Notes under the pieces: model-generated
The model's input: only the letters and a program-made list of their open reading frames with translations
Told to the model about the DNA's origin: nothing
Databases searched by the model: none
Part shown: in pieces, positions 1-64,000 of the stretch
Layout of the letters: every line of letters begins with the position of its first letter
Position numbering within the stretch: position 1 is the first letter of the stretch
Program-made: the position numbers and the translations under genes
Assembly: GCF_040712075.1 (NCBI RefSeq)
Contig: NZ_JBFCVL010000005.1
Location: 186,001-250,000, forward strand
Length of the DNA stretch: 64,000 bases
From: Fodinicurvata sp. EGI_FJ10296
Lineage (GTDB): Bacteria; Pseudomonadota; Alphaproteobacteria; DSM-16000; Inquilinaceae
Direction of reading: 5' to 3'

Positions 1-921
1 GACGATTGCCCCGGACAGCGGCTGATACGCACTGGTCAGACCCTTGGCGACGGTGATCAGATCCGGTTTGATCCCATAACGGTCGCATCCGAACGGCGTC
101 CCGATACGGCCAAACCCGCAGACCACTTCGTCCGCGATCAGCAGAATGTCGTATTTCTGAAGGACGGCCTGAATTTCGTCCCAGTATCCTTCAGGCGGCG
201 GAATGATGCCGCCCGTGCCGAGCACCGGTTCGCCGATGAATGCCGCCACGGTATCCGGCCCCTCGGCCAGAATCATTTCCTCCAGTTCCGCCGCACACCG
301 CTTTGAAAACGCACGTTCATCCTCGCCCTCGGTCGCGTGCCAGTAATGGTGGGGTGTACTTGTATGCAGGACCCCCTTCACCGGCAGGTCGAAGGCCGTA
401 TGATAGACGGGCAGACCGGTCAGGCTGCCTGACATCACGGATCCGCCGTGATAGCCGCGATGACGGGAGATGATCTTCTTCTTCTCCGGCCGTCCAAGGA
501 CGTTGTTGTAGAACCACACCAGCTTGACCTGGGTCTCGTTGGCGTCCGATCCCGACAAACCGAAATAGACACGCGCCATTCCGCCCGGCGCCATGTTGAC
601 GAGCCGGTGAGACAGACGAATGGCCGGTTCGTTCGAGTTCATGGCATAGGCGTGGTAGTAGGCCAGCTTGTGGGCCTGTTCCGCGATCGCCTCGGCAACC
701 TCGGTCCGGCCGTAGCCGATATTGACGCAGTAGAGGCCGGCAAACGCGTCGATCAACTGATTGCCATGCTGATCCTGGATGCGGATTCCGCTGCCGCCGG
801 TGACGATGCGCGGCCCGCCCAGTTTGCCGGACGAGTAGTCCTTGAGATTGGTAAAGGGATGAATAAGCGAATGCTGATCCATCTCCTCAAGACTCATATT
901 CTGACGAGATTCGAGTGTCAT
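1..921 (-). CDS. doeD: Class III aminotransferase of ectoine catabolism (partial, cut by window start)
   Basis: PLP-dependent class III (omega) aminotransferase. In ectoine catabolism this family (DoeD/Atf) transaminates L-2,4-diaminobutyrate to L-aspartate beta-semialdehyde. The first 307 codons are visible; the C-terminus lies beyond base 1. The class III signature LLIADEVVCGFGRIG is present, followed by the PLP-lysine motif VAKGLTSAYQPLSGA (Lys about residue 293). ATG at 921 has an AAGGAA ribosome site about 7 nt upstream. It lies 30 nt behind the aldehyde dehydrogenase on the same strand, so the two are probably co-transcribed. The family is certain; substrate is inferred from the surrounding doe/eut genes, since related enzymes use putrescine, beta-alanine or GABA. 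Confidence 0.85.
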   Translation of the reverse strand, partial: MTLESRQNMSLEEMDQHSLIHPFTNLKDYSSGKLGGPRIVTGGSGIRIQDQHGNQLIDAFAGLYCVNIGYGRTEVAEAIAEQAHKLAYYHAYAMNSNEPAIRLSHRLVNMAPGGMARVYFGLSGSDANETQVKLVWFYNNVLGRPEKKKIISRHRGYHGGSVMSGSLTGLPVYHTAFDLPVKGVLHTSTPHHYWHATEGEDERAFSKRCAAELEEMILAEGPDTVAAFIGEPVLGTGGIIPPPEGYWDEIQAVLQKYDILLIADEVVCGFGRIGTPFGCDRYGIKPDLITVAKGLTSAYQPLSGAIV

Positions 922-951
922 AGCGAATTTCCTTAATATGGCGGATGAACG

Positions 952-2460
952 TTAGGCATCGACGCCGATGCAGAGGTATTTCAACTCGGTATAGTCGTCC
1001 AAACCGTATTTCGAGCCCTCACGCCCCAGACCCGACTGTTTGTGGCCGCCGAACGGTATCGATGGTCCGGTCATCGAGACGGCATTGATTCCGACCATGC
1101 CATATTCCAGCGCTTCACCGAGGCGGAACATGCGGCTCATATCGCGCGTGAAGACATAGGCGGCCAAACCGAACGCCGTGGCATTCGCCCGTTCGATGAC
1201 ATCGTCTTCGGTTCGAAACTTCATGATCGGCGCCACAGGGCCGAATGTTTCTTCCCGTGTAATGGCCATATCGTCGGTGACATCGCCCAATACGGTCGGT
1301 GCATAGAAACGCTTGCCCAGCTCCGTCAGACGACGTCCACCCGCCAGCAGCGTCGCGCCTTTTCCAAGGGCATCGGCAACGTGCTGCTCACATTTTTCGA
1401 CTGCTTGCTCGTCCATCAGCGGTCCCAGCCGCACACCGTCGTCAAATCCATTGCCGACGGACAGGTTGTCGGCAGCGGCGGCAAATTTCGCAGCAAACCG
1501 ATCATACAGCGATTCCTGAATGTAGAGTCTGTTGGCGGCGAGGCAGTCCTGGCCGGTAGTCTGGAATTTGGCGCCGATCGCGCCGGCAACCGCGCGTTCC
1601 AGTTCCACGTCGTCGAAGGCGATGAACGGTGCATGACCGCCAAGTTCCATGGACACCTTCTTGACGGTCTCTGCCGATTGACGCAGCAAAATCCGCCCGA
1701 CTTCCGTCGACCCCGTAAAGCTGATCTTGCGAACGACGTCCGACTCGCAAAGCGCCCCGGCGATGGTTCGACCATCCCCCGTCACGACCTGAAACACGCC
1801 GGCTGGAACACCCGCTTCAACCGCCAGCACGGCCAGTGCTGTCGCGGAAAATGGCGTCTCGCTGGCCGGACGCACGATCATCGGACATCCGGCTGCCAAG
1901 GCGGCGCCGGCCTTGCGAGTTATCATGGCCGAGGGAAAATTCCACGGCGTTATCGCTGCTGTGACGCCCACCGGCTCCCGGAAAACCAGAAGCCGCTGGC
2001 CGTCGCGAAATGGCTGCAGCGTGTCGCCGTCGGCACGCACCGCTTCTTCGGCGAACCAATGAAAAAATCCCGCCGCATAGTCGATCTCACCGCGGCTTTC
2101 GGCCAGCGGCTTGCCCTGCTCGAAGGTCATGATGGTGGCCAGATCTTCCTTGTTGGCCAGCATCAGATCGCCCCATCGGCGCAGAATAGCCGAACGCTCC
2201 TTCGCCAACAGGCGGCGCCAGCCGGGATAGGCGCGTTTGGCCGCGTCGATCGCCCGCTTCGTATCGGCAGCCCCCAGGTTCGGCACCTGGCCCAGGACGG
2301 TTTCATCGGCGGGGTTCCTGACCGTCATCCCGGCCGATCCATCCTGCTGACAGAATTCACCATCGATCAACACGCGCGTCTCGAAGAGATCGGGTCTGGA
2401 CAGCCGCGCGAACACGCCGTTCTGCGGTGTCTGGACGGATTTCAGTGCTGTTTCCGTCAT
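952..2460 (-). CDS. doeC: NAD(P)-dependent semialdehyde dehydrogenase of ectoine catabolism
   Basis: Aldehyde dehydrogenase superfamily, 502 aa, succinate-semialdehyde-dehydrogenase-like. In ectoine loci (DoeC/Ssd) it oxidises aspartate beta-semialdehyde to aspartate, the last step before central metabolism. Visible motifs: the cofactor-fold segment TPWNFPSAMITRKAGAALAA, general base Glu in MELGGHAPFIAF (E272) and nucleophile Cys in TTGQDCLAANR (C306). The chosen ATG (2460) has GGGAGAAG just upstream; an in-frame extension of 31 codons has no ribosome site and reads as leader. It sits between the asnC-type regulator and the aminotransferase. A GABA/succinate-semialdehyde role is possible, but context favours the ectoine pathway. 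Confidence 0.88.
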   Translation of the reverse strand: MTETALKSVQTPQNGVFARLSRPDLFETRVLIDGEFCQQDGSAGMTVRNPADETVLGQVPNLGAADTKRAIDAAKRAYPGWRRLLAKERSAILRRWGDLMLANKEDLATIMTFEQGKPLAESRGEIDYAAGFFHWFAEEAVRADGDTLQPFRDGQRLLVFREPVGVTAAITPWNFPSAMITRKAGAALAAGCPMIVRPASETPFSATALAVLAVEAGVPAGVFQVVTGDGRTIAGALCESDVVRKISFTGSTEVGRILLRQSAETVKKVSMELGGHAPFIAFDDVELERAVAGAIGAKFQTTGQDCLAANRLYIQESLYDRFAAKFAAAADNLSVGNGFDDGVRLGPLMDEQAVEKCEQHVADALGKGATLLAGGRRLTELGKRFYAPTVLGDVTDDMAITREETFGPVAPIMKFRTEDDVIERANATAFGLAAYVFTRDMSRMFRLGEALEYGMVGINAVSMTGPSIPFGGHKQSGLGREGSKYGLDDYTELKYLCIGVDA

Positions 2461-2647
2461 TGGTCTTCTCCCTCGATCGATTGCGCGGTCCGGCGCGATG
2501 CATGCGCGATGACGAGAGACTATGGCCTTTCGGGCAAATGTGGTGCCGAACACCAGCCGTGGCGAAGAATGTTGTTCGTTGCAGGGCTGTCGGCACCGAA
2601 GGATCGCCGGTAATGGATTCTGTCGGGCCTTTCACACTGGCCGGTGC

Positions 2648-3148
2648 CTATTGCTCCAGATGGGGGTCGCCGGCCAGCAAACTGTCGAGCGGCAGGCCGG
2701 TGTAGCGCTTGACCGGCTTGGTGACGACATAGGTAAAATACCTTCCTATGCCAATTTCGGCCTCCAGCAAACTGTCGATAAGTTGCTGATAGTGCTGAAT
2801 GTCACGGCAGATGAGCTTGAGAATATAGTCGATGCCGCCGCCGGTGGCGTGACATTCGACAATCTCGGGAATGGACTGAATCCGGGTTTCGAAGAACTGA
2901 AAATCCGCCGCGCCGTGGCGGGACAGGGTAATTTCCGTGAACACGGTGGCGCTGCGTGCGATCCGCGACGGGTTCAGTTCGGCCATATAGCCCCGGACAA
3001 GGCCGGCGTCTTCCAGCCGCTTCATCCGTTCGAGGCAAGCGCTGGGCGATAGGCCGACATCCTGCGAAAGGGCGAGTTTGGTGATCCGCCCTTCCCGCTG
3101 CAAGGCCGCCAGAATTTTGACGTCGAGTCGATCCAGCGCGTGTTTCAT
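2648..3148 (-). CDS. AsnC/Lrp-family regulator of the ectoine locus
   Basis: Lrp/AsnC-type DNA-binding regulator of about 166 aa: N-terminal winged HTH (LDRLDVKILAALQREGRITK, then the recognition-helix region LSPSACLERMKRLEDAGLV) and a C-terminal RAM ligand/oligomerisation domain. AsnC/DoeX-type regulators are a regular part of doe/eut clusters, where they act with EnuR. The start is uncertain: ATG 3148 has GAAG about 9 nt upstream, ATG 3154 lies too close to it, and an in-frame TTG is further out. It lies 77 nt after doeB and 187 nt before the dehydrogenase; the latter gap is long enough for its own promoter. The effector is not readable from sequence; diaminobutyrate-type pathway intermediates are the likely inducers. 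Confidence 0.85.
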   Translation of the reverse strand: MKHALDRLDVKILAALQREGRITKLALSQDVGLSPSACLERMKRLEDAGLVRGYMAELNPSRIARSATVFTEITLSRHGAADFQFFETRIQSIPEIVECHATGGGIDYILKLICRDIQHYQQLIDSLLEAEIGIGRYFTYVVTKPVKRYTGLPLDSLLAGDPHLEQ

Positions 3149-3225
3149 GCTCATGATCTTCAAGCCATTGGCGATCTTCTAGGAGCAGAACTATTGCCTT
3201 GCACCGTCGGTGTCACCCGTTTCCG

Positions 3226-4317
3226 CTATCGGCTCGGAAAATCGGTTGCGATGACGGCCAGGCAGTCGCCTCTTTGTATGAGACCCGGGCAATGCCGAGA
3301 CAGCACCAACCCGTCATGGCCGGCAAGATAGGTGACGGCCGGCGCCGACGCATCCTCGTGGAAATGGACGCGGCCGACAGGGTCGCCCTTGCGGACGGTT
3401 GCTCCCAGGTCGGCCACCATTTCGAACATGCCGGCATGCTCTGACGCGATGAAGCAGTCTGCGTCCGGCGTGTGCATCAGCCGCGTCTCGGCAACAGCGG
3501 CCGGCCCGATGCCAAGGGGGTCGGCCGACGCTTCGAGAACGCCGAAGTGACGGAGCAGATTCGTCACGCCGCGATCGGTTATGGCCATGGTTTCGGCGGT
3601 CACTCTGCCCGCACCGCCCAGTTCGGTGGAAATGAATGGCTTTCCGAGCGATTCCACGGCGGTGTCGAGCATGCCTTCGTCATCCAGTTCCCGCAGCACA
3701 AGTCCGACCGGTGCGCCGAATGCTTTCAGCGCTTCCAGCGTCTGCTGAAACAGCCCCTCATCGTCCAGCTGGTGCATGACGGCGCAGGGTACGAAATCCA
3801 GAGTTTTGCCGCCGGAATGAAAGTCGACAACGATGTCGGCGGCGATGACCAACTCGCGATAGACATAGTCCGCGATCATGGCGCTGATGCTGCCGCTGCG
3901 CCCACCCGGATAGGCACGGTTCAGATTGACGCCGTCGATCGGCGACAGGCGTGTCGCCGATTTCACAGCCGGAAGGTTAAGCGCCGGCACGATGATCAGA
4001 CGCCCCGTGATGCTGTCCGGATCGATCGCCCGGCTCAGCTTCATCAGGGAAATCGGCCCTTCGTACTCGTCGCCATGAGCGGCACCCGTAAGCAGAATGG
4101 TCGGCCCCCGCCCTTTGCCGACAACGGTGATCGGGATTTGCACGAACCCCCAGGCGCTGTCGTTGCGCGAATGCGGAACACGCAGATAACCGTGCTGCTT
4201 GCCATCCTTCCCGAGATCGACTGTGGCGGCTATGCGGGAGGGTGCCTCCCCCAGGGGCGCACCAGGGGATGCAGGATTCGTCGCCAGCACAGGTGTCTCA
4301 TTCGGGGGCGTCGTCAT
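3226..4317 (-). CDS. doeB: N-alpha-acetyl-L-2,4-diaminobutyrate deacetylase (AstE/AspA family)
   Basis: Zinc-dependent deacylase of the succinylglutamate desuccinylase/aspartoacylase family, 363 aa. DoeB/EutE removes the acetyl group from N-alpha-acetyl-diaminobutyrate made by DoeA. The zinc site is seen as GAAHGDEYEGP (HxxE) and VDFHSGGKTLDF (second His). The C-terminal beta-barrel is complete. The chosen ATG (4317) leaves about 30 Pro/Ala-rich residues before the conserved region, so a downstream start cannot be excluded; the upstream ribosome site is weak. It is divergently transcribed from enuR across about 130 nt, which should hold both promoters. First gene of the leftward doe operon. 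Confidence 0.9.
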   Translation of the reverse strand: MTTPPNETPVLATNPASPGAPLGEAPSRIAATVDLGKDGKQHGYLRVPHSRNDSAWGFVQIPITVVGKGRGPTILLTGAAHGDEYEGPISLMKLSRAIDPDSITGRLIIVPALNLPAVKSATRLSPIDGVNLNRAYPGGRSGSISAMIADYVYRELVIAADIVVDFHSGGKTLDFVPCAVMHQLDDEGLFQQTLEALKAFGAPVGLVLRELDDEGMLDTAVESLGKPFISTELGGAGRVTAETMAITDRGVTNLLRHFGVLEASADPLGIGPAAVAETRLMHTPDADCFIASEHAGMFEMVADLGATVRKGDPVGRVHFHEDASAPAVTYLAGHDGLVLSRHCPGLIQRGDCLAVIATDFPSR

Positions 4318-4449
4318 GTTTTGATCCGGTCCATTTTTCTGGGCGTACTGTCGTGTTGGCCGTGTCGGCGCCCGTATGCAACCCGGCCCTTGTTTCCGCC
4401 AACGAGCGTAGGTTAGGGTTTCGCGCCGGTTCAATAGAAGAATTTGACC

Positions 4450-5847
4450 ATGCCAATCTGGACTCCGGACTTCACAGGCCTCGATGACCTACCCCGATAC
4501 CTCGCGCTGGCGACCTCCATCGGATTGGCGATCGACCGGGGCGAACTGCATGCCGGCGATCGGCTTCCGGCGCGGCGCGATCTTGCCTTCAGGCTGGGGC
4601 TTTCAATCCATACGGTCAGTTCGGCATACAGCGAAGCCGAACGCCGCGGCCATGTCGTCGGCGAAGTCGGACGGGGTACTTTCGTCCTCGGCCGCCCCGC
4701 CGAGAGCCGGGAAAGCCGATACATCATGCAGCGCAATCATCAGGACATCATCGACCTGTCGATTTGCCGGCCGGTGCAGGGAGACTTTACGGCAAGATGT
4801 CTGAGATCCGTGCTGAAGTCCCTGGGCGGCGATCCGGATCTGAGCGCCATGACAGCCTGCCGGCCAGTCGTCGGACTGGACGCCCATCGCGAATCCGGGG
4901 CGCAATGGTTGGCGACTCTCGGATTGAAGTGCGATCCAAACGGCATCGTCGTTACCAATGGCGCCGCTCATGCGGTTCAGGTCGCACTGTCCGCGTTGAC
5001 AGAACCGGGCGACGGCGTCGCGACCGAAAGCCTGACCGATCATGGCATCATCTCGCTCGCCAGCATTCTGCATTTTCGCCTGCGGGGAATCGCCACCGAC
5101 GAGCACGGGATGATGCCCGACGCGCTCGAAGCCGCCTGCAAGGCCGGCGACGTCAAGGTCGTGACGATCACGCCAACGCTGACCAACCCGACCACCACCC
5201 TTATGCCCGAGGATCGTCGGCGGGCGATCGTGGCCATTGCCGAGCGCTACGATATCTGGATCGTCGAGGACGACGTTTTTGCCCCTCTGGTCGAATCGGG
5301 TCCGCCAGCCCTGCATTCTCTCGCACCGCACAGAACGCTTTACGTGACGGGATTCACCAAATGGAGCGTGTCGGGCCTTCGCACCGGCCTGCTGTTGGCG
5401 CCGGAGGCTCTGGTGCCGAAACTCGTTGCCCGGGTGCGGGCCACCACCTGGATGGCGACGCCGCTGGTGGCCGAAATCGCAAGCCGATGGATAACGGACG
5501 GCACAATGCGGGAATTGGCGCATTGGCAGCGGGAACGGCTGTCCGAACGCAATCGCCTCGTCGAAGAGAAGCTCCCCGCCGGCGCCTATCGATCCCATCC
5601 CACCGGACCGAATGTCTGGGTGCGCCTGCCCGAGCCATGGCGCGCCAGGACATTCACCGCCCAGGCATGGCATGAAGGCGTTGCCATCACGCCAGCCGAA
5701 CCGTTCGTCGTCGGACGGGCCGATCAACCGCACGCCGTGCGACTGAGTATAGGCGCCGCAGAGAACCCGGATGATCTGGCGCACGGACTCGACGTGATCT
5801 CCACGTTGCTCAGCCAGGAGCCCGACCCGATGGTGCTGACGGTTTGA
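4450..5847 (+). CDS. enuR: MocR/GntR-type PLP-dependent regulator of ectoine utilisation EnuR
   Basis: 465-aa MocR-type regulator: N-terminal GntR winged HTH (about residues 10-75, with HAGDRLPARRDLAFRLGLS) joined to a fold-type I aminotransferase-like domain. The PLP-anchoring Lys is visible in LYVTGFTKWSVSGLRTG (about K304). In Ruegeria pomeroyi EnuR is a repressor whose PLP binds the pathway intermediates N-alpha-acetyl-diaminobutyrate or diaminobutyrate. ATG 4450 has AGAAG about 9 nt upstream; a TTG two codons earlier is in frame but less likely. It lies between the divergent doeB and the downstream eutBC-doeA genes, the expected place for control of both arms. Assignment to EnuR rather than another MocR rests on context plus the conserved GFTKWS region. 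Confidence 0.87.
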   Translation: MPIWTPDFTGLDDLPRYLALATSIGLAIDRGELHAGDRLPARRDLAFRLGLSIHTVSSAYSEAERRGHVVGEVGRGTFVLGRPAESRESRYIMQRNHQDIIDLSICRPVQGDFTARCLRSVLKSLGGDPDLSAMTACRPVVGLDAHRESGAQWLATLGLKCDPNGIVVTNGAAHAVQVALSALTEPGDGVATESLTDHGIISLASILHFRLRGIATDEHGMMPDALEAACKAGDVKVVTITPTLTNPTTTLMPEDRRRAIVAIAERYDIWIVEDDVFAPLVESGPPALHSLAPHRTLYVTGFTKWSVSGLRTGLLLAPEALVPKLVARVRATTWMATPLVAEIASRWITDGTMRELAHWQRERLSERNRLVEEKLPAGAYRSHPTGPNVWVRLPEPWRARTFTAQAWHEGVAITPAEPFVVGRADQPHAVRLSIGAAENPDDLAHGLDVISTLLSQEPDPMVLTV

Positions 5848-5857
5848 CGCCCGGCAT

Positions 5858-5897
5858 CCGGATATTGATCCGGGCCATTGTTCTGATTGACAGAACA
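5858..5897. promoter_or_regulatory. Two inverted repeats between enuR and eutB, candidate operator
   Basis: The 156-nt gap between enuR and eutB holds two short perfect inverted repeats. CCGGAT-ATTG-ATCCGG is at 5858-5873 and TGTTCTG-ATTGA-CAGAACA at 5879-5897. Either could be an EnuR or AsnC-type operator for eutB-eutC-doeA; the first could alternatively be a weak enuR terminator, although no T-tract follows it. Function is inference from position and symmetry. Confidence 0.4.
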
Positions 5898-6003
5898 GAG
5901 GACCGGGAACGACCCTGACCGGGCTTCGGCATCCGGGGAATCCGCGGGTCAATCGGATGTGAGCCTCCATCAAAGTCGACAACCTGACGTAACGGAGCCG
6001 GCT

Positions 6004-7083
6004 ATGTCGGTATCGCTGCAGGATGTGTTTGCCGCCGACCAGGCGATCCGTCCCCATATTCGCCAGACGCCCCTGGTGCCGTCGGCGTCTCTTTCGGCGC
6101 TGACCGGCGCCGAAATACGCATCAAGCTCGATTTTCTCCAGGACACCGGGGCGTTCAAGCTGCGCGGTGCGACGAACCGGTTGCTGGCGTTGTCGCGCGA
6201 AGAACGGGAGCGCGGCGTGATCGCGGTGTCGACCGGCAATCACGGACGCGCGGTTGCCGCAGCGGCGGCGCGGCTCGGCATTCGCGCCGCGGTCGTGATG
6301 TCGTCCCTGGTCCCGGAAGTGAAAGTCGACGGCGTCCGCCAATTCGGCGCCGAAGTCAGGATCGCCGGCAATAGCCAGGACGAGGCTGACGCCGAAGCGG
6401 CGCGCCTGATCGCGGCTGAAGGGCTCGTGGCTGTCCCGCCCTTCGACGATCCCCATGTCATCGCCGGACAAGGCACGATCGGGTTGGAACTGCTGCGGGA
6501 CTGGCCCTCAATGCAGGCGGTGCTGATTCCGCTGTCCGGCGGCGGTTTGCTGGCAGGTGTCGCAAGGGTGCTCAAGGCGGCCAACCCCGCGATCCGCATC
6601 ATCGGCATCAGCCTTGGCAAGGGCGGCGCAATGGCGGAAAGCCTCAAGGCTGGTCGGCCCATTGACGTGACCGAACCCGAAACGCTGGCCGATAGTCTTG
6701 GCGGCGGAATCGGACTGCAGAACCGGCACAGCTTCGAAATGGTACGGGCGCTGGCCGACGACATCGTGACCGTCGATGACGACGAAATCGCCCGCGCCAT
6801 GGGATATCTGTTCTGGAACGACCGGCTCGTGGTCGAAGGCGCAGGAGCCGTCGCCGCCGCGGCATTGATCGAGGGAAAAGTTCCGGGCATCGGCAGGGGA
6901 CTTGACCGGATCGCCTGTCTCAGCTGCGGCAACATGGTCGATATGTCCCGCTTTTTCGAGATCGTGGGCGCCCATCACCCGGGTGCCAGTGCCAATATCA
7001 GTACCGGATCCGCTCCCGCTCCGGCGGCAAACTCATCCGATTCCTCGAATCAAGAGGCCAGTGAATGCCCAGTTGCCGGTTGA
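6004..7083 (+). CDS. eutB: Hydroxyectoine utilisation dehydratase EutB (threonine dehydratase-like)
   Basis: PLP fold-type II enzyme of the serine/threonine dehydratase family, 359 aa. EutB acts with EutA and EutC in converting 5-hydroxyectoine towards ectoine, as a proposed eliminase. Motifs: PLP Lys in DTGAFKLRGATNRLLALS (K52), STGNHGRAVAAAAARLG, and the phosphate-binding glycine loop PLSGGGLLAGVARVL. ATG 6004 has GGAG 6 nt upstream; the reading frame is open further upstream but without a good start. It overlaps eutC by 19 nt, implying translational coupling. A plain threonine or hydroxyaspartate dehydratase is the alternative; the eutC/doeA neighbours make EutB much more likely. Confidence 0.88.
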   Translation: MSVSLQDVFAADQAIRPHIRQTPLVPSASLSALTGAEIRIKLDFLQDTGAFKLRGATNRLLALSREERERGVIAVSTGNHGRAVAAAAARLGIRAAVVMSSLVPEVKVDGVRQFGAEVRIAGNSQDEADAEAARLIAAEGLVAVPPFDDPHVIAGQGTIGLELLRDWPSMQAVLIPLSGGGLLAGVARVLKAANPAIRIIGISLGKGGAMAESLKAGRPIDVTEPETLADSLGGGIGLQNRHSFEMVRALADDIVTVDDDEIARAMGYLFWNDRLVVEGAGAVAAAALIEGKVPGIGRGLDRIACLSCGNMVDMSRFFEIVGAHHPGASANISTGSAPAPAANSSDSSNQEASECPVAG

Positions 7084-8078
7084 TTACGCGCAAAACCCTG
7101 ACCGGAATTGTTTCGCTATGCCCAACGGCGATCGATGTCATCGAATCGGCGTTCTCTGCCCTTGCGACGCGCGCAGTTGCCATGCCGCCCATTCTTCGGC
7201 TCGACATCATGGCTGATGGCGGCGACGCCGCCGTTCCGTGGGGAGAGGTCGACGTCAAGACAGCCCACATACCGGGTCTGGACAGCTTTGCCCTGAAGGT
7301 AAGCCCCGGTTTCTTCAACAATCCCGCGATCGGTCTGCCGTCACTCAACGGTCTGATGATCGTCCTGTCAGCACAAACGGGGCTACTGGAAGCGATCTTG
7401 CTGGATAACGGGTATCTCACCGACATTCGAACGGCCGCCGCCGGCGGCGTCGCGGCCCGCCATCTGGCGCGATCGGACGCCCGTCGCCTTGCAATTGTCG
7501 GAACGGGATGTCAGGCGCGGCTTCAGGCGCAGGCAGTGTCGATGGTCCGCACTCTGGAGCACATTACCGTATGGGGTCGAAATTCCGACGCGGCAGCCGT
7601 CTGCGCCTCTGACATCGCCGCCGCTACGGGCATCCCGACAACCGTCTCCGGCAGCGTCGCCGCAACAGTAGCGCGGGCCGACATCGTCGTCACGACGACA
7701 CCGGCACGCGAGCCGGTCGTCACCGCCGGAATGATCGGACCCGGAACGCATGTGACCGCGATGGGATCGGATGCCGAGGAAAAGAACGAGATCGCCCCTG
7801 ATCTGTTGGCCGCGGCCGAGACGCTGGTCTGCGATCGGCGCGAGCAATGCGCCCGTCTGGGCGAACTGCATCATGCTCTCGCGGCCGATGTGCTGGCTGC
7901 GGATCATCCGGTCGCGGAACTGGGCGACATTGTCGCCGGCAAGGCTCCGGGACGCCGCGCGCCTGGCGATGTGACGATTTGCGACCTGACCGGAACGGGT
8001 ATACAGGACACTGCGATCGCTCGCTATGCGCTGGAACGCGCCATAGAATCCGGTCTCGGTATGGTCATCGATATATGA
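7065..8078 (+). CDS. eutC: EutC, ornithine cyclodeaminase/mu-crystallin-family reductase of hydroxyectoine use
   Basis: 337-aa member of the ornithine cyclodeaminase/mu-crystallin family with an N-terminal substrate domain and a Rossmann NAD(P) domain (LAIVGTGCQARLQAQAV, about residue 145). EutC is the proposed reductase partner of EutB in converting 5-hydroxyectoine to ectoine. ATG 7065 lies inside the end of eutB and is preceded by AAGAGG, so translation is coupled. It is followed after 37 nt by doeA. A true cyclodeaminase or an amino-acid dehydrogenase is possible from family alone; the cluster decides the call. Confidence 0.87.
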   Translation: MPSCRLITRKTLTGIVSLCPTAIDVIESAFSALATRAVAMPPILRLDIMADGGDAAVPWGEVDVKTAHIPGLDSFALKVSPGFFNNPAIGLPSLNGLMIVLSAQTGLLEAILLDNGYLTDIRTAAAGGVAARHLARSDARRLAIVGTGCQARLQAQAVSMVRTLEHITVWGRNSDAAAVCASDIAAATGIPTTVSGSVAATVARADIVVTTTPAREPVVTAGMIGPGTHVTAMGSDAEEKNEIAPDLLAAAETLVCDRREQCARLGELHHALAADVLAADHPVAELGDIVAGKAPGRRAPGDVTICDLTGTGIQDTAIARYALERAIESGLGMVIDI

Positions 8079-8115
8079 CGGTGTCATCCGTCGCGCCAAT
8101 GATGGAGTCATCGGC

Positions 8116-9285
8116 ATGAAAGTGTTCGAGAGAAGCGAATTCGAGGGACGGCTCGCGGAGGTGCGGCATAGAATGGCGGACCTGGACCTCGATGCCCTGG
8201 TTTGCACCAACCCGGCCAACATGAACTATCTGACCGGTTACGATGGCTGGTCGTTCTATGTGCACCAATGCGTCGTCATTTCGCACGATCGACCACCGCT
8301 CTGGATTGGCCGGCGACAGGATGCCGCCGGTGCGCGGGCCACGGTCTATATGAGCCATGACGACATAATCGGCTATCCGGACGACTATGTGCAGAACCGG
8401 GAAAAACACCCCTATTCGTTCGTTGCCGGCCAATTGACAACAATGGGTCTCGATCACGGCACGATCGGTGTCGAATCCGATACCTATTACTATTCCGCGG
8501 CGGCGGATGCCGCATTACGGGCCGGCTTGCCGAATGCCGCGATCATCGACAGCGGAACGCTGGTGAATTGGGTCCGGGCGATCAAATCGGACGCCGAGAT
8601 CGCCCTGATGCGTCAGGCGGCGCAAATTGCCGAAGCGTCGATGCGGGCCGCCATCGACGCGATTTCGCCGGGCACCCGACAGTGCGATGCAGTTGCCGAA
8701 ATCATGCGAACTCAGATCGGCGGCACTGCCGAATTCGGCGGCGATTACACCTCTATCGTGCCTTTGCTGCCGACGGGCAAATCCGTTGGCGCGCCGCACC
8801 TGACATGGTCCGACACTCCATTTCAGGAAGGGGAAGGCACGATCATCGAACTCGCCGGCTGCCGGCACCGCTATCACTGCCCCCTGGCACGCACGATTTT
8901 CCTCGGCACACCGCCGATGGCTTGGTCAGAAACCGCCCAGGTCGTTGTCGAGGGGGTCAATGCCGCGCTGGACGTCGCCCGGCCAGGCGCGACCTGCGAA
9001 GAGGTCGAGGCCGCCTGGCGCGCCGTCATCAATAGCCACGGCATCGACAAGGACAGCAGGCTTGGCTACTCGATCGGTCTGAACTATCCGCCCGACTGGG
9101 GGGAGCACACCATGAGTCTTCGAGCGGGCGATCGTACGGTGCTGAAACCGAACATGACGTTTCACCTCATACCGGGAATTTGGCAGGATCTGTTGGGCAT
9201 TGAAATCAGCGAGGCGTTTCACGTCACCGAAAGCGGTGCGGAACGGTTCACGGCGCTGGAACAGACACTTTTCGTAAAATCCTGA
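8116..9285 (+). CDS. doeA: Ectoine hydrolase DoeA/EutD (M24 peptidase-like)
   Basis: 389-aa pita-bread-fold (M24, creatinase/aminopeptidase P-like) hydrolase. DoeA opens the ectoine ring to N-alpha-acetyl-L-2,4-diaminobutyrate, the substrate of DoeB. The N-terminal creatinase-like domain contains CTNPANMNYLTGYDGWSFYV, a sequence typical of ectoine hydrolases; the catalytic half runs from about residue 165. Usual aminopeptidase metal ligands are partly replaced, as in creatinase-like members (for instance IIELAGCRHRYHCPLART). ATG 8116 has GGAG about 10 nt upstream. Last gene of the enuR-eutB-eutC-doeA set; no clear terminator follows. Confidence 0.92.
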   Translation: MKVFERSEFEGRLAEVRHRMADLDLDALVCTNPANMNYLTGYDGWSFYVHQCVVISHDRPPLWIGRRQDAAGARATVYMSHDDIIGYPDDYVQNREKHPYSFVAGQLTTMGLDHGTIGVESDTYYYSAAADAALRAGLPNAAIIDSGTLVNWVRAIKSDAEIALMRQAAQIAEASMRAAIDAISPGTRQCDAVAEIMRTQIGGTAEFGGDYTSIVPLLPTGKSVGAPHLTWSDTPFQEGEGTIIELAGCRHRYHCPLARTIFLGTPPMAWSETAQVVVEGVNAALDVARPGATCEEVEAAWRAVINSHGIDKDSRLGYSIGLNYPPDWGEHTMSLRAGDRTVLKPNMTFHLIPGIWQDLLGIEISEAFHVTESGAERFTALEQTLFVKS

Positions 9286-9357
9286 CCGCCATTTTGCCGG
9301 ACCCGTCCTGCCCGACCGGAGGCCGCATTTACGGTTTGATAGGGTTTTGCGCAGAGG

Positions 9358-9729
9358 ATGACCCGGCAGGCTAGCACTTCACAGCAATGTATTCAGGACG
9401 CTCACCCCCTCATGGCCGGACAACGGGACATCATCTACAGCGTTCTCGCAATGGACGCGACGGGCTGGAATACTCACGGGACTGTGCATGACATGCACAA
9501 CGCCATGGCGTCGGCCGAAAAATTGTTCGAAAGCGGTAAATTTAACGAGGTAAAAGTTGAAAAAGCTTTCTTCGATCCGGCGAACAAAAGACAAGTTACG
9601 ACAACAATACTTGAGCGAAAGAAGGACAACAAAAATTCTTACCTCACATTCTACCTGCTCTTATTTGCGGTATTAATTGGAATAATGAGCTTTGTCCTTA
9701 CCTATATTCTAGCTGGATCCTATACATGA
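9358..9729 (+). CDS. Hypothetical protein with C-terminal membrane anchor
   Basis: Encodes 123 aa; not recognised. Residues 24-55 are soluble (IIYSVLAMDATGWNTHG and a short helix), followed by a basic stretch and one strongly hydrophobic C-terminal segment (LTFYLLLFAVLIGIMSFVLT, about residues 96-115) ending 8 residues later, as in a tail-anchored protein. From about 9530 the DNA is visibly richer in A/T than all neighbours. The outer ATG (9358) has AGAGG directly abutting it, a poor spacing; ATG 9412 (105 aa) is an alternative. It lies between doeA and the padR operon on the same strand with no clear link to either. Real-gene status is supported by the hydrophobic segment and clean stop, not by homology. 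Confidence 0.55.
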   Translation: MTRQASTSQQCIQDAHPLMAGQRDIIYSVLAMDATGWNTHGTVHDMHNAMASAEKLFESGKFNEVKVEKAFFDPANKRQVTTTILERKKDNKNSYLTFYLLLFAVLIGIMSFVLTYILAGSYT

Positions 9730-9871
9730 TATCACCGTTTGCTTGAGGTGCATATCGGGATGATATTTCCCCGCCAAGGCGGCCCTCGATGTGATCGAAC
9801 CTGAATGGCAGCGTGCAATGCTGGCATGCGGCTGTAACGGATCTGGGCTGGACGATCCTGCTTGGCGGTAG

Positions 9872-9888
9872 TATATCGATTCGATATA
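9872..9888. promoter_or_regulatory. 17-bp palindrome, probable PadR operator
   Basis: TATATCGA-T-TCGATATA is a perfect 8-bp inverted repeat around one base, about 100 nt upstream of the padR start. AT-rich dyads of this kind are typical PadR-family operators, and efflux-linked padR genes are usually autoregulated. The link to this PadR is inference from position; the symmetry is seen directly. Confidence 0.7.
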
Positions 9889-9984
9889 TTCCGGATCGAT
9901 AGGATAGTGTGGCACGGCCGTTCAGACCGGCAACCCATCGGTCGCCCAATCATCCTCTACCCACAGCTTGCGGGATTCCAGCTT

Positions 9985-10620
9985 TTGGATACGAGAACAT
10001 TGTGCCTGGGCGCTCTGAAGCAGGGTCCGTGCTCGGGCTACGAGATACGCAAACGGTTCGAAGAAGGGCCATTCGGCCATTTTCAGGATATCAGCTTCGG
10101 CTCAATCTACCCGGCGCTGCGTCGATTAACAGACGATGGACTGGTAACCGTAACCGACCAGGAGCAGGACAGACGTCCAGACAAGAAGGTTTACGAGATG
10201 ACCCCGCAGGGGCATCTGGCTCTGGCGCGGATGGTCTCGACCGACCCCGCCAGCGACAAATTTCGCTCCGACCTGTTGTTCTCAATATTCTTTGCCGACC
10301 TGTTGCCGGCCGACCGGCTCGCTGAACTGGTCGAGAACCGCATCTTGCAGCATGAAGCCATCGTTCGGGAACTCTCCAAATGCGAAGATGACGACGGACA
10401 TGGTCCTCATTGCCCGACACGCCCCGGTCCGGAATTCGTGCGCGGTCTGGGTCTGACGATTCATCGTGCGTGTCTTGCTTATTATCGCAACAATCGTAAT
10501 TTTCTGATCGAAGGCCACCTAACCGACAATGACGAACCGACCGGCGGGAAATCGGATTCCCACGCATCCGACTCCGATCGCCTGCGCCAACCCGCTACGA
10601 CGTCCGGACGCACGACATGA
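9985..10620 (+). CDS. PadR-family transcriptional regulator of the RND efflux operon
   Basis: PadR-type winged-helix regulator, about 211 aa, with the family's N-terminal pattern DTRTLCLGALKQGPCSGYEI, the wing segment GSIYPALRRLTDDGLV and a C-terminal helical dimerisation domain. The start chosen is TTG 9985, because family members begin at this point and GGGA lies about 9 nt upstream; a longer in-frame reading into the operator region is unlikely. Its stop overlaps the adaptor gene start (ATGA), so it is first in a padR-adaptor-pump operon. PadR proteins commonly repress multidrug efflux genes and release DNA on binding phenolic or drug-like ligands. The ligand here is unknown. Confidence 0.9.
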   Translation: MDTRTLCLGALKQGPCSGYEIRKRFEEGPFGHFQDISFGSIYPALRRLTDDGLVTVTDQEQDRRPDKKVYEMTPQGHLALARMVSTDPASDKFRSDLLFSIFFADLLPADRLAELVENRILQHEAIVRELSKCEDDDGHGPHCPTRPGPEFVRGLGLTIHRACLAYYRNNRNFLIEGHLTDNDEPTGGKSDSHASDSDRLRQPATTSGRTT

Positions 10621-11741
10621 AGAAATTGATACTGATCGCCGCCATCGCGGGCATTGGCGTCGGCGCCTGGCTGGGCTACGACACCATATTTGCGACCGGC
10701 GAAAATGACGATCCACCACAGGGTGTGTCTGAGTCGGGAACCGGTTCGACGCCGGCGGAAAACAGGCCCGAACAGCGGAACCTCCAACAGGTTCGCGTTC
10801 GAACAATCGCTGCCGAACCGATGCAGGAGGAGATCATCCTTCAAGGCCGGACCATGGCCCAGCGCACCGTGACCATCACGGCGCAGGTCTCCGGGACCGT
10901 CGTCGCGGTGGAAGCCGACAGGGGCGAAACCGTCGACGGGGATCAAATCATTATAAGGCTGTCGTCCGACGACCGGGAAGCACGCGCGGAGGAAGCAAGG
11001 GCTCTGGTTCGCCAGCGCCAGGCAGAATTTGATGCGGCGCAGACGCTCAATCAGCGCGGTGTCCGCTCCAGCACCGATGTGACGCAAGCCGAGGCGGCGC
11101 TGCAAGGTGCGCGGGCGGCGGTTTCGGCGGCCGAACTTGCGCTGGACCGAATGATTGTTCGCGCGCCATTTGGTGGCATTCTCGACAGTCGACGTGCCGA
11201 ACTCGGCGCTTTCATCGACGCAGGCGAGGAAGTCGCCGTCATCATCGACCTCGACCCGCTCAGAATTCGGGGACAGGTATCCGAGCGAAATCTCGGCGAT
11301 ATCAGGACCGGGGATACCGGGCAGGTTCGGCTGGTGGGCGGAGATCAGGTCGAGGGTCAGGTGACCTATATTGGCGCCACGGCCGACGAACGTACCCGCA
11401 CCTTCCCTGTCGAGCTCGAGGTTCCCAATCCTGACAATGAAATCATTGAAAACCTCACCGCGGAAATCCGCCTCCCTCTTGCAGAGACCTCCGCGCACAG
11501 GATAGAGGCATCGCTGCTGTCGCTGTCTGACGATGGTGTGATTGGCGTCAAGAGCGTCGACAACGACGGAACAGTGGTTTTCAACCCGATTGAGATTCTC
11601 GGTGACAGCGACGGTGCTGTGTGGGTGTCGGGTCTGCCCGAAACGGCGACGATCATCACGGTGGGCCAGGAATTCGTCGTTGCCGATGAACGCGTCATCC
11701 CGGTCGATGAGGCCGATATCGCCGCGAGGACGACACAATGA
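10617..11741 (+). CDS. RND efflux periplasmic adaptor (membrane fusion protein)
   Basis: 374-aa HlyD/AcrA-type adaptor linking the inner-membrane RND pump to an outer-membrane channel. An N-terminal membrane anchor (LILIAAIAGIGVGAWLGYDT) is followed by an acidic spacer, the first half of the lipoyl domain (ITAQVSGTVVAVEADRGETV), a coiled-coil hairpin (about residues 120-165), the second lipoyl half (IVRAPFGGILDSRRAELGAF) and a beta-barrel domain. The start overlaps the padR stop by 4 nt, and the stop overlaps the pump start by 4 nt (ATGA at 11738-11741). No outer-membrane factor gene is next to it, so a shared TolC is probably used. Confidence 0.92.
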   Translation: MKKLILIAAIAGIGVGAWLGYDTIFATGENDDPPQGVSESGTGSTPAENRPEQRNLQQVRVRTIAAEPMQEEIILQGRTMAQRTVTITAQVSGTVVAVEADRGETVDGDQIIIRLSSDDREARAEEARALVRQRQAEFDAAQTLNQRGVRSSTDVTQAEAALQGARAAVSAAELALDRMIVRAPFGGILDSRRAELGAFIDAGEEVAVIIDLDPLRIRGQVSERNLGDIRTGDTGQVRLVGGDQVEGQVTYIGATADERTRTFPVELEVPNPDNEIIENLTAEIRLPLAETSAHRIEASLLSLSDDGVIGVKSVDNDGTVVFNPIEILGDSDGAVWVSGLPETATIITVGQEFVVADERVIPVDEADIAARTTQ

Positions 11742-14700
11742 CCGGCCTTGTCGACGCTGCGATCAGCAGATCCAGGACGGTCATTTCACTGCTTCTGATG
11801 CTGATCGTGGCCGGCGTCTTTTCCTATTCGGCGATTCCCAAGGAATCTGAACCCGACGTTTCCATCGGCATTATCTATGTCTCGCTGAATCTGAGCGGAA
11901 TCTCACCCGAAGACGCCGAGCGACTGATGGTTCGGCCGGTGGAGGAAGAGCTGCGCTCGATCGAGGGCGTCGACGAGATGCAGTCGACCGCCTATGAAGG
12001 CGGCGGCAACGTGGTCCTCGAATTCACGGCCGGCTACGACATGAGCCAGGCGCTTACCGATGTCCGGGAAGCCGTCGACAGGGCGCAGGCCGACTTGCCC
12101 GCCGACGCCGACGAGCCGACCGTCCAGGAGGTGGATACAAGTCTGTTTCCGGTCATGGTCGTGACGCTTTCAGGCAACGTGCCGGAACGCACCCTGATCG
12201 CACTGGCCCGCAACGCCGAGCGGACGATCGAGGGGCTGCGCCCGGTACTCAGCGTCGATATCGGCGGCGACCGTGATGAAGTCGTCGAGGTCGTGGTCGA
12301 TCCGCTCACCATCGAAAGCTACGGCCTCAACGGCAACGACATCGTGTCGCTCGTCAACCGGTCGAACCGTCTGGTTGCCGCAGGCAGTCTAGACCGCCAG
12401 GACGGGGCATTCTCGGTCAAGGTGCCCGGGTTGTTCCAGACGCTCGACGACATCCTGAACACACCGATCATGGCGACCGGCGATGCGGTCGTGCGATTCC
12501 GGGACGTTGCTGAAATCAGGCGGACCTTCAAGGAGCCGACGAGCATCGCCCGTGTGGACGGTCTGCCAGCCGTCGCGCTGGAGGTTCGCAAGCGGGCCGG
12601 CGAGAACATCATCGACACCGTTTCCGCGATCCGGACGGCCATGGAACGGGAGAGCGCCGCCTGGCCTGACGCCGTACAGGTCACGTTTACCCAGGACCGG
12701 TCCGACGACATCGTCATCGCTCTGACGGATCTTCAGAACAACGTGATCATGGCGATCCTGCTTGTGATGGTGGTGCTTGTCGGCGCGCTCGGGTTCCGGT
12801 CGGCGGCTTTCGTCGGCGTGGCCATTCCCGGATCATTTCTGACGGCCATTCTGCTGCTGCACGTCCAGGGCTATACGATCAACATTGTCGTCCTGTTCGG
12901 ACTTATCCTTGCCGTCGGCATGCTTGTCGACGGCGCTATCGTGGTAACGGAATTCGCCGACCGGAAAATGCGTGAAGGTCTGGACCGCAAGGAGTCGTAT
13001 GGACTCGCGGCCAAGCGGATGTTTTGGCCCATCACGGCGTCAACGGCCACCACGCTGGCCGCGTTCTCTCCTTTGCTGTTCTGGCCGGGCGTCGTCGGCG
13101 AATTCATGAAGTATCTGCCGATTACGCTGATCATGACGCTGTCCGCCTCATTGGCCATGGCCCTGATATTCGTGCCGACTCTCGGCGCGAATTTCGGTAG
13201 CGCGAGCAGCAGCGGCAGCGACGAGACGATGAAGGCGCTCGCTCAGGACGGCGAGGCCGATCTCGACTCGGTAAAGGGGATTACCGGCGGATATGTGCGT
13301 CTGCTGCGGCGGGTCCTCAGGATTCCCGGAACAATCCTTGCCGGTACGGTTGTGTTGCTCGTCGCGGTTTGGGGCACATACGGAATGCTCGGCAACGGGG
13401 TCGAATTTTTTCCCGACGTCGAGCCGGAACAGGCGATCGTTCTCGTTCATGCACGCGGCAACATGTCAATCCACGAGCGCGATGCCCTGATGGCAGAAGC
13501 CGAAGCCGCAGTGCTTGAGATGCAGGACGAATTTACCAGCGTCTATACCCGAACCGGTGGCGCGGGCGGCGTTGGCCAGGAAGTGGCCGAGGACGTCATC
13601 GGTCAGATCACGATCGAATTCATCGAGTGGGATCAGCGTCGTACCGCCGCCGAGATATTCGAGGAAATTCGCCAGCGCACCAACCACCTGGCAGGCGTTG
13701 ACGTCGAAATCCGTGAGCCGGAGGCGGGTCCTCCCGTCGGCAAACCGGTGAGTATCGAACTGTCGTCAGCAGTCCCGGCATTATTGCCGGACACGGTGGC
13801 CCGTATTCGCGAATTCATGGAAACGGAAATGGACGGGCTGACCGACATCGAGGACAGCCGTCCGCTGCCGGGCATTGACTGGGAGCTCATCGTTGATCGT
13901 GCGCAGGCGGCAAAATTCGGCATCGACGTAACGGCGGTCGGCGATTCGATACAGCTCGTCACAAGCGGACTGTCGCTCGGGTCCTATCGTCCGGACGATT
14001 CCAGCGACGAGGTCGATATCGTCATCCGTTATCCAAGCGAATACCGAACCTTCGATCAGCTCGATTCCGTAAGGATCGAGACCGATCAGGGGTCGATCCC
14101 GATCAGCAATTTTGTCGAACGCAGCGCCATTCAACAGACAGGCACCATTGATCGCGTAAGCGGCCAGCGGGTCATGACCATCATGGCGAATGTCCAGTCC
14201 GGTGTTCTGGCCGCCGACAAGGTCGCGGAATTACGGAATTGGATTTCCAGCGCCGATCTGGATCCGCGCATCGACATCACGTGGCGCGGCGAGGACGAAG
14301 AGCAGCAGGCGGCGTCGGAGTTTCTGGGAACCGCCTTCCTGATGGCGTTGTTCCTGATGGCGATCATTCTGCTCACGCAGTTCAACAGCTTCTATTCCGC
14401 CTTCCTGATTCTGAGCGCCGTCATCATGTCCACCATCGGCGTTCTGATCGGGCTTCTTGTCGTTGGCCAACCGTTCGGCATCGTCATGACGGGGGTCGGC
14501 ATCATTGCGCTGGCGGGAATCGTTGTTAACAACAATATCGTCCTGATCGACACCTATGACCGCCTGAAGGAAACAGCTCCCACAGCGCTGGATGCGCTGT
14601 TGCGGACCGGCGCACAGCGTTTCCGCCCGGTTATGCTGACGACGATCACAACGGTCCTGGGACTGCTGCCGATGGCGCTCGGAATCAATGTGAACTTTGT

Positions 14701-15124
14701 CAATTTCGAGATCACTGTCGGTGCACCGGCCATGCAGTGGTGGATCGGCATGGCGACCGCGATCGTCTTCGGCCTGACGTTCTCCACCGTACTGACGCTC
14801 GTCGTGACCCCAAGCGCGCTGTTGCTCCGGGTCAATATTGCAGAGGCCCGGGCTCGACGCCGTCATCGACGCGCTGAGGCGCGAGAGGCGCGCTCTGCCG
14901 GGGCCGACACACGGCTGCCGGCCAACACCCCCGATGGGGCAGTGTCCGGCGCCGGCTCGACTGAGAAAACACCGACCGCGCCGCCACCGATGGTGGCGAC
15001 CCCGTCGTCGGCCAGCACCGATGCCGGCAAAGAAAGCGGGCTGAACCCGGATCTTGATACCACTGACCCCAATACTGTCAACCGGCCGGCGCCCGTTGGC
15101 CGAAAGTCGATCGGGCGATCATGA
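11738..15124 (+). CDS. RND-family efflux transporter, inner-membrane pump
   Basis: 1128-aa AcrB/MMPL-superfamily pump with the 12-TM, two-large-periplasmic-loop layout: TM1 near residue 10-30 (ISLLLMLIVAGVFSYSA), TM4 with LAVGMLVDGAIVVTEF, TM7 near 530, TM10-12 at about 865-1050. It drives proton-coupled export through the adaptor encoded just upstream. In TM4 the classical AcrB Asp pair is here Asp-Gly, which recurs in several non-HAE1 subfamilies. The last 75 residues after TM12 are a basic then Pro/Thr/Ser-rich cytoplasmic tail. The 3' end overlaps the convergent CDP-alcohol transferase gene by 47 nt. Substrates cannot be inferred. Confidence 0.93.
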   Translation: MTGLVDAAISRSRTVISLLLMLIVAGVFSYSAIPKESEPDVSIGIIYVSLNLSGISPEDAERLMVRPVEEELRSIEGVDEMQSTAYEGGGNVVLEFTAGYDMSQALTDVREAVDRAQADLPADADEPTVQEVDTSLFPVMVVTLSGNVPERTLIALARNAERTIEGLRPVLSVDIGGDRDEVVEVVVDPLTIESYGLNGNDIVSLVNRSNRLVAAGSLDRQDGAFSVKVPGLFQTLDDILNTPIMATGDAVVRFRDVAEIRRTFKEPTSIARVDGLPAVALEVRKRAGENIIDTVSAIRTAMERESAAWPDAVQVTFTQDRSDDIVIALTDLQNNVIMAILLVMVVLVGALGFRSAAFVGVAIPGSFLTAILLLHVQGYTINIVVLFGLILAVGMLVDGAIVVTEFADRKMREGLDRKESYGLAAKRMFWPITASTATTLAAFSPLLFWPGVVGEFMKYLPITLIMTLSASLAMALIFVPTLGANFGSASSSGSDETMKALAQDGEADLDSVKGITGGYVRLLRRVLRIPGTILAGTVVLLVAVWGTYGMLGNGVEFFPDVEPEQAIVLVHARGNMSIHERDALMAEAEAAVLEMQDEFTSVYTRTGGAGGVGQEVAEDVIGQITIEFIEWDQRRTAAEIFEEIRQRTNHLAGVDVEIREPEAGPPVGKPVSIELSSAVPALLPDTVARIREFMETEMDGLTDIEDSRPLPGIDWELIVDRAQAAKFGIDVTAVGDSIQLVTSGLSLGSYRPDDSSDEVDIVIRYPSEYRTFDQLDSVRIETDQGSIPISNFVERSAIQQTGTIDRVSGQRVMTIMANVQSGVLAADKVAELRNWISSADLDPRIDITWRGEDEEQQAASEFLGTAFLMALFLMAIILLTQFNSFYSAFLILSAVIMSTIGVLIGLLVVGQPFGIVMTGVGIIALAGIVVNNNIVLIDTYDRLKETAPTALDALLRTGAQRFRPVMLTTITTVLGLLPMALGINVNFVNFEITVGAPAMQWWIGMATAIVFGLTFSTVLTLVVTPSALLLRVNIAEARARRRHRRAEAREARSAGADTRLPANTPDGAVSGAGSTEKTPTAPPPMVATPSSASTDAGKESGLNPDLDTTDPNTVNRPAPVGRKSIGRS

Positions 15125-15698
15125 TTCTGCTTGTTGTCGTCAACCAGCAGGCAGCCCCGAATACGATGGCGATCCAGACGAAGGCGTCCGGGAACAGGCA
15201 GATCGCGATGAACATCATCACTGTCTCGGTCCCTTCCGTCAGACCACCCAAATAATAGAATGCCTTGGAACCGCGTTTTTCCGTCGCTACACCGTGTTTC
15301 TGCGCCAAAATCGCGTAGGCGAGAAAGCTGGTTCCAGTACCGACGAAGCTGAAGATCAGGAAGGCGGCTGCAAGCGCTGTTTCCGGCCGACCAAGGGCAA
15401 ACGCGAATACAAGTCCGGAATAGACGATGAAGTCGAAGACAATATCATAATATCCACCAAGATCTGTGGCACCGTCGATGCGAGCGACGGCGCCGTCCAG
15501 ACCGTCGAACAGGCGGTTGATCAGGATCAGCACCAGCGCGACAATCGGGGCATCCAGCGCCAGCGCACCCATGGCCAGGACGCCGATGCCGAAGCCGGCT
15601 ATGGTGACCCCCGTTGCCGTTGCGCCCAATTTGACCGCTTTCACGGCAACAGCAGAAAGGCTCCGGTCGATGGCAGGGCGCAGCAGTGGATCCAGCAT
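15078..15698 (-). CDS. CDP-alcohol phosphatidyltransferase family protein
   Basis: 206-aa integral membrane enzyme of the CDP-alcohol phosphatidyltransferase family, which moves a substituted phosphate from a CDP-alcohol to a second alcohol in phospholipid synthesis. The catalytic signature DxxDGxxAR...GxxxDxxxD is read as DGLDGAVARIDGATDLGG and then YYDIVFD (about residues 64-89). Several hydrophobic segments surround it (GVTIAGFGIGVLAMGALALD, LVFAFALGRPETALAAAFLI). The substrate is not evident; the protein is closer to the small PgsA/CLS-like set than to phosphatidylserine synthase. Convergent with the RND pump gene, sharing 47 nt at the 3' ends. Confidence 0.88.
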   Translation of the reverse strand: MLDPLLRPAIDRSLSAVAVKAVKLGATATGVTIAGFGIGVLAMGALALDAPIVALVLILINRLFDGLDGAVARIDGATDLGGYYDIVFDFIVYSGLVFAFALGRPETALAAAFLIFSFVGTGTSFLAYAILAQKHGVATEKRGSKAFYYLGGLTEGTETVMMFIAICLFPDAFVWIAIVFGAACWLTTTSRIMIARSTFGQRAPAG

Positions 15699-15866
15699 CT
15701 TTGACGTTTCTCTTCCATGGGGGCATTGGCGGCTCTCAATGGAATTGCAAATCGATTGCCCGGTCCATACGTCTTTGCCGCGAAGGCGAAATGATTTACC
15801 GCCTGTTAATTGACTTTACGGCAGGATACCGGCCGAAATCGAACACTACCGGCTGGAGCCACTCGC

Positions 15867-16352
15867 GTGGATATACCCTTGGCAGAATCAGCCAGAGACC
15901 CTCTTCAAATGCTCGCTGCGGCATCCGAAAAAAATGGCCGCTTCGAAGTACGGTCGGTCAGTGTGGGCGCCGACGGGCGGCTGGCAGTGGAAACACCGGC
16001 TCCGCCGTCGCGATTCCATTTCTCGTTCCAGGGCACGGTCTTCCATGTCCGCCTCATGCCGCTGAGTGCCGGGTTTCGGCTTCAGATCAGCGCGGTTCTG
16101 GGCCACATACCCTTTACAGCCGAAAGCCTTGCCCTTCGCAACTCGGCCCTGGAGATAATACGCGCAACGGAGCCACTGGATAAGATCCGCTTCGTTGTCG
16201 CTCATGGCCAGCAAGTCGCCGCGATCGCCAACAGGGATGTCGACGATCAGTCGCTTCCCGAGGCCGTTCTCCACGAGACATCCATGGTGCTTCATCAGGC
16301 GCGGCCCTATCTGGCATTGCTGCGCACTGTCCTGCGGCCGGCGCTGGAGTGA
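15867..16352 (+). CDS. Hypothetical protein, about 161 aa
   Basis: Not recognised. It has no signal peptide or membrane segment. The pattern is mixed alpha/beta: strands around FEVRSVSVGADGRLAVE and FHFSFQGTVFHVRLMPL, then a long C-terminal helical half ending LLRTVLRPALE. GTG 15867 is chosen because GGAG lies 8 nt upstream; an upstream TTG (15810) would add 19 residues. It sits alone on the plus strand between two minus-strand genes. The alternating beta-rich N-half and helical C-half are loosely like small chaperone or YbjN-type folds, but that is only a pattern impression. Confidence 0.6.
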   Translation: MDIPLAESARDPLQMLAAASEKNGRFEVRSVSVGADGRLAVETPAPPSRFHFSFQGTVFHVRLMPLSAGFRLQISAVLGHIPFTAESLALRNSALEIIRATEPLDKIRFVVAHGQQVAAIANRDVDDQSLPEAVLHETSMVLHQARPYLALLRTVLRPALE

Positions 16353-16401
16353 CTTCGACGGCGACGACAGCTCTCGCCGCAACTCGCCAGCCGAACCCAT
16401 C

Positions 16402-19245
16402 CTATCCAGCGCTGCCGATCCGATCGTCACCGGTCGGGACAGTGAAGACCTGGCCGGGATAAATCAGGTCGGGGTCGCGTATCTGTTCGGTGTTGGCCTG
16501 GTAGATGACGGTGTATTGCACGCCTGCGCCGTAGAAGCGGCGGGCGATGCGCCACAGGCTGTTGCCCGGCTGAACGATCACGCGTCGGTCCAGGCGCTCT
16601 AGACCTGTTACATCGGTCATCTGAAACGGCGTCACGGCGCGGGCGACGACACGTTCGCCATCTTCGGCCAGAGCATCGGCGCGCAACTCATACAGTCCGG
16701 GATCGACGGCCGTATCGGGGCTGAGACTGAAAACACCCTCCATATCAGCCCGGCCCTGGGCGATCAGCGCGTTGTCCAGGTAGACAAGCACGTCCCGGCC
16801 CGGCCGGGCCCTGCCCGATATGATGACTTCTCCGGCTTCGTCATAGTCAACGACATCGATCGAGATGTCCGATGGGCCCAACCTCTGATCGGTCGGTCCC
16901 CTTTGAAGTCTCGGCGGCTCGACCCGTTCAGCGGCCACGATGTCCGGAGCGTCGAGGTTCGCGACCGGCCGGACGGGCGCCGCCGGCGCCGACAGTATCC
17001 GTGACGGGCCCATCTCGTCCCGGGGTACGATCATTGCAAGGGCTTCATCCAATCCGGCGCCAGGGTCAGAAGCATCCTGCCCGGCTACACCAGGTCTGTC
17101 AGGAACGATCAGCACCACGACTTCATCCGACTCGATCGCCTCACCGCTGAGTTCGGTGTCTGGCCCATCACCCGGATCAGGCACTTCAAGGCCCAGCATA
17201 TGTTCGCCCGACTCCAGACCATCCAGTATGGTCGCAACCCAATCGCCGTTTTCGTCGGCTTGAACCGTCGCCAATTCGCGATCGCCGTCGAGAACCCGCA
17301 CCCTCACATTCGGTGCGGCCGTCCCGGCAACGATCGTCGTACCCGTCCGACCCACGCGAACGGCATCGAAACGCGGCAGTTGCGGACCATCGGCTGTCGG
17401 CGCTTCCACGACAGGTGCTTGACTGATCGGGCCGACGGGCTCCGGTTCCGACAACGCCGTGAGCGCCTGGAACCGCTGGGCGGCATCGCGGTCGATGACC
17501 GGCGGTTCCGGCCGGGCTTCCGAGTCTGCAGCCGAGGTGGGAGGTGCGGATATCGGAGTCGCTGCAGGCCGCCTGACCACCGGCGCGATAGCACGGCGAC
17601 CGGCCAACCCGCCTACATCTGCGTAAATGTCCGAAGAGGGTTCACTCAGTGTCGACTGTGTCGGCGCTTGCTCCGGGACAGGTTCTGTCGATTCAATAGA
17701 TGCTTCGCGGCCCGGCGCCGAAATGCCGACCTGCGGCGTCACCAGGGGACGCTCGCTGACCGGGGGAACTGCGACCTCCGGGGCCGGCGCGGTGGCTTGG
17801 GGAGCGAGTGCCAGATCCGGTATCGCGATCGGTGCCCGGGGCGGCTGGGGCCGCGACTCGACAATTCCGGACTCGTCGGGACCGCCGGCGCTGCGTGGGA
17901 CAGCGGCAACTGATGCTCGGCCTTGATCGGCCCCAAAATCGGTACGTTCGGGCACGGCCGGCGCCGGATCCAGAATTCGCCCCCCGGGTTCCGGCGCCGC
18001 CGCAAGAGGAGCCGACGATTCGAGAGTTGGTGACTCCGGAACTGGCGGTACCGGATCTGGCGACTCGGGTGTCCAGGTTTCGGGCGACAACGCCTCCGGT
18101 GTGGGCAAATCCCGGATTACCTCGGCGCCCGGGCCGGAACCGGCCACGGAGCTCTCAGGCGGTGCCTGTCGGTCGGTCGCCAGACCCACCACGGGCGTCT
18201 CAATGACTGGACCATCCGGCGCCACCGCGTGCGTATCCACTTCGTCCTGCAGGTCTGCCCGCGGGCTTTGCGGCTCATGGGCCGGGGGCTCCGACTCAAC
18301 GGCGGCCGTCTGCGGCACCGGCGCCTGCTCCAGGTCAGCGCTCGGCGCTGAGGGAGTTCGTAGCGGCGATGTATCCGGTGACAAGGCGACTGGCGGCGCA
18401 AAGCCGGCCGTCTGCTGCTCAGGCAAGTCGGGGGGCTCGTCGCCAACGTCGGTCGTCGCCATTGGACCGGACGCCTCGAATTCCAGCGGGTCGGATTCGG
18501 GGATCTCAAATTCGGGGATCTCAAATTCGGGGCCATCGAAATCAGGCGCATGGACTTCGGGGAACGGGGCCTCTGCCGCCGCGCGATCGGATGGATCCGG
18601 CGTGGCCGGAGCAGCGAGGGCGTCTTCAGTTTCACTGTCGCCAGGTCCACTGCCTTCAGGGGCTGCAGCTATCAGCGCACCGGGGATTTCCAGTTCCGGA
18701 GCGGGCTCCCGATCGGCCTCGCGCGATGCATCCGCCTGCGCTTCGTCAATGGGTGAACTGTCATCAGGCTGCGCTGGCACGGGCGTCGCTTGCTCGGGAA
18801 CAACCGTCCCGGTCCCGGCATCGGCCAGTGGCGGCAGCACCAGCTCTGTTTCAACAGGATCCATTCCTTCCCGGTCGGTCTCCGCGGTCTCCAGTTCAGG
18901 GGCCGGTGACTCTGCTTCTGACTCGACTTCAGGGGTCGGAAGCGGCTCACGGTCGGAGACCATTTCGTTGGCCGACGGATCGCCGGAAGATCCGGTATCG
19001 GACGATCCGGACGGAGAATCAGGGGGCTCGGACGAAAGCCGTTGCCTTTGTTCGACCTCGACGTCGGACTGCGGCCCTGGTGCCGGAGCGGAGGTCCTGT
19101 CTCCGGCCGCCGGTTCCTCATCGGATGGCGGCGACACGCCCAGCCAGTCTCTGTCGGTATATGTGGTGTAGCCAAACCAGCCCACCGCCAGCGCTGCCAC
19201 GCTAACGCCGACAATCAGTACCGTACGGCCCCGTGTCGTTTCCAA
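16402..19245 (-). CDS. Membrane-anchored LysM protein with long Pro/Glu/Ser-rich linker
   Basis: 947-aa envelope protein. One N-terminal membrane segment (TVLIVGVSVAALAVGWFGYT) is followed by about 550 residues of low-complexity sequence rich in Pro, Glu, Ser, Ala and Asp. Next come two Ig-like beta domains (around GTTIVAGTAAPNVRVRVLDG and EVIISGRARPGRDVLVYLDN) and a C-terminal LysM peptidoglycan-binding domain (VQPGNSLWRIARRFYGAGVQ ... YPGQVFTVPTG). The layout is that of alphaproteobacterial YgaU-like LysM proteins, with the linker able to cross the periplasm. Start is TTG 19245 with AGGA 6 nt upstream. An in-frame 15-bp repeat lies in the linker. Probably a wall-attached envelope scaffold; precise function unknown. 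Confidence 0.85.
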   Translation of the reverse strand: METTRGRTVLIVGVSVAALAVGWFGYTTYTDRDWLGVSPPSDEEPAAGDRTSAPAPGPQSDVEVEQRQRLSSEPPDSPSGSSDTGSSGDPSANEMVSDREPLPTPEVESEAESPAPELETAETDREGMDPVETELVLPPLADAGTGTVVPEQATPVPAQPDDSSPIDEAQADASREADREPAPELEIPGALIAAAPEGSGPGDSETEDALAAPATPDPSDRAAAEAPFPEVHAPDFDGPEFEIPEFEIPESDPLEFEASGPMATTDVGDEPPDLPEQQTAGFAPPVALSPDTSPLRTPSAPSADLEQAPVPQTAAVESEPPAHEPQSPRADLQDEVDTHAVAPDGPVIETPVVGLATDRQAPPESSVAGSGPGAEVIRDLPTPEALSPETWTPESPDPVPPVPESPTLESSAPLAAAPEPGGRILDPAPAVPERTDFGADQGRASVAAVPRSAGGPDESGIVESRPQPPRAPIAIPDLALAPQATAPAPEVAVPPVSERPLVTPQVGISAPGREASIESTEPVPEQAPTQSTLSEPSSDIYADVGGLAGRRAIAPVVRRPAATPISAPPTSAADSEARPEPPVIDRDAAQRFQALTALSEPEPVGPISQAPVVEAPTADGPQLPRFDAVRVGRTGTTIVAGTAAPNVRVRVLDGDRELATVQADENGDWVATILDGLESGEHMLGLEVPDPGDGPDTELSGEAIESDEVVVLIVPDRPGVAGQDASDPGAGLDEALAMIVPRDEMGPSRILSAPAAPVRPVANLDAPDIVAAERVEPPRLQRGPTDQRLGPSDISIDVVDYDEAGEVIISGRARPGRDVLVYLDNALIAQGRADMEGVFSLSPDTAVDPGLYELRADALAEDGERVVARAVTPFQMTDVTGLERLDRRVIVQPGNSLWRIARRFYGAGVQYTVIYQANTEQIRDPDLIYPGQVFTVPTGDDRIGSAG
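18495..18532. repeat. 15-bp in-frame tandem repeat in the LysM protein linker
   Basis: The unit ATTCGGGGATCTCAA occurs twice exactly (18495-18509, 18510-18524) and is followed by a third partial copy. On the minus strand it encodes repeated EFEIP units. The length keeps the frame, so unit gain or loss would only change linker length. Confidence 0.85.
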
Positions 19246-19456
19246 TGCTTGTCCTGTACCCGGAATATCGTTCCAATCGGTCTCAGTTTGTTACACATTT
19301 CATTGCAGTGCGCAAATACAGCCGTTCCTTGTGCACCGGAAGATTCGGGACACAACCTGACGTGCGGTCGGCAGCGGTATTGCCCGCGTCGCGAGGCCGT
19401 GCTAGAGGCGGAATCGCGCCCGAACGCGAAACAGATGTGCCATACTGCGTGGTGGC

Positions 19457-20065
19457 ATGGCGACAGTGGATGAAGAATTTATGCGCGACCTAAGGTCTGT
19501 TTGTGTTTACTGCGGTTCGTCCGGCCGGGTGTCGGATCGGTTCAAGGATGCGGCGCGCGCTCTCGGCGGAGAGCTCGCTGCCAATGGAATCGCGCTCGTT
19601 TACGGTGGCGGGCGCGTGGGGCTGATGGGGCTCACGGCGGACGCCAGCCTGGACGGTGGCGGCCAGGTCGTCGGAATCATCCCGAGCCATATCCGCGATA
19701 TGGAAGTCGATCATCCGGGACTCACCGAGCTGCATGTGGTCGACAGCATGCATACGCGCAAAATGATGATGTTCGACCGCTCCGACGCGTTCGTCATTTT
19801 GCCCGGCGGCCTCGGCACGCTGGACGAAATGTTCGAAATCATCACCTGGCGCCAATTGGGCATTCATGACAAACCCGTGGTTCTCGTGAACATCGACGGC
19901 TATTGGGACCGCCTGCTGGCCATGATCGACGGCATGATCGAGGCGGGCTTTGCCCAGCCGGCACATAAAGACCTGTTCAAAGTGGTCGCTGGCATCGATG
20001 ACGTCGTGGACGCCCTCAGACATGAGCCGACGCCGGTGATCGAACCACAGACGAAATGGCTGTAA
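19457..20065 (+). CDS. LOG-family protein (TIGR00730-type nucleotide phosphoribohydrolase)
   Basis: 202-aa Rossmann-fold LOG (Lonely Guy) family enzyme; characterised members release the base from nucleoside 5'-monophosphates, including cytokinin ribotides. Signatures are SVCVYCGSSGR near the N-terminus, VYGGGRVGLMG, the arginine of SMHTRKMMMFD and the catalytic loop LPGGLGTLDEMFEIITW (PGGxGTxxE). ATG 19457 has a poor ribosome site; ATG 19481 (194 aa, GAAG 6-7 nt upstream) agrees better with family N-termini. The 3' end overlaps pdxJ by 10 nt, suggesting an operon. It may be a purine-salvage or housekeeping hydrolase rather than a hormone maker. Confidence 0.88.
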   Translation: MATVDEEFMRDLRSVCVYCGSSGRVSDRFKDAARALGGELAANGIALVYGGGRVGLMGLTADASLDGGGQVVGIIPSHIRDMEVDHPGLTELHVVDSMHTRKMMMFDRSDAFVILPGGLGTLDEMFEIITWRQLGIHDKPVVLVNIDGYWDRLLAMIDGMIEAGFAQPAHKDLFKVVAGIDDVVDALRHEPTPVIEPQTKWL

Positions 20066-20853
20066 ACATGGGGCAGGATGGAATGGTCGGCGGCGATCGG
20101 CATGGCGGTTCGTACAGGACGACCCGTCTGAGCATCAATCTCAACAAGATCGCACTGCTGCGCAATCAGCGCGACGTCGGATATCCGTCGGTCGTTGCCG
20201 CCGGGCGCACGGTGCTCGAAGCCGGCGCCGATGGCCTGACCGTTCACCCGCGACCGGACGGCCGACACATCCGCCACCAGGATGTGTACGACCTGCACCG
20301 GCTGGTCGCCATGTGGGGCAGCGGAGTCGAGCTGAATATCGAGGGCAATCCCTTCGATACCATGCTGCCACTGACATTGGACGTACTGCCCGATCAGGCG
20401 ACGCTGGTTCCCGATGCACCGGATGCTAACACCTCCGATGCCGGTTGGGATATCGATACCGATGGCGCGAAACTGGAGCCGGCAATCAAACAGCTAAAGG
20501 ATCACGGCATAAGAGTGAGCCTGTTCATGGAAGCCGACCCGGCCACTGTCGCGAAAGCCGCCAGCGTCGGCGCGGATCGGGTCGAACTTTATACCGGACC
20601 CTATGCCGGCGCGTTCGCGACCGACCGCCACGCGGCGGTATTGTCCCGCTATGCCGACGCCGCTGCTGCCGCCGACCAGGCGGGACTCGGCGTCAATGCC
20701 GGCCACGACCTGACGCTGGAAAACACGCCCGCTCTGAAGGCCGCGATCCCCTTCATCGACGAGGTCTCGATCGGTCACGCATTCACGGCCGACGCACTCT
20801 GGATCGGTTTGCCGGCGGCTGTCGCGGCCTATCGGGCGTCGCTCAGGAAATAG
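20056..20853 (+). CDS. pdxJ: Pyridoxine 5'-phosphate synthase
   Basis: TIM-barrel enzyme that condenses 1-deoxyxylulose 5-phosphate with 3-amino-2-oxopropyl phosphate in de novo vitamin B6 synthesis. Family motifs: RLSINLNKIALLRN, GADGLTVHPRPDGRHI, ELNIEGNP, LVPDAPDANTSDAGWD and the C-terminal DEVSIGHAFTADALWIGL. The encoded 265 aa is about 15-20 longer than usual because of an N-terminal extension; ATG 20068, just after the LOG stop, would remove four residues. It overlaps the LOG gene. Supplying PLP fits the many PLP enzymes in the window, but that is not evidence of a regulatory link. Confidence 0.95.
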   Translation: MAVNMGQDGMVGGDRHGGSYRTTRLSINLNKIALLRNQRDVGYPSVVAAGRTVLEAGADGLTVHPRPDGRHIRHQDVYDLHRLVAMWGSGVELNIEGNPFDTMLPLTLDVLPDQATLVPDAPDANTSDAGWDIDTDGAKLEPAIKQLKDHGIRVSLFMEADPATVAKAASVGADRVELYTGPYAGAFATDRHAAVLSRYADAAAAADQAGLGVNAGHDLTLENTPALKAAIPFIDEVSIGHAFTADALWIGLPAAVAAYRASLRK

Positions 20854-21058
20854 CCGCGGGCGGAACCGGATTGGCCCTCGATCATTGACCGTGATGTCCC
20901 GCGACAGGGCTTTGACGCCGTTGGCGCAGGTGCTATAAGGCACGCATTCATATTTCGGCTCGGGCGGTCTCAGGCTGGAGCGGTGTCGGCCTGGTTCCAG
21001 CCGCCTCCATTACTGGCCGCCGGATACCGGCAATCCACGGCAGGAGAGAGTAACACCC

Positions 21059-22279
21059 ATGGCGAAGATCGCGGTCAAGAACCCGGTCGTCGAAGTCGAC
21101 GGCGACGAGATGACCCGGATCATCTGGGATTTCATCAAAACCAAGTTGATTCTGCCCTATCTGGACATCGACCTCAAATACTACGATCTCAGCGTACAGA
21201 AACGCGACGAGACCGATGACCAGATCACCGTCGATGCCGCAAACGCGATCAAGAAGTACGGCGTGGGCGTCAAATGCGCCACGATCACGCCGGATGAAGG
21301 CCGCGTCGAGGAATTCGGCCTGAAGAAGATGTGGCGGTCGCCAAACGGCACCATCCGCAACATTCTGGGCGGAACCGTATTTCGCGAGCCCATCATCTGC
21401 TCGAATGTTCCGCGCTATGTACCGACCTGGACGCAGCCAATCATCATTGGGCGTCATGCTTTCGGCGACCAATACCGTGCGACCGATTTCAAGGTGCCGG
21501 GGCCCGGAAAGCTGACAATGACCTATACGCCGTCCGACGGCGGCGATCCGGTTACCTATGATGTCTTCGATTTCCCCGAGAGCGGCATCGCCATGGGGAT
21601 GTATAATCTTGACGACAGCATTCGCGGATTTGCCCGTTCCTGCTTCAATTACGGTCTGCAACGCAAATACCCGGTCTATCTCTCGACCAAGAATACGATT
21701 CTCAAAGCCTACGACGGCCGGTTCAAGGACCTGTTCCAGGAAGTGTTCGATGCGGAATTCAAGGCCGAATTCGATAAGCACGGCCTGACTTACGAGCATC
21801 GCCTGATCGATGACATGGTTGCAGCCGCCCTGAAATGGGAGGGCGGATATGTCTGGGCCTGCAAGAACTACGACGGCGACGTTCAGTCGGACACCGTCGC
21901 TCAGGGCTTTGGGTCGCTGGGGCTGATGACCAGCGTGCTGATGACTCCCGATGGCGATTGCGTCGAAGCCGAAGCGGCTCACGGCACGGTGACGCGCCAC
22001 TATCGCCAGCACCAGCAGGGCAAGGAAACGTCGACAAATCCGATCGCGTCGATCTTTGCCTGGACGCGCGGCCTGCAGTATCGGGCCAAGTTCGATGACA
22101 ATCCCGATCTGGCCCGTTTTGCCGAAGCGCTGGAGCGTGTCTGCGTCAAGACGGTCGAAGATGGTAAGATGACCAAGGATTTGGCCATCCTGATCGGACC
22201 GGAACAGCCATGGCTAACGACGACCAAGTTCCTTGATGAACTGGATCGCGGACTTCAAAAGGAAATGGGCAGCTTCTGA
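21059..22279 (+). CDS. icd: NADP-dependent isocitrate dehydrogenase
   Basis: 406-aa homodimeric NADP-IDH (the subfamily shared with eukaryotic cytosolic and mitochondrial enzymes), oxidising isocitrate to 2-oxoglutarate in the TCA cycle. Near-complete family sequence: [20 protein letters not shown] at the N-terminus, [19 protein letters not shown] (substrate Ser and Arg), [20 protein letters not shown] (metal-binding Asp) and [15 protein letters not shown] (NADP loop). Length is normal. A GA-rich stretch precedes the ATG. It is transcribed alone and is followed by a strong intrinsic terminator. Confidence 0.97.
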
Positions 22280-22310
22280 TAGCGCGTCTATTCCATAGTC
22301 CCGGATACGT

Positions 22311-22346
22311 TGCCCCGGACGGTTGAAACCGTCCGGGGCATTTTTC
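22311..22346 (+). terminator. Intrinsic terminator of icd
   Basis: A perfect 12-bp stem (TGCCCCGGACGG / CCGTCCGGGGCA) with a 6-nt TTGAAA loop is followed by five T residues. It lies 32 nt after the icd stop. Confidence 0.93.
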
Positions 22347-22378
22347 TGATAGTCTCCGGCTTGCATATCGACGCCAAC

Positions 22379-22418
22379 GCAAAAAGCCGCAACGCTCGGC
22401 AGAAGAGCGTTGCGGCTT
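22379..22418 (-). terminator. Intrinsic terminator of gcrA
   Basis: A 13-bp perfect stem (on the plus strand AAGCCGCAACGCT and AGCGTTGCGGCTT) encloses a 9-nt loop. Read on the minus strand the stem is followed by a T run (plus-strand AAAAA at 22381-22385). It faces the icd terminator across the convergent gap. Confidence 0.9.
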
Positions 22419-22493
22419 GATAGCGCTATCGACGAATCTACGGAAAAATGCCGATCCTACCGTCGCAACCTTCCGGGGGTCAAACCGACTGGA

Positions 22494-22931
22494 TCAGGCC
22501 GTGACCTTGTGGCCATGTGACGGTCGCGACGAGGATGAATTCGATGATGACGAATCGCGTTGTCTGTATGGCTGCTGATACGCTGCCTGCGCATGTTCCG
22601 CACAATATGGCAGACTACCGGATGTTGTCTTGCCGCAGAATTTGAAGCCGGGAAGCTTGGGATCGCCGATGGGCCAGCGGCACATATGCTCGGTAAGGCT
22701 AAGGATCGTCGCCCCTTGTGCTTCTTCCTTTGGCTTCTTGCGCGGTGTCTTGACTTCCATATCTCCCTTCCCCTTAATCGGCGATGGACGACCGGAAAGC
22801 TGAAGCCGATGAGCCTTGCCGATGACAGCATTGCGCGAGACGCCGCCAAGAATCTCCGCAATTTCACTAGCGCTCTTACCGTTTCCCCATAACTCTCTCA
22901 ATAGGGTGATACGCTCGTCAGTCCACGACAT
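22494..22931 (-). CDS. gcrA: Cell cycle regulator GcrA
   Basis: 145-aa GcrA, a sigma-70-associated regulator found in alphaproteobacteria that activates genes with CcrM-methylated GANTC promoters. N-terminal HTH is diagnostic (MSWTDERITLLRELW, then GVSRNAVIGKAHRLQLSGRP). A lysine-rich linker leads to the C-terminal sigma-binding domain (CRWPIGDPKLPGFKFCG ... YCAEHAQAAYQ, with metal-site-like Cys and His). The last 25 residues are Ser/His-rich. ATG 22931 has AAGGA about 10 nt upstream. Single-gene unit with its own terminator. It fits CckA and the CtrA boxes elsewhere in the window as part of the cell-cycle network. Confidence 0.96.
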   Translation of the reverse strand: MSWTDERITLLRELWGNGKSASEIAEILGGVSRNAVIGKAHRLQLSGRPSPIKGKGDMEVKTPRKKPKEEAQGATILSLTEHMCRWPIGDPKLPGFKFCGKTTSGSLPYCAEHAQAAYQQPYRQRDSSSSNSSSSRPSHGHKVTA

Positions 22932-23101
22932 TGGTTATCCGATCCTTGCTGGCTCGCGACCCCGATGGTGTTGGGTCGTGATCTCAGAGCAACATATTGT
23001 GTGCGCAAAGCTACAATACTACAAAATCCCGGATAGCGGAAGGGTCGTCCCTCGCCCCGGGACGCGGTTCCCGCCAGGTAACGGAAGCCGCGCCTGTCTC
23101 G

Positions 23102-25759
23102 TCAACGCGCCAGGGCATCCCTGACCGCATCCAGGGCTGCCATTGCGGCAGCGCCATCCGGCCCGCCGGCCTGTGCCATGTCGGGCCTGCCGCCGCCGCC
23201 CTTGCCACCGAGAGCGGCCGAAGCCAGCCGAACCAGGGCAACCGCATCGAACCGATCGGTCAGATCCGGAGTGACCCCGACGACGGCCGATGCTTTGCCG
23301 TCCGCAACCCCGACCAAGGCGACAACGCCGGTTCCCAGGCGCTTCTTGACGTCATCGGCCATCGGCTTCAGGTCCTTGGCCGGTATATCCGGCAGAACGC
23401 GCCCGACGAACGCGACATCTCCCACCGTTTCGGTGCCACTGTCGTCGCCGCCGGCGGTCCCGGCACTGGCGACCTGGCGCCGCAGGTCGGCGACCTCGCG
23501 CTCCAGCCGTCGCCGCTCATCGATCAGAGTGCTGACGCGCTCCGGCAACTCCGACGGCGTGGAGCGCACCGCACCGGCTGCGGCATGAAGCTGGGCATCC
23601 ACCGCCTGAGAATGCGCGACAGCCTTTGCGCCGGTCAGCGCCTCGATCCGCCGGATACCAGCGGCAACACCGCTATCGGAAAGAAGCCGGAACGAACCAA
23701 TGTCACCGGTACGACGGGCATGGGTTCCACCGCAAAGTTCGAGCGAATAAGGTCTGTTGCTGCGATCTGTTTCAGGATTGCCCATACTGACGACCCGGAC
23801 GACATCACCGTATTTTTCGCCGAACAATGCCATAGCGCCATGATCGATCGCCTCGTCCGGCGACATCAACCGTGTCTCGACCTCTGTATTCTCGCGGATA
23901 CGGGCATTCACATCCAACTCTACGGCGTTCAGATCCTCGCGCGAGATCGGGTGCGGTTGACTGATGTCGAAGCGCAGCCGTTCCGGCGCGACCAGCGACC
24001 CCTTCTGGGTAACGTGCTCGCCCAATCGACGGCGCAGGGCCTCGTGAAGCAGATGAGTGGCGGAGTGATTGGCGCGAATTGCCGTCCGCCGATCACTGTC
24101 GACCCGCAACTCAAGCGCCTGACCGGCTTTCAATATGCCGGAGACGACCTTGACCTTGTGAACCCATAGATCCCCAACCTGCTTCTGGGTATCCAGAACT
24201 TCCGCCTCGGTCCCGTCAGCTGCGAACGCCACGCCGCTATCGCCAACCTGTCCACCGCTCTCGGCATAGAACGGCGTTTGATTGACGACCAGCCACGCCT
24301 CGGTGTTCTTTTCAACCGCCTCGACTTCGCTGCCGTTGGATACCAAGGCACCGATAACGGCTTCCGCGGATTCCGTCTCATAGCCGAGAAACTCTGTAGC
24401 GCCGACCCGGTCCCGGATGGCGTACCAGATCTCCGACGTTGCCGCTTCACCCGAACCGACCCAGGATCTCCGGGCATCGGCGCGCTGACGTTCCATCGCC
24501 GTCTCGAACCCGTCGGTATCCACCGATCGCCCCTCGGCCCGAAGAACATCCTGCGTCAGGTCGAGTGGAAAACCGAAAGTGTCATACAGTTTGAATGCGA
24601 CGTCGCCCGGCAGCGGCTGACGTTCGCCCAAGCGCGCGGTTTCATCGGACAACAGCCGCAGACCGCGGTCCAGCGTTGCCTGGAAGCGCGTTTCCTCAAG
24701 CTTCATCGTCTCCCGGATCAGGGCGCCGGCGCGTACCAGTTCCGGAAAGGCCTGTCCCATGAGCGACGTCAGCGTCGGCACAAGGCGCCAAAGCACGGGG
24801 TCCCGCGCGCCGGTTCGGTGGATGTGGCGCATTGCGCGACGCATTATCCGGCGCAGAACATAGCCCCGCCCCTCATTCGACGGCATGACGCCATCGGCGA
24901 TCAGAAAGGCCGCGGAACGCAGGTGGTCGGCAATAACGCGGTGCGATACGGCATGCGGTCCATCCGGGGATGCCCCCGTCGCCTCGGCCGACGCCTCGAT
25001 GATCTGACGCATCAGATCAATATCGTAATTGTCGTGTTTACCCTGAAGAACGGCCGTAATCCGCTCCAGGCCCATACCGGTATCGATCGACGGACGGGGC
25101 AGCGGGTTTCGCTCGCCGGGGCGAACCTGATCGAACTGCATGAAGACGAGATTCCAGATCTCGATGAAGCGATCGCCGTCTTCGTCGGGACTGCCCGGCG
25201 GCCCGCCGGGCACGTCGGGGCCGTGATCGAAAAAAATCTCCGAACATGGTCCACAGGGTCCGGTATCGCCCATCTGCCAGAAATTGTCGGACGTGGCGAT
25301 GCGAATGATGCGATCGTCGCTCAATCCCGCAATTCGCCGCCAGAGATCGGCGGCTTCTTCGTCCTCGGCATAGACGGTCACCAGCAACCGGTCGGCGGGA
25401 AGGCCGTATTCCTTTGTGATCAGGTTCCAGGCCAGTTCAATGGCCGTGTCCTTGAAATAGTCGCCGAACGAAAAATTGCCCAGCATCTCGAAGAATGTGT
25501 GGTGCCGAGCCGTATAGCCGACATTCTCGAGATCGTTATGCTTGCCGCCGGCACGCACGCACTTCTGAGACGTCACCGCACGGTTGTACGGGCGCGTTTC
25601 GGCGCCGGTGAACACGTTCTTGAACTGAACCATCCCCGCGTTGGTAAACAACAGCGTGGGATCGTTTCTCGGCACAAGCGGGCTCGACGAAACCACTTCG
25701 TGGCCATTGCGGCCGAAAAAATCGATAAAAGTAGATCTAATATCGTTGGCTGTCTGCAT
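23102..25759 (-). CDS. alaS: Alanyl-tRNA synthetase
   Basis: 885-aa class II synthetase charging tRNA-Ala. All modules are present: catalytic core ([20 protein letters not shown], near residue 90), tRNA-recognition region, editing domain ([19 protein letters not shown], HxxxH, with [13 protein letters not shown] as the third and fourth metal ligands) and the C-Ala domain with [19 protein letters not shown] 25759 has AAGG about 9 nt upstream; three further in-frame codons begin with TTG. It lies 230 nt downstream of recA on the same strand, the conserved recA-alaS order. Confidence 0.97.
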
Positions 25760-25989
25760 TATCGGCAACCTTGAAATAACGAGGTACGCCCGTCACTCGG
25801 CACCGCCCTGTCGTCGCGATCGTGTCGGTGGTCAACGGGGCTGATGATTAACGGCCGCTGCCTTGTAGCCCGACAGCCGCGGTCGTGTCCAGCGATGCGC
25901 TTGCGGCGGCGTCGATCGGCCATCAACGGCGGTCGACCCGGACGGCAGCGCCCGGGCCTGTCTACCGATTGGCGGGGACTGGTCAGCGA

Positions 25990-27066
25990 TCACTCGCTCT
26001 CTTCGGCGCTTTCTTCCTGCTGAGCCCCAACCATCATCTGCTCGGAGACGAGACCGGCATTCTCACGGATCTTTTTCTCGATCTCGGCAGCGATGTCGAT
26101 GTTCTCCTTGAGGAAGCGTTTGGCATTCTCACGCCCCTGCCCGACGCGTTGCCCTGAATAAGAGAACCAGGCACCGGATTTCTCCACCACGCCAGCCTGC
26201 ACGCCAAGATCCAGCAATTCTCCGGTCTTGGAGACGCCCTCACCGTACATGATGTCGAATTCCACCGTCCTGAACGGTGGCGCCATCTTGTTCTTGACGA
26301 CTTTGACACGGGTCTGGTTGCCGACCACATTCTCACGGTCCTTGATCGAACCGATGCGGCGGATATCGATACGAACCGACGAGTAGAATTTCAGCGCATT
26401 TCCGCCGGTCGTGGTCTCCGGGCTGCCGAACATGACCCCGATTTTCAGACGGATCTGGTTGATGAAGATGACCAGCGTGTTCGAGCGCGAGATCGACGAT
26501 GTCAGTTTGCGGAGCGCCTGGCTCATAAGCCGCGCCTGCAGGCCGACATGGCTGTCGCCCATTTCGCCTTCGAGTTCGGCCTTGGGCACCAGGGCCGCCA
26601 CGCTGTCGACGACCAGAACGTCGATTGCGCCGGAGCGCACGAGCGTGTCTGCAATCTCAAGCGCCTGCTCTCCGGCATCAGGCTGCGAAACGAGCAGGTC
26701 GTCGACATTGACACCAAGTTTGCGGGCATAGGTCGGGTCCATCGCATGCTCGGCATCGATGAAGGCGCAGGTCCCGCCGGCTTTCTGCCCCTCGGCAACG
26801 GCATGAAGCGCCAGGGTCGTCTTGCCGGAACTTTCCGGTCCATAGATCTCGACAACGCGGCCGCGGGGGAAACCGCCAATTCCAAGCCCAATGTCCAGGC
26901 CCAGCGAACCCGTCGATACGATCTCGACATCGACCTTTTGCCGCGCGCCGAGCCGCATGATCGAACCCTTGCCAAAGGATCGTTCGATCTGCCCCAGAGC
27001 GGCATCGAGGGCCTTCTGCTTGTCCATGGAACTCCTTTCGAGAAGCTGAAGATAGTCGCTCGGCAT
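25990..27066 (-). CDS. recA: Recombinase RecA
   Basis: Homologous-recombination ATPase and SOS co-protease. Walker [16 protein letters not shown], Walker B region [12 protein letters not shown], the L1/L2 DNA loops ([19 protein letters not shown] nearby) and an acidic C-terminal tail (EESAEESE) are seen. Two starts are good: ATG 27066 (358 aa, GGGAG 7 nt upstream) and ATG 27027 (345 aa, AAAGGAG 4 nt upstream). The longer form matches other alphaproteobacterial RecA proteins with a short N-terminal extension before [10 protein letters not shown]. Regulation is probably by LexA through the site described upstream. Confidence 0.96.
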
Positions 27067-27127
27067 TGTTCGGCTCCCAGTAATTCCACAGCTGCGCCCA
27101 TGGCGCAATCACTGCAGAAGGTACGCG

Positions 27128-27162
27128 TTTTGTTCTTTCAATTACAAGAACAAAAAGTGCAC
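27128..27162 (-). promoter_or_regulatory. recA upstream dyad overlapping a LexA-like box
   Basis: About 60-95 nt upstream of recA there is a perfect 10-bp inverted repeat, TTTTGTTCTT (27128-27137) and AAGAACAAAA (27146-27155). Its right arm overlaps GAAC-N7-GCAC (27148-27162), one mismatch from the alphaproteobacterial LexA direct repeat GAAC-N7-GAAC. The region is strikingly A/T-rich against its surroundings. SOS control is the expected function, but the box is imperfect. Confidence 0.5.
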
Positions 27163-27231
27163 GCGAAGTCCGGGGACCAAACGCGGGATCTGCGAAGGTG
27201 CAGGGCGCAGGCGGAGGGCCCGCATCGGGCA

Positions 27232-29907
27232 TCAGTTGGCGCGCAGCGCGTCTTTCACCTTTCCGGCCAGTTGCTTCAGACTGAATGGTTTGGCCATGAA
27301 GTCGACACCCTCGATTCCCGCAAGGTCGGCCCGGAATCGATCTTCCGTATAGCCGGAAATACAGATGACCTTAAGGTCGGCGTCACGCTCGCGCACTTTG
27401 CGAATCAGGGCCGGGCCGTCCATTTGAGGCATCACGACATCGGTGATCAACAGATCGAATGCCTCCTCTCGGTCCAGGGCCGTCAGTGCCTCGGGTCCGG
27501 TCCGGGCTTCGACCACCGCATAGCCCTTGTTTCGGAGGGCTCTGGCGGCAAAAACGCGTACAGGGTCTTCGTCCTCCACCAGCAGGATTCGCCCGGCCCC
27601 GGTCAGATCCCGCGGTGCGGCATCGGCGTCGGATTCGGGATCGGCCGCCCTGGCGGTTGCCGCTTCGGGAACGTGGCGGGGCAGATAGACGGCAAAGCGT
27701 GTGCCCACGTCGACGGTGCTGTCGACCTGCACATATCCGCCCGTCTGCCGCACGATACCGTACACGGTCGAAAGTCCCAGCCCTGTACCCGAGCCGACTT
27801 CCTTGGTCGAGAAAAAGGGATCGAAGATGCGAACCAGGTTTTCCCTGGGGATACCCACGCCGGTGTCTTCGACCTCCAGAACGACATAATCGCCTGCGGG
27901 GATTTCGTCGGACCCGATGCGCCGGGAGGCGGCCAGACGCTCCGTTCCGGTGCGGATCTCCAGCCGCCCGCCACCTGACATTGCATCGCGTGCATTGACT
28001 GCAAGATTGATGATGACCTGTTCCAACTGTCCCTGATCCACCCGGACAAGCCCGAGATCGCGGCCGTGCGTCATTCGCAGATCGATGTTCTCGCCGATCA
28101 GACGACGCAGCAGATTGGATAACTCGGCCAGTACGTCGGTGATATCGAGAACGCGCGGCTGCAGAGTCTGTTGGCGCGAGAAGGCAAGCAACTGGCGAAC
28201 CAGATTTGCCGCCCTGTTCGCGTTCTGCTTGATCTGCATGATGTCGCCAAAACTCGGATCGCCGGGCTTGTGACGCAGCAACAGCAGGTCGCAAAAACCG
28301 ATCATCGCCGTCAGCAAATTGTTGAAGTCGTGAGCGATGCCCCCGGCCAGTTGTCCGACCGCCTGCATCTTCTGGCTTTGCGCGAACTGCGCCTCCAGGG
28401 CCTTTTGTTCCGTCTGGTCGATGAATTGCACCAGCAGGGTATCATCGTCGCCGGAACCGGCATCCATCCGCCGCGCATGGGCAGAGGCGATCATTTCGGA
28501 CCGTCCCTTGATGTGCAGTTCGACCGGTGGCACGGCCCGTCCCGTTTCCAGTGCCTCGTTCAGCAACGCCGACAGATCCAGACCGCCGCTGCGCATATCG
28601 AAGAAATCGGCCAACCCCCTGCCCTGGAGTTCCTGCAACCCGGTCGATCGGACCAGATCGGCAAAGCTCTTGTTCCACTCGAAGATTTTCAGCGATCGGT
28701 CGAGAAGCACGATGCCGATCGGCGCTTCCTTGAAAAATCGCTGGAACCGCATTTCCGACAGGCGCAGCGCCTCGCTCATCTGGCGATGGACCGTCAGATC
28801 GCGGACGACCGAACGGGTCCAGACGGATGCGCCATCATCGCCATGCACCACAGTTTGCGCGATCGAGGCGTGAAACTGACGCATATCCGCGCCACGCATC
28901 ACGATCTCGACATGTTCGGCATCCGGTTTGGACGGGTCGAGCGCGTAGGACGGACCGGTGGCGGGCGGCTCGACCAGAAAATCGTGAAGACTGTAGTCGC
29001 CGCGAACCAGGTCGCGCGCCTCGACGCCCAGCCATTCGGCGAGGGTCGCGTTGGCGAACAGGAATTTCCCCCCGAAATCGACGGAGTAGAAACCGACCGG
29101 CGCGTGATCCATGAAGTCGACGAGTTTGACCTGCTCTTCCCGCAGGATCGCTTCCATCTCGCGTCTGCTCGTGATGTCCTCGATCCGCCAGTGGATATAG
29201 CCCGGCCAGGAGGCGATCGGCCGCGCCGACACCAGCCACCAGTCGGTGCCGGTCTCGCGCACGCGTGGCAATTCCACGGTGAAGGGCGATCCGCCCCGCA
29301 CGGCTCGCCGCAGCCGCTGAAACCGGGCTGCCGCTGTACGATCAGCGGCCAGCGCCTGCTCGAACCGGTCGACGCTGTCGACGGACGGGCTGGAGACAAG
29401 CCGGCAAGCCACCGTATTGGCATGCACCACGCTGTCGTCAGGGGCGCTGAGAATGTGGCCGGCGGCGGTCTCGTCGTAACCGTGCTCAAGCAGGCTGCGC
29501 ATCCAGCCATCTTTCGCGCGGCGCTGTTGCTCGAACCAGAATCCGGCCACGGCGGCGGTACCGCTGACAGCCGCCAGCAGAGCACCGGCCGCCAGCCAGA
29601 CGCTTGCCACACCGTTGGTCGCAGCGGCGAGCGCGGTCGCCAGGGAAGCCGCGATCCCGACCAAAGCAAGCAGGAACGATCCATGCGGCGGCGGCGCGCC
29701 GCCACCACCGCCCTTGATCGAGGATCGTTCCAGCAGCCCGGCCGATGCCCACGGGCCATTCGGCTTAGGTCGATCACCGGACGCGGCGCCCTCGTCGGTA
29801 CCCTGATCCCGCCCGCCGGTCCTTTCGGTCGAGGCAGATGATAGCGGCCACCCGGATGAGAGTCGTTCGGGGTCAAGCCGCTTCGGGCCGGTCGGCGTCT
29901 GGTTCAT
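27232..29907 (-). CDS. cckA: Hybrid sensor histidine kinase CckA
   Basis: 891-aa hybrid kinase. Two N-terminal membrane segments (about residues 77-96 and 100-123) are followed by PAS-type sensor domains (about 140-250, 255-375, 385-500), HisKA with QAVGQLAGGIAHDFNNLLTA (phospho-His about H526), HATPase (ARDAMSGGGRLEI; EDTGVGIPRENL; GTGLGLSTVYGI) and a C-terminal receiver (ILLVEDEDPV; DVVMPQMDG, phospho-Asp about D823). This domain order is that of CckA, which phosphorylates CtrA and CpdR through ChpT to set cell-cycle and flagellar gene expression. Its ATG overlaps the flhB stop (TGA within ATGA), so it is translated with the fliQ-fliR-flhB export genes. recA follows in the same direction. 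Confidence 0.92.
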   Translation of the reverse strand: MNQTPTGPKRLDPERLSSGWPLSSASTERTGGRDQGTDEGAASGDRPKPNGPWASAGLLERSSIKGGGGGAPPPHGSFLLALVGIAASLATALAAATNGVASVWLAAGALLAAVSGTAAVAGFWFEQQRRAKDGWMRSLLEHGYDETAAGHILSAPDDSVVHANTVACRLVSSPSVDSVDRFEQALAADRTAAARFQRLRRAVRGGSPFTVELPRVRETGTDWWLVSARPIASWPGYIHWRIEDITSRREMEAILREEQVKLVDFMDHAPVGFYSVDFGGKFLFANATLAEWLGVEARDLVRGDYSLHDFLVEPPATGPSYALDPSKPDAEHVEIVMRGADMRQFHASIAQTVVHGDDGASVWTRSVVRDLTVHRQMSEALRLSEMRFQRFFKEAPIGIVLLDRSLKIFEWNKSFADLVRSTGLQELQGRGLADFFDMRSGGLDLSALLNEALETGRAVPPVELHIKGRSEMIASAHARRMDAGSGDDDTLLVQFIDQTEQKALEAQFAQSQKMQAVGQLAGGIAHDFNNLLTAMIGFCDLLLLRHKPGDPSFGDIMQIKQNANRAANLVRQLLAFSRQQTLQPRVLDITDVLAELSNLLRRLIGENIDLRMTHGRDLGLVRVDQGQLEQVIINLAVNARDAMSGGGRLEIRTGTERLAASRRIGSDEIPAGDYVVLEVEDTGVGIPRENLVRIFDPFFSTKEVGSGTGLGLSTVYGIVRQTGGYVQVDSTVDVGTRFAVYLPRHVPEAATARAADPESDADAAPRDLTGAGRILLVEDEDPVRVFAARALRNKGYAVVEARTGPEALTALDREEAFDLLITDVVMPQMDGPALIRKVRERDADLKVICISGYTEDRFRADLAGIEGVDFMAKPFSLKQLAGKVKDALRAN

Positions 29908-30998
29908 GAAGAGGCGGTTCCACTTGGCGGGACATTGCGATTCCGCAGTTTGAAGACATAGGATATCACTTCCGCGACCGCCTTGTATTGATCGGGCGGT
30001 ATCTCCTGGTCGATCTCGACCGAAGCATAGAGGGCACGCGCCAAGGGCGGGTTTTCAACGATTTCGATATCGTGCTCGCGGGCGACTTCGCGAATTTTCT
30101 GGGCGACATGGTCGGCACCCTTGGCAACGACCCGCGGCGCGCCCATTGCGTCGGCCTCGTAGCGCATGGCCACGGCATAGTGGGTCGGGTTCGTGACCAC
30201 AACGTCGGCCGTCGGCACCGACGCCATCATTCGGTGGCGCGACCGCTCCGAACGGATCTGACGCAGCCGCTGCTTGACATGCGGATCACCGTCCGTCTGT
30301 TTCTGTTCGTCCTTGACCTCCTGCTTCGTCATCCGTTGCTGCTTGTTGTATTGCTGGACCTGGAAGGCCCAGTCGAGGCCGGCAATGATTGCGACGACTG
30401 AAACTACAGTGATCATGAGGGTGACGGACAGGTTCCACAGCCGATCCATGAAGGTCGGGACCGGAAGACCTGCAAACAGTTCCAGGGACTGCAGATCGGG
30501 CCACAGGACAAGGAATCCGATCAGGCTGACGATACCCAGCTTCAGGATACCCTTGCCGAACTCGAACAGCGCCTTGGAGGAAAACAGACGTTTCGCGCCC
30601 TGGAGCGGGCTGATCTTGGACGCCTTCGGCTTTATCGATTCCGGGGCGAACATGAGGCCGTTCTGCACCAGCCCACCCAGCAGGGCGCACACCATGATGA
30701 TGATGGTCGGCACCATCAGTATCAGGAGCACGTCGCCCATTATGGCGCGGAACAGATTGCCCAGCGCAGACGGGTCGAGGGGAATATGATGGACGTTCTC
30801 GATATGAGTACCGAAACGGGAGGTTAGTTGCCCCGCTACCGATGGCCCGAAGATCAGAATGAAAAGCAGTCCTCCGAAGAGGACAAAGAAGTGCTTCACC
30901 TCCTGGGATTGCGCGACCTGCCCTTTTTTCTTTGCATCTTCGAGCTTTTTCGGAGTCGGCTCTTCCGTTTTCGACGCTTCGTCCTGTTCTTCGGCCAT
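29904..30998 (-). CDS. flhB: Flagellar export apparatus switch protein FlhB
   Basis: 364-aa inner-membrane component of the flagellar type III export gate that switches substrate class from rod/hook to filament. Four hydrophobic segments occupy residues about 30-220. The cytoplasmic domain carries the self-cleavage motif in VVTNPTHYAVAMRY (NPTH) and the usual C-terminal region (PPLARALYASVEIDQEIPPD). The basic N-terminus (TEEPTPKKLEDAKKKGQVAQ) is typical. It is spaced 19 nt from fliR and overlaps cckA by 4 nt. A second gene in this window (33921) encodes a stand-alone copy of the FlhB C-terminal domain. Confidence 0.97.
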   Translation of the reverse strand: MAEEQDEASKTEEPTPKKLEDAKKKGQVAQSQEVKHFFVLFGGLLFILIFGPSVAGQLTSRFGTHIENVHHIPLDPSALGNLFRAIMGDVLLILMVPTIIIMVCALLGGLVQNGLMFAPESIKPKASKISPLQGAKRLFSSKALFEFGKGILKLGIVSLIGFLVLWPDLQSLELFAGLPVPTFMDRLWNLSVTLMITVVSVVAIIAGLDWAFQVQQYNKQQRMTKQEVKDEQKQTDGDPHVKQRLRQIRSERSRHRMMASVPTADVVVTNPTHYAVAMRYEADAMGAPRVVAKGADHVAQKIREVAREHDIEIVENPPLARALYASVEIDQEIPPDQYKAVAEVISYVFKLRNRNVPPSGTASS

Positions 30999-31017
30999 TA
31001 CCGCACCCCCTGCCCGA

Positions 31018-31788
31018 TCAAACCGGCGCCAGCAAACCGGTGAACCGGTCCTGGAACGCTTCGAGCCAGAACAGCATCGCGCTTGAAAGAACCATGGCCA
31101 TTACAATCAGGCCCAGCAATATGTTCATCGGTAGCGCGACAAAGAAGATTTGAACCTGCGGCATCAACCGCGCCAGAAGCCCAAGACCAAGATAGAACAC
31201 GAGACTGAGCGTTACGAACGGCGCGGCCATACGAAGTCCGAGACTGAACGAATCCGCCAGCAGCCTGCTGAGCATATCGGCCATATCGCCGATCGGCGGC
31301 GGCGTTCCGGCCTCGAACAGGGAATAGCTGTCGACGATCGCGATCAGCATCAGATGATGAAAATCGCCCAGATAGATGATGACGATCGCGATGAGGCCAA
31401 GGAAGTTGCTGACGAGAGACCCCTGGGCCTCCATTGCCGGATTGAAGACGAAGGCATTCGCAAAACTCATCGCGAACGAAATGATCATGCCGGCGATGTC
31501 GACGGCCGCGATGATGAATCGCGCCACCAGTCCGATGAAGAGGCCGTAAAGTGTCTCCCAGATGATCAGAATGCCGAGCGCGCCGCCCGTCTGGGGCGCT
31601 GGCGGCAGGGCGCCCTCGACGACCGGCGCCACAACCAGCGTAAGCCCCAGCGCGATGATCAGCCTGATCCGCGGGTTGACGAACCCATCCCCAATACCCG
31701 GCAGCACCATGAGCGCCGCACCAACGCGAAGGAAAACCGCGGCAAAGGGAAACAGCGTCGAATAAAGGGCCGATTCGGTCAATTCCAT
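31018..31788 (-). CDS. fliR: Flagellar export gate protein FliR
   Basis: 256-aa polytopic membrane protein of the FliPQR export gate. Hydrophobic along its length; family features include FPFAAVFLRVGAALMVLPGI at the N-terminus and PQVQIFFVALPMNILLGLIV near the C-terminus. Normal length. It lies 67 nt after fliQ and 19 nt before flhB on the minus strand. The ribosome site in front of ATG 31788 is weak, suggesting dependence on upstream translation. Confidence 0.96.
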   Translation of the reverse strand: MELTESALYSTLFPFAAVFLRVGAALMVLPGIGDGFVNPRIRLIIALGLTLVVAPVVEGALPPAPQTGGALGILIIWETLYGLFIGLVARFIIAAVDIAGMIISFAMSFANAFVFNPAMEAQGSLVSNFLGLIAIVIIYLGDFHHLMLIAIVDSYSLFEAGTPPPIGDMADMLSRLLADSFSLGLRMAAPFVTLSLVFYLGLGLLARLMPQVQIFFVALPMNILLGLIVMAMVLSSAMLFWLEAFQDRFTGLLAPV

Positions 31789-31855
31789 AGGTGGATCGCC
31801 GCGAACTGCCGACGGGCGGCGGCCATGCCGGCACCGCTATCGATCACCGACCCGC

Positions 31856-32125
31856 TCACGGCCCCCCCGCGATGATTCGATCTGCCAGGACATGGGTGAA
31901 GGTGGTCAGAACCGACAGCATGAACGGCATGAGGAAGATGAGAGATGCGAAAATGGCCAGGATCTTGGGCACGAAAGTCAGCGTCATTTCCTGGATCTGC
32001 GTCAGCGCCTGAACCAGCGCGATCGCCACACCGACGAAAAGAGCGACAAGCAGGACGGGAGTCGCCATCTGCAGCATGACGACGACCGCATCCCGGCCTA
32101 TGTCGATGGCTTCTGCTGGCGTCAT
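31856..32125 (-). CDS. fliQ: Flagellar export gate protein FliQ
   Basis: 89-aa protein with two membrane helices (VVVMLQMATPVLLVALFVGV and ILAIFASLIFLMPFMLSVLT) separated by the conserved ALTQIQEMTLTFVPK loop, the hallmark of FliQ. It packs around FliP and FliR in the export gate. ATG 32125 has AAGGGG about 8 nt upstream; a longer frame begins upstream without support. First gene of fliQ-fliR-flhB-cckA, behind a CtrA-like box. Confidence 0.95.
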   Translation of the reverse strand: MTPAEAIDIGRDAVVVMLQMATPVLLVALFVGVAIALVQALTQIQEMTLTFVPKILAIFASLIFLMPFMLSVLTTFTHVLADRIIAGGP

Positions 32126-32234
32126 GATCCGCCCCTTCGCTGGCATTTTCCGGCGCCGCGAAGGATGCGCCAACCCCGGATTCTGCGGGTCGGCGCGAAC
32201 ATCCGCGCACTCCCCGAGTATCGGCCTGCTAGCG

Positions 32235-32249
32235 TTTATTTATGGTTAA
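32235..32249 (-). promoter_or_regulatory. CtrA-like box upstream of fliQ
   Basis: On the minus strand the sequence reads TTAACCATAAATAAA: TTAA-N7-TAAA, one mismatch from TTAA-N7-TTAA, with the left half being the full TTAACCAT form. It lies about 110 nt upstream of fliQ. The Caulobacter fliQ promoter is a classic CtrA target, so the position is consistent. Site recognition is by eye. Confidence 0.6.
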
Positions 32250-32323
32250 CGACGCTCCGGTGAAGAAGTGCGCCGACTGCCTGCGCCCCCGGCTTCGCAA
32301 CAGTCTCCGCCCCCTTGTCGCCC

Positions 32324-32641
32324 TTAGATCGGCATACGAATAATTTCCTGATAGGCCTGGATCACGCGATCGCGCACACCCACAACCATCTGAAGCGACA
32401 TCTCGGCACTGTTGACCGCCATGACGACGTCGGACAGATCCGCTTGGCCTGCAATGCCGCGCGCGGTCATTTCCTCACCCTGGTGCCCCGCCTCGATCGA
32501 CTCGTCGATCATGTCGCGCACCATCGACCCGAAATCCGATCCCGGGGCCTGGTCGATCTCCGGCGTCGGCGCTGGCTGGCCCGTTCCCTGCGATGCGGCG
32601 TTGCGGTAGGCGGCGAGTGCGTTGTTGATCATCATTGGCAT
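32324..32641 (-). CDS. fliE: Flagellar hook-basal body complex protein FliE
   Basis: 105-aa FliE, the adaptor between the MS ring and the proximal rod. The C-terminal half is diagnostic (VVMAVNSAEMSLQMVVGVRD and IQAYQEIIRMPI), and helices with FGSMVRDMIDESI precede it. Several in-frame ATGs begin the gene (MPMM); the first is taken, with GGGAAAG upstream. It lies 61 nt after flgC and completes the flgB-flgC-fliE rod set. About 200 nt separate it from fliQ, so fliQ has its own promoter. Confidence 0.95.
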   Translation of the reverse strand: MPMMINNALAAYRNAASQGTGQPAPTPEIDQAPGSDFGSMVRDMIDESIEAGHQGEEMTARGIAGQADLSDVVMAVNSAEMSLQMVVGVRDRVIQAYQEIIRMPI

Positions 32642-32702
32642 CGGATTGACTTTCCCGGAATTATCGACCTGACACCGGCCGAACTCTCAACTGGAACAAC
32701 GA

Positions 32703-33119
32703 TTACGAGCGCAGCAGGTCGATCGTGCTCATCATCATGCTTTTGGATTGCTGAATAACATTCATATTCGCCTCATAGGATCGCTGCGCCTCGCGCATAT
32801 CCATCACTTCGACCAGGGTGCTGACGTTTGGATAAAGTACGTAACCCTCGTCGTCGGCACTGGGATGCGCCGGGTCGTATCGGCGCTGGAATTCCGAATC
32901 ATCGAGCGTGACCCGGTCAACGCTGACGCGATTCACCCCCAGTTCGCGGTCCAGTTCGTTGCGAAACGTCACCACTTGCCGTCGATAGGGAAGCCCATCC
33001 GGTGTCTCGGCGGTCGAATTGGCATTGGCCAAATTCTCCGAAACAATTCTCAGACGCTTTCCCTGCGCCTGCATCCCCGAGGCGGAAATGGCCATCGTGC
33101 TGAACAGTTCATCCGACAT
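32703..33119 (-). CDS. flgC: Flagellar proximal rod protein FlgC
   Basis: 138-aa rod protein with the N-terminal flagellar rod signature (MAISASGMQAQGKRLRIVSE, ENLANANS) and the C-terminal heptad helix (EAQRSYEANMNVIQQSKSMM). A middle insertion carries the beta domain. ATG 33119 has AGGAG about 10 nt upstream. Follows flgB on the minus strand by about 100 nt. Confidence 0.96.
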   Translation of the reverse strand: MSDELFSTMAISASGMQAQGKRLRIVSENLANANSTAETPDGLPYRRQVVTFRNELDRELGVNRVSVDRVTLDDSEFQRRYDPAHPSADDEGYVLYPNVSTLVEVMDMREAQRSYEANMNVIQQSKSMMMSTIDLLRS

Positions 33120-33220
33120 TACGCGCTATCTCCTCATCCGCCAGATCGTCTGGCCGAACCACCATATTTGCCGAAGTCAGGGCCTGTTCCCGGTTCGACC
33201 CGGGAGCGGCGCTATGCTGG

Positions 33221-33658
33221 TCAGCCGCCGCCTCTCGCGCCAATCGCCGTACGTATCATCCCCATCTGTTTTCGGTAGAGATTGAGCGCCATCTCGTGAT
33301 TGGCGGCGTTTTCGGCCACATTCATCAGTTCCTGCTCCAGCGATACGCTGTTGCCGTTGGGATCGACCTCTGCCGGGTCCCGAACACGTTCCTGACGAAC
33401 GGCGCTGCCACCGTCATGGGCGGTTGCACGGCTGCCGGATGCAGGGTGACCGATATGGGCTGAATGGGTGGCCACCTGCACGACATTGCGCGCACCGGGG
33501 CTGCGCCTGAGATGCGACTCGAACGGCACCAGATCTTCCGACTGATAGCCGGGCGTACTGGCATTGGCGATGTTCTGGGCCGTAACGTCCTGACGTTGCC
33601 CGACCCAGTTCAATCGCTGACCGATCAGTTGGAAGATCGACAGGCCGCTCATATCCAT
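33221..33658 (-). CDS. flgB: Flagellar proximal rod protein FlgB
   Basis: 145-aa rod protein with N-terminal LSIFQLIGQRLNWVGQRQDV and AQNIANASTPGYQSEDLVPF, and C-terminal NHEMALNLYRKQMGMIRTAI. ATG 33658 is chosen because AGGAG lies 9 nt upstream; the outer ATG (33667) directly abuts that ribosome site and is unlikely. It opens the flgB-flgC-fliE unit and is divergent from the flhB-like gene, across a 260-nt region with CtrA-like half sites. Confidence 0.95.
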   Translation of the reverse strand: MDMSGLSIFQLIGQRLNWVGQRQDVTAQNIANASTPGYQSEDLVPFESHLRRSPGARNVVQVATHSAHIGHPASGSRATAHDGGSAVRQERVRDPAEVDPNGNSVSLEQELMNVAENAANHEMALNLYRKQMGMIRTAIGARGGG

Positions 33659-33851
33659 AGCGCGCATCTCTCCTGGACATTCGGTCCAAAGGTCTTTCCA
33701 GCGCCGCGCAGCCGGTTATCTCTTGGGTCAACATCGACGCGGCGACATTTGAATGATGCGAGTGTCGCAGGGCGTCGTTAACAAAGCCTGAAAGCCCGCA
33801 CGATGCTCCCCGACCTACATTACCCAGGCCTCTGGTGAGAAATATGCGACG

Positions 33852-33875
33852 TTAACCAAGTTCATCCTTCCTTAA
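33852..33875. promoter_or_regulatory. CtrA-like half sites between flgB and the flhB-like gene
   Basis: The divergent intergenic region contains TTAACC (33852-33857) and TTCA-N7-TTAA (33861-33875), the second one mismatch from the CtrA consensus. A further GTTAAC lies at 33778-33783. The site could serve either divergent operon. The match is imperfect. Confidence 0.35.
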
Positions 33876-33920
33876 CGTTGATGGCGGACATTCGGCCGAG
33901 CACGATGTTCGGGATAGGCA

Positions 33921-34286
33921 ATGACACGATTCTCCAGCGGCAGATCACCTGCCGACCCGAAAACCGGTCCCTTTGAACCGGAACGCCGGCTCGCGGTCGC
34001 ATTGAGCTATCGGGAGGCCAAATCCAACGCGCCCCGTGTCATTGCGTCCGGCAAAGGTCATCTGGCCGATGCAATACTGGACCGTGCCTTTGCCAACGAT
34101 GTCAAAGTCCGTACGGACCCGGATCTGGCCGAAATCCTGGCGAGCGTCGATGTCGGCAGCGAAATCCCGGAGGAAGCCTTCGTCGCAGTTGCCGAGATCC
34201 TTTCCTATCTGTATCGCGTTTCTCCTGAGCTCGCGCCCGGTACCGCCGATGGAGGGACAGGCGTGGAGATGAGCAATGACCGCTAA
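33921..34286 (+). CDS. FlhB C-terminal-domain-like protein
   Basis: 121-aa soluble protein equivalent to the cytoplasmic domain of FlhB after its cleavage site. Aligning by eye, ERRLAVALSYREAKSNAPRV corresponds to FlhB PTHYAVAMRYEADAMGAPRV, and EILASVDVGSEIPEEAFVAV to FlhB ALYASVEIDQEIPPDQYKAV. It has no membrane helices and lacks the NPTH motif. Stand-alone FlhB-like proteins (FhlB/FlhX, EscU/YscU/HrcU family) occur in several phyla and can substitute for the cleaved domain. It overlaps the next gene by 11 nt and starts a fhlB-unknown-fliO-fliP unit. Confidence 0.85.
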   Translation: MTRFSSGRSPADPKTGPFEPERRLAVALSYREAKSNAPRVIASGKGHLADAILDRAFANDVKVRTDPDLAEILASVDVGSEIPEEAFVAVAEILSYLYRVSPELAPGTADGGTGVEMSNDR

Positions 34287-34692
34287 GACGCCCGATTTGG
34301 CACCGGAGTCGCTGTCAGACCCGCAACCGGGTACATCCGGACCGTTGCTATCCGAACTTCTGGCGTCGGTGGAACGCGATCTGGCGCATGCGCAAAGCGC
34401 GGTCGCAGCGGGCTGCATCATTGACCTTACGCCGCTGCTGGGGCCGATCGGCGATCTCTGCAGCCGCATCGGAACGCTCGACCGTGATGCCGGCCGAACC
34501 TGGCTTTCAACGGCGGAATCATTGCTGGCATCGATCAACCAGCTTGAAGCGGCCATGACTTCGTACGCCTCAGCCCTACCGGATTCGCCCAATCACGCCG
34601 ACGCGGAGACACAGCCGCCCGAGACCCGCTCGCGATCTCATCGGGCTTACGCCTCTGCGGCGATGGTTCAGACCGGCAAACAGGGGCGCTGA
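34276..34692 (+). CDS. Hypothetical protein in the fliO-fliP unit
   Basis: 138 aa, not recognised. No signal peptide or membrane segment. After a Pro/Ser-rich start the middle (about residues 22-98) is predicted helical with regular Leu/Ala spacing (LLSELLASVERDLAHAQSAV, LLASINQLEAAMTSYASAL); the tail is polar. It overlaps the flhB-like gene by 11 nt and ends 3 nt before fliO, so it is co-translated with export genes. Size, helicity and context suggest an export chaperone or accessory factor (FlgN/FliT-like), but no sequence motif proves it. Confidence 0.7.
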   Translation: MTAKTPDLAPESLSDPQPGTSGPLLSELLASVERDLAHAQSAVAAGCIIDLTPLLGPIGDLCSRIGTLDRDAGRTWLSTAESLLASINQLEAAMTSYASALPDSPNHADAETQPPETRSRSHRAYASAAMVQTGKQGR

Positions 34693-34695
34693 ACC

Positions 34696-35088
34696 TTGGA
34701 ATGGACAGACTATGCCCAGTATGTCGGCGCCCTCGTTTTCGTACTCGCCCTGATCGGCGGTCTTGCCGTCTTGCTACGACGGCTTGGACTTGCCGGTGCG
34801 GTCGCCGTAACGCGGCCCAAAAGAACCCAGCGGCGACTGTCCGTCATCGAAACACTGCCGCTTGACGGCAGACGCCGTCTGGTACTGCTTTCGTGCGACG
34901 ATCAGGAGCATCTCATTCTACTCGGGCAGAACGGGGATCTGGTTCTCGGCGCACCGTTACCGTCTTCTCGGACAACATCGGTCGGCCACGGCTTCCCCTT
35001 GGATGCCGCCCCGGATTCGCGGGCACCGCAGACGGCCGGTTCGCGCGCCGACGACCACTCTCAGCCTCCCACCGGTGGACCGCGATGA
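34696..35088 (+). CDS. fliO: Flagellar export protein FliO
   Basis: 130-aa single-pass membrane protein that helps assemble the FliP ring. The N-terminal helix (YVGALVFVLALIGGLAVLLRR) is followed by a basic stretch and a small beta domain with RLSVIETLPLDGRRRLVLLS, the FliO signature; the C-terminal 40 residues are disordered. Start is TTG with AGGGGCG about 9 nt upstream. Its stop overlaps the fliP start by 4 nt. Confidence 0.92.
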   Translation: MEWTDYAQYVGALVFVLALIGGLAVLLRRLGLAGAVAVTRPKRTQRRLSVIETLPLDGRRRLVLLSCDDQEHLILLGQNGDLVLGAPLPSSRTTSVGHGFPLDAAPDSRAPQTAGSRADDHSQPPTGGPR

Positions 35089-35882
35089 AACGCCATACTT
35101 CGCTCGGAATTTCCGCAGCAGGTCTCCTGCGGTTGGCGCGGCCATATTGTTCCGGCGCGGCGGCTGCCGGAGTCATCATCGGATCCGCTGGATTGCTGGG
35201 GTCGGGCGCGGTTTTCGCGCAAGGCCTGGGGGACCTTGATCTTGGCGGCGGATCGTCAACCGCATTGATCGTTCAGATCGTTGCGTTGGTCACGATCCTG
35301 TCGCTGGCGCCGTCGATCCTGGTGATGGTGACCTCGTTCACACGGATCGTTGTCGTCCTGTCATTCCTGCGTTCCGCCCTCGGCGTGCAACAGACACCGC
35401 CGAATGCGGTTCTGATCAGCCTCGCGCTGTTCCTGACCTTCTTCATAATGGCGCCGGTGATGGAGGAGGCCTTTGAAGTCGGCATCGAGCCGCTGCTCAA
35501 TGAAGAGATCGACGAGATGGAGGCGTTTTCCCGGACGGCCGAGCCGTTCCGCGCGTTCATGTTGTCTCACGTGCGCGACCAGGATCTGCGGCTCTTCCTG
35601 GATATGGCCGAGATCGAAACCGTTGAAGATCCGGGCGACGTTCCTCTTCAGACACTGATACCGGCATTCATGATTTCGGAGCTGAGGCGGGCCTTCGAAA
35701 TCGGCTTTCTGATCTTTCTGCCCTTCCTGATCATCGACATGGTGGTGGCCTCGATCCTGATGTCGATGGGCATGATGATGCTGCCTCCGGTTATGATCTC
35801 CCTGCCCTTCAAGATCATCTTCTTCGTGCTCGTTGATGGCTGGTACCTCGTTGCCGGCTCGCTGGTGCGAAGTTTCGGCTGA
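35085..35882 (+). CDS. fliP: Flagellar export gate protein FliP
   Basis: 265-aa core subunit of the FliPQR gate. N-terminal signal peptide, probably cleaved near GSGAVFAQ (about residue 46), then family motifs LSLAPSILVMVTSFTRIVVV, FLRSALGVQQTPPNAVLISL, LIPAFMISELRRAFEIGFLI and SMGMMMLPPVMISLPFKIIF. ATG 35085 overlaps the fliO stop (ATGA). Upstream in-frame sequence belongs to fliO in another frame. Last gene of this plus-strand unit. Confidence 0.97.
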   Translation: MKRHTSLGISAAGLLRLARPYCSGAAAAGVIIGSAGLLGSGAVFAQGLGDLDLGGGSSTALIVQIVALVTILSLAPSILVMVTSFTRIVVVLSFLRSALGVQQTPPNAVLISLALFLTFFIMAPVMEEAFEVGIEPLLNEEIDEMEAFSRTAEPFRAFMLSHVRDQDLRLFLDMAEIETVEDPGDVPLQTLIPAFMISELRRAFEIGFLIFLPFLIIDMVVASILMSMGMMMLPPVMISLPFKIIFFVLVDGWYLVAGSLVRSFG

Positions 35883-36116
35883 CCGAACGGTGGATGGCAC
35901 CGGGCAATGCTCAGGCAGTGGTTCTCGCCGGTAGCCCGTTGCAAACCTCGCCGCCCCGGGCAGTGCCCCTGACGTCTGCATCCCATCAAGCCCGGCGAGG
36001 CGGGCCTTCGGTCCCACAAAATGACATAACGCCAAAGGCGTGGTGGCAGAACGGCAATGTTCGTGACAGGCATTCGATGATCGGACGAGCAGACCCGACG
36101 AGTAGACCGGCGCTGC

Positions 36117-39100
36117 TCAATTCATCGGCGTGGCCGCATCCGCAGTGCCGGCAGTGCCGGACTGCCTGAACCCGTCCAGGAAAGACTCGAAGAGTGCGAC
36201 TTCGGCCACTTCGTCGCGGATTGACTGGAGGTCCAGCGTGTCCATCGAGCCGCCCGACCGGGTCAGGACGCGAAAGGCCTCTCCTTCCGGCCCGTCGGCC
36301 AACTGGTCGCCGAACCGCTCGGAAACCTCGTCCAGACCCGCCTGGTCGTCAGAAAGAGCGAGTACCAGCGTCAGGTTCATGATCCTGTTGCGCCATTCCG
36401 TGTTCAGGGCGTCGCCATCAATTTCAGCGCGGTCGATCAGCGACCAGAGAGCTTCGGCTGCACGCGGCCAGTTCCGGGCCCGCCACGCGATATCAAGACG
36501 CGCCGCATCCGCAAGATCGCCGTCGTCCTGAGCGATGGCTGCAAACGCCTCGTTCGGCCGGTCAATCTCCGACAGCGCCCGTGCCCGCAATGCCCGCGCG
36601 CGGGCAGCCGTTTCCGGTGCAGGATCGGTGTCGAGCGCAAGATCGGTGGCATCCAGTGCGTCCTCGACCCTGTTGTCGAGCAATCGCAGCCCCGCCAGAC
36701 GAGTCGCCACGTCGGGGATTTCGTCGGCCGGAAGACCGTCGGCCAACATATCTTCAAGCATGGCGGCTGATCGGGCGAGCAAGTCGATCTGCGCCAGACC
36801 CTCCGCCAGTGCCAGACGAATGTCGCGACCAAGTTCTCCGGGTGGCATGAGATGACTGAAATCTTCGTATATGGAGTACCGGGCAATCGGATCGAGCGCC
36901 GATGCCGGCCCCTCCTCACCGATGAAAACCTGAACGAAGCGGCTTCGCAAATGGTCCGTCAGATCCGATGCGGCCGGCAAATCGGCGAACTGGTTTCTTG
37001 CGTCATCCCAGGTCGCAAGCGCCTGACGGACGGCTCCGTCGCGCCAGTAAGCGGTACCGAGGTCTTCCAGCAGATCCAGTTCCAGGTGGTCGCCGCGCCA
37101 CGCAAATCGAAGCTGTTCCAGTCGATCGGCCGCATCTTGCGGATCGATCTCCTCGCGCTCGGATTGAAGAGCGACGAGTTCCCGCTCTGCCAGCACTGAG
37201 TGTTTGCGATCGTTGCTATCCACCGCCTCACCGAACCAGGCAACGGCACGATCGCCATCGCCCCGCTCTTTTGCTATCAGGCCCGTCAGGTACTGGAACG
37301 CGCCGGTATCCGAAACAAGCTCACCATAATCATCGAGCAGATCATTTGCGAGCCTGTGGCCGCCGTCGATGTCGCCGCTTTTGAGTGTTGCCAGGGCTGC
37401 GCTCATTCTGAGCTCGATCTGCAGGTCGTCCGGGTAGTCCGCCCAAACATCGCCCGCTCTGGAATAAGCCCGCGCCGCCCCGTCGTAATTGCCACGGCGT
37501 TCCTCTACCAGCCCCCGCCAGGCATAGCCCTCGGCGGCATTGACGAACGCATCGTGGTCGAGATCCGACGCTGCTCCATCCAATTCCCCCGCCAGTGCGC
37601 GTGCCGCCCCCCGGAGTGCCAGAAAGTCGGGCTCATCGCCGAGATCCGGATCCAGGTCCGCTGCGATTTCCAGCATTCCCAGGGCTTCGTGCGGCAATGC
37701 GTGTGTGAGGCTGAGCCGCGCCAGTTCCATTCGAACCGACGCCTTCTCGTCGTCCTGGCTTTCCACAACCCGGCGTTCGAGTTCCCGGCGCTGGGTGTTG
37801 TAGGCCCGTTCCGGCGTCGTCCAGTTCGCGAAATCGTAAAAGCGCGGCACGCCGTCGCCGGGACGGGACGCTGCGGCAAGCCGGGTATCGACGTCGGGTG
37901 ACAGAACCAGCCCGGTATCGGCAGTCAATTCCACTCCGTCCGGGGTCAGGCTCATGAGAATATCGTCAGCCTTTGGCCGCACCGCAATTCCCATCTCCGC
38001 CTTCAGAAACTCCAGTTGCGCAAATTCGCGCGTTGTCGGCATGCCGATACCGGCTTGGGAAACCGGAGCAACCAGAAGAACGTCACCGATCTCCGGATCC
38101 CGCAATCGAACCACGCCACGCGCGCCGGGCGCCATTGCCAGCACCCGGCTCCCGGCGGGATGATTGGGCTGTCGCAACAGGGTGATCGGGACTTCAGCCG
38201 ATCGGTGTTGATCGAGCAGAGTAACAGTCCACGCCGTCGCGTCACGGCGAACATACAGCCCCCGCGCATTGGCATCGGCGAAACGCAGCGCTACGCCGCC
38301 GGTCGCTTCCACCGTCTGAGGTGCGCCGAGAACAGGTTCGCTGTCTCGCGCCAGATCGCTCACATTCAGTCTGTTCCGCGAAGCGAATACGGCCCAGAGA
38401 GCGTCATTCCTGAGGAAAAACGCCGCATAGGACGGAACGCCCGGATCGAATTCGACTGTCCTGCCGTCTGGCGCATCGATTGTCCGAACCTCCAACGCCT
38501 CCCGGGGAACCGTGCCGTATCCGGATCGTGCGCTATCGGTTGGAAGGATACTGGCGCCATCGTCACTGCGGTTTGACCTGCTGCGCGCTTGGCGACCGGC
38601 ATCAAGCCGCGCCAGCGTATCTTCCACGGAACTGGAAACATCCTCCAGGCTTGGCAAATCATCTTCGTCGATCTCCGACGCGGCGCGAACAGTTCCGGGC
38701 GATGGCGTCTCACTGTCGCTGCGCCCGGTTAGCGGCGCTGACGGGCGTTCAGGGATGGTCCCCTGGTCTTCAGCGACCTGCGAGGTTTCGTCAGGCGCGC
38801 GCGCGGCCGATGCACCGGGATCGGCACTCGTGGCACTGTCTTCGGCCGCATCGCTGCCAGGGTCGCTTGAAAAGTCATCACCGGACAAATTACGACCGAG
38901 ATCCACGTCGCCATCACCGGATTCGGCTACAACGCGGGGGGGGCGTGGCGGCGACGGCCGGGGGCGGAACGGATTTCCCTCGACCGTCGCAGGACCATCA
39001 TCCACCTCGGATCCATTCGGATTGGCCCCGTCCGGCGGTGCATTGTCCGGCCGACCATTGTCCGAACGCGTTTCGATCGGCTGACCTTCGGAAGGCGGCT

Positions 39101-40166
39101 GCTGCCGATCGGAAGTCGATGCGGCGGCGAGAGTGCGACCATCACCGCTATCCAGTGCCGGGAGATCGTCCTGGCGGGGCTCGCCGTCGCGGAGGTCAAT
39201 CACTGCACGATTGTCGATGGAGAAAGAATCTACTCGTGTCCCGGGGCTCAGGCCCAGGTCGACGACCAATCCGCCGCCGGCACCCGATCCTACGGCAGCA
39301 GCCGACTCCAGCCGGCTGAGAGCGTTCTCGGAAAATCCCGACCGATTCAAGCTTCCGGGTCTTTCGAACGAAATCCGTGCCCTTTGTCCATCCTGATGAA
39401 CGGAAAATGCCGTCGGCTGTTGCCAATCAAAGACGAGCCGATCGAACGCCTCGTGCACGCCGCCGCGGAGTCCCACCGTCTGACCGAGTTCCGGGCTGGG
39501 TTCCGGGCTGGGTTCCGGGCTCAAAATCCGGGGAGGATCTTCCTGGGAAGTCGGCACTTGTGACGATGAAGCGGCAGATTGGCGAGATCCTGATGCGCTA
39601 GTCTGGTCACCCGCTGACCTGGATGACGGAATGGCGCTGGCATCGCCGGATGCGTCACCCGGCTCGCGGGCCGGCAGTCCAATTCCGCCCGCGTTCGAAG
39701 AAATCGCGCTGCCAGGATTTACCGCCGCGGGTGCCATGAATGCCAGACCCGCACCAGACGAAGCAGAGTCAGATGACTGGCCGTCGCCGTCGCTCGGCCG
39801 GATATCCAGGATTACGGCCGTTCCGGTCCCGAATGCCGTCGCATCGGCATCACCGGTGAGTGTAAACCTCACGGTCTCCAGGCCAATTTGCGAAATCGAG
39901 GCCACATAGTTGGACAACGACTGGGGAACGCTGTCGAATTCGGCCGACACAGGTTCGGAGAAGGTAATGTCGACGGTTCGGCCCGATTGATCGAGCCGAT
40001 GGTCGACGGGTTGCCCCCATTCGAAGACGGCCCGGCCGTAATCTCCATGGTCCCATGACCTGAGATCCTGCGCGCCCGCTGCCAGCGGCGACAGAACGGC
40101 GCCCACCGCACCGACAATGCAACACAGCGCCAAAAGGACGATTCTCGGCACGCTGTGTTCCCGCAT
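36117..40166 (-). CDS. Giant secreted TPR-containing protein at the end of the chemotaxis unit
   Basis: 1349-aa exported protein. A signal peptide (IVLLALCCIVGAVGAVLSPL, cleavage near AGAQ) precedes repeated beta-rich segments with the pattern RAVFEWGQPVDHRLDQSG and DRLVFDWQQPTAFSVHQDG, each about 100 residues and AMIN-like in appearance. Then come about 330 disordered residues rich in Ser, Asp, Pro and Gly, a third beta-rich region (about 450-690) and a C-terminal half of helical TPR-like repeats (from about 690, e.g. EGYAWRGLVEERRGNYDGAA). ATG 40166 has GGAG 9 nt upstream. It lies 247 nt downstream of cheZ, same strand. Probably periplasmic and linked to motility; no defined function. A tandem repeat lies in the linker. 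Confidence 0.8.
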   Translation of the reverse strand: MREHSVPRIVLLALCCIVGAVGAVLSPLAAGAQDLRSWDHGDYGRAVFEWGQPVDHRLDQSGRTVDITFSEPVSAEFDSVPQSLSNYVASISQIGLETVRFTLTGDADATAFGTGTAVILDIRPSDGDGQSSDSASSGAGLAFMAPAAVNPGSAISSNAGGIGLPAREPGDASGDASAIPSSRSAGDQTSASGSRQSAASSSQVPTSQEDPPRILSPEPSPEPSPELGQTVGLRGGVHEAFDRLVFDWQQPTAFSVHQDGQRARISFERPGSLNRSGFSENALSRLESAAAVGSGAGGGLVVDLGLSPGTRVDSFSIDNRAVIDLRDGEPRQDDLPALDSGDGRTLAAASTSDRQQPPSEGQPIETRSDNGRPDNAPPDGANPNGSEVDDGPATVEGNPFRPRPSPPRPPRVVAESGDGDVDLGRNLSGDDFSSDPGSDAAEDSATSADPGASAARAPDETSQVAEDQGTIPERPSAPLTGRSDSETPSPGTVRAASEIDEDDLPSLEDVSSSVEDTLARLDAGRQARSRSNRSDDGASILPTDSARSGYGTVPREALEVRTIDAPDGRTVEFDPGVPSYAAFFLRNDALWAVFASRNRLNVSDLARDSEPVLGAPQTVEATGGVALRFADANARGLYVRRDATAWTVTLLDQHRSAEVPITLLRQPNHPAGSRVLAMAPGARGVVRLRDPEIGDVLLVAPVSQAGIGMPTTREFAQLEFLKAEMGIAVRPKADDILMSLTPDGVELTADTGLVLSPDVDTRLAAASRPGDGVPRFYDFANWTTPERAYNTQRRELERRVVESQDDEKASVRMELARLSLTHALPHEALGMLEIAADLDPDLGDEPDFLALRGAARALAGELDGAASDLDHDAFVNAAEGYAWRGLVEERRGNYDGAARAYSRAGDVWADYPDDLQIELRMSAALATLKSGDIDGGHRLANDLLDDYGELVSDTGAFQYLTGLIAKERGDGDRAVAWFGEAVDSNDRKHSVLAERELVALQSEREEIDPQDAADRLEQLRFAWRGDHLELDLLEDLGTAYWRDGAVRQALATWDDARNQFADLPAASDLTDHLRSRFVQVFIGEEGPASALDPIARYSIYEDFSHLMPPGELGRDIRLALAEGLAQIDLLARSAAMLEDMLADGLPADEIPDVATRLAGLRLLDNRVEDALDATDLALDTDPAPETAARARALRARALSEIDRPNEAFAAIAQDDGDLADAARLDIAWRARNWPRAAEALWSLIDRAEIDGDALNTEWRNRIMNLTLVLALSDDQAGLDEVSERFGDQLADGPEGEAFRVLTRSGGSMDTLDLQSIRDEVAEVALFESFLDGFRQSGTAGTADAATPMN
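39489..39522. repeat. 12-bp tandem repeat in the TPR protein linker
   Basis: TTCCGGGCTGGG is present twice exactly, followed by a third copy diverging at the end (TTCCGGGCTC). On the minus strand it encodes a PEPSPEPSPE run. Unit changes keep the frame. Confidence 0.85.
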
Positions 40167-40413
40167 AAAGCGAAGCTCCAACAAATGCGATCCCCTGGTT
40201 GGTCCGCAAGCCCATTCCTACCGACTGAGCCGCGTCGCTGCTCGGAGGGGGCCGACTTCACCGCCGGCTTTACAATCGCTGACGCCGTAGAACAAACAAC
40301 ACGTGCCGGCCAAACCGAATCCGGCAGCAAGATGGATTCAGGATCCGGGAATAGTCAACATCGTGACGAACGCCGCCTCGCCAAAGACGACGAGCGTTGC
40401 TCCGGTTCGGCAC

Positions 40414-41085
40414 TCAATCGAACTCAGCCAGAAGCCGGTCGATTTCGTCCTGGTCGATCGCCTTATCCGGCAATTGCGGTCCATTTAGCAGAGACATGTC
40501 AACGTCCGCAGCGTCAGCCGATTGCGCGGCGCCCGAAGACCGCGCCTTGGCCACTTCCTCACCCAGGACGTTGACGAGCGTATCGATCTTGTTTTCGATA
40601 TGCTTGAGTGTATTCACGACCTTGGTGATCCGCTGACCGGTAATATCCTGGAAATTGCACGCTTCGAAGATATTGATGGTGTGGGTCATCAACTGATCAG
40701 AAACGTCGCCTTCCAGCGTCGCGGCGATGTTCTGAATCTGCTCAGCCGTATCCAGTATCGTTCCGGTTGCTTCTTCCGTGGCGCCGACAACTGCATCGAG
40801 TTCGTCGGTGGCCGAGGGAATGAAGTCTGCGCTGATCTCATCTGGTCGGATCTGCGCGATTTCGGATCGCGCTGCCTGAATGTATTTCGCGAGCGAATCC
40901 AGTTCACGGTAGATCTTGAAGTCCAGGGAGGTCAGGTCGCCCTCCATGGTGCCAATGACCTCTGCAATGATTTCCGCGACGTCGCTGCGCGTCAAAGGCG
41001 CTTCGGCATTTGCCCGCGCCTCATCAAGGCTTTCCGCCAATCCGGGTATCGTCTCGGCCGACGCACCGTTCGCTCTCGTGGTCAT
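40414..41085 (-). CDS. cheZ: Chemotaxis phosphatase CheZ
   Basis: 223-aa CheZ-type phosphatase that removes phosphate from CheY-P. The catalytic segment is EACNFQDITGQRITKVVNTL (Asp and Gln of DxxxQ, about residue 150), and the C-terminal CheY-binding peptide is DKAIDQDEIDRLLAEFD. The middle is a long helical hairpin. ATG 41085 has a strong GAGGAGG site. It directly follows cheY (66 nt), its target. CheZ is less common in alphaproteobacteria than in gammas but is found in several orders. Confidence 0.93.
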   Translation of the reverse strand: MTTRANGASAETIPGLAESLDEARANAEAPLTRSDVAEIIAEVIGTMEGDLTSLDFKIYRELDSLAKYIQAARSEIAQIRPDEISADFIPSATDELDAVVGATEEATGTILDTAEQIQNIAATLEGDVSDQLMTHTINIFEACNFQDITGQRITKVVNTLKHIENKIDTLVNVLGEEVAKARSSGAAQSADAADVDMSLLNGPQLPDKAIDQDEIDRLLAEFD

Positions 41086-41151
41086 TGCCGCCCCCTCCTC
41101 TGCCAAACTACCATACAGCCGATCCAGTCAGTGGTCCGCCGGTGCCCTGCG

Positions 41152-41538
41152 TCAGAACTGACCGACCACGGAAACCAGCTTTCCTTTCAGTGTCTCGGCA
41201 TTGAACGGCTTCACGATATAGTTGCTGACGCCGGCTTCACGTGCCGCCACGACGTTTTCCTTCTTGGATTCAGCAGTAATCATGATGAACGGCGTATCTT
41301 TGAGCTTCTGGTCTGCCCGCACTTCCCGCAGGAGCTGAAGACCCGTCATGGGCTCCATGTTCCAATCCGAAATAACGAGCCCATAGGTTTTCTCGCGCAT
41401 TTTCTGCAGTGCACTGGAACCGTCCGTCGCCTCATCCACATTCTCAAAATCGAGCTGCTTCAATAGGTTGCGGATGATCCGAAGCATAGTCTTGTAGTCG
41501 TCCACAATCAGAATGGACATGGACTTGTCGACGGTCAT
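41152..41538 (-). CDS. cheY: Chemotaxis response regulator CheY
   Basis: 128-aa single receiver domain: acidic pocket ILIVDDYKTMLRI, phospho-Asp in LVISDWNMEPMTG (about D58), switch Thr/Ser in FIMITAESKKEN and Lys in NYIVKPFNAETL. Length and sequence are those of a flagellar-motor CheY that binds FliM, encoded four genes upstream. No CheA, CheW or receptor gene is in the window, so the signalling cluster is elsewhere. Confidence 0.96.
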   Translation of the reverse strand: MTVDKSMSILIVDDYKTMLRIIRNLLKQLDFENVDEATDGSSALQKMREKTYGLVISDWNMEPMTGLQLLREVRADQKLKDTPFIMITAESKKENVVAAREAGVSNYIVKPFNAETLKGKLVSVVGQF

Positions 41539-41657
41539 CTTTAGCTCCGTTCTTCATTCGCCAATTGTAAGGCGATCTTGATCTGACACACAGGTCCCAG
41601 CCGATTCGGTAGGACCGGAACAAAGGAGGGTGACATCGCTACGGTACCCGGTCGCGG

Positions 41658-41672
41658 TTAACAGCCGGTAAA
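41658..41672 (-). promoter_or_regulatory. CtrA-like box upstream of cheY
   Basis: TTAA-N7-TAAA on the plus strand; on the minus strand it reads TTTA-N7-TTAA and continues CC, one mismatch from consensus. It lies about 120 nt upstream of cheY in the 169-nt gap after the motE-like gene, suggesting that cheY-cheZ has its own promoter. Confidence 0.4.
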
Positions 41673-41707
41673 ATCGCAGCGGGGGAAACGCGATCCATGC
41701 GGAACCG

Positions 41708-42814
41708 TCAATCCTGTAGCGGCTGCAAATCGGGCAATTGCCCCCTGTCGGCAAGTTCACGGGTAACTTCCCGAGCGCGCTCGGGCTGCATGTTGGCGAT
41801 TATCGGTGCTGATCGGCGCTGAGCCATTCGATCGAGAACATCGATCAGAACGTCCATATCAAGACCGTCGAATATTCGCGCTGCGTCGCCCGGTCTCATG
41901 TTTTCGTAAATGGCAACAAGTCCGGCCAATTGCTCTTCCCGTTCTCCATCCACCTGACCCAGTAGCGACCGAATTTGCTCACGCAGAGCTTCCAGTTCCG
42001 CCATTTTTTCTTCAATGCGGCGTTCGGCGATTTCCTGAAGGGCCTCGCGTTCAGTGAGTGCACGCTCCCGCTCGTCAAGCGCGTCGCGCCGGGCCGCGAG
42101 ATCGTCCAGTAATTCTCTTTCCGTCGCGCTACGACTGCCGTCCCGGAGTGATTCCAGCAAACCCGGACGGGAAGCACTGGCGCTCGCGCCGGCGTCGTTT
42201 CCGGTCTCGGCGTTAGTCGCGGATTGCGCATCCGCCCCAGCGTTCTCGGCACTCGTGGCGCCCTGATCGGCATCCGGGTCTTGCCCGGTACCGGCTTCTT
42301 CCGCACGCGACGGGACGCCGGGCCCGAAGAACCCGCCCTGCTGCACGCCGGTCCAGACGTCGCCAACGCGAAACCCCAGCATGACCACCGCGACGAAGAT
42401 GACGCTCGGCAACAATCGCAAACGCGGTCGCTGAATTGCCGACGATACCGCCGCAGGGACACCGGCGATACGGTTGGCCCAGCCCCGTATCGCAGCACCG
42501 GCGCCGGACGCCAGTTGAAGCAGTGTCGGCGCCGGGTTGGTCGGCGCCGACGCGTCGCCCGTATCGGCGCCCTTATAGGGCCGAGGTTCGTGCGCGCTAT
42601 CCGGCTGCGTCGACTCCCTGTTCGGCTCGTCGTGGTTGGATAGGGCCGCCTTCGCTGCGTGGGTCTCGGCACTACGCCTGCTCGATCGCCTGGCGTCGAT
42701 ATCGTCGCCGGCTTCGCCAGTCCGCTGACGCCGCATTTCCCGGCGTGAGGCAATACTGTCCTCGCCGCTCTGCCGGTGACGGCGCCTTTTCGCAAAGTCC
42801 TGATCATCGCTCAT
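41708..42814 (-). CDS. MotE-like protein (MgtE N-terminal-domain fold) of the flagellar unit
   Basis: 368-aa membrane-anchored protein. A basic, polar N-terminal cytoplasmic region (about 120 residues) is followed by one membrane helix (LLPSVIFVAVVMLGFRVGDV), an acidic/Ala-rich spacer, a long coiled coil (about residues 225-295) and a C-terminal MgtE-N-like domain (IYENMRPGDAARIFDGLDMD, MAQRRSAPIIANMQPERARE). This is the layout of alphaproteobacterial MotE-family proteins; MotE in Sinorhizobium chaperones the motility protein MotC. ATG 42814 lies just after the upstream gene's stop with GGTGA 5 nt upstream; GTG 42823 would overlap by 4 nt. The N-terminal cytoplasmic region is unusually long. 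Confidence 0.82.
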   Translation of the reverse strand: MSDDQDFAKRRRHRQSGEDSIASRREMRRQRTGEAGDDIDARRSSRRSAETHAAKAALSNHDEPNRESTQPDSAHEPRPYKGADTGDASAPTNPAPTLLQLASGAGAAIRGWANRIAGVPAAVSSAIQRPRLRLLPSVIFVAVVMLGFRVGDVWTGVQQGGFFGPGVPSRAEEAGTGQDPDADQGATSAENAGADAQSATNAETGNDAGASASASRPGLLESLRDGSRSATERELLDDLAARRDALDERERALTEREALQEIAERRIEEKMAELEALREQIRSLLGQVDGEREEQLAGLVAIYENMRPGDAARIFDGLDMDVLIDVLDRMAQRRSAPIIANMQPERAREVTRELADRGQLPDLQPLQD

Positions 42815-42819
42815 CAGCG

Positions 42820-43464
42820 TCACCGCATGTTCTCAATGGCCTTGAGGAGGTCGACATCGCCGCGGCCGCGCGTCTTTGGCGCCTCGTCGTCGGAAGGGGC
42901 CCCAGGCGACGGCGAGGCGCGCGCGCGCAGCGGCGTCACCTGCCCACCCGAGCCTGGCCGCCCCGCGTTCGACCCACCCCCGTTGGCCCCATTCGTAGGC
43001 CCTGAAGACGAGCCACGCCCCTGAGCGCCAGATCGGCTACCAGACTGATCTCTCGATTGATTGGTGGTCTCAGTAGCGCCGGTCCTTGCGCCGGCACTCG
43101 AACCGGGGCGTTTGCCGCGCCCATCGTTTCGTCCTTCAACGGCCGTCGAGGCGGCGACTTCGAGGCGATCCGCCAATCCCTCACCCGCTTCGACCAGGAA
43201 TTTCAACTCGTCACGCAGCGACTGGGCGCGATGGATCTGCTCCCGCAGTTCGGCGCCCGCGCCATCGGAAGCCGAGCGCAACGATCGAATGGATTCGTCG
43301 GCCCGATATGCCGCTTCGGCAAACGCACGCGCCGCCTGCTCGAGTTCCGCTCGGTTGTTGCGCAGGGATTGAAGGCGCTTGTTCAGGATGATCGCGTAAA
43401 CGATCGTTGCTCCCAACAGCACGACAATCATGCTGTCAAGCACGAGCCCGTAGTTCATGATCAT
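42820..43464 (-). CDS. DUF6468-type flagellar-operon membrane protein
   Basis: 214 aa: N-terminal membrane helix (LDSMIVVLLGATIVYAIILN), then a helical region with AELEQAARAFAEAAYRADES and AQSLRDELKFLVEAGEGLAD, typical of DUF6468, then about 80 disordered Gly/Ser/Arg-rich residues and a short C-terminal helix (DVDLLKAIENMR). Proteins of this family lie next to fliM/fliL in many alphaproteobacteria; no function is established. Start ATG 43464 overlaps the fliM stop by 4 nt; it ends next to the motE-like start. It may help stator or C-ring assembly, but this is guilt by association. Confidence 0.82.
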   Translation of the reverse strand: MIMNYGLVLDSMIVVLLGATIVYAIILNKRLQSLRNNRAELEQAARAFAEAAYRADESIRSLRSASDGAGAELREQIHRAQSLRDELKFLVEAGEGLADRLEVAASTAVEGRNDGRGKRPGSSAGARTGATETTNQSRDQSGSRSGAQGRGSSSGPTNGANGGGSNAGRPGSGGQVTPLRARASPSPGAPSDDEAPKTRGRGDVDLLKAIENMR

Positions 43465-44558
43465 CCTTCCACCTCGTCCGGCTGCTCAATCAATTCCTGC
43501 TCGACCCGGACGGCAATGTTGCCTTTGCGCCGGCCCATTCGGCCACGAAACATGGGACTGTCTCCGCATCTGAGTTCGACCATGCCGCCCGGTCCGGTGG
43601 TCAGCGGCAGATGGGATCCGACTTTCCAGTTGAGCACGTCGGCAAGGGAACACGTCACCTCGTCCAGGACCGCGCTGAGCTGCACGTCGGTTTGCCAGAG
43701 TTCGTTCGCGAGATGGTTCTCCCAGATCGAATCCCGACCGAACTTTTCGCCCATGAACATCTGCAGCAGCAGCTCGCGGACCGGCTCCAGGGTCGCATAA
43801 GGGATAAGCAGTTCCAGCCTGCCGCCGCGGTCTTCCATATCGATGCGCAGCTTCGCCAGCATGGCCGCATTGCCGTGCCGAACGATGGTGGCGAAGCGCG
43901 GATTCGTTTCGAGCCGCTCGAACCGGAAGGTTACAGGTGACAGTGGATCGAACGCGGCCGATAGATCGGACAGGACAACGTGAACCATGCGTTCAACCAG
44001 ATTGCGCTCGATCGTCGTATAAGGCCGCCCTTCGATTCGCATCGCTGCAGTGCCCCGGCGCCCGCCGAGCAGAACGTCGACGATCGAGTAGATCATCGCC
44101 GAGTCAACGACCATCAGCCCGAAATTGTCCCATTCTTCGGCCTTGAAGACCGAAAGCATGGCCGGCAGGGGAATGGAGTTGAGGTAGTCGCCGAATCGGA
44201 TGGAGGTGATCTGGTCCAGGGACACTTCGACATTGTCGGATGTGAAGTTCCGCAGGCTGGTCGACATCATTCGCACGAGCCGATCAAACACGACTTCGAG
44301 CATGGGCAGCCGCTCGTAGCTGACCATGGCCGAGTTGACGAGCGCCATGACACCGGTCGTATCGTGGGCGCCGTCGTCATCACCATCGAAGCCGAGGAGG
44401 CTGTCGATCTCGGTCTGATCAAGCACACGGTTGGAACCGGGTTCGACTCCCATGGCGGCCGACATGTCGAGATCGTCGTCCTCGTCGTCGCCCTCCATCA
44501 TGGCCGCCCATTCGTCGGCCATGGCGTCCTGATCTTCGTTTGCGGTGGGGTCGCTCAT
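43461..44558 (-). CDS. fliM: Flagellar motor switch protein FliM
   Basis: 365-aa C-ring protein that binds CheY-P and FliG. Its CheY-binding peptide is present (VLDQTEIDSLLGFDGD, about residue 46), preceded by an unusually long acidic N-terminus (EGDDEDDDLDMSAAMG). The middle CheC-like domain contains LNSIPLPAMLSVFKAEEWDN and LLGGRRGTAAMRIEGRPYTT; the C-terminal SpoA domain is complete. ATG 44558 has AGGA 7 nt upstream. Downstream of fliL, overlapping the DUF6468 gene by 4 nt. No fliN or fliG is in the window. Confidence 0.97.
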   Translation of the reverse strand: MSDPTANEDQDAMADEWAAMMEGDDEDDDLDMSAAMGVEPGSNRVLDQTEIDSLLGFDGDDDGAHDTTGVMALVNSAMVSYERLPMLEVVFDRLVRMMSTSLRNFTSDNVEVSLDQITSIRFGDYLNSIPLPAMLSVFKAEEWDNFGLMVVDSAMIYSIVDVLLGGRRGTAAMRIEGRPYTTIERNLVERMVHVVLSDLSAAFDPLSPVTFRFERLETNPRFATIVRHGNAAMLAKLRIDMEDRGGRLELLIPYATLEPVRELLLQMFMGEKFGRDSIWENHLANELWQTDVQLSAVLDEVTCSLADVLNWKVGSHLPLTTGPGGMVELRCGDSPMFRGRMGRRKGNIAVRVEQELIEQPDEVEG

Positions 44559-44636
44559 CAATTCGTCCTGATTGCTGGACCGGCCCGTAATCGGCCGTCA
44601 GAGTCGGCCGGCGGATGCCGCAGTAAGGCGCTGCCG

Positions 44637-45167
44637 TTACTGAACAAGCATCTCGCGGAAAAGTACGTCGCGCACTTCTGCAGGTTCTGCCTGGTTGGAG
44701 ACCCGGCGCAACAGTTCCTCGCGCAGTCGATAGAGCCCGGCCGACCCCTGCAGGTCGGTTACGTCGAGTTCCCGAAGATAGACCTGGAACTGGTCGATGA
44801 TGCGCGGAAGCACGCGCTCCACATGCTCTACATCCGATTCCCGCGCCAGTTCGAGACTGATCTGCAACCTGAGGAAGTGTTGACGCCGATCGCCAGTGTT
44901 CAGATTAACCAGCATGTCGGGAAGTTCGTAGTAATAGCCCGGCTCGGACGGATCGACCGGCTGCTCTTCCTCTACCGCCGCCTCGGCTGAGGAAAAGCTG
45001 CTGACGATCGCGCTCAGGGCGCCCGTGACGTAGAGTCCGGCGGCCATCCCGAGAACGACGAGAAGCGGTAAGATAATGAAAAGAACAAGCTTTTTCCCGC
45101 TCATCTTTTTGCGGGGAAGCTTCGCGACCGCGTCGTCGAATGCTTGATCCATTGTGTCGGAGGTCAT
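44637..45167 (-). CDS. fliL: Flagellar basal body-associated protein FliL
   Basis: 176-aa single-pass membrane protein that surrounds the stator and affects motor torque. Basic N-terminus, one membrane helix (LVLFIILPLLVVLGMAAGLY), an acidic linker, then the periplasmic stomatin-like domain with YYYELPDMLVNLNTGDRRQH and LVQ at the C-terminus. First gene of the fliL-fliM-DUF6468-motE-cheY-cheZ direction, 78 nt before fliM. Divergent from flgF across a 494-nt gap. Confidence 0.95.
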   Translation of the reverse strand: MTSDTMDQAFDDAVAKLPRKKMSGKKLVLFIILPLLVVLGMAAGLYVTGALSAIVSSFSSAEAAVEEEQPVDPSEPGYYYELPDMLVNLNTGDRRQHFLRLQISLELARESDVEHVERVLPRIIDQFQVYLRELDVTDLQGSAGLYRLREELLRRVSNQAEPAEVRDVLFREMLVQ

Positions 45168-45661
45168 GCTGGCCGTGCCCTCGGTTCCTGCCGTTCGAAT
45201 GCCAGCGACGGTAAGGTCTGATTAGTTAATAACTCGTTTCATGGCCGATCCCGTTCCTCCCGCATCCGCGCCCGTATGCTCGCATGCATGCCAACGCGAC
45301 CAGCCTGCAGTCGGCAAAAAATACCCGGCACCATCTGCCGATAGGAACAGCCCGAAACCGAAAGGGGCAGCAGTCCGGCTGACTCCGTCCGGCATTTCAA
45401 GCCACGAGGTTCCTGCCACGGAAACCTGATATGCTGGATTAGAAGTTCCATGCACAGCCCTGTAACTCAATGATTTTTCAGCTCGATCGCTCGCCGCCTC
45501 CCAAGGATCGGACTGGATGAGCATCGGCATTTGACCCTCGGGCAGCACCGACCGCGCCGAGTTGGCACGATCCCTGCTTTGGCTCTCCCCCGGACAATCC
45601 TGCCGGACGCGCCGTCCCAGAAAGACGACGCCGACGGCCTCCCGGGGACGAGGGCCAATCG
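45168..45661. other. Large divergent regulatory gap between fliL and flgF
   Basis: 494 nt without a convincing gene; short open frames on both strands lack ribosome sites and family resemblance. It must contain the fliL promoter and holds the sigma-54 site for flgF. A single TTAA (GTTAATAA around 45230) about 60 nt upstream of fliL is only a weak CtrA half-site. The right half is C-rich with several direct and inverted GC motifs. It is long for a flagellar promoter region and may hold binding sites for an activator such as FlbD. Confidence 0.6.
45562..45579 (+). promoter_or_regulatory. Sigma-54 promoter of flgF operon
   Basis: TTGGCACGATCCCTGCTT: TGGCACG-N4-CTGC, with the invariant GG and GC 10 nt apart (GG 45564-45565, GC 45576-45577). 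One mismatch from TGGCACG-N4-TTGC. It lies about 85 nt upstream of flgF. Sigma-54 control of rod/hook genes through FlbD is known from Caulobacter. Confidence 0.8.
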
Positions 45662-46402
45662 ATGGACGCAACATCCTATATAGCGATTTCCGGACAAGGT
45701 GCGCTGCGCCGGCAGATGGATGTCGTGGCGAACAATCTCGCCAATATGGGCACGACCGGCTACAAGGCTCAGGGAATGCTCTTCTCGGATTATCTGAACC
45801 TGCCTGACCGTCCGGGGCCAAAGGCGGGCCTGGGTATTCGGCAGGTCACGGATCTGGCGGTGACAAGCGATCACAGCCAGGGCGAGATGGAGCACACCGG
45901 AAACATGATGGACAACGCCCTCAACGGTCCGGGCTTCTTCGTCGTCGAAACCTCCGGTGGCCCCCGCTATACGCGCTCGGGAACATTTGCCATTGATGCC
46001 GAGCGGCGCCTGATCGATGCCAACTCGCTGCCCGTTCTGGACGACAACGATGCGCCGATCGTCATTCCCGAAGACGCCGGGCAGCTTTCCATCAGCACGA
46101 GCGGCGAAATCGAGTCGGATGCCGGGCCGCTCGGCCGCCTGAAGGTCGTCGAGTTCGAGGACCCGGGCACTCTGGAGCCGCTCGGCGGAGGATTGTTCGT
46201 TGGCAATGCCGTCCCCGCCGAAGCCGAGGCCACCGAAGTGGTCCAGGGCATGCGCGAGGCGTCGAATGTCATACCGATCGCCGAAATGACGCGCATGATC
46301 GACATCTCGCGCGCGTATCAGAAAACACAGAATATTCTGGAATCCGAACACGAACGCCAGCGCACGGCCATTCGTGAACTGCCGCGCCCACGGGCGGGCT
46401 GA
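45662..46402 (+). CDS. flgF: Flagellar rod protein FlgF
   Basis: 246-aa proximal-rod protein. N-terminal rod signature YIAISGQGALRRQMDVVANN and LANMGTTGYKAQGMLFSDYL; conserved GFFVVETSGGPRYTRSGTFA; C-terminal MIDISRAYQKTQNILESEHE. GAGGG lies 7 nt upstream of ATG 45662. First gene behind the sigma-54 promoter; flgG follows after 57 nt, then flgA and flgH. Confidence 0.97.
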   Translation: MDATSYIAISGQGALRRQMDVVANNLANMGTTGYKAQGMLFSDYLNLPDRPGPKAGLGIRQVTDLAVTSDHSQGEMEHTGNMMDNALNGPGFFVVETSGGPRYTRSGTFAIDAERRLIDANSLPVLDDNDAPIVIPEDAGQLSISTSGEIESDAGPLGRLKVVEFEDPGTLEPLGGGLFVGNAVPAEAEATEVVQGMREASNVIPIAEMTRMIDISRAYQKTQNILESEHERQRTAIRELPRPRAG

Positions 46403-46459
46403 CGCGCCGGACCCTTTTCCGGCCGTCGATCCCCGTCCCGCCCATGAGGAGAAGAAGAC

Positions 46460-47245
46460 ATGAGAAGCTTGAGCATCGGCGCCACCGGCATGCTGGCCCA
46501 ACAGTTGAACGTCGACGTGATCTCGAACAACATCGCAAACATGTCGACAAGCGGCTACAAGCGCCAGCGTGCGGAGTTCCAGGATCTGCTCTATCAAAGC
46601 ATCCGCCGCGTTGGATCGGCGTCGTCGGATGCGGGGACGATCGTCCCGGCGGGCGTCCAGATCGGGGCCGGCGTCCAGACCGCCGCCGTATATCGGATAC
46701 ACGAACAGGGCAATATGCAGCAGACCTCCAACCCGTTCGACCTGGCTATGGACGGCGACGGGTTCTTCCAGGTTGAATTGCCGAACGGCGACACCGCCTA
46801 TACAAGGGCAGGATCGTTTCAGTTGAATGCCGAGGGTGAGATCGTAACACCGGACGGCTACCGCGTGATTGGTCCGGGTGCCGTTCCGGAAGATGCGGTC
46901 GAAGTAGCGATCAACGCCAGCGGCGAAGTGATGGCCGCCCTCGACGGCCAGGTGGAGCCGGTCAATGTCGGACAGTTCCAGATCTCCAATTTCGCCAACG
47001 ACGCGGGACTCGAGGCGATCGGCGACAACTATTATCTGCAGACTCCGGCATCGGGCGACCCGATCGACGGTGTCGCCAATGCCAATGGCTTCGGGCGCGT
47101 CCGCCAGGGGATGCTGGAGACGTCGAACGTCAATATCGTATCCGAAATCACCGACCTCATCAGTGCCCAGCGTGCCTACGAGATGAACTCGAAGGTCATC
47201 ACGACAACCGACGAGATGATGCGGTCGACCTCCAACTTGCGATAA
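46460..47245 (+). CDS. flgG: Flagellar distal rod protein FlgG
   Basis: 261-aa distal-rod protein with the family N-terminus LSIGATGMLAQQLNVDVISN, NIANMSTSGYKRQRAEFQDL, GDGFFQVELPNGDTAYTRAG and C-terminal VNIVSEITDLISAQRAYEMN. Length is normal (about 260). ATG 46460 has GGAG 8 nt upstream. Lies between flgF and flgA as in most alphaproteobacteria. Confidence 0.98.
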   Translation: MRSLSIGATGMLAQQLNVDVISNNIANMSTSGYKRQRAEFQDLLYQSIRRVGSASSDAGTIVPAGVQIGAGVQTAAVYRIHEQGNMQQTSNPFDLAMDGDGFFQVELPNGDTAYTRAGSFQLNAEGEIVTPDGYRVIGPGAVPEDAVEVAINASGEVMAALDGQVEPVNVGQFQISNFANDAGLEAIGDNYYLQTPASGDPIDGVANANGFGRVRQGMLETSNVNIVSEITDLISAQRAYEMNSKVITTTDEMMRSTSNLR

Positions 47246-47291
47246 GGAGACGATGCCGCGGCGACGGCGGGGCCAGTCCTTCGTCCTGTCG

Positions 47292-47306
47292 TTAGCGATG
47301 CATTAA
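47292..47306 (+). promoter_or_regulatory. CtrA-like box upstream of flgA
   Basis: TTAG-N7-TTAA followed by CC, one mismatch from the CtrA consensus, only 13 nt before the flgA ATG. If functional it would more likely repress or mark an internal promoter than activate. Low certainty. Confidence 0.25.
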
Positions 47307-47318
47307 CCTTACCGTTCC

Positions 47319-48311
47319 ATGTTGTCGGTTATGAAGAACATCGCCCCTATCGCCTTCGCTGCGGCGTTGGCTTTGCCCCTTTTGCCGGCACCTGCGGTCA
47401 TAGGCATTGGCGTCGCCGATGCGGCATCGCCGCGTGAAGACATCGCGATCAATGGCGACCGCGTTTATCTCGGCGATCTTTTCGACGGGCTTGACGCTGG
47501 CCAGGCCGAAACGCCGATCGCCCGGTCGCCGGCACCGGGGCGCGAAGTCGTGCTCGACCGGCGCTGGGTCGCCCAGTTGATGCAGGCGCATGGCATAACG
47601 CTGGACGACGGGGCCGGTGGCTTGCCACAAATGACCGTTCGCCGCGAGAGCATCACGATCACGGGTGACGCGATACTGGAAGCCCTGCGCCTGGAACTTT
47701 CTTCGCAGGATTCCATTCCCTTCGGCGATCGTCTGGAGGTCACACTGGACCGTACCCCGGAGAATATCCACCTTTCCGACGATGCCGATGCGAATATCGA
47801 GATCCGCGACCTGTCGCTCGACCGTTCATCGGGACGGTTCTCCGGGAACGCCGTGCTCGCAGGCAACGACCGCGATCACGCGACAATTCCGGTCAGCGGG
47901 CGGGCCCGGTCGATGATCACGATACCGGTGCTTTCCACCCGGGTCGGGCGGAGAACTGTCATCACCGCGAACGATCTGGACTGGGTCGAAGTTGACGCCA
48001 TGCGGCTCGACTCCGCCGTGATCCACGACGCATCGTCAATCGTCGGCATGACGCCGCGCCGGGGTATCGTGCCGAATACGCCAATCCGCGATCATGACCT
48101 TGCGGCCCCGATCATCGTGTCGCGCGGCGATCGGATCACGATGATCGTTCGTCACGGCTCGCTTGCCCTGTCCGCTCAAGGGCGGGCGCTGGAAGACGGC
48201 GCGCGCGGTCAGACGATCCGCGTGATGAATATCGACAGCAATCAGACCGTCGAGGGCGTAGTCGATGCCAGCGGACAGGTGAGAGTCCTGGCCGGATCGG
48301 GCGCATCGTGA
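47319..48311 (+). CDS. flgA: Flagellar P-ring assembly chaperone FlgA
   Basis: 330-aa periplasmic chaperone for FlgI. Signal peptide (IAPIAFAAALALPLLPAPA), then the SAF domain-containing C-terminal half (STRVGRRTVITANDLDWVEV, GMTPRRGIVPNTPIRDHDLA, VSRGDRITMIVRHGSLALSA). It is longer than enterobacterial FlgA because of an N-terminal domain, as in other alphaproteobacteria. Two in-frame ATGs (47319, 47331) are possible; neither has a clear ribosome site, so coupling to flgG is likely. Confidence 0.93.
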   Translation: MLSVMKNIAPIAFAAALALPLLPAPAVIGIGVADAASPREDIAINGDRVYLGDLFDGLDAGQAETPIARSPAPGREVVLDRRWVAQLMQAHGITLDDGAGGLPQMTVRRESITITGDAILEALRLELSSQDSIPFGDRLEVTLDRTPENIHLSDDADANIEIRDLSLDRSSGRFSGNAVLAGNDRDHATIPVSGRARSMITIPVLSTRVGRRTVITANDLDWVEVDAMRLDSAVIHDASSIVGMTPRRGIVPNTPIRDHDLAAPIIVSRGDRITMIVRHGSLALSAQGRALEDGARGQTIRVMNIDSNQTVEGVVDASGQVRVLAGSGAS

Positions 48312-48361
48312 TCTCGTTTCTCGTCACCCCATCCGCGCTTCACCGGGAGCCAGCCAGGACC

Positions 48362-49117
48362 ATGCCCAATCACTCAACCCGCCGCTCGCATAGCGCAACA
48401 GGCCTGATGAGTACCGCGCTGCTCGCCCTCCTCGTCACCGCCTGCGATGCTCCCGAGCGGTTGTCACGCATTGGACAGGCGCCGGACATGTCGCCGATCG
48501 AAGACCCCACGGCCCGGCCGGACTATACGCCGGTCAGAATGCCGATGCCGGCTCCACGACAACCTCAGGCGCAGTCGAATTCATTGTGGCAGCCCGGCGC
48601 GACAGCGTTTTTCGACGATCAGCGCGCTTCGCGGGTGGGCGACATTCTGACCGTCAGCATCAATATCGACGACGCCGCAGCGATCAGCAACCAGACCGCA
48701 CGTCAGCGGGCGGGTAATGAATCGGCTGGCGCCCCGAATCTGCTCGGGATCGAGGACCAGCTAGAGGAAATCGACCTGTCGCAGTTGATTCAGCTTTCCA
48801 GCGAAGGCGGCAGTTCCGGCAGCGGGTCGGTGACCCGGAACGAAGAAATCAACATGGACATCGCGGCCATCGTCACCGAGGTCTTGCCCAACGGCAATCT
48901 GGTGATCTTCGGGCGGCAAGAGGTTCGTGTGAATTTCGAAGTTCGCGAACTGGCCATAGCCGGCATCATCAGGCCCATGGACATCACCTCAGCCAATTCC
49001 GTCAGCTACGAGAAGATTGCCGAAGCCCGGATCAGCTATGGCGGCCGCGGACAGATTACCGACGTTCAGCAGCCCCGCTATGGCCAGCAGCTCTACGACA
49101 TCATCTTCCCGTTCTAG
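48362..49117 (+). CDS. flgH: Flagellar L-ring lipoprotein FlgH
   Basis: 251-aa outer-membrane L-ring protein. Signal peptide ends in a lipobox (LLALLVTAC, lipidated Cys about residue 28). Conserved FDDQRASRVGDILTVSINID and the C-terminal ISYGGRGQITDVQQPRYGQQ are diagnostic. ATG 48362 is chosen as it begins the signal peptide; an in-frame GTG (48308) overlapping the flgA stop would add 18 residues. Last gene of flgF-flgG-flgA-flgH. Confidence 0.95.
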   Translation: MPNHSTRRSHSATGLMSTALLALLVTACDAPERLSRIGQAPDMSPIEDPTARPDYTPVRMPMPAPRQPQAQSNSLWQPGATAFFDDQRASRVGDILTVSINIDDAAAISNQTARQRAGNESAGAPNLLGIEDQLEEIDLSQLIQLSSEGGSSGSGSVTRNEEINMDIAAIVTEVLPNGNLVIFGRQEVRVNFEVRELAIAGIIRPMDITSANSVSYEKIAEARISYGGRGQITDVQQPRYGQQLYDIIFPF

Positions 49118-49504
49118 GACAGCATGAGCGTCGGCCCTGGTCCGGACCCTACGGTATTCAAACAACGAGATCGATCTCGGAAATGGTGAGTCCTATAACC
49201 CTGATCGTCCCGGGCGCTGCGCGGCCACGAAGTAGCGCGCTTCCAACCCGGGACCTCGGCAGCAGTGACTCTCGATCGTGACACGCGAACCGGGCGCATC
49301 CGGCTCGGGGTCCCCGATCGGTGTCGGGAATGATCAGAAGGGGATGATCATGAGGGGATAGCTTTGCCGCTGGCGATCTGTGAATCGCGTAGGGTCCGGA
49401 CCTGGGGGCGGCCCGTGCCGTGCCGTGAGGTCTCCCCGCAACTCGCGGCACGACCACCCGGCCGAACTTGTTCAGGGGCACGAAGCCCCCGAATGCCGGG
49501 CCTG
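49118..49504. other. 387-nt convergent gap between flgH and dksA with an imperfect repeat
   Basis: No convincing gene. The stretch contains two adjacent imperfect 14-nt copies (ATGATCAGAAGGGG at 49329-49342 and ATGATCATGAGGGG at 49343-49356), both with the TGATCA palindrome. A GGGGC/GCCCC-type hairpin lies near 49470-49495 without a T-tract. The gap could carry terminators for both converging genes, but no classical one is visible. Confidence 0.45.
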
Positions 49505-49924
49505 CTATTCGTCGCGCTGCGTCCGCTCCAGTCTTTCGTGACGTTCCTGCGCCTCCAGGCTCAGGGTCGCATTCGGTCGAGCTTCGAGCCGGCGCAGGCT
49601 GATCGGCTCGCCAGTCTCTTCGCAATATCCGTAAGACCCGTCCTCGATCCGCCGCAGCGCCGCATCGATTTTCGACAGCAGCTTGCGCTCGCGGTCACGG
49701 GTTCGCAGTTCGAGGGATTTGTCGGTTTCCAGCGATGCGCGATCCGCCAGATCCGGCTTTGCCAGTCCCCCTTCCTGGAGGTTCTGCAATGTTTCCGTCG
49801 AATCGCTCAGAAGTTCGTCCCGCCAGCGGCGCAGCTTCTGGCGAAAATATTCCCTCATTATCGGGTTCATAAATTCTTCGTCGTCTGACGGACGATAGTC
49901 CGGCGGAACAAGCGTGGATGACAT
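49505..49924 (-). CDS. dksA: RNA polymerase-binding transcription factor DksA
   Basis: 139-aa DksA-family protein that binds the RNA polymerase secondary channel and acts with ppGpp. A coiled coil spans residues about 25-100, with the tip Asp region KPDLADRAS. The zinc-finger region reads YGYCEETGEPISLRRLEARP and then NATLSLEAQERHERL: only one of the usual four Cys remains. Cys-poor versions of this pattern are usual in alphaproteobacteria, so the protein is probably functional. It lies alone between flgH and fliX on the minus strand. DksA influences flagellar genes in other bacteria. Confidence 0.94.
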   Translation of the reverse strand: MSSTLVPPDYRPSDDEEFMNPIMREYFRQKLRRWRDELLSDSTETLQNLQEGGLAKPDLADRASLETDKSLELRTRDRERKLLSKIDAALRRIEDGSYGYCEETGEPISLRRLEARPNATLSLEAQERHERLERTQRDE

Positions 49925-49989
49925 CCATCAACCCCCACACGCATCTAAAAAAAACTTCCCGGAACCAGTTGGGTACTCAATTCCGGAGT

Positions 49990-50041
49990 ATCGGATCTAT
50001 TCCGATCTCGTGGCGCCAGGTACCACAGAACGGGTGGTACC
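49990..50041. promoter_or_regulatory. Two palindromes upstream of dksA
   Basis: ATCGGA-N5-TCCGAT (49990-50006) and GGTACCAC-N7-GTGGTACC (50019-50041) are perfect inverted repeats in the 258-nt region between the dksA start and the fliX end, about 65-115 nt upstream of dksA. They may be operators or RNA structure in the dksA leader. No known factor is assigned. Confidence 0.4.
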
Positions 50042-50182
50042 GGTACAGCCGCGTCTATATGCGTTAGATCACTGCCCGCAACAACCCCCTTTTTGGGACA
50101 AGGGACGTCATTGCAAGTCGTTGGACGGATTGCGCTATCGCGACTACGATCGCCGTTGCCCCGCCCGGGGGGCTTGCGCGTC

Positions 50183-50623
50183 CTACGGCGCGAATGGGTC
50201 GATACCCAGTTTGGCGAGCTCAACCCGTGCACGCAGATCGACCTCGTCCAGAATCGCGGCCAGGTTCGGATCGGTCACGCCTTCCCTCTGTGCCTGCAAC
50301 CCGTGAACAATATCGCGAAGGGTTGAGGCTGGAACGCCGCCGGTGACGAGTTGTACCTTGAGCGCCTCAAGGCGATCCAGAATCGTTTCCGCACGCCGGA
50401 CGCTACGGCGCCGGCGCAGCGATTCGTCGTCCTCGTCCACACCCTGCAAAGCCAGCAACGCATCCATCGAGTTGACTGCTGCCGTGGCTTGCGCGGCGCC
50501 GCCCCCCGATGCCGATCCGGACGACAAGCTTCCGAGCGTATCAGAGAAGGCGCCAGCCGACCCGCCGCCCCGCGAACGACGCGCCGCCGCCGGACGGGCC
50601 GCACCCGGTCCGTCTATTTTCAT
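50183..50623 (-). CDS. fliX: Flagellar assembly regulator FliX
   Basis: 146-aa FliX. In Caulobacter it couples early basal-body assembly to activation of the sigma-54 activator FlbD. Family features are the MKIDGPGA N-terminus, a Gly/Ser/Ala-rich linker, MDALLALQGVDEDDESLRRR and the C-terminal DEVDLRARVELAKLGIDPFA. It is on the minus strand, divergent from flgI, the P-ring gene often paired with fliX. A perfect CtrA box lies about 70 nt upstream, matching class II status. flbD is not in the window. Confidence 0.93.
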   Translation of the reverse strand: MKIDGPGAARPAAARRSRGGGSAGAFSDTLGSLSSGSASGGGAAQATAAVNSMDALLALQGVDEDDESLRRRRSVRRAETILDRLEALKVQLVTGGVPASTLRDIVHGLQAQREGVTDPNLAAILDEVDLRARVELAKLGIDPFAP

Positions 50624-50693
50624 TCCAGACCCTTTCCGTCATCGACCGTCATCGGCATACGCTACGATCCCTGATGAAGCTGATGGTTTATCG

Positions 50694-50708
50694 TTAATGC
50701 CACGTTAA
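50694..50708 (-). promoter_or_regulatory. CtrA box upstream of fliX
   Basis: TTAA-TGCCACG-TTAA is a perfect match to the CtrA consensus TTAA-N7-TTAA. It lies about 71 nt upstream of fliX and 160 nt upstream of the divergent flgI. Caulobacter fliX is a known CtrA-dependent class II gene. Confidence 0.75.
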
Positions 50709-50869
50709 TGGGGGTCGGCGGAAAGGGATTCCGGTCATGAAAGCAATTTGTTAACCCAATTCGATCAGGATAGCGTCGATGATCGGCGGAGCCGAGCCGC
50801 ATCCAGAGTTCATCGCCCTTTCGTCCGCGATCGCCAGTGCAAGGACCGGTGGCCAGCCGGAGACACCAC

Positions 50870-52012
50870 ATGACAAGCTTCCGGAATATGCAGACGACCG
50901 CATTAACGGCCCTGCTCGCCCCGCTCGCGATCGCAGTCGCCTTGACCGTTCTGGCGTCGACGGCTTTCGCACAAGTCCGAATCAAGGACATCGTCGATGT
51001 CGAAGGCGTCCGGGACAACCAGCTCATAGGATATGGCGTCGCGGTGGGTCTGAACGGAACGGGGGACAGCATCAACGGCTCCCCGTTCACCGAACAAAGC
51101 CTGGTCGGGATGCTGGAGCGGCTTGGCGTGAACATCCGCAACGAGACGCTTCGCACACAGAATGTTGCGGCTGTCATGGTGACTGCCACGTTGCCGGCCT
51201 TTGCCCGCCAGGGCACCCGGATCGATGCTGTCGTCTCGTCGCTCGGCGATGCGGACAGCCTGCTTGGGGGACAATTGCTTGTTACCCCGCTTCTGGGTGC
51301 CGACGGCGAAGTCTACGCCGTCGCGCAGGGAGCAGTTTCGATCGGCGGATTCGAATTCGAGGGTGAAGCCCAGCAGATCGTACAGGGCGTGCCGACCAGC
51401 GGACGAATAGCCAGCGGCGCGATCGTCGAGCGCGAGATCCCCTACGATATGGCGGAACGCGGCAGCATTCGCCTGGCGCTGCGGAACCCCGACTTCACGA
51501 CGGCGCGCCGCGTCTCAACCGCCATCAACAATTTTATCGGCAGCCGCGTGGCCGTCCCGTCAGATCCGGCCACGATCAATGTGTCGATACCCCCGGGACA
51601 CCGGGACGGCACGATCGGACTCGTGACCGACATCGAGCAGTTGACGGTCGAGCCGGACACCATCGCACGGGTCGTGGTCGACGAACGTACTGGCGTCATC
51701 GTTATTGGCGAGAATGTCAGGGTCAGTACCGTTGCCGTCGCCCAAGGGAATCTGACGGTCCGCATCACCGAGACGCCGCAAGTGTCCCAGCCCGGCCCGT
51801 TGGCAGAGGGCGAGACCGAGGTCGTGCCCCGGACCGAAATCGAGGTCGACGATGGCGGTGACCGGCAACTCGGCATTTTGTCGGAGGGCGTATCGCTTCA
51901 GGATCTGGTTCAGGGACTGAATTCGCTGGGCGTTGGCCCCCGCGACATGATCTCGATACTGCAGTCGATCAAAGCCTCTGGCGCGCTCCAGGCAGAGCTT
52001 GAGATCATGTAG
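50870..52012 (+). CDS. flgI: Flagellar P-ring protein FlgI
   Basis: 380-aa periplasmic P-ring subunit. Signal peptide with cleavage near ASTAFAQV (residue 34). Conserved RIKDIVDVEGVRDNQLIGYG, VGLNGTGDSINGSPFTEQSL, MLERLGVNIRNETLRTQNVA and the C-terminal GVGPRDMISILQSIKASGAL. ATG 50870 has GGAG 7 nt upstream; an earlier in-frame codon would disrupt the signal peptide. Divergent from fliX and followed by a hairpin. Confidence 0.97.
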   Translation: MTSFRNMQTTALTALLAPLAIAVALTVLASTAFAQVRIKDIVDVEGVRDNQLIGYGVAVGLNGTGDSINGSPFTEQSLVGMLERLGVNIRNETLRTQNVAAVMVTATLPAFARQGTRIDAVVSSLGDADSLLGGQLLVTPLLGADGEVYAVAQGAVSIGGFEFEGEAQQIVQGVPTSGRIASGAIVEREIPYDMAERGSIRLALRNPDFTTARRVSTAINNFIGSRVAVPSDPATINVSIPPGHRDGTIGLVTDIEQLTVEPDTIARVVVDERTGVIVIGENVRVSTVAVAQGNLTVRITETPQVSQPGPLAEGETEVVPRTEIEVDDGGDRQLGILSEGVSLQDLVQGLNSLGVGPRDMISILQSIKASGALQAELEIM

Positions 52013-52021
52013 ACACCTCTG

Positions 52022-52046
52022 CCGCCCGGCAGCAGCTGCCGGGCGG
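52022..52046 (+). terminator. Strong hairpin after flgI, possible terminator without a T-tract
   Basis: CCGCCCGGCAGC-A-GCTGCCGGGCGG forms a perfect 12-bp inverted repeat 10 nt after the flgI stop, followed by GAAAAAC instead of a T run. It separates flgI from the sigma-54 promoter of cheL. It may act as an RNA 3'-end stabiliser or Rho-assisted stop. Confidence 0.5.
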
Positions 52047-52101
52047 GAAAAACTTGCCGAGCGCGCGACCGGCGCCATTGAGAGATCGACACGGTCACAC
52101 G

Positions 52102-52119
52102 CTGGCACGAGCATTGCAT
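52102..52119 (+). promoter_or_regulatory. Sigma-54 promoter of cheL-flgN
   Basis: CTGGCACGAGCATTGCAT: TGGCACG-N4-TTGC, an exact consensus match with GG (52104-52105) and GC (52116-52117) 10 nt apart. It lies about 57 nt upstream of the cheL ATG, giving a leader of about 45 nt. Confidence 0.9.
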
Positions 52120-52173
52120 ATATCAACTTGCCGCTGGTTCGGCGGCACTCACGACCGGAGACCTGATCGCGCC

Positions 52174-52521
52174 ATGGATGCAATCACAGCCACACAGCAG
52201 AACGCCCTGTCGGCCTATGGTGGCCAGCGCATCGACGCCACGGCATCGGCGGTTTCACGATCGTCCGGGAGCAATGCAACCGACGCGGCAACGCTGGAAT
52301 CGGCAAAGGAGTTCGAGGCCGTCTTTCTGTCCCAGATGTTGACCCATATGTGGACCGACGTTTCGTCGGATGGCCTGTTCGGTGGCGGGCACGGCGAAGA
52401 GATGACCAGATCCCTGTTGGTCGACGAATACGCACAAGCCATGGTCGATGCCGGCGGTATCGGAATCGCCGATCAGGTTCGTGCCGAGATGCTCCGGCTT
52501 CAGGAAGGATCGTCCCGATGA
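52174..52521 (+). CDS. cheL: Rod-binding protein (FlgJ N-terminal type, CheL)
   Basis: 115-aa protein equivalent to the rod-capping N-terminal domain of FlgJ, lacking the muramidase domain; in alphaproteobacteria it is usually named CheL or rod-binding protein. The diagnostic stretch is ESAKEFEAVFLSQMLTHMWT, followed by FGGGHGEEMTRSLLVDEYAQ. ATG 52174 has only a distant GGAG upstream. A separate muramidase must open the wall for the rod; none is in the window. Overlaps the next gene by 4 nt. Confidence 0.9.
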   Translation: MDAITATQQNALSAYGGQRIDATASAVSRSSGSNATDAATLESAKEFEAVFLSQMLTHMWTDVSSDGLFGGGHGEEMTRSLLVDEYAQAMVDAGGIGIADQVRAEMLRLQEGSSR

Positions 52522-53084
52522 CCGCTGAATTGAGGGGCGACGGCAACGCCGATACCGACACGCTGAGCGCCGAAACCCAAAGCGAGGAAGTCGACACGGG
52601 CGTGGCTGCCGACACATTTCCGGGTGAAGATCCCGATGGCGCGCTGACGGAGAAAGCTCTGGCGCTGGTCGATTTTGTCATAGACACGATCGATGAATTG
52701 ATCGAATTGCTCGACACAGAGTCAGCCCAGCTTCACAGCATGAATACCGAGGCGCTTACCCGTTTCCATGCCCGCAAGCACAATCTGATCGGTCAGTACG
52801 AAGAAGCGCTGGGCGATCTGCGTAACGATCACATGCCGGCGTTGTCCGCCGAAGCGCGCGAAGACCTGCGCGTCGCAATGGAAGACCTCCGTCGGGCCGT
52901 CGAGAAACACGATCGCGCGCTGCAGGCCATGACGCGTGCCAATCAGAGCGTTCTGTCCCAGATCGCCGACGCCGTTTCCAGGGTCGGTTCGGCGGCTCGG
53001 CCGACAACCTATAACCGATCGGGACGGGCCACCGATACCGTCAAGCCCAAACCGGTCGCCGGATACCTGAACGATAACTTCTGA
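52518..53084 (+). CDS. flgN: FlgN-family flagellar export chaperone-like protein
   Basis: 188-aa mostly helical protein. After an acidic, disordered N-terminus (about 40 residues) come long amphipathic helices (VIDTIDELIELLDTESAQLH, FHARKHNLIGQYEEALGDL, DLRRAVEKHDRALQAMTRAN) and a C-terminal tail with TTYNRSGRATDTV. This is the FlgN pattern; FlgN chaperones the hook-filament junction proteins FlgK and FlgL. The ATG overlaps the cheL stop (ATGA). The family is quite divergent, so the name rests on pattern and context. Confidence 0.78.
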   Translation: MTAELRGDGNADTDTLSAETQSEEVDTGVAADTFPGEDPDGALTEKALALVDFVIDTIDELIELLDTESAQLHSMNTEALTRFHARKHNLIGQYEEALGDLRNDHMPALSAEAREDLRVAMEDLRRAVEKHDRALQAMTRANQSVLSQIADAVSRVGSAARPTTYNRSGRATDTVKPKPVAGYLNDNF

Positions 53085-53100
53085 CCGGCGCAGCGCCGGT
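53084..53100. terminator. Small hairpin between convergent flgN and ivd
   Basis: ACCGGCG-CAG-CGCCGGT, a 7-bp perfect stem at the flgN stop, lies in the 36-nt convergent gap. No T-tract follows on either strand, so it is only a weak candidate for a bidirectional terminator. Confidence 0.35.
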
Positions 53101-53120
53101 GGATCACCGGTTGCAGCGGA

Positions 53121-54287
53121 CTATCGAGACTCCTTGAACAACTCCCGGCCAATCAGCATACGCCGGATTTCGCTGGTCCCCGCGCCGATCTCGTACAGCT
53201 TGGCGTCACGCAGCAGGCGCCCAGCGGGGTAATCATTGATATAGCCATTGCCGCCCAGGCACTGAATGGCATCCAGTGCCATCGCGGTCGCCTTTTCGGC
53301 GGCATAGAGAATTGCACCGGCGGCGTCCTTGCGGGTAACGTCACCACGATCGCAGGCCCGTCCAACGGCGTAAACATAGGCGCGGCACGCATTCAACGTC
53401 ACATACATGTCGGCAAGTTTGCCCTGCATAAGCTGAAATTCGCCAATGGCTTGCCCGAATTGCCGACGCTCGTGGACGTACGGCAGCACGGTATCAAGGC
53501 AGGCTTGCATGATTCCCAGAGGTCCGGCCGCCAACACCGCCCGTTCGTAATCGAGACCGGACATCAACACAGCTACGCCGTCGTTTTCGCGTCCCAAGAC
53601 ATTTTCCGCCGGAACCATGCAGTCCTGGAACACCAGCTCGCAGGTGTTCGACCCGCGCATCCCCAACTTGTCCAGTTTCTGCGCCGTTGAAAAGCCGGGG
53701 AACCCGCGCTCGATCAGGAACGCCGTGATACCTCTGGCTCCGGCCTCCGGCGCGGTTTTGGCGTAGACGACCAGCGTATCGGCATCGGGACCATTCGTAA
53801 TCCACATCTTCGTGCCGTTGAGGACGTAGTGATCGCCGCGCTTCTCCGCCCGGGTCTTCATCGACACGACGTCGGACCCTGCGCCGGGCTCGCTCATCGC
53901 TAGCGCACCGACATGCTCGCCCGAAATCAGCTTCGGCAGATAGCGACGGCGTTGTTCGTCGGTTCCGTTCAGCCGTATCTGATTGACGCACAGGTTGGAA
54001 TGGGCACCATATGACAGGCCCACCGACGCACTCGCCCGGCTGATTTCCTCCATGGCGACGATGTGTTCGAGATAGCCCATCCCTGCGCCGCCATAGGCCT
54101 CGTCGACCGTGATGCCAAGCAGGCCCAGATCGCCGAACTTGCGCCAAAGATCAGTCGGAAAGGCATTGTCGCGGTCGATGCTCGCCGCCCGGGGGGCGAT
54201 TTCCTCTGCCGCGAAATCGGCGACCGTCCGTCGCAACATGTCGGCCGTATCGCCGAGGTCGAAGTTGAATGGGTTGATCGCCGCCAT
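53121..54287 (-). CDS. ivd: Isovaleryl-CoA dehydrogenase
   Basis: 388-aa FAD-dependent acyl-CoA dehydrogenase of leucine breakdown, oxidising isovaleryl-CoA to 3-methylcrotonyl-CoA. Features: [60 protein letters not shown] and C-terminal [20 protein letters not shown]. The catalytic Glu is at the IVD-specific position in [20 protein letters not shown], while the usual C-terminal position is Gly (IGAGTSE), which separates it from other acyl-CoA dehydrogenases. ATG 54287 begins the conserved N-terminus. The other leucine genes are not adjacent. Confidence 0.93.
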
Positions 54288-54419
54288 CGTCGCCTGCCCC
54301 CGTTTCAAATACCCGCCGCCGACCAATACTTCGAGCCGCCGCCGCAAGGCGTATTCATCGGCAAATACCGGACGCGTCGCAAATCATTCTATCGCCGGTT
54401 GCCGCATGATGCGACACTC

Positions 54420-54899
54420 TCAACGGCGATCGATGGCGATGCAAGTCTGTTGCATGCGTGCGCAATGACGGCGGCCTTCACCATCCCTGCCCTGGTCACC
54501 GCCGGTCTCGGCGTAAACATCAATCTCACAGATGGTCAGCGTTCGTCCCGGCTTCAGCACCCGAGCGACTGCGTGAAAACGATCCCCAATGGCCGGCGAC
54601 ATCAGATTGATCTTGAACTCGACCGCGAGCACCGTCTTTTCCGGCGGCATCATCGTTCTCGCCGCCAGACCACCAGCTGTATCGGCGATCATCGATACGA
54701 CACCGGCGTGCAGAAATCCCTGCTGCTGCGTCAGGTCGCGGCGGTATGGAACCGCCACTTCGCATCTGCCAACCCCGATCGAGGCCAGCTCCGCCCCGAC
54801 CAGGTCCAGTGCCGGCATCTCGTCGAATGTCTGGCGAACCCGTTCGGCGATTGCGGGATCGAGCTCGCCGTCCGATCGATCGTCAACGGCTCTGGTCAT
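54420..54899 (-). CDS. PaaI-family hotdog thioesterase
   Basis: About 159-164 aa, single hotdog domain of the PaaI/YbgC class that cleaves acyl- or aryl-CoA thioesters. The active-site segment is QQGFLHAGVVSMIADTAGGL (HGG-like turn with catalytic Asp/Ser area), followed by LAVEFKINLMSPAIGDRF. Two starts: ATG 54899 and ATG 54914, the latter overlapping the maeB stop. The stop codon of maeB lies within 3-13 nt, so it is probably translated with it. Substrate unknown; waste acyl-CoA removal is plausible near the acyl-CoA dehydrogenase. Confidence 0.85.
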   Translation of the reverse strand: MTRAVDDRSDGELDPAIAERVRQTFDEMPALDLVGAELASIGVGRCEVAVPYRRDLTQQQGFLHAGVVSMIADTAGGLAARTMMPPEKTVLAVEFKINLMSPAIGDRFHAVARVLKPGRTLTICEIDVYAETGGDQGRDGEGRRHCARMQQTCIAIDRR

Positions 54900-54901
54900 C
54901 T

Positions 54902-57241
54902 CTACACCGACCATTCCTCGGACGGGATATACCCGTCCATGTGGCCGGGCCGACCTTCGTCACCACGCATGGCCGCTTGCTGGGCATCAACGGTGGCGAT
55001 GGCCGCCATATTGACGATGCCGCGAACGGTGATCGACGGCGTGACGATATGAACCGGACGCGCCATCCCCAACAGGATCGGCCCGATAGAGATCCCGCGC
55101 CCCATGACTTTGGTGATGTTGAAGGCGATATTGGCGGCGTCGAGATTCGGCATTATCAGCAGATTGGCCTGTCCGGAAAGCGTGCTGCCGGGCAGGATCC
55201 TGCGCCTGATCTCTTCCGACAGCGCAGAATCGGCATGCATTTCGCCGTCGACTTCCAGATCGGGCATACGCGACCGAATCGTGGCCAGCGCCTGGCGCAT
55301 CTTCACGGCCGGCGGATCGCTCATCGTTCCGAAGTTGGAATGCGACAGCAGCGCGACCTTGGGCGAGATGCCGAAACTGCGGACACCGGCTGCGGCAAGC
55401 TGGGTAATATCCGCGATTTGCGCCGCCGTTGGGTCCGGAACGACATAGGTGTCGCCCATGAAGAACACGCCGCCATCGAGGATCAGCCCGTTCATCGCCG
55501 CAGGCGTCTGCACGCCCTCCCGCAACCCGATCACATGCAGCAGGTTTCGCAGGTGCTCGCGATAGACGCCAACCGTCCCGCAGATCAGGCTGTCGGCCTC
55601 ACCCTTCTGGACCATCAGGCCGCCGATGACGGTCGTGTTTGTTCGGACGATGGTCCGCGCCCGGTCCGGGCTGACGCCCCATCGGGCGACCAGATTGTGA
55701 TAGGTCGTCCAGTAGTCGTTATAGCGGGGATCGTCCTGCGGATCGACCAACTCGTAGTCGGCGCCGTCACGCAACCGCAGGCCGAGTTTCTCGATCCGGC
55801 GGGTGACGACATCGCGTCTGCCGATCAGGATCGGGCGCGCCAGGCCGTCATCGACCACCACCTGAACGGCGCGCAGAACACTTTCTTCCTCGGCCTCGGC
55901 GAAGGCGACCCGCTTGGGATCAGCCTTGGCCCCCGTGAACAGCGGCCGCATGACCAGCCCTGACCTGAACACGAACTGCTCAAGGCGCTGGTGATAGGCG
56001 GTGAAATCGGTGATGGGGCGGGTCGCGACGCCGGAGTCCATGGCAGCTTTCGCCACCGCTGGCGCCAGTTGGACGATAAGCCGGGGATCGAACGGCTTTG
56101 GAATGAGGTATTCCGGGCCGAAGGTCAGGTCCTGATTGTCATAGGCCGAGGCGACGATATCGGAAGTTTCCTGCAGCGCCAGATCGGCCAGCGCCCTGAC
56201 ACAGGCAAGCTTCATCTCCTCGTTGATGGCCGTCGCGCCGACATCGAGCGCGCCCCGGAAGATGAACGGAAAGCACAGGACGTTGTTGACCTGATTGGGA
56301 AAATCGGACCGGCCGGTCGCGATCACGGCATCGGGACGCACGGCCTTGGCCTCGTCGGGCATGATTTCCGGAGTCGGATTGGCCAGCGCCATGATGATCG
56401 GCTTGTCGGCCATGCGGGCGACCATCGCCGGCTTCAGGACACCGGGTGCCGACAATCCGAGGAAAATATCAGCGCCATCGATCACGTCGTCCAGGGTGCG
56501 GGCCGAAGTATCCTGCGCATAGCGGGCCTTGCGCGGGTCCATCAGCACCGTGCGGCCCTTGTAGACCACGCCTTCGATATCCGAGACCGTGATGTGCTCG
56601 GTCGGCACACCCATATCGACGAGCAGATCAAGGCACGCGATCGCCGCCGCCCCCGCGCCGGAGCAGACCAGACGCACATTGCTCAGGGTCTTCCCAACGA
56701 CGCGGATGCCGTTCAGAATCGCTGCTGCAACGATGATGGCGGTGCCGTGCTGGTCATCATGGAAGACGGGAATGTTCATCCGCTTGCGGAGTTCGCTCTC
56801 GATCTCGAAACATTCCGGCGCCTTTATATCCTCCAGATTGATACCGCCGAAGGTCGGCTCCAGGCTGGTGACGATGTCGATAAGCTTTGCCGGATCGTCC
56901 TGATTGAGTTCGATATCGAAAACATCGATGCCGGCGAACTTCTTGAACAGAACGCCCTTGCCCTCCATCACCGGTTTCGATGCCAGAGCCCCGATATTGC
57001 CCAGTCCCAGAACCGCGCTGCCATTGGTCACGACGCCGACCAGATTGCTCTTGGCGGTATAGCGGCTTGCCGCAAGCGGATTCTTGACGATTTCCTCGCA
57101 AGCCGCGGCTACGCCGGGAGAATAGGCAAGCGAAAGGTCGCGATGGGTCGTCAGGGGCTTGGTCGGCGTGACCGAAACCTTACCCGGCGTCGGCCGTTCG
57201 TGATATTCCAAGGCGGAGTCGCGGAAGTTCTTATCCGACAT
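54902..57241 (-). CDS. maeB: NADP-dependent malic enzyme (malic enzyme-phosphotransacetylase fusion)
   Basis: 779-aa MaeB type: N-terminal malic enzyme ([80 protein letters not shown]) converting malate to pyruvate and CO2 with NADP. The C-terminal half from about residue 430 resembles phosphotransacetylase; in known enzymes it is regulatory (acetyl-CoA inhibition) rather than catalytic. ATG 57241 has AAAGGA about 5 nt upstream. Upstream of the thioesterase on the minus strand. Confidence 0.96.
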
Positions 57242-57345
57242 TATGGTCCTTTCCCTAAGCACGCGCCGACCGTCCGGTTATAGGACGGCGTCGAGCGGCA
57301 TCAAAGCATTCCTTGCAGCGCCCGTCACGAGGTGAGATCCGACCC

Positions 57346-58065
57346 TCATGTCGTCCGACCGGCCCGGATGTCGCCCATCAACCGACGCGCCCTATCAAGA
57401 TCCTCTCGTGTGTTGACGTTGAAAAAGGGATCGGCGGGTGGGCAGCCATAGTCGGCAACGACGCCTGGAAAGCGCTGGATGAAGCTGCCGAGACGCCTTT
57501 CGCCTGCCTGGATCGCGTCGCCGATCCGGTCCCTGACGGTCAGCGGCCACAGGGCGGCCACGGGATGAATGCGGCCGCAGGATTGCGCGCATGCGATTGT
57601 GTCATCCGGCATCGATACCAGCAGTGCCGACAGGCGGCATACCAGATCGACGGGCAGGAACGGTGTATCGCAGGCCACCGTGGCAACGTAAATTCTATTG
57701 GCATCCGCGCCCCTGCCCGATGCGGCGGACCGGCTGGCGGCCCATTCCATGGCCGTCAAAACGCCGGCCAGAGGTCCCTGATTGCCGGAAACGGTGTCCG
57801 GAACGACACGGAATCCGAATCGTGCAAATCGTGCTGGATCCCCGTTGGCATTGATTGCCAATCGCTCCGAAGCCGAAGCCGACACGGCGCCGACAACGGG
57901 CCATCCCAATTGGGGAAGCAAGCGGTCGATCACCCGTTCCAGAACGGTCTTGCCGCACAGGTCGGCCAGGGCCTTGTCGCCTCCGCCCATCCGGCGCGAC
58001 AACCCGCCCGCCAGGATGACGGCGCCGACAACGTCGATGGCGGGACTGCGACCGGGATCGATCAT
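57346..58065 (-). CDS. mobA: Molybdenum cofactor guanylyltransferase MobA
   Basis: 239-aa nucleotidyltransferase attaching GMP to molybdopterin to form the bis-MGD cofactor. Signature [20 protein letters not shown] (GTP-binding LAGGxSxRMG), [13 protein letters not shown], and [15 protein letters not shown] (metal-binding Asp). C-terminal [17 protein letters not shown] is typical. It is slightly longer than usual (about 200) because of internal insertions. ATG 58065 chosen; in-frame sequence upstream overlaps the divergent nadK region. Divergent from nadK by 88 nt. Confidence 0.92.
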
Positions 58066-58153
58066 CCCTGAGCGACCTTTCGAATCGGCATCATGCCAGG
58101 CGGACCGCAAGACTGACGTGCGTAACGGCGCCGGCTCGGCTAATGTTGCCACT

Positions 58154-58975
58154 ATGATGGATCACGCCCCCATGCCACAATCGCCGCCCGCCGTATCGGG
58201 CCCTCGGCCGTCGTCCCCACGGCTGGCCTTCGCCGCTGCCGATACACCGGAAGCGAAGGCGGCGCACCAGATCCTCATCGAGAAGTACGGCAACTGTCCG
58301 ATTGCCCAGGCAGATGTCATCGTGGCTCTGGGCGGCGACGGCCTGATGCTGGAAACGCTTCATCGTTCTATCACTTCGGGCAAACCGATTTTCGGCATGA
58401 ATCGCGGCTCGGTCGGTTTTCTGCTGAATGATTTCGAAGTGGATGGCCTGCGCGAGCGAATCGCCCGGACGCAATCGGTGATCCTGCACCCGCTGAGGAT
58501 GATCGCCAAGGGCGCCGACGGCCTGATCAGCCAGGGATTGGCCATCAACGAGGTATCGCTGCTGCGCGAGACACGACAGGCCGCCAAGTTGCGGATCGCC
58601 GTCGACGGCATTGAGCGGCTGCCGGAACTGATTTGCGACGGCGCGCTCGTCTGCACGCCGGCCGGATCGACCGCCTACAATCTCTCGGCTCATGGATCGA
58701 TAATCCCACTGGAAGCCGGCGTTCTGGGGCTGACGCCGATCAGCGCCTTTCGGCCGCGCCGGTGGCGGGGTGCGCTGCTTCCGCACACGGCACGCATCCG
58801 GTTCGACATCCTTGAGCAGGCCAAACGTCCGGTCAGCGCCGTTGCCGACTATACCGAAGTGCGGGATGTTGCAGTGGTCGAAGTGCTGGAAGATCGCTCG
58901 ATCGCATTGAAATTGCTCTTCGACCCCGAACACTCACTGGACGAACGCATCCTCAAGGAACAGTTTCTCCCCTGA
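58154..58975 (+). CDS. nadK: NAD kinase
   Basis: 273-aa ATP/polyP-NAD kinase making NADP. Motifs: [20 protein letters not shown] (GGDG), [14 protein letters not shown] (NE/D-type substrate loop), [20 protein letters not shown]. It is complete at the C-terminus. The N-terminus has about 22 Pro/Ser-rich extra residues; ATG 58154 or 58157 has no clear ribosome site and ATG 58172 is also possible. Divergent from mobA. NADP is a cofactor of icd and maeB in this window, without further evidence of linkage. Confidence 0.94.
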
Positions 58976-59042
58976 GCGGGAGCCGGGTGTCTGTGTAGCA
59001 TGGTTCCCGGATGCCCGGATTCCGCCACTCACGGACCCCTTG

Positions 59043-60434
59043 ATGATCCACGACACACGTATCCGATCCCTGAACGCCCGGAACGAGACCGCCGGGCGGT
59101 ATGTCCTGTACTGGATGCAGGCGGCCCAGCGCAGCCGCGGAAATCATGCCCTGGAACTGGCGATCCGCCGCGGCAATGCCCTCGGCCTGCCGATCGTCGT
59201 GGGGTTCGGCCTGACCGAGAGCTACCCCGAGGCCAATGCCCGCCACTATCGCTTTATGCTCGACGGGCTGAGAGAAGTCGCCGACGATCTCGCCGCCCGA
59301 GGCATTGCATTCGTCATTCGATTTGGCCAACCGGCGGCGGTCGCCATCGAACTGGCGGCGCATGCGGCGTTCATGGTCGTCGACCGCAACGACCTGCGGA
59401 TGCCCCGGCGCTGGCGCCGCGAGGTCGCCGAGGCCGTCCAATGTCCGCTGGTCGAGGTCGAAACGGATGTAGTCGTGCCGGTGGATGTTGCCTCGGGGAA
59501 GTACGAGACGCAGGCCCGCACGCTGCGCCCCCGTCTCCATCGCCATCTGGCCGACTATCTGGAACCGCTGGCTGACTCCTATCCAACCGTACCGGCCCCC
59601 GATCTTGCGGATCTGCCGCCGAGCACCGTCGATCTGTCCGATCCCGCGGCACTGGTCGCGGCTCTGCCGATCGATCAGGATGTCGGACCCGTGCGCCGCC
59701 TGACCGGCGGCCGCACAGCCGGGATCGACCGCCTGTCGACGTTCATCAAACGCCAGTTAAAGGGATATGGCAGCAGCAGGAATGAACCGGCAGCCTTCAA
59801 GGTGAGTTTTCTAAGCCCCTATCTGCATTTCGGACAGATTTCGGCATTGGAAATCGCCCTGACGGTCCAGTCGGACCGCAACGCGGGCGAGGAAGACCGC
59901 AAAGCGTTCCTGGAAGAACTGATCGTCCGGCGGGAACTGGCCTTCAACTTCGTCCGGCATCACCCCGACAGCTACGACAGTTTGGACTGCTTGCCGGACT
60001 GGGCGCGAAAGTCGCTGGATGCGCACCGGCACGATCGGCGCGATCCGCTGTACGATCGCGCAACACTGGAGGCCGCCGACACCCATGACCGCTACTGGAA
60101 TGCCGCGATGCGCGAGATGCTGCACACTGGCTTCATGCACAATTACATGCGGATGTACTGGGGCAAGAAGATCCTGGAATGGATGCGCTCACCGGAGGAA
60201 GCGTTCGAGACAACGATTTATCTCAACAACAAGTATTTTCTCGACGGGCGGGATCCGAACTCATTCGCCAACGTACTCTGGATCTACGGTCTGCACGATC
60301 GGGCATGGACCGAGCGTCCGATATTCGGCAAGACGCGATACATGGCCGCATCGGGTCTGGAGCGGAAATTCAATATCAAGGCCTATGTCAGCATGGTCGA
60401 TTACCTGGTCGAGAAGGAATCGGCCTGGACCTGA
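59043..60434 (+). CDS. phrB: Class II deoxyribodipyrimidine (CPD) photolyase
   Basis: 463-aa FAD photolyase that reverses cyclobutane pyrimidine dimers with blue light. Class II features: YVLYWMQAAQRSRGNHALEL at the N-terminus, FLSPYLHFGQISALEIALTV, EELIVRRELAFNFVRHHPDS, YDSLDCLPDWARKSL and HNYMRMYWGKKILEWM, with WIYGLHDRAWTERPIFGKTR near the C-terminus. Start is ATG 59043, one codon after a TTG. Single gene on the plus strand, consistent with a light-exposed surface habitat. The symbol phrB is used loosely for photolyases. Confidence 0.93.
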   Translation: MIHDTRIRSLNARNETAGRYVLYWMQAAQRSRGNHALELAIRRGNALGLPIVVGFGLTESYPEANARHYRFMLDGLREVADDLAARGIAFVIRFGQPAAVAIELAAHAAFMVVDRNDLRMPRRWRREVAEAVQCPLVEVETDVVVPVDVASGKYETQARTLRPRLHRHLADYLEPLADSYPTVPAPDLADLPPSTVDLSDPAALVAALPIDQDVGPVRRLTGGRTAGIDRLSTFIKRQLKGYGSSRNEPAAFKVSFLSPYLHFGQISALEIALTVQSDRNAGEEDRKAFLEELIVRRELAFNFVRHHPDSYDSLDCLPDWARKSLDAHRHDRRDPLYDRATLEAADTHDRYWNAAMREMLHTGFMHNYMRMYWGKKILEWMRSPEEAFETTIYLNNKYFLDGRDPNSFANVLWIYGLHDRAWTERPIFGKTRYMAASGLERKFNIKAYVSMVDYLVEKESAWT

Positions 60435-60561
60435 GAATATCAGCCGGCGCGGTGTTTCGCGCCGGGCCATTGCTCCCCATATCCACAAAGGCTAAACCCG
60501 AACCCGACTGGCGCAGTATGATAGCGCCGCCACTTTCACCCGGACTGGAGATACGGACCCG

Positions 60562-61728
60562 ATGGCGACGACCGACAGCGATATCCGCACCGTCCTGGCC
60601 ACGATCGAGGATCCCGACCACGGCGGCAACATCGTCGATCGGGGCATGGTATCGGCTATTCTGCCAAACGACGACGGGGCCCAGATCATCCTGGAGGTGG
60701 AGGCCGGACGGGCAGACAGGCTGTCCTCGCTCCAGACCCGGGTCGAGGATGCGGTCAAGACCGCGCTGCCGCATCTGGCAAAGGTAACTGTAATCATGAC
60801 GGCCGAACGAAGTGCCGGCGCCGAGGACGCGAACCGTCCACAGCGTCAGGCGGCGCCCTCGGGACCGGCGCCGCGGCCCGGTGCGTCGGGCAATGGTCCG
60901 CAGGCAGGGGCCGAGCGCCGGACCATGGCCCCTGATGTTCGGCATATCATCGCGGTGGCATCGGGCAAGGGCGGTGTCGGCAAATCCACGGTCGCCGCGA
61001 ATCTGGCCCTTGGCCTTCAACGACTGGGCCTCTCGGTCGGGGTCCTCGACGCCGATATCTACGGCCCATCGATGCCCCGGATGCTGGGCGTGACCGGCAA
61101 GCCCGCCAGCCCCGACGGCAAGACACTCGACCCCATGGAGAATCATGGCCTGAAGATCATGTCGATCGGGTTCATGATCGAGGAAGAAACCCCGATGATC
61201 TGGCGTGGCCCGATGGTTCAATCGGCGCTGCAGCAGATGCTCCGCGACGTCAATTGGGGGCCGCTCGACGTTCTCGTCATCGACATGCCGCCGGGCACGG
61301 GCGATGCCCAGCTGACGCTTGCCCAACAGGTGCCGCTTTCGGGCGCCGTCATCGTTTCGACACCTCAGGACATCGCCCTGCTCGACGCCCGCAAGGGATT
61401 GAACATGTTCCGCAAGGTCGACGTCCCCGTGTTCGGCATCGTGGAAAACATGTCCTATTTCGTTTGCAGCAACTGCGGCGCGCAGCATGACGTTTTCGGC
61501 CATGGTGGCGCGAGACGCGAGGCGGAGCGCCTGGGAATCCCGTTCCTGGGCGAGATACCGTTGCATCTGGCGATCCGCGAAACCTCCGACGGCGGAACGC
61601 CTGTTGTCGTTTCCAATCCGGAGGGCGAGCACGCCTATGCGTTCGTTTCGATTGCCGAACTCGTCCGCGACACGCTGGAAGGCAACACGACGGGCGCGAA
61701 GCCGGCTCCGAAAATCGTCTACGTCTGA
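60562..61728 (+). CDS. apbC: Mrp/NBP35-family iron-sulfur carrier ATPase (ApbC)
   Basis: 388-aa P-loop ATPase that carries and transfers [4Fe-4S] clusters. N-terminal MIP18/DUF59-like domain (about residues 1-80), a Pro/Ala-rich linker, then the ATPase with deviant Walker A VASGKGGVGKSTVAANLALG, DADIYGPSMPRMLG, DVLVIDMPPGTGDAQLTLAQ and the cluster-binding CxxC in FVCSNCGAQHDVFGHGG. Length and layout are typical of bacterial Mrp. Lies 127 nt after photolyase and 127 nt before the acyl-CoA dehydrogenase, same strand. Confidence 0.95.
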   Translation: MATTDSDIRTVLATIEDPDHGGNIVDRGMVSAILPNDDGAQIILEVEAGRADRLSSLQTRVEDAVKTALPHLAKVTVIMTAERSAGAEDANRPQRQAAPSGPAPRPGASGNGPQAGAERRTMAPDVRHIIAVASGKGGVGKSTVAANLALGLQRLGLSVGVLDADIYGPSMPRMLGVTGKPASPDGKTLDPMENHGLKIMSIGFMIEEETPMIWRGPMVQSALQQMLRDVNWGPLDVLVIDMPPGTGDAQLTLAQQVPLSGAVIVSTPQDIALLDARKGLNMFRKVDVPVFGIVENMSYFVCSNCGAQHDVFGHGGARREAERLGIPFLGEIPLHLAIRETSDGGTPVVVSNPEGEHAYAFVSIAELVRDTLEGNTTGAKPAPKIVYV

Positions 61729-61855
61729 ACCAGACCGGAAATCCGGAGCCGTCGAAACCAGCGCTAGGCGGAAGCGAGCATGGACGCAACCGGCGCCTTT
61801 TCATGGCAGCATGGTTACGGCATAGTGGGTCGACAACCATAGCGGGAGGATCCCA

Positions 61856-63640
61856 ATGGCAGCCTATTCGGCGCCAATCGCCGAGATGCGATTCATTCTT
61901 TCGTCGATCGTCGGCCTCGACACGTTGAATACCCTGCCCGGCTATGAAGACGCGACGGCCGATCTTGTCGATGCCATCCTTGAGGAGGCCGCGAAGCTCG
62001 CCGATCAGGTCATTGCGCCGCTGAATGCGATCGGCGACAGGCACGGCGCCACCTTGAACGGCAATACAGTGTCCATGCCGCCCGGTTTCGCCGAAGCCTA
62101 TGCGCAGTACCGGGACGGAGGATGGAATGCCATCCCGTTCAACCCGGAGTTTGGCGGCCAGGGCCTGCCATGGGCGGTCGCAACCGCCGTCCAGGAGATG
62201 TGGCATTCCGCCAATATGGCGTTCGGTCTGTGTCCTACGCTTAATCAAGGCGCGGTCGAGGCGCTCGACACCCACGGCACTGCCGAACAAAAAACCCTCT
62301 ACCTGCCAAAGCTGATCGCCGGCACCTGGACCGGCACGATGAACCTGACGGAACCGCAAGCCGGCACTGATCTCGGGGCCGTGCGATGCCGTGCAGAGCG
62401 TCTCGGCAATGGCAGCTTTGGCATAACCGGACAGAAGATCTTCATCACCTATGGCGACCACGACCTCGCCGAAAACATTATCCACCTGGTCTTGGCGCGA
62501 GTTCCCGGCGCACCCGCAGGTGTGAAGGGCATCAGCCTTTTCCTGGTGCCAAAGTTCCTTCCCGACGACCGGGGTGAGCCCGGACTGCGCAATGACGCCC
62601 ACTGCGTCGGCATCGAGCACAAGCTGGGGATTCATGCATCGCCCACCTGTGTAATGTCCTATGGCGACAACGGTGATGGAGGCGCAGTCGGTTTTCTGAT
62701 CGGCGAAGAGAATCGCGGACTGGAATACATGTTCACGATGATGAACAACGCCCGGCTTGCCGTCGGTCTTCAGGGAGTTGCCATCGCTGAACGCGCCCGG
62801 CAGCAGGCACTGGCGCATGCACGCGATCGGGTGCAGGGCCGGCCGATCGGGGGGGATCAGGGACATGGAAGCGGCGCGCCCGCGATTGTCGAGCATCCGG
62901 ATGTGCGTCGAATGTTGCTCGATATGCGGTCCAGAACCGACATGGCCCGTACCCTCGCCTATTACGTTGCGGCCCGGCTGGATGTGGCGAAAAAACACCC
63001 TGACGCCGGCCAGCGGGACAGCGCCCAGAAGCGGGTCGATCTGCTGATTCCGGTCGTGAAAGCCTATGCGACGGATCTGGGCGTCGACGTTGCGTCCATG
63101 GGTATCCAGGTCCACGGCGGCATGGGCTATATCGAGGAAACGGGCGCCGCACAGCATCTGCGCGACGCCCGCATTGCGCCGATCTACGAGGGCACGAACG
63201 GTATCCAGGCCAATGACCTGGTTTTCAGGAAAACCGCCCGCGACGGCGGCGGCGCCATGACGGCGTATATCGCCGACATCCGGGACGTTGCAGCCAATGC
63301 AGCCCGGATCGGTGGCCCGGTCTGCGGCGCCGTCGCCGAACACCTGAACGCCGGCATCGATACGCTGGAACTGGCGACGAAATGGATCGTCGAGACGGCG
63401 TCTTCCGATCCGGCGCGCGCCGCCGCTGCGTCCTCGCGATTTCTGGAATGCGTCGGTCTGGTCGCTTGCGGTCACATGGCAGCGATGAGCGTGATCGCCG
63501 CGACCGATAATCCCGAGACTGCACCGCCCGACAAACAGGACCTCTGCCGGTATTTTGCCGAACAGTGGCTGTCACGGGCACCCGGCCTGTCGACTGCCAT
63601 CATGGCCATGGCCGATCTCCACGATTACGCGATCAACTGA
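61856..63640 (+). CDS. DmdC-like acyl-CoA dehydrogenase (594 aa)
   Basis: Long-form acyl-CoA dehydrogenase with an extra N-terminal and C-terminal domain, like 3-methylmercaptopropionyl-CoA dehydrogenase DmdC and related proteins. FAD-domain motifs include WTGTMNLTEPQAGTDLGAVR, GITGQKIFITYGDHDLAEN and IQVHGGMGYIEETGAAQHLR; the catalytic Glu lies in APIYEGTNGIQANDLVFRK. The ATG at 61856 follows GGGAGGATCCCA. DmdC acts in DMSP demethylation, but the family has many paralogues in marine alphaproteobacteria with fatty-acid or unknown acyl-CoA substrates, so DMSP use is not claimed. Confidence 0.88.
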   Translation: MAAYSAPIAEMRFILSSIVGLDTLNTLPGYEDATADLVDAILEEAAKLADQVIAPLNAIGDRHGATLNGNTVSMPPGFAEAYAQYRDGGWNAIPFNPEFGGQGLPWAVATAVQEMWHSANMAFGLCPTLNQGAVEALDTHGTAEQKTLYLPKLIAGTWTGTMNLTEPQAGTDLGAVRCRAERLGNGSFGITGQKIFITYGDHDLAENIIHLVLARVPGAPAGVKGISLFLVPKFLPDDRGEPGLRNDAHCVGIEHKLGIHASPTCVMSYGDNGDGGAVGFLIGEENRGLEYMFTMMNNARLAVGLQGVAIAERARQQALAHARDRVQGRPIGGDQGHGSGAPAIVEHPDVRRMLLDMRSRTDMARTLAYYVAARLDVAKKHPDAGQRDSAQKRVDLLIPVVKAYATDLGVDVASMGIQVHGGMGYIEETGAAQHLRDARIAPIYEGTNGIQANDLVFRKTARDGGGAMTAYIADIRDVAANAARIGGPVCGAVAEHLNAGIDTLELATKWIVETASSDPARAAAASSRFLECVGLVACGHMAAMSVIAATDNPETAPPDKQDLCRYFAEQWLSRAPGLSTAIMAMADLHDYAIN

Positions 63641-63940
63641 TTACCTGACCGGGTACTGCGTCCGGGACTCCGGGGTTGCGCCGTCGCCCGCTTCATAAGC
63701 CGACACAAGCGGGGCTGTGGGTTCCGGACCTGCAGCGCATCTCTTCGCACCAACGGCTCGTACCGGCGGCACAGGGAAGGAAGCTGTTGCCGCCAAAAAC
63801 GCGTAAAATTTTGCTCTTTTCAGCTGGAAGTAAAATCGGTAAGGTAGCAGGAGGAAACAGGTCGCCTGACGAATGGTAGATGGCACGGCAACAGCCGCAT
63901 GACCGATTGGCAGGAATTGGCAATAGCGCGGAGACGTCCG
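63641..63940 (+). other. 300-nt intergenic region before the last gene start
   Basis: No gene seen. The centre (about 63795-63855) is A/T-rich (AAAATTTTGCTCTTTTCAG and flanks), a likely promoter location for the gene starting at 63941. No clear terminator for the acyl-CoA dehydrogenase gene is visible. Confidence 0.45.
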
Positions 63941-64000
63941 ATGAAGCACGGTCCGACAGCCTATATGGTGTCATACGACGAGCTGGCGCGGCGTCTCGAA
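63941..64000 (+). CDS. Start of an unidentified gene (partial, cut by window end)
   Basis: ATG 63941 has GGAG 7 nt upstream and opens a frame still open at the window end. Only 20 codons are visible (MKHGPTAYMVSYDELARRL and one more). This is too short to recognise; the wording resembles the N-terminus of a small cytoplasmic or DNA-associated protein but no family is claimed. Confidence 0.5.
   Translation, partial: MKHGPTAYMVSYDELARRLE

Follow-up and report, generated by a model that had tools for sequence, protein, structure and literature searches.

The AMIN-TPR gene that ends the flagellar cluster fliL-fliM-DUF6468 (pflI-like)-motE-cheY-cheZ in the window (the whole 64,000-nucleotide stretch analyzed) probably encodes a periplasmic spoke or scaffold of the flagellar motor, by analogy with MotK, FssB (CC_2058) and PflA. 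The best reading places the protein as a spoke that runs from the MotE E-ring to the stator. A periplasmic motor or stator scaffold tied to the flagellar cluster had already been proposed in the initial annotation, and this is well supported by co-occurrence with fliM, by the place of the gene behind fliL, fliM and motE and by the first row of a Foldseek search.

Gene, domains and flagellar cluster

The 1349-codon frame is present on the minus strand, with an ATG at 40166, a stop at 36117 and a product of 1349 residues, which agrees with the length given initially, where the strand was unstated. An in-frame TTG at 40184 is a possible alternative start that would add 6 residues. Judged by its homologues, the frame is a real gene, because its C-terminal ~770 residues are matched in many genomes and its N-terminal part is matched more weakly and separately. 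Promoter-like sites were as frequent as expected by chance and terminator-like sites less so; the 247 bases preceding the gene contain none of the former.

Table 1 Features of the AMIN-TPR gene and its flagellar cluster, in window positions.
Feature	Position	Strand	Evidence
AMIN-TPR motor scaffold gene (putative; MotK/FssB/PflA-like), 1349 aa	36117..40166	-	Frame and homologues
Signal peptide of Sec type, residues 1-33, tentative cleavage after AGA	40068..40166	-	By eye and hydropathy
AMIN1, residues 34-125	39792..40067	-	AlphaFold pLDDT mostly >90; profile vs AMIN2 99.7%
Linker 1, disordered, residues 126-228, 103 aa	39483..39791	-	pLDDT mostly <60; composition
AMIN2, residues 229-328	39183..39482	-	AlphaFold pLDDT mostly >90; fold matches 4aqz, 9leq
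Linker 2, acidic, residues 329-566, 238 aa, disorder inferred	38469..39182	-	Composition, net charge -27
AMIN3 (divergent), residues about 567-655	38202..38468	-	hhalign vs AMIN2 97.8%, E 9.4e-13; beta in model
Second beta region, residues about 656-760	37887..38201	-	Beta in model; profile comparison without AMIN match
TPR-type alpha solenoid, residues about 779-1335	36162..37832	-	Model; TPR profile matches in relatives
cheZ	40414..41106	-	PF04344 6.8e-16
cheY	41152..41538	-	PF00072 6.4e-30
motE-like gene, relative of E-ring proteins FlgY/FlbB	41708..42823	-	NF047368 FlbB 1.8e-8, MgtE_N 2.6e-5, both under cut-off (MgtE_N just)
DUF6468 gene, pflI position	42820..43464	-	PF20072 1.4e-18
fliM	43461..44561	-	PF02154 7.8e-63
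fliL	44637..45167	-	PF03748 8.5e-21

From its N terminus, the product consists of a signal peptide, AMIN1, a linker, AMIN2, an acidic linker, a divergent AMIN3, a second beta region and a TPR solenoid, and so includes the signal peptide, N-terminal AMIN fold and C-terminal TPR solenoid of the MotK/FssB-type layout. The signal peptide, called from hydropathy and reading by eye rather than by a predictor, is the sole strongly hydrophobic stretch. Repeated AMIN-like segments, as suggested initially, were borne out by AlphaFold and profile comparison, with the count corrected to three AMIN-type domains, the third divergent. What had been described as one 330-residue disordered linker is really two linkers, the disorder of the first taken from the structure model and that of the second judged from composition; occupancy of linker 2 in relatives is uneven (0.20-0.68 in 50-residue steps across residues 351-550). 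Likewise, the long TPR-like half stands as a helical solenoid, but about 185 residues of beta structure come first in the model. Pfam gave TPR and AMIN-like matches to the protein, both below curated cut-offs, and across the family Pfam and NCBIfam gave only TPR, AMIN or AMIN-like and scattered generic matches.

The order of genes in the window reproduces the fliL-(fliM)-pflI-motE setting of MotK/FssB-type genes. Of 14 control genomes, Caulobacter vibrioides alone carries a DUF6468 gene. The motE product scored 34.4 bits against the FlbB collar/E-ring model NF047368 (curated cut-off 110), and this profile also matched all 8 relatives tested, always below the cut-off; over 96 genomes, 49 matched at E 0.001 and none exceeded it. 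Going by these profile scores, the motE product is a relative of the E-ring protein FlbB and no member of the NF047368 model.

Distribution and conserved position

Of 96 genomes sampled from the Alphaproteobacteria, 53 have an AMIN-TPR homologue, and its presence follows fliM: 51 of 56 fliM-positive genomes carry it compared with 2 of 40 fliM-negative ones (Fisher p 8e-19, uncorrected for descent). Profile A1 adds two fliM-positive genomes with a homologue, one of them cut at a contig end. Among the 51 genomes with both genes, the two lie on the same contig in 36, of which 35 have them within 12 kb, and on separate contigs in the other 15; in one five-contig assembly (G031), the homologue had no flagellar reference gene nearby.

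A contig search with a short alignment of relatives returned at least 536 of 596 candidate stretches, and the same search with the single window protein as query found no relative. Because the best 80 stretches were retained, the loci to which names could be given represent the most similar relatives. Named loci with sufficient upstream DNA numbered 48, and in 47 of them fliL, fliM and motE lie upstream of the homologue. cheY (40/48) and cheZ (35/48) are less constant, and the steady neighbor is therefore motE; the proposed linkage between cheZ and the TPR gene is thus conserved but secondary. A chemotaxis role through cheY and cheZ was set aside, as 8 of the 48 loci showed no upstream cheY and 13 no upstream cheZ. 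The family profile also reaches genomes whose protein is without an AMIN1/2 match. In a plasmid collection, the whole AMIN-TPR protein had no match; one distant Sphingobium record matches the C-terminal half of a relative, and one Paroceanicella record matches the protein in the motK position of genome L164.

Immediately upstream of the homologue, 43 of 58 named loci (from the best 80 of the 596 candidate stretches) carry MotB-like genes, and two Roseospira loci have a MotB-type gene, encoding MotB_plug and OmpA domains, that overlaps the homologue or directly adjoins it. The window has no MotB-like neighbor genes. It is possible, although doubtful, that the AMIN-TPR proteins across Alphaproteobacteria are one family that in many lineages forms a unit with a tandem MotB-like pair, of which one member has the channel aspartate together with an OmpA domain that binds peptidoglycan and the other lacks the aspartate. 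Such a unit, with its asymmetric MotB pair, might hold the stator while anchored to the wall and might bridge the MotK/FssB and motB-motC arrangements, with the lineage of the window being without the pair. The idea that extra AMIN domains compensate for the missing pair was dropped, because pair-bearing relatives (for example, L024) carry AMIN1 and AMIN2 too. None of the 12 titles listed, of 92 literature matches, concerns a TPR gene next to a tandem MotB pair, and no paper was found that joins Magnetospirillum, flagellar motor, tetratricopeptide and swimming.

Fold comparisons and alternative readings

The first Foldseek row for the C-terminal half was 9hmf_K, a Campylobacter flagellar periplasmic scaffold (E 1.7e-8, low TM-score), which barely leads unrelated TPR proteins (E 2.4e-8, low TM-scores). 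We take this chain to be PflA, since its 773 residues equal 16-788. With a second aligner, VIA-align, 9hmf was absent among the 50 matches listed for the TPR half, which included many generic TPR proteins. The N-terminal model best matched PilQ and AmiC (AmiC Z 13.2), and AMIN2 matched the PilQ B2 domain (4aqz, Z 11.2) and the PflA N-terminal domain (9leq, Z 7.5, the same level as small heat-shock proteins). By sequence, TPR profiles matched designed and generic TPR proteins in the PDB, and the AMIN profile matched only ribosomal proteins (E 0.3-1).

As a motor spoke, the protein would be exported by Sec, and its TPR solenoid would bind the coiled coil of MotE, as drawn from published counterparts. 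MotE, as FlgY-type dimers, would make the E-ring around the MS-ring. The spoke chain may then extend outward, with the AMIN domains on flexible acidic linkers holding peptidoglycan, parts of the outer scaffold and stator (FliL and, again from the counterparts, the MotB periplasmic domain), or both, and may thereby recruit or hold stator units at the rotor. Loss of the gene is predicted to leave flagella assembled but paralyzed, as paralyzed flagella are described for MotK and FssB mutants (PMC10954123, PMC7885107, PMC13023049).

It is unlikely that the protein instead acts in the periplasm as a chaperone or activator for stator units, required for their stability or channel opening. MotE was originally described as a MotC chaperone (PMC13023049), MotK localization depends on MotA2/MotB2 (PMC10954123), and the frequent MotB-like genes directly upstream would also suit such a role. 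However, in fold and in the order of its domains the protein is similar to PflA, a structural spoke, with neither match decisive, and the long linkers and AMIN domains would fit an anchor better.

FimV/TspA polar hubs are defined by a LysM domain and an internal membrane segment. The comparison with them in the initial annotation is unsupported, because the protein has neither a LysM domain (Pfam) nor a second membrane segment (hydropathy). A polar organizer of this type, which would position the flagellum at a pole or at the wall, is very improbable given also that flagella are paralyzed for the published counterparts, although the neighboring DUF6468 gene sits in the position of pflI, whose product is implicated in Caulobacter flagellar positioning (PMC10954123). 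A cell-wall or pilus protein of the PilQ or amidase type, beside flagellar genes by chance, would account for the best matches of the N-terminal model but is scarcely credible: Pfam found no secretin or amidase domain, presence tracks fliM over the 96 genomes and the gene keeps its position in 47 of the 48 named loci.

Comparison with described motor scaffolds

The motor spoke or scaffold reading has published counterparts in MotK (PMC10954123), FssB/CC_2058 (PMC7885107) and PflA (PMC11870540, PMC13023049), and the earlier term 'undescribed system component' was too strong. MotK of Cereibacter sphaeroides is described as having a signal peptide, an N-terminal AMIN domain, a disordered linker and a TPR half, with the gene order fliL-pflI-motE-motA-motK (PMC10954123). 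The window protein shares these features and the fliL-pflI-motE cluster, but has 1349 residues (compared with 652), three AMIN-type domains (compared with one) and an extra beta region, and its gene comes after cheY-cheZ rather than motA. Genome L164, which shows the published motK order (FliL, DUF6468, MgtE_N, MotA and TPR matches), provides a protein that stands in for MotK itself; it matches the TPR profile weakly (36 bits, 91%; two TPR controls 20-25 bits, 25-51%) and the AMIN profiles at 85% (AMIN2) and 18% (AMIN1).

FssB of Caulobacter crescentus, likened here by description, is a secreted TPR protein whose gene adjoins the E-ring gene CC_2059 (PMC7885107), and PMC13023049 and PMC11870540 name it a PflA homologue. 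The window gene likewise lies near an E-ring-type gene, but with cheY-cheZ between. PflA, the Campylobacter jejuni spoke, has a signal peptide, an AMIN-like beta sandwich, a loop and a TPR array (PMC11870540); the window protein shares this arrangement, and its 9hmf_K and 9leq matches stand level or nearly level with unrelated proteins, but it differs from PflA in size (788 residues) and in its three AMIN-type domains compared with one. The cage proteins FcpMNO and PflD are reported as confined to Campylobacterota (PMC11870540). MotC of Sinorhizobium meliloti, a TPR-rich periplasmic MotE partner encoded downstream of motB (PMC13023049, PMC10954123), was set beside the window protein by description only, and no AMIN domain is described for it there.

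The family is widespread and still without a name, and its window member carries three wall-binding-type domains. It directs attention to the MotB-like neighbor genes, of which the literature matches listed include no study. PMC11870540 reports a lack of sequence-level conservation for PflA and PflB. Going beyond the published cases, the present family is recognizable by sequence across much of the class, with several AMIN domains and, in most named relatives, MotB-like upstream genes; since it is found by sequence in over half of the sampled genomes, mostly in one conserved place, the E-ring/spoke question raised in Caulobacter becomes open to genetic and cryo-ET tests in several motile laboratory strains.

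Domain anatomy of the AMIN-TPR protein

The AMIN-TPR gene comprises 1349 open codons and stands last in a minus-strand cluster ordered fliL, fliM, DUF6468 gene, motE-like gene, cheY, cheZ, AMIN-TPR gene, at 247 bases from cheZ, in a 4.8-Mb genome that is 99% complete. By hydropathy over the whole protein, a hydrophobic export signal lies at its start and no second strongly hydrophobic stretch follows. AlphaFold2 models were built for residues 1–335 and 565–1349 from alignments of 25 and 36 sequences, respectively; linker 2 (residues 329–566) falls between the two models. The N-terminal model (mean pLDDT 77.6) contains beta domains at 34–125 (AMIN1) and 229–328 (AMIN2), mostly above 90 and separated by a disordered stretch, and the C-terminal model (mean pLDDT 88.6, pTM 0.65) consists of ~185 residues with beta structure followed by a long helical solenoid.

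Profile comparison gave 99.7% for AMIN1 against AMIN2, and 97.8% against AMIN2 (E = 9.4e-13) and 96.3% against AMIN1 for residues 565–659, compared to only 0.5–0.6% against the same profiles for the 100 residues that follow (negative control). The gene and the AMIN/TPR anatomy of the initial annotation stand, and because of this controlled comparison the latter is corrected to three AMIN-type domains plus one further beta region. Many relatives in the alignment of residues 1–335 share AMIN1 and AMIN2, which are therefore nothing peculiar to this protein. The same genome encodes a second AMIN-type protein (locus L036) with a hydrophobic segment at its N-terminus, an extended low-complexity part, a single AMIN-like domain at its C-terminus and no TPR match.

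Locations of the AMIN-TPR gene and of other features discussed
Feature	Location	Strand	Remark
AMIN-TPR gene	window 36117-40166	-	1349 aa
PAS-histidine kinase-receiver gene	window 27232-29907	-	adjoins flhB
Stand-alone FlhB C-terminal part	window 33921-34286	+	121 residues (PF01312, 1.2e-18); beside fliO/fliP genes
MotB_plug gene, own genome	C5:142177		beside motA
MotB_plug gene, own genome	C1:117246		beside another MotA-type gene
Second AMIN-type protein, own genome	L036:8655-9845		G000:C5 near 308660
MotB-like genes before AMIN-TPR gene	L074:628-2354		Roseospira navarrensis
MotB-like genes before AMIN-TPR gene	L080:4422-6283		Roseospira marina
MotB-like genes before AMIN-TPR gene	L151:15573-16992		
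Short AMIN-TPR-matching frame	L027:7806-8612		genome G006

For the N-terminal model, the top Foldseek hit was the PilQ chain of 3jc8 (E = 7.6e-5), followed by AmiC (E = 1.2e-3), and VIA-align superposed the model on AmiC (Z = 13.2, rmsd 1.9, 98 residues) and on 9leq, the N-terminal domain of PflA (Z = 7.5, rmsd 3.7, 91 residues). Because small heat-shock proteins reach comparable scores (Z of 8.0 and below), the match to PflA is not decisive by itself. The first Foldseek row for the C-terminal model was 9hmf_K, from the periplasmic scaffold of the Campylobacter jejuni flagellum (E = 1.7e-8), with unrelated TPR proteins close behind (E = 2.4e-8 and on) and low TM-scores; 9hmf was absent from the 50 rows listed for this model by VIA-align. 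Judging from its length (773, compared to residues 16–788 of PflA in PMC11870540), we infer that chain K is PflA.

Gene order and MotB-like neighbors

Among the best 80 of at least 536 loci, 48 extended 7 kb or more upstream of the match, and upstream neighbors lying on the same strand were counted out to 9 kb. Of these 48, fliL, fliM and motE each occurred in 47, a pflI-like gene in 46, cheY in 40 and cheZ in 35. The sole exception, Roseospira marina, had none of the six neighbors; immediately before its AMIN-TPR gene stand two genes of MotB type. Roseospira navarrensis has this pair in the same position, and there the second MotB frame shares 4 bases with the start of the AMIN-TPR gene.

Elsewhere, too, MotB-like genes, usually two in tandem, directly precede the AMIN-TPR gene. 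Of 58 loci (from the best 80 of at least 536) with 2 kb of upstream sequence, 43 had at least one adjacent, 38 both and 15 none, as judged by profiles seeded from the same loci, whose seeds match by construction. Outside the window's family, 11 further loci were listed, with both genes in three and none in eight; no such neighbor was found in seven loci of that family (one a fragment) or in the window. At L074, L080 and L151, the second gene has MotB_plug and OmpA domains and the first matches MotB_plug only, weakly in L074 and L080. The membrane-helix aspartate, which is the channel aspartate of MotB, was present in 13/13 aligned examples of the second gene and 0/13 of the first.

Many of the best 80 of at least 536 loci also have a PAS-histidine kinase-receiver gene behind flhB similar to that in the window, whose product we take to resemble CckA, and many have matches to the stand-alone FlhB C-terminal part at the same place.

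Distribution across Alphaproteobacteria

Homologues were found in 16 of 21 relatives, own genome included, and, using the C-terminal half, in 53 of 96 genomes of the class; a fliM profile matched 56. Both genes occurred in 51 genomes (on separate contigs in 15 of them, mostly drafts), fliM alone in 5, AMIN-TPR alone in 2 and neither in 38. Profile searches added two of the five fliM-only genomes, G050 (E = 7e-76) and G061 (a fragment at a contig end), and found no AMIN-TPR gene in G020 or G024; in G056 the contig stops shortly past motE. Genome G033 scored 'neither' yet carries a flagellar cluster, so the fliM profile overlooks some flagellated genomes. No cluster reference gene lies near the AMIN-TPR gene of G031 (5 contigs). 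In G006, a family member, only a short frame turned up, matching residues 569–756 (the third AMIN domain plus the second beta region), and none of the other cluster genes was found in the surrounding 18 kb. Genome G068 has two flagellar clusters, L165 (C2) and L150 (C1), and both include fliL as well as a motE-like gene.

DUF6468 matched 53/96 class genomes, 48 shared with the AMIN-TPR gene (hand count), and only Caulobacter among 14 controls. The FlbB/MotE profile matched 49/96; a hand count from tables gave 46 with both, 7 with AMIN-TPR alone and 3 with MotE alone. Its matches among the controls were Caulobacter, Bacillus subtilis, Thermotoga and Lactococcus lactis; since the last is not known to be flagellated, isolated weak matches are no proof. 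Caulobacter and Bacillus subtilis are named as having E-ring homologues in PMC13023049.

Over ~500 columns, the TPR profile scored 130 bits for a TPR protein located behind motE in G068 and 255 bits for one in the fliM–motE region of G050, compared to 25 and 20 bits for two unrelated TPR proteins. In G033, where the order is FliL, DUF6468, MgtE_N, MotA and then a gene in the motK position, that gene's product scored 36 bits with the TPR profile, its N-terminus gave 85% against AMIN2 and 18% against AMIN1, and full-length profiles under default filters gave no match. Its sequence is suggestive, but not proof, of MotK belonging to the same family.

Relation to published motor proteins

MotK and MotE are periplasmic, required for rotation, and bind each other and MotB2 (PMC10954123); deletion of fssB (CC_2058) leaves filaments without swimming (PMC7885107); and PflA spokes connect to the FlgY E-ring and extend to the stators, with CC_2059/CC_2058 given as FlgY/PflA (PMC11870540). 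The window's cluster is therefore a set of E-ring and spoke genes of a kind already described, and the AMIN-TPR protein is quite probably a periplasmic spoke or scaffold of the flagellar motor, like MotK, FssB and PflA. Most likely, MotE dimers would form a ring around the MS-ring, the solenoid would dock onto the MotE coiled coil, and the AMIN domains, on flexible acidic tethers, would fasten its outer end to both the wall and the stator and so keep the stators engaged; from MotE binding onward, this scheme is drawn from the published counterparts.

The motor or stator scaffold proposed in the initial annotation is thus borne out, while its analogy to FimV/TspA-type polar organizers is not, and the component is not undescribed, given that MotK, FssB/CC_2058 and PflA are already published. 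What is added to those cases is the third AMIN domain, the extent of the family across the class and the MotB-like neighbors.
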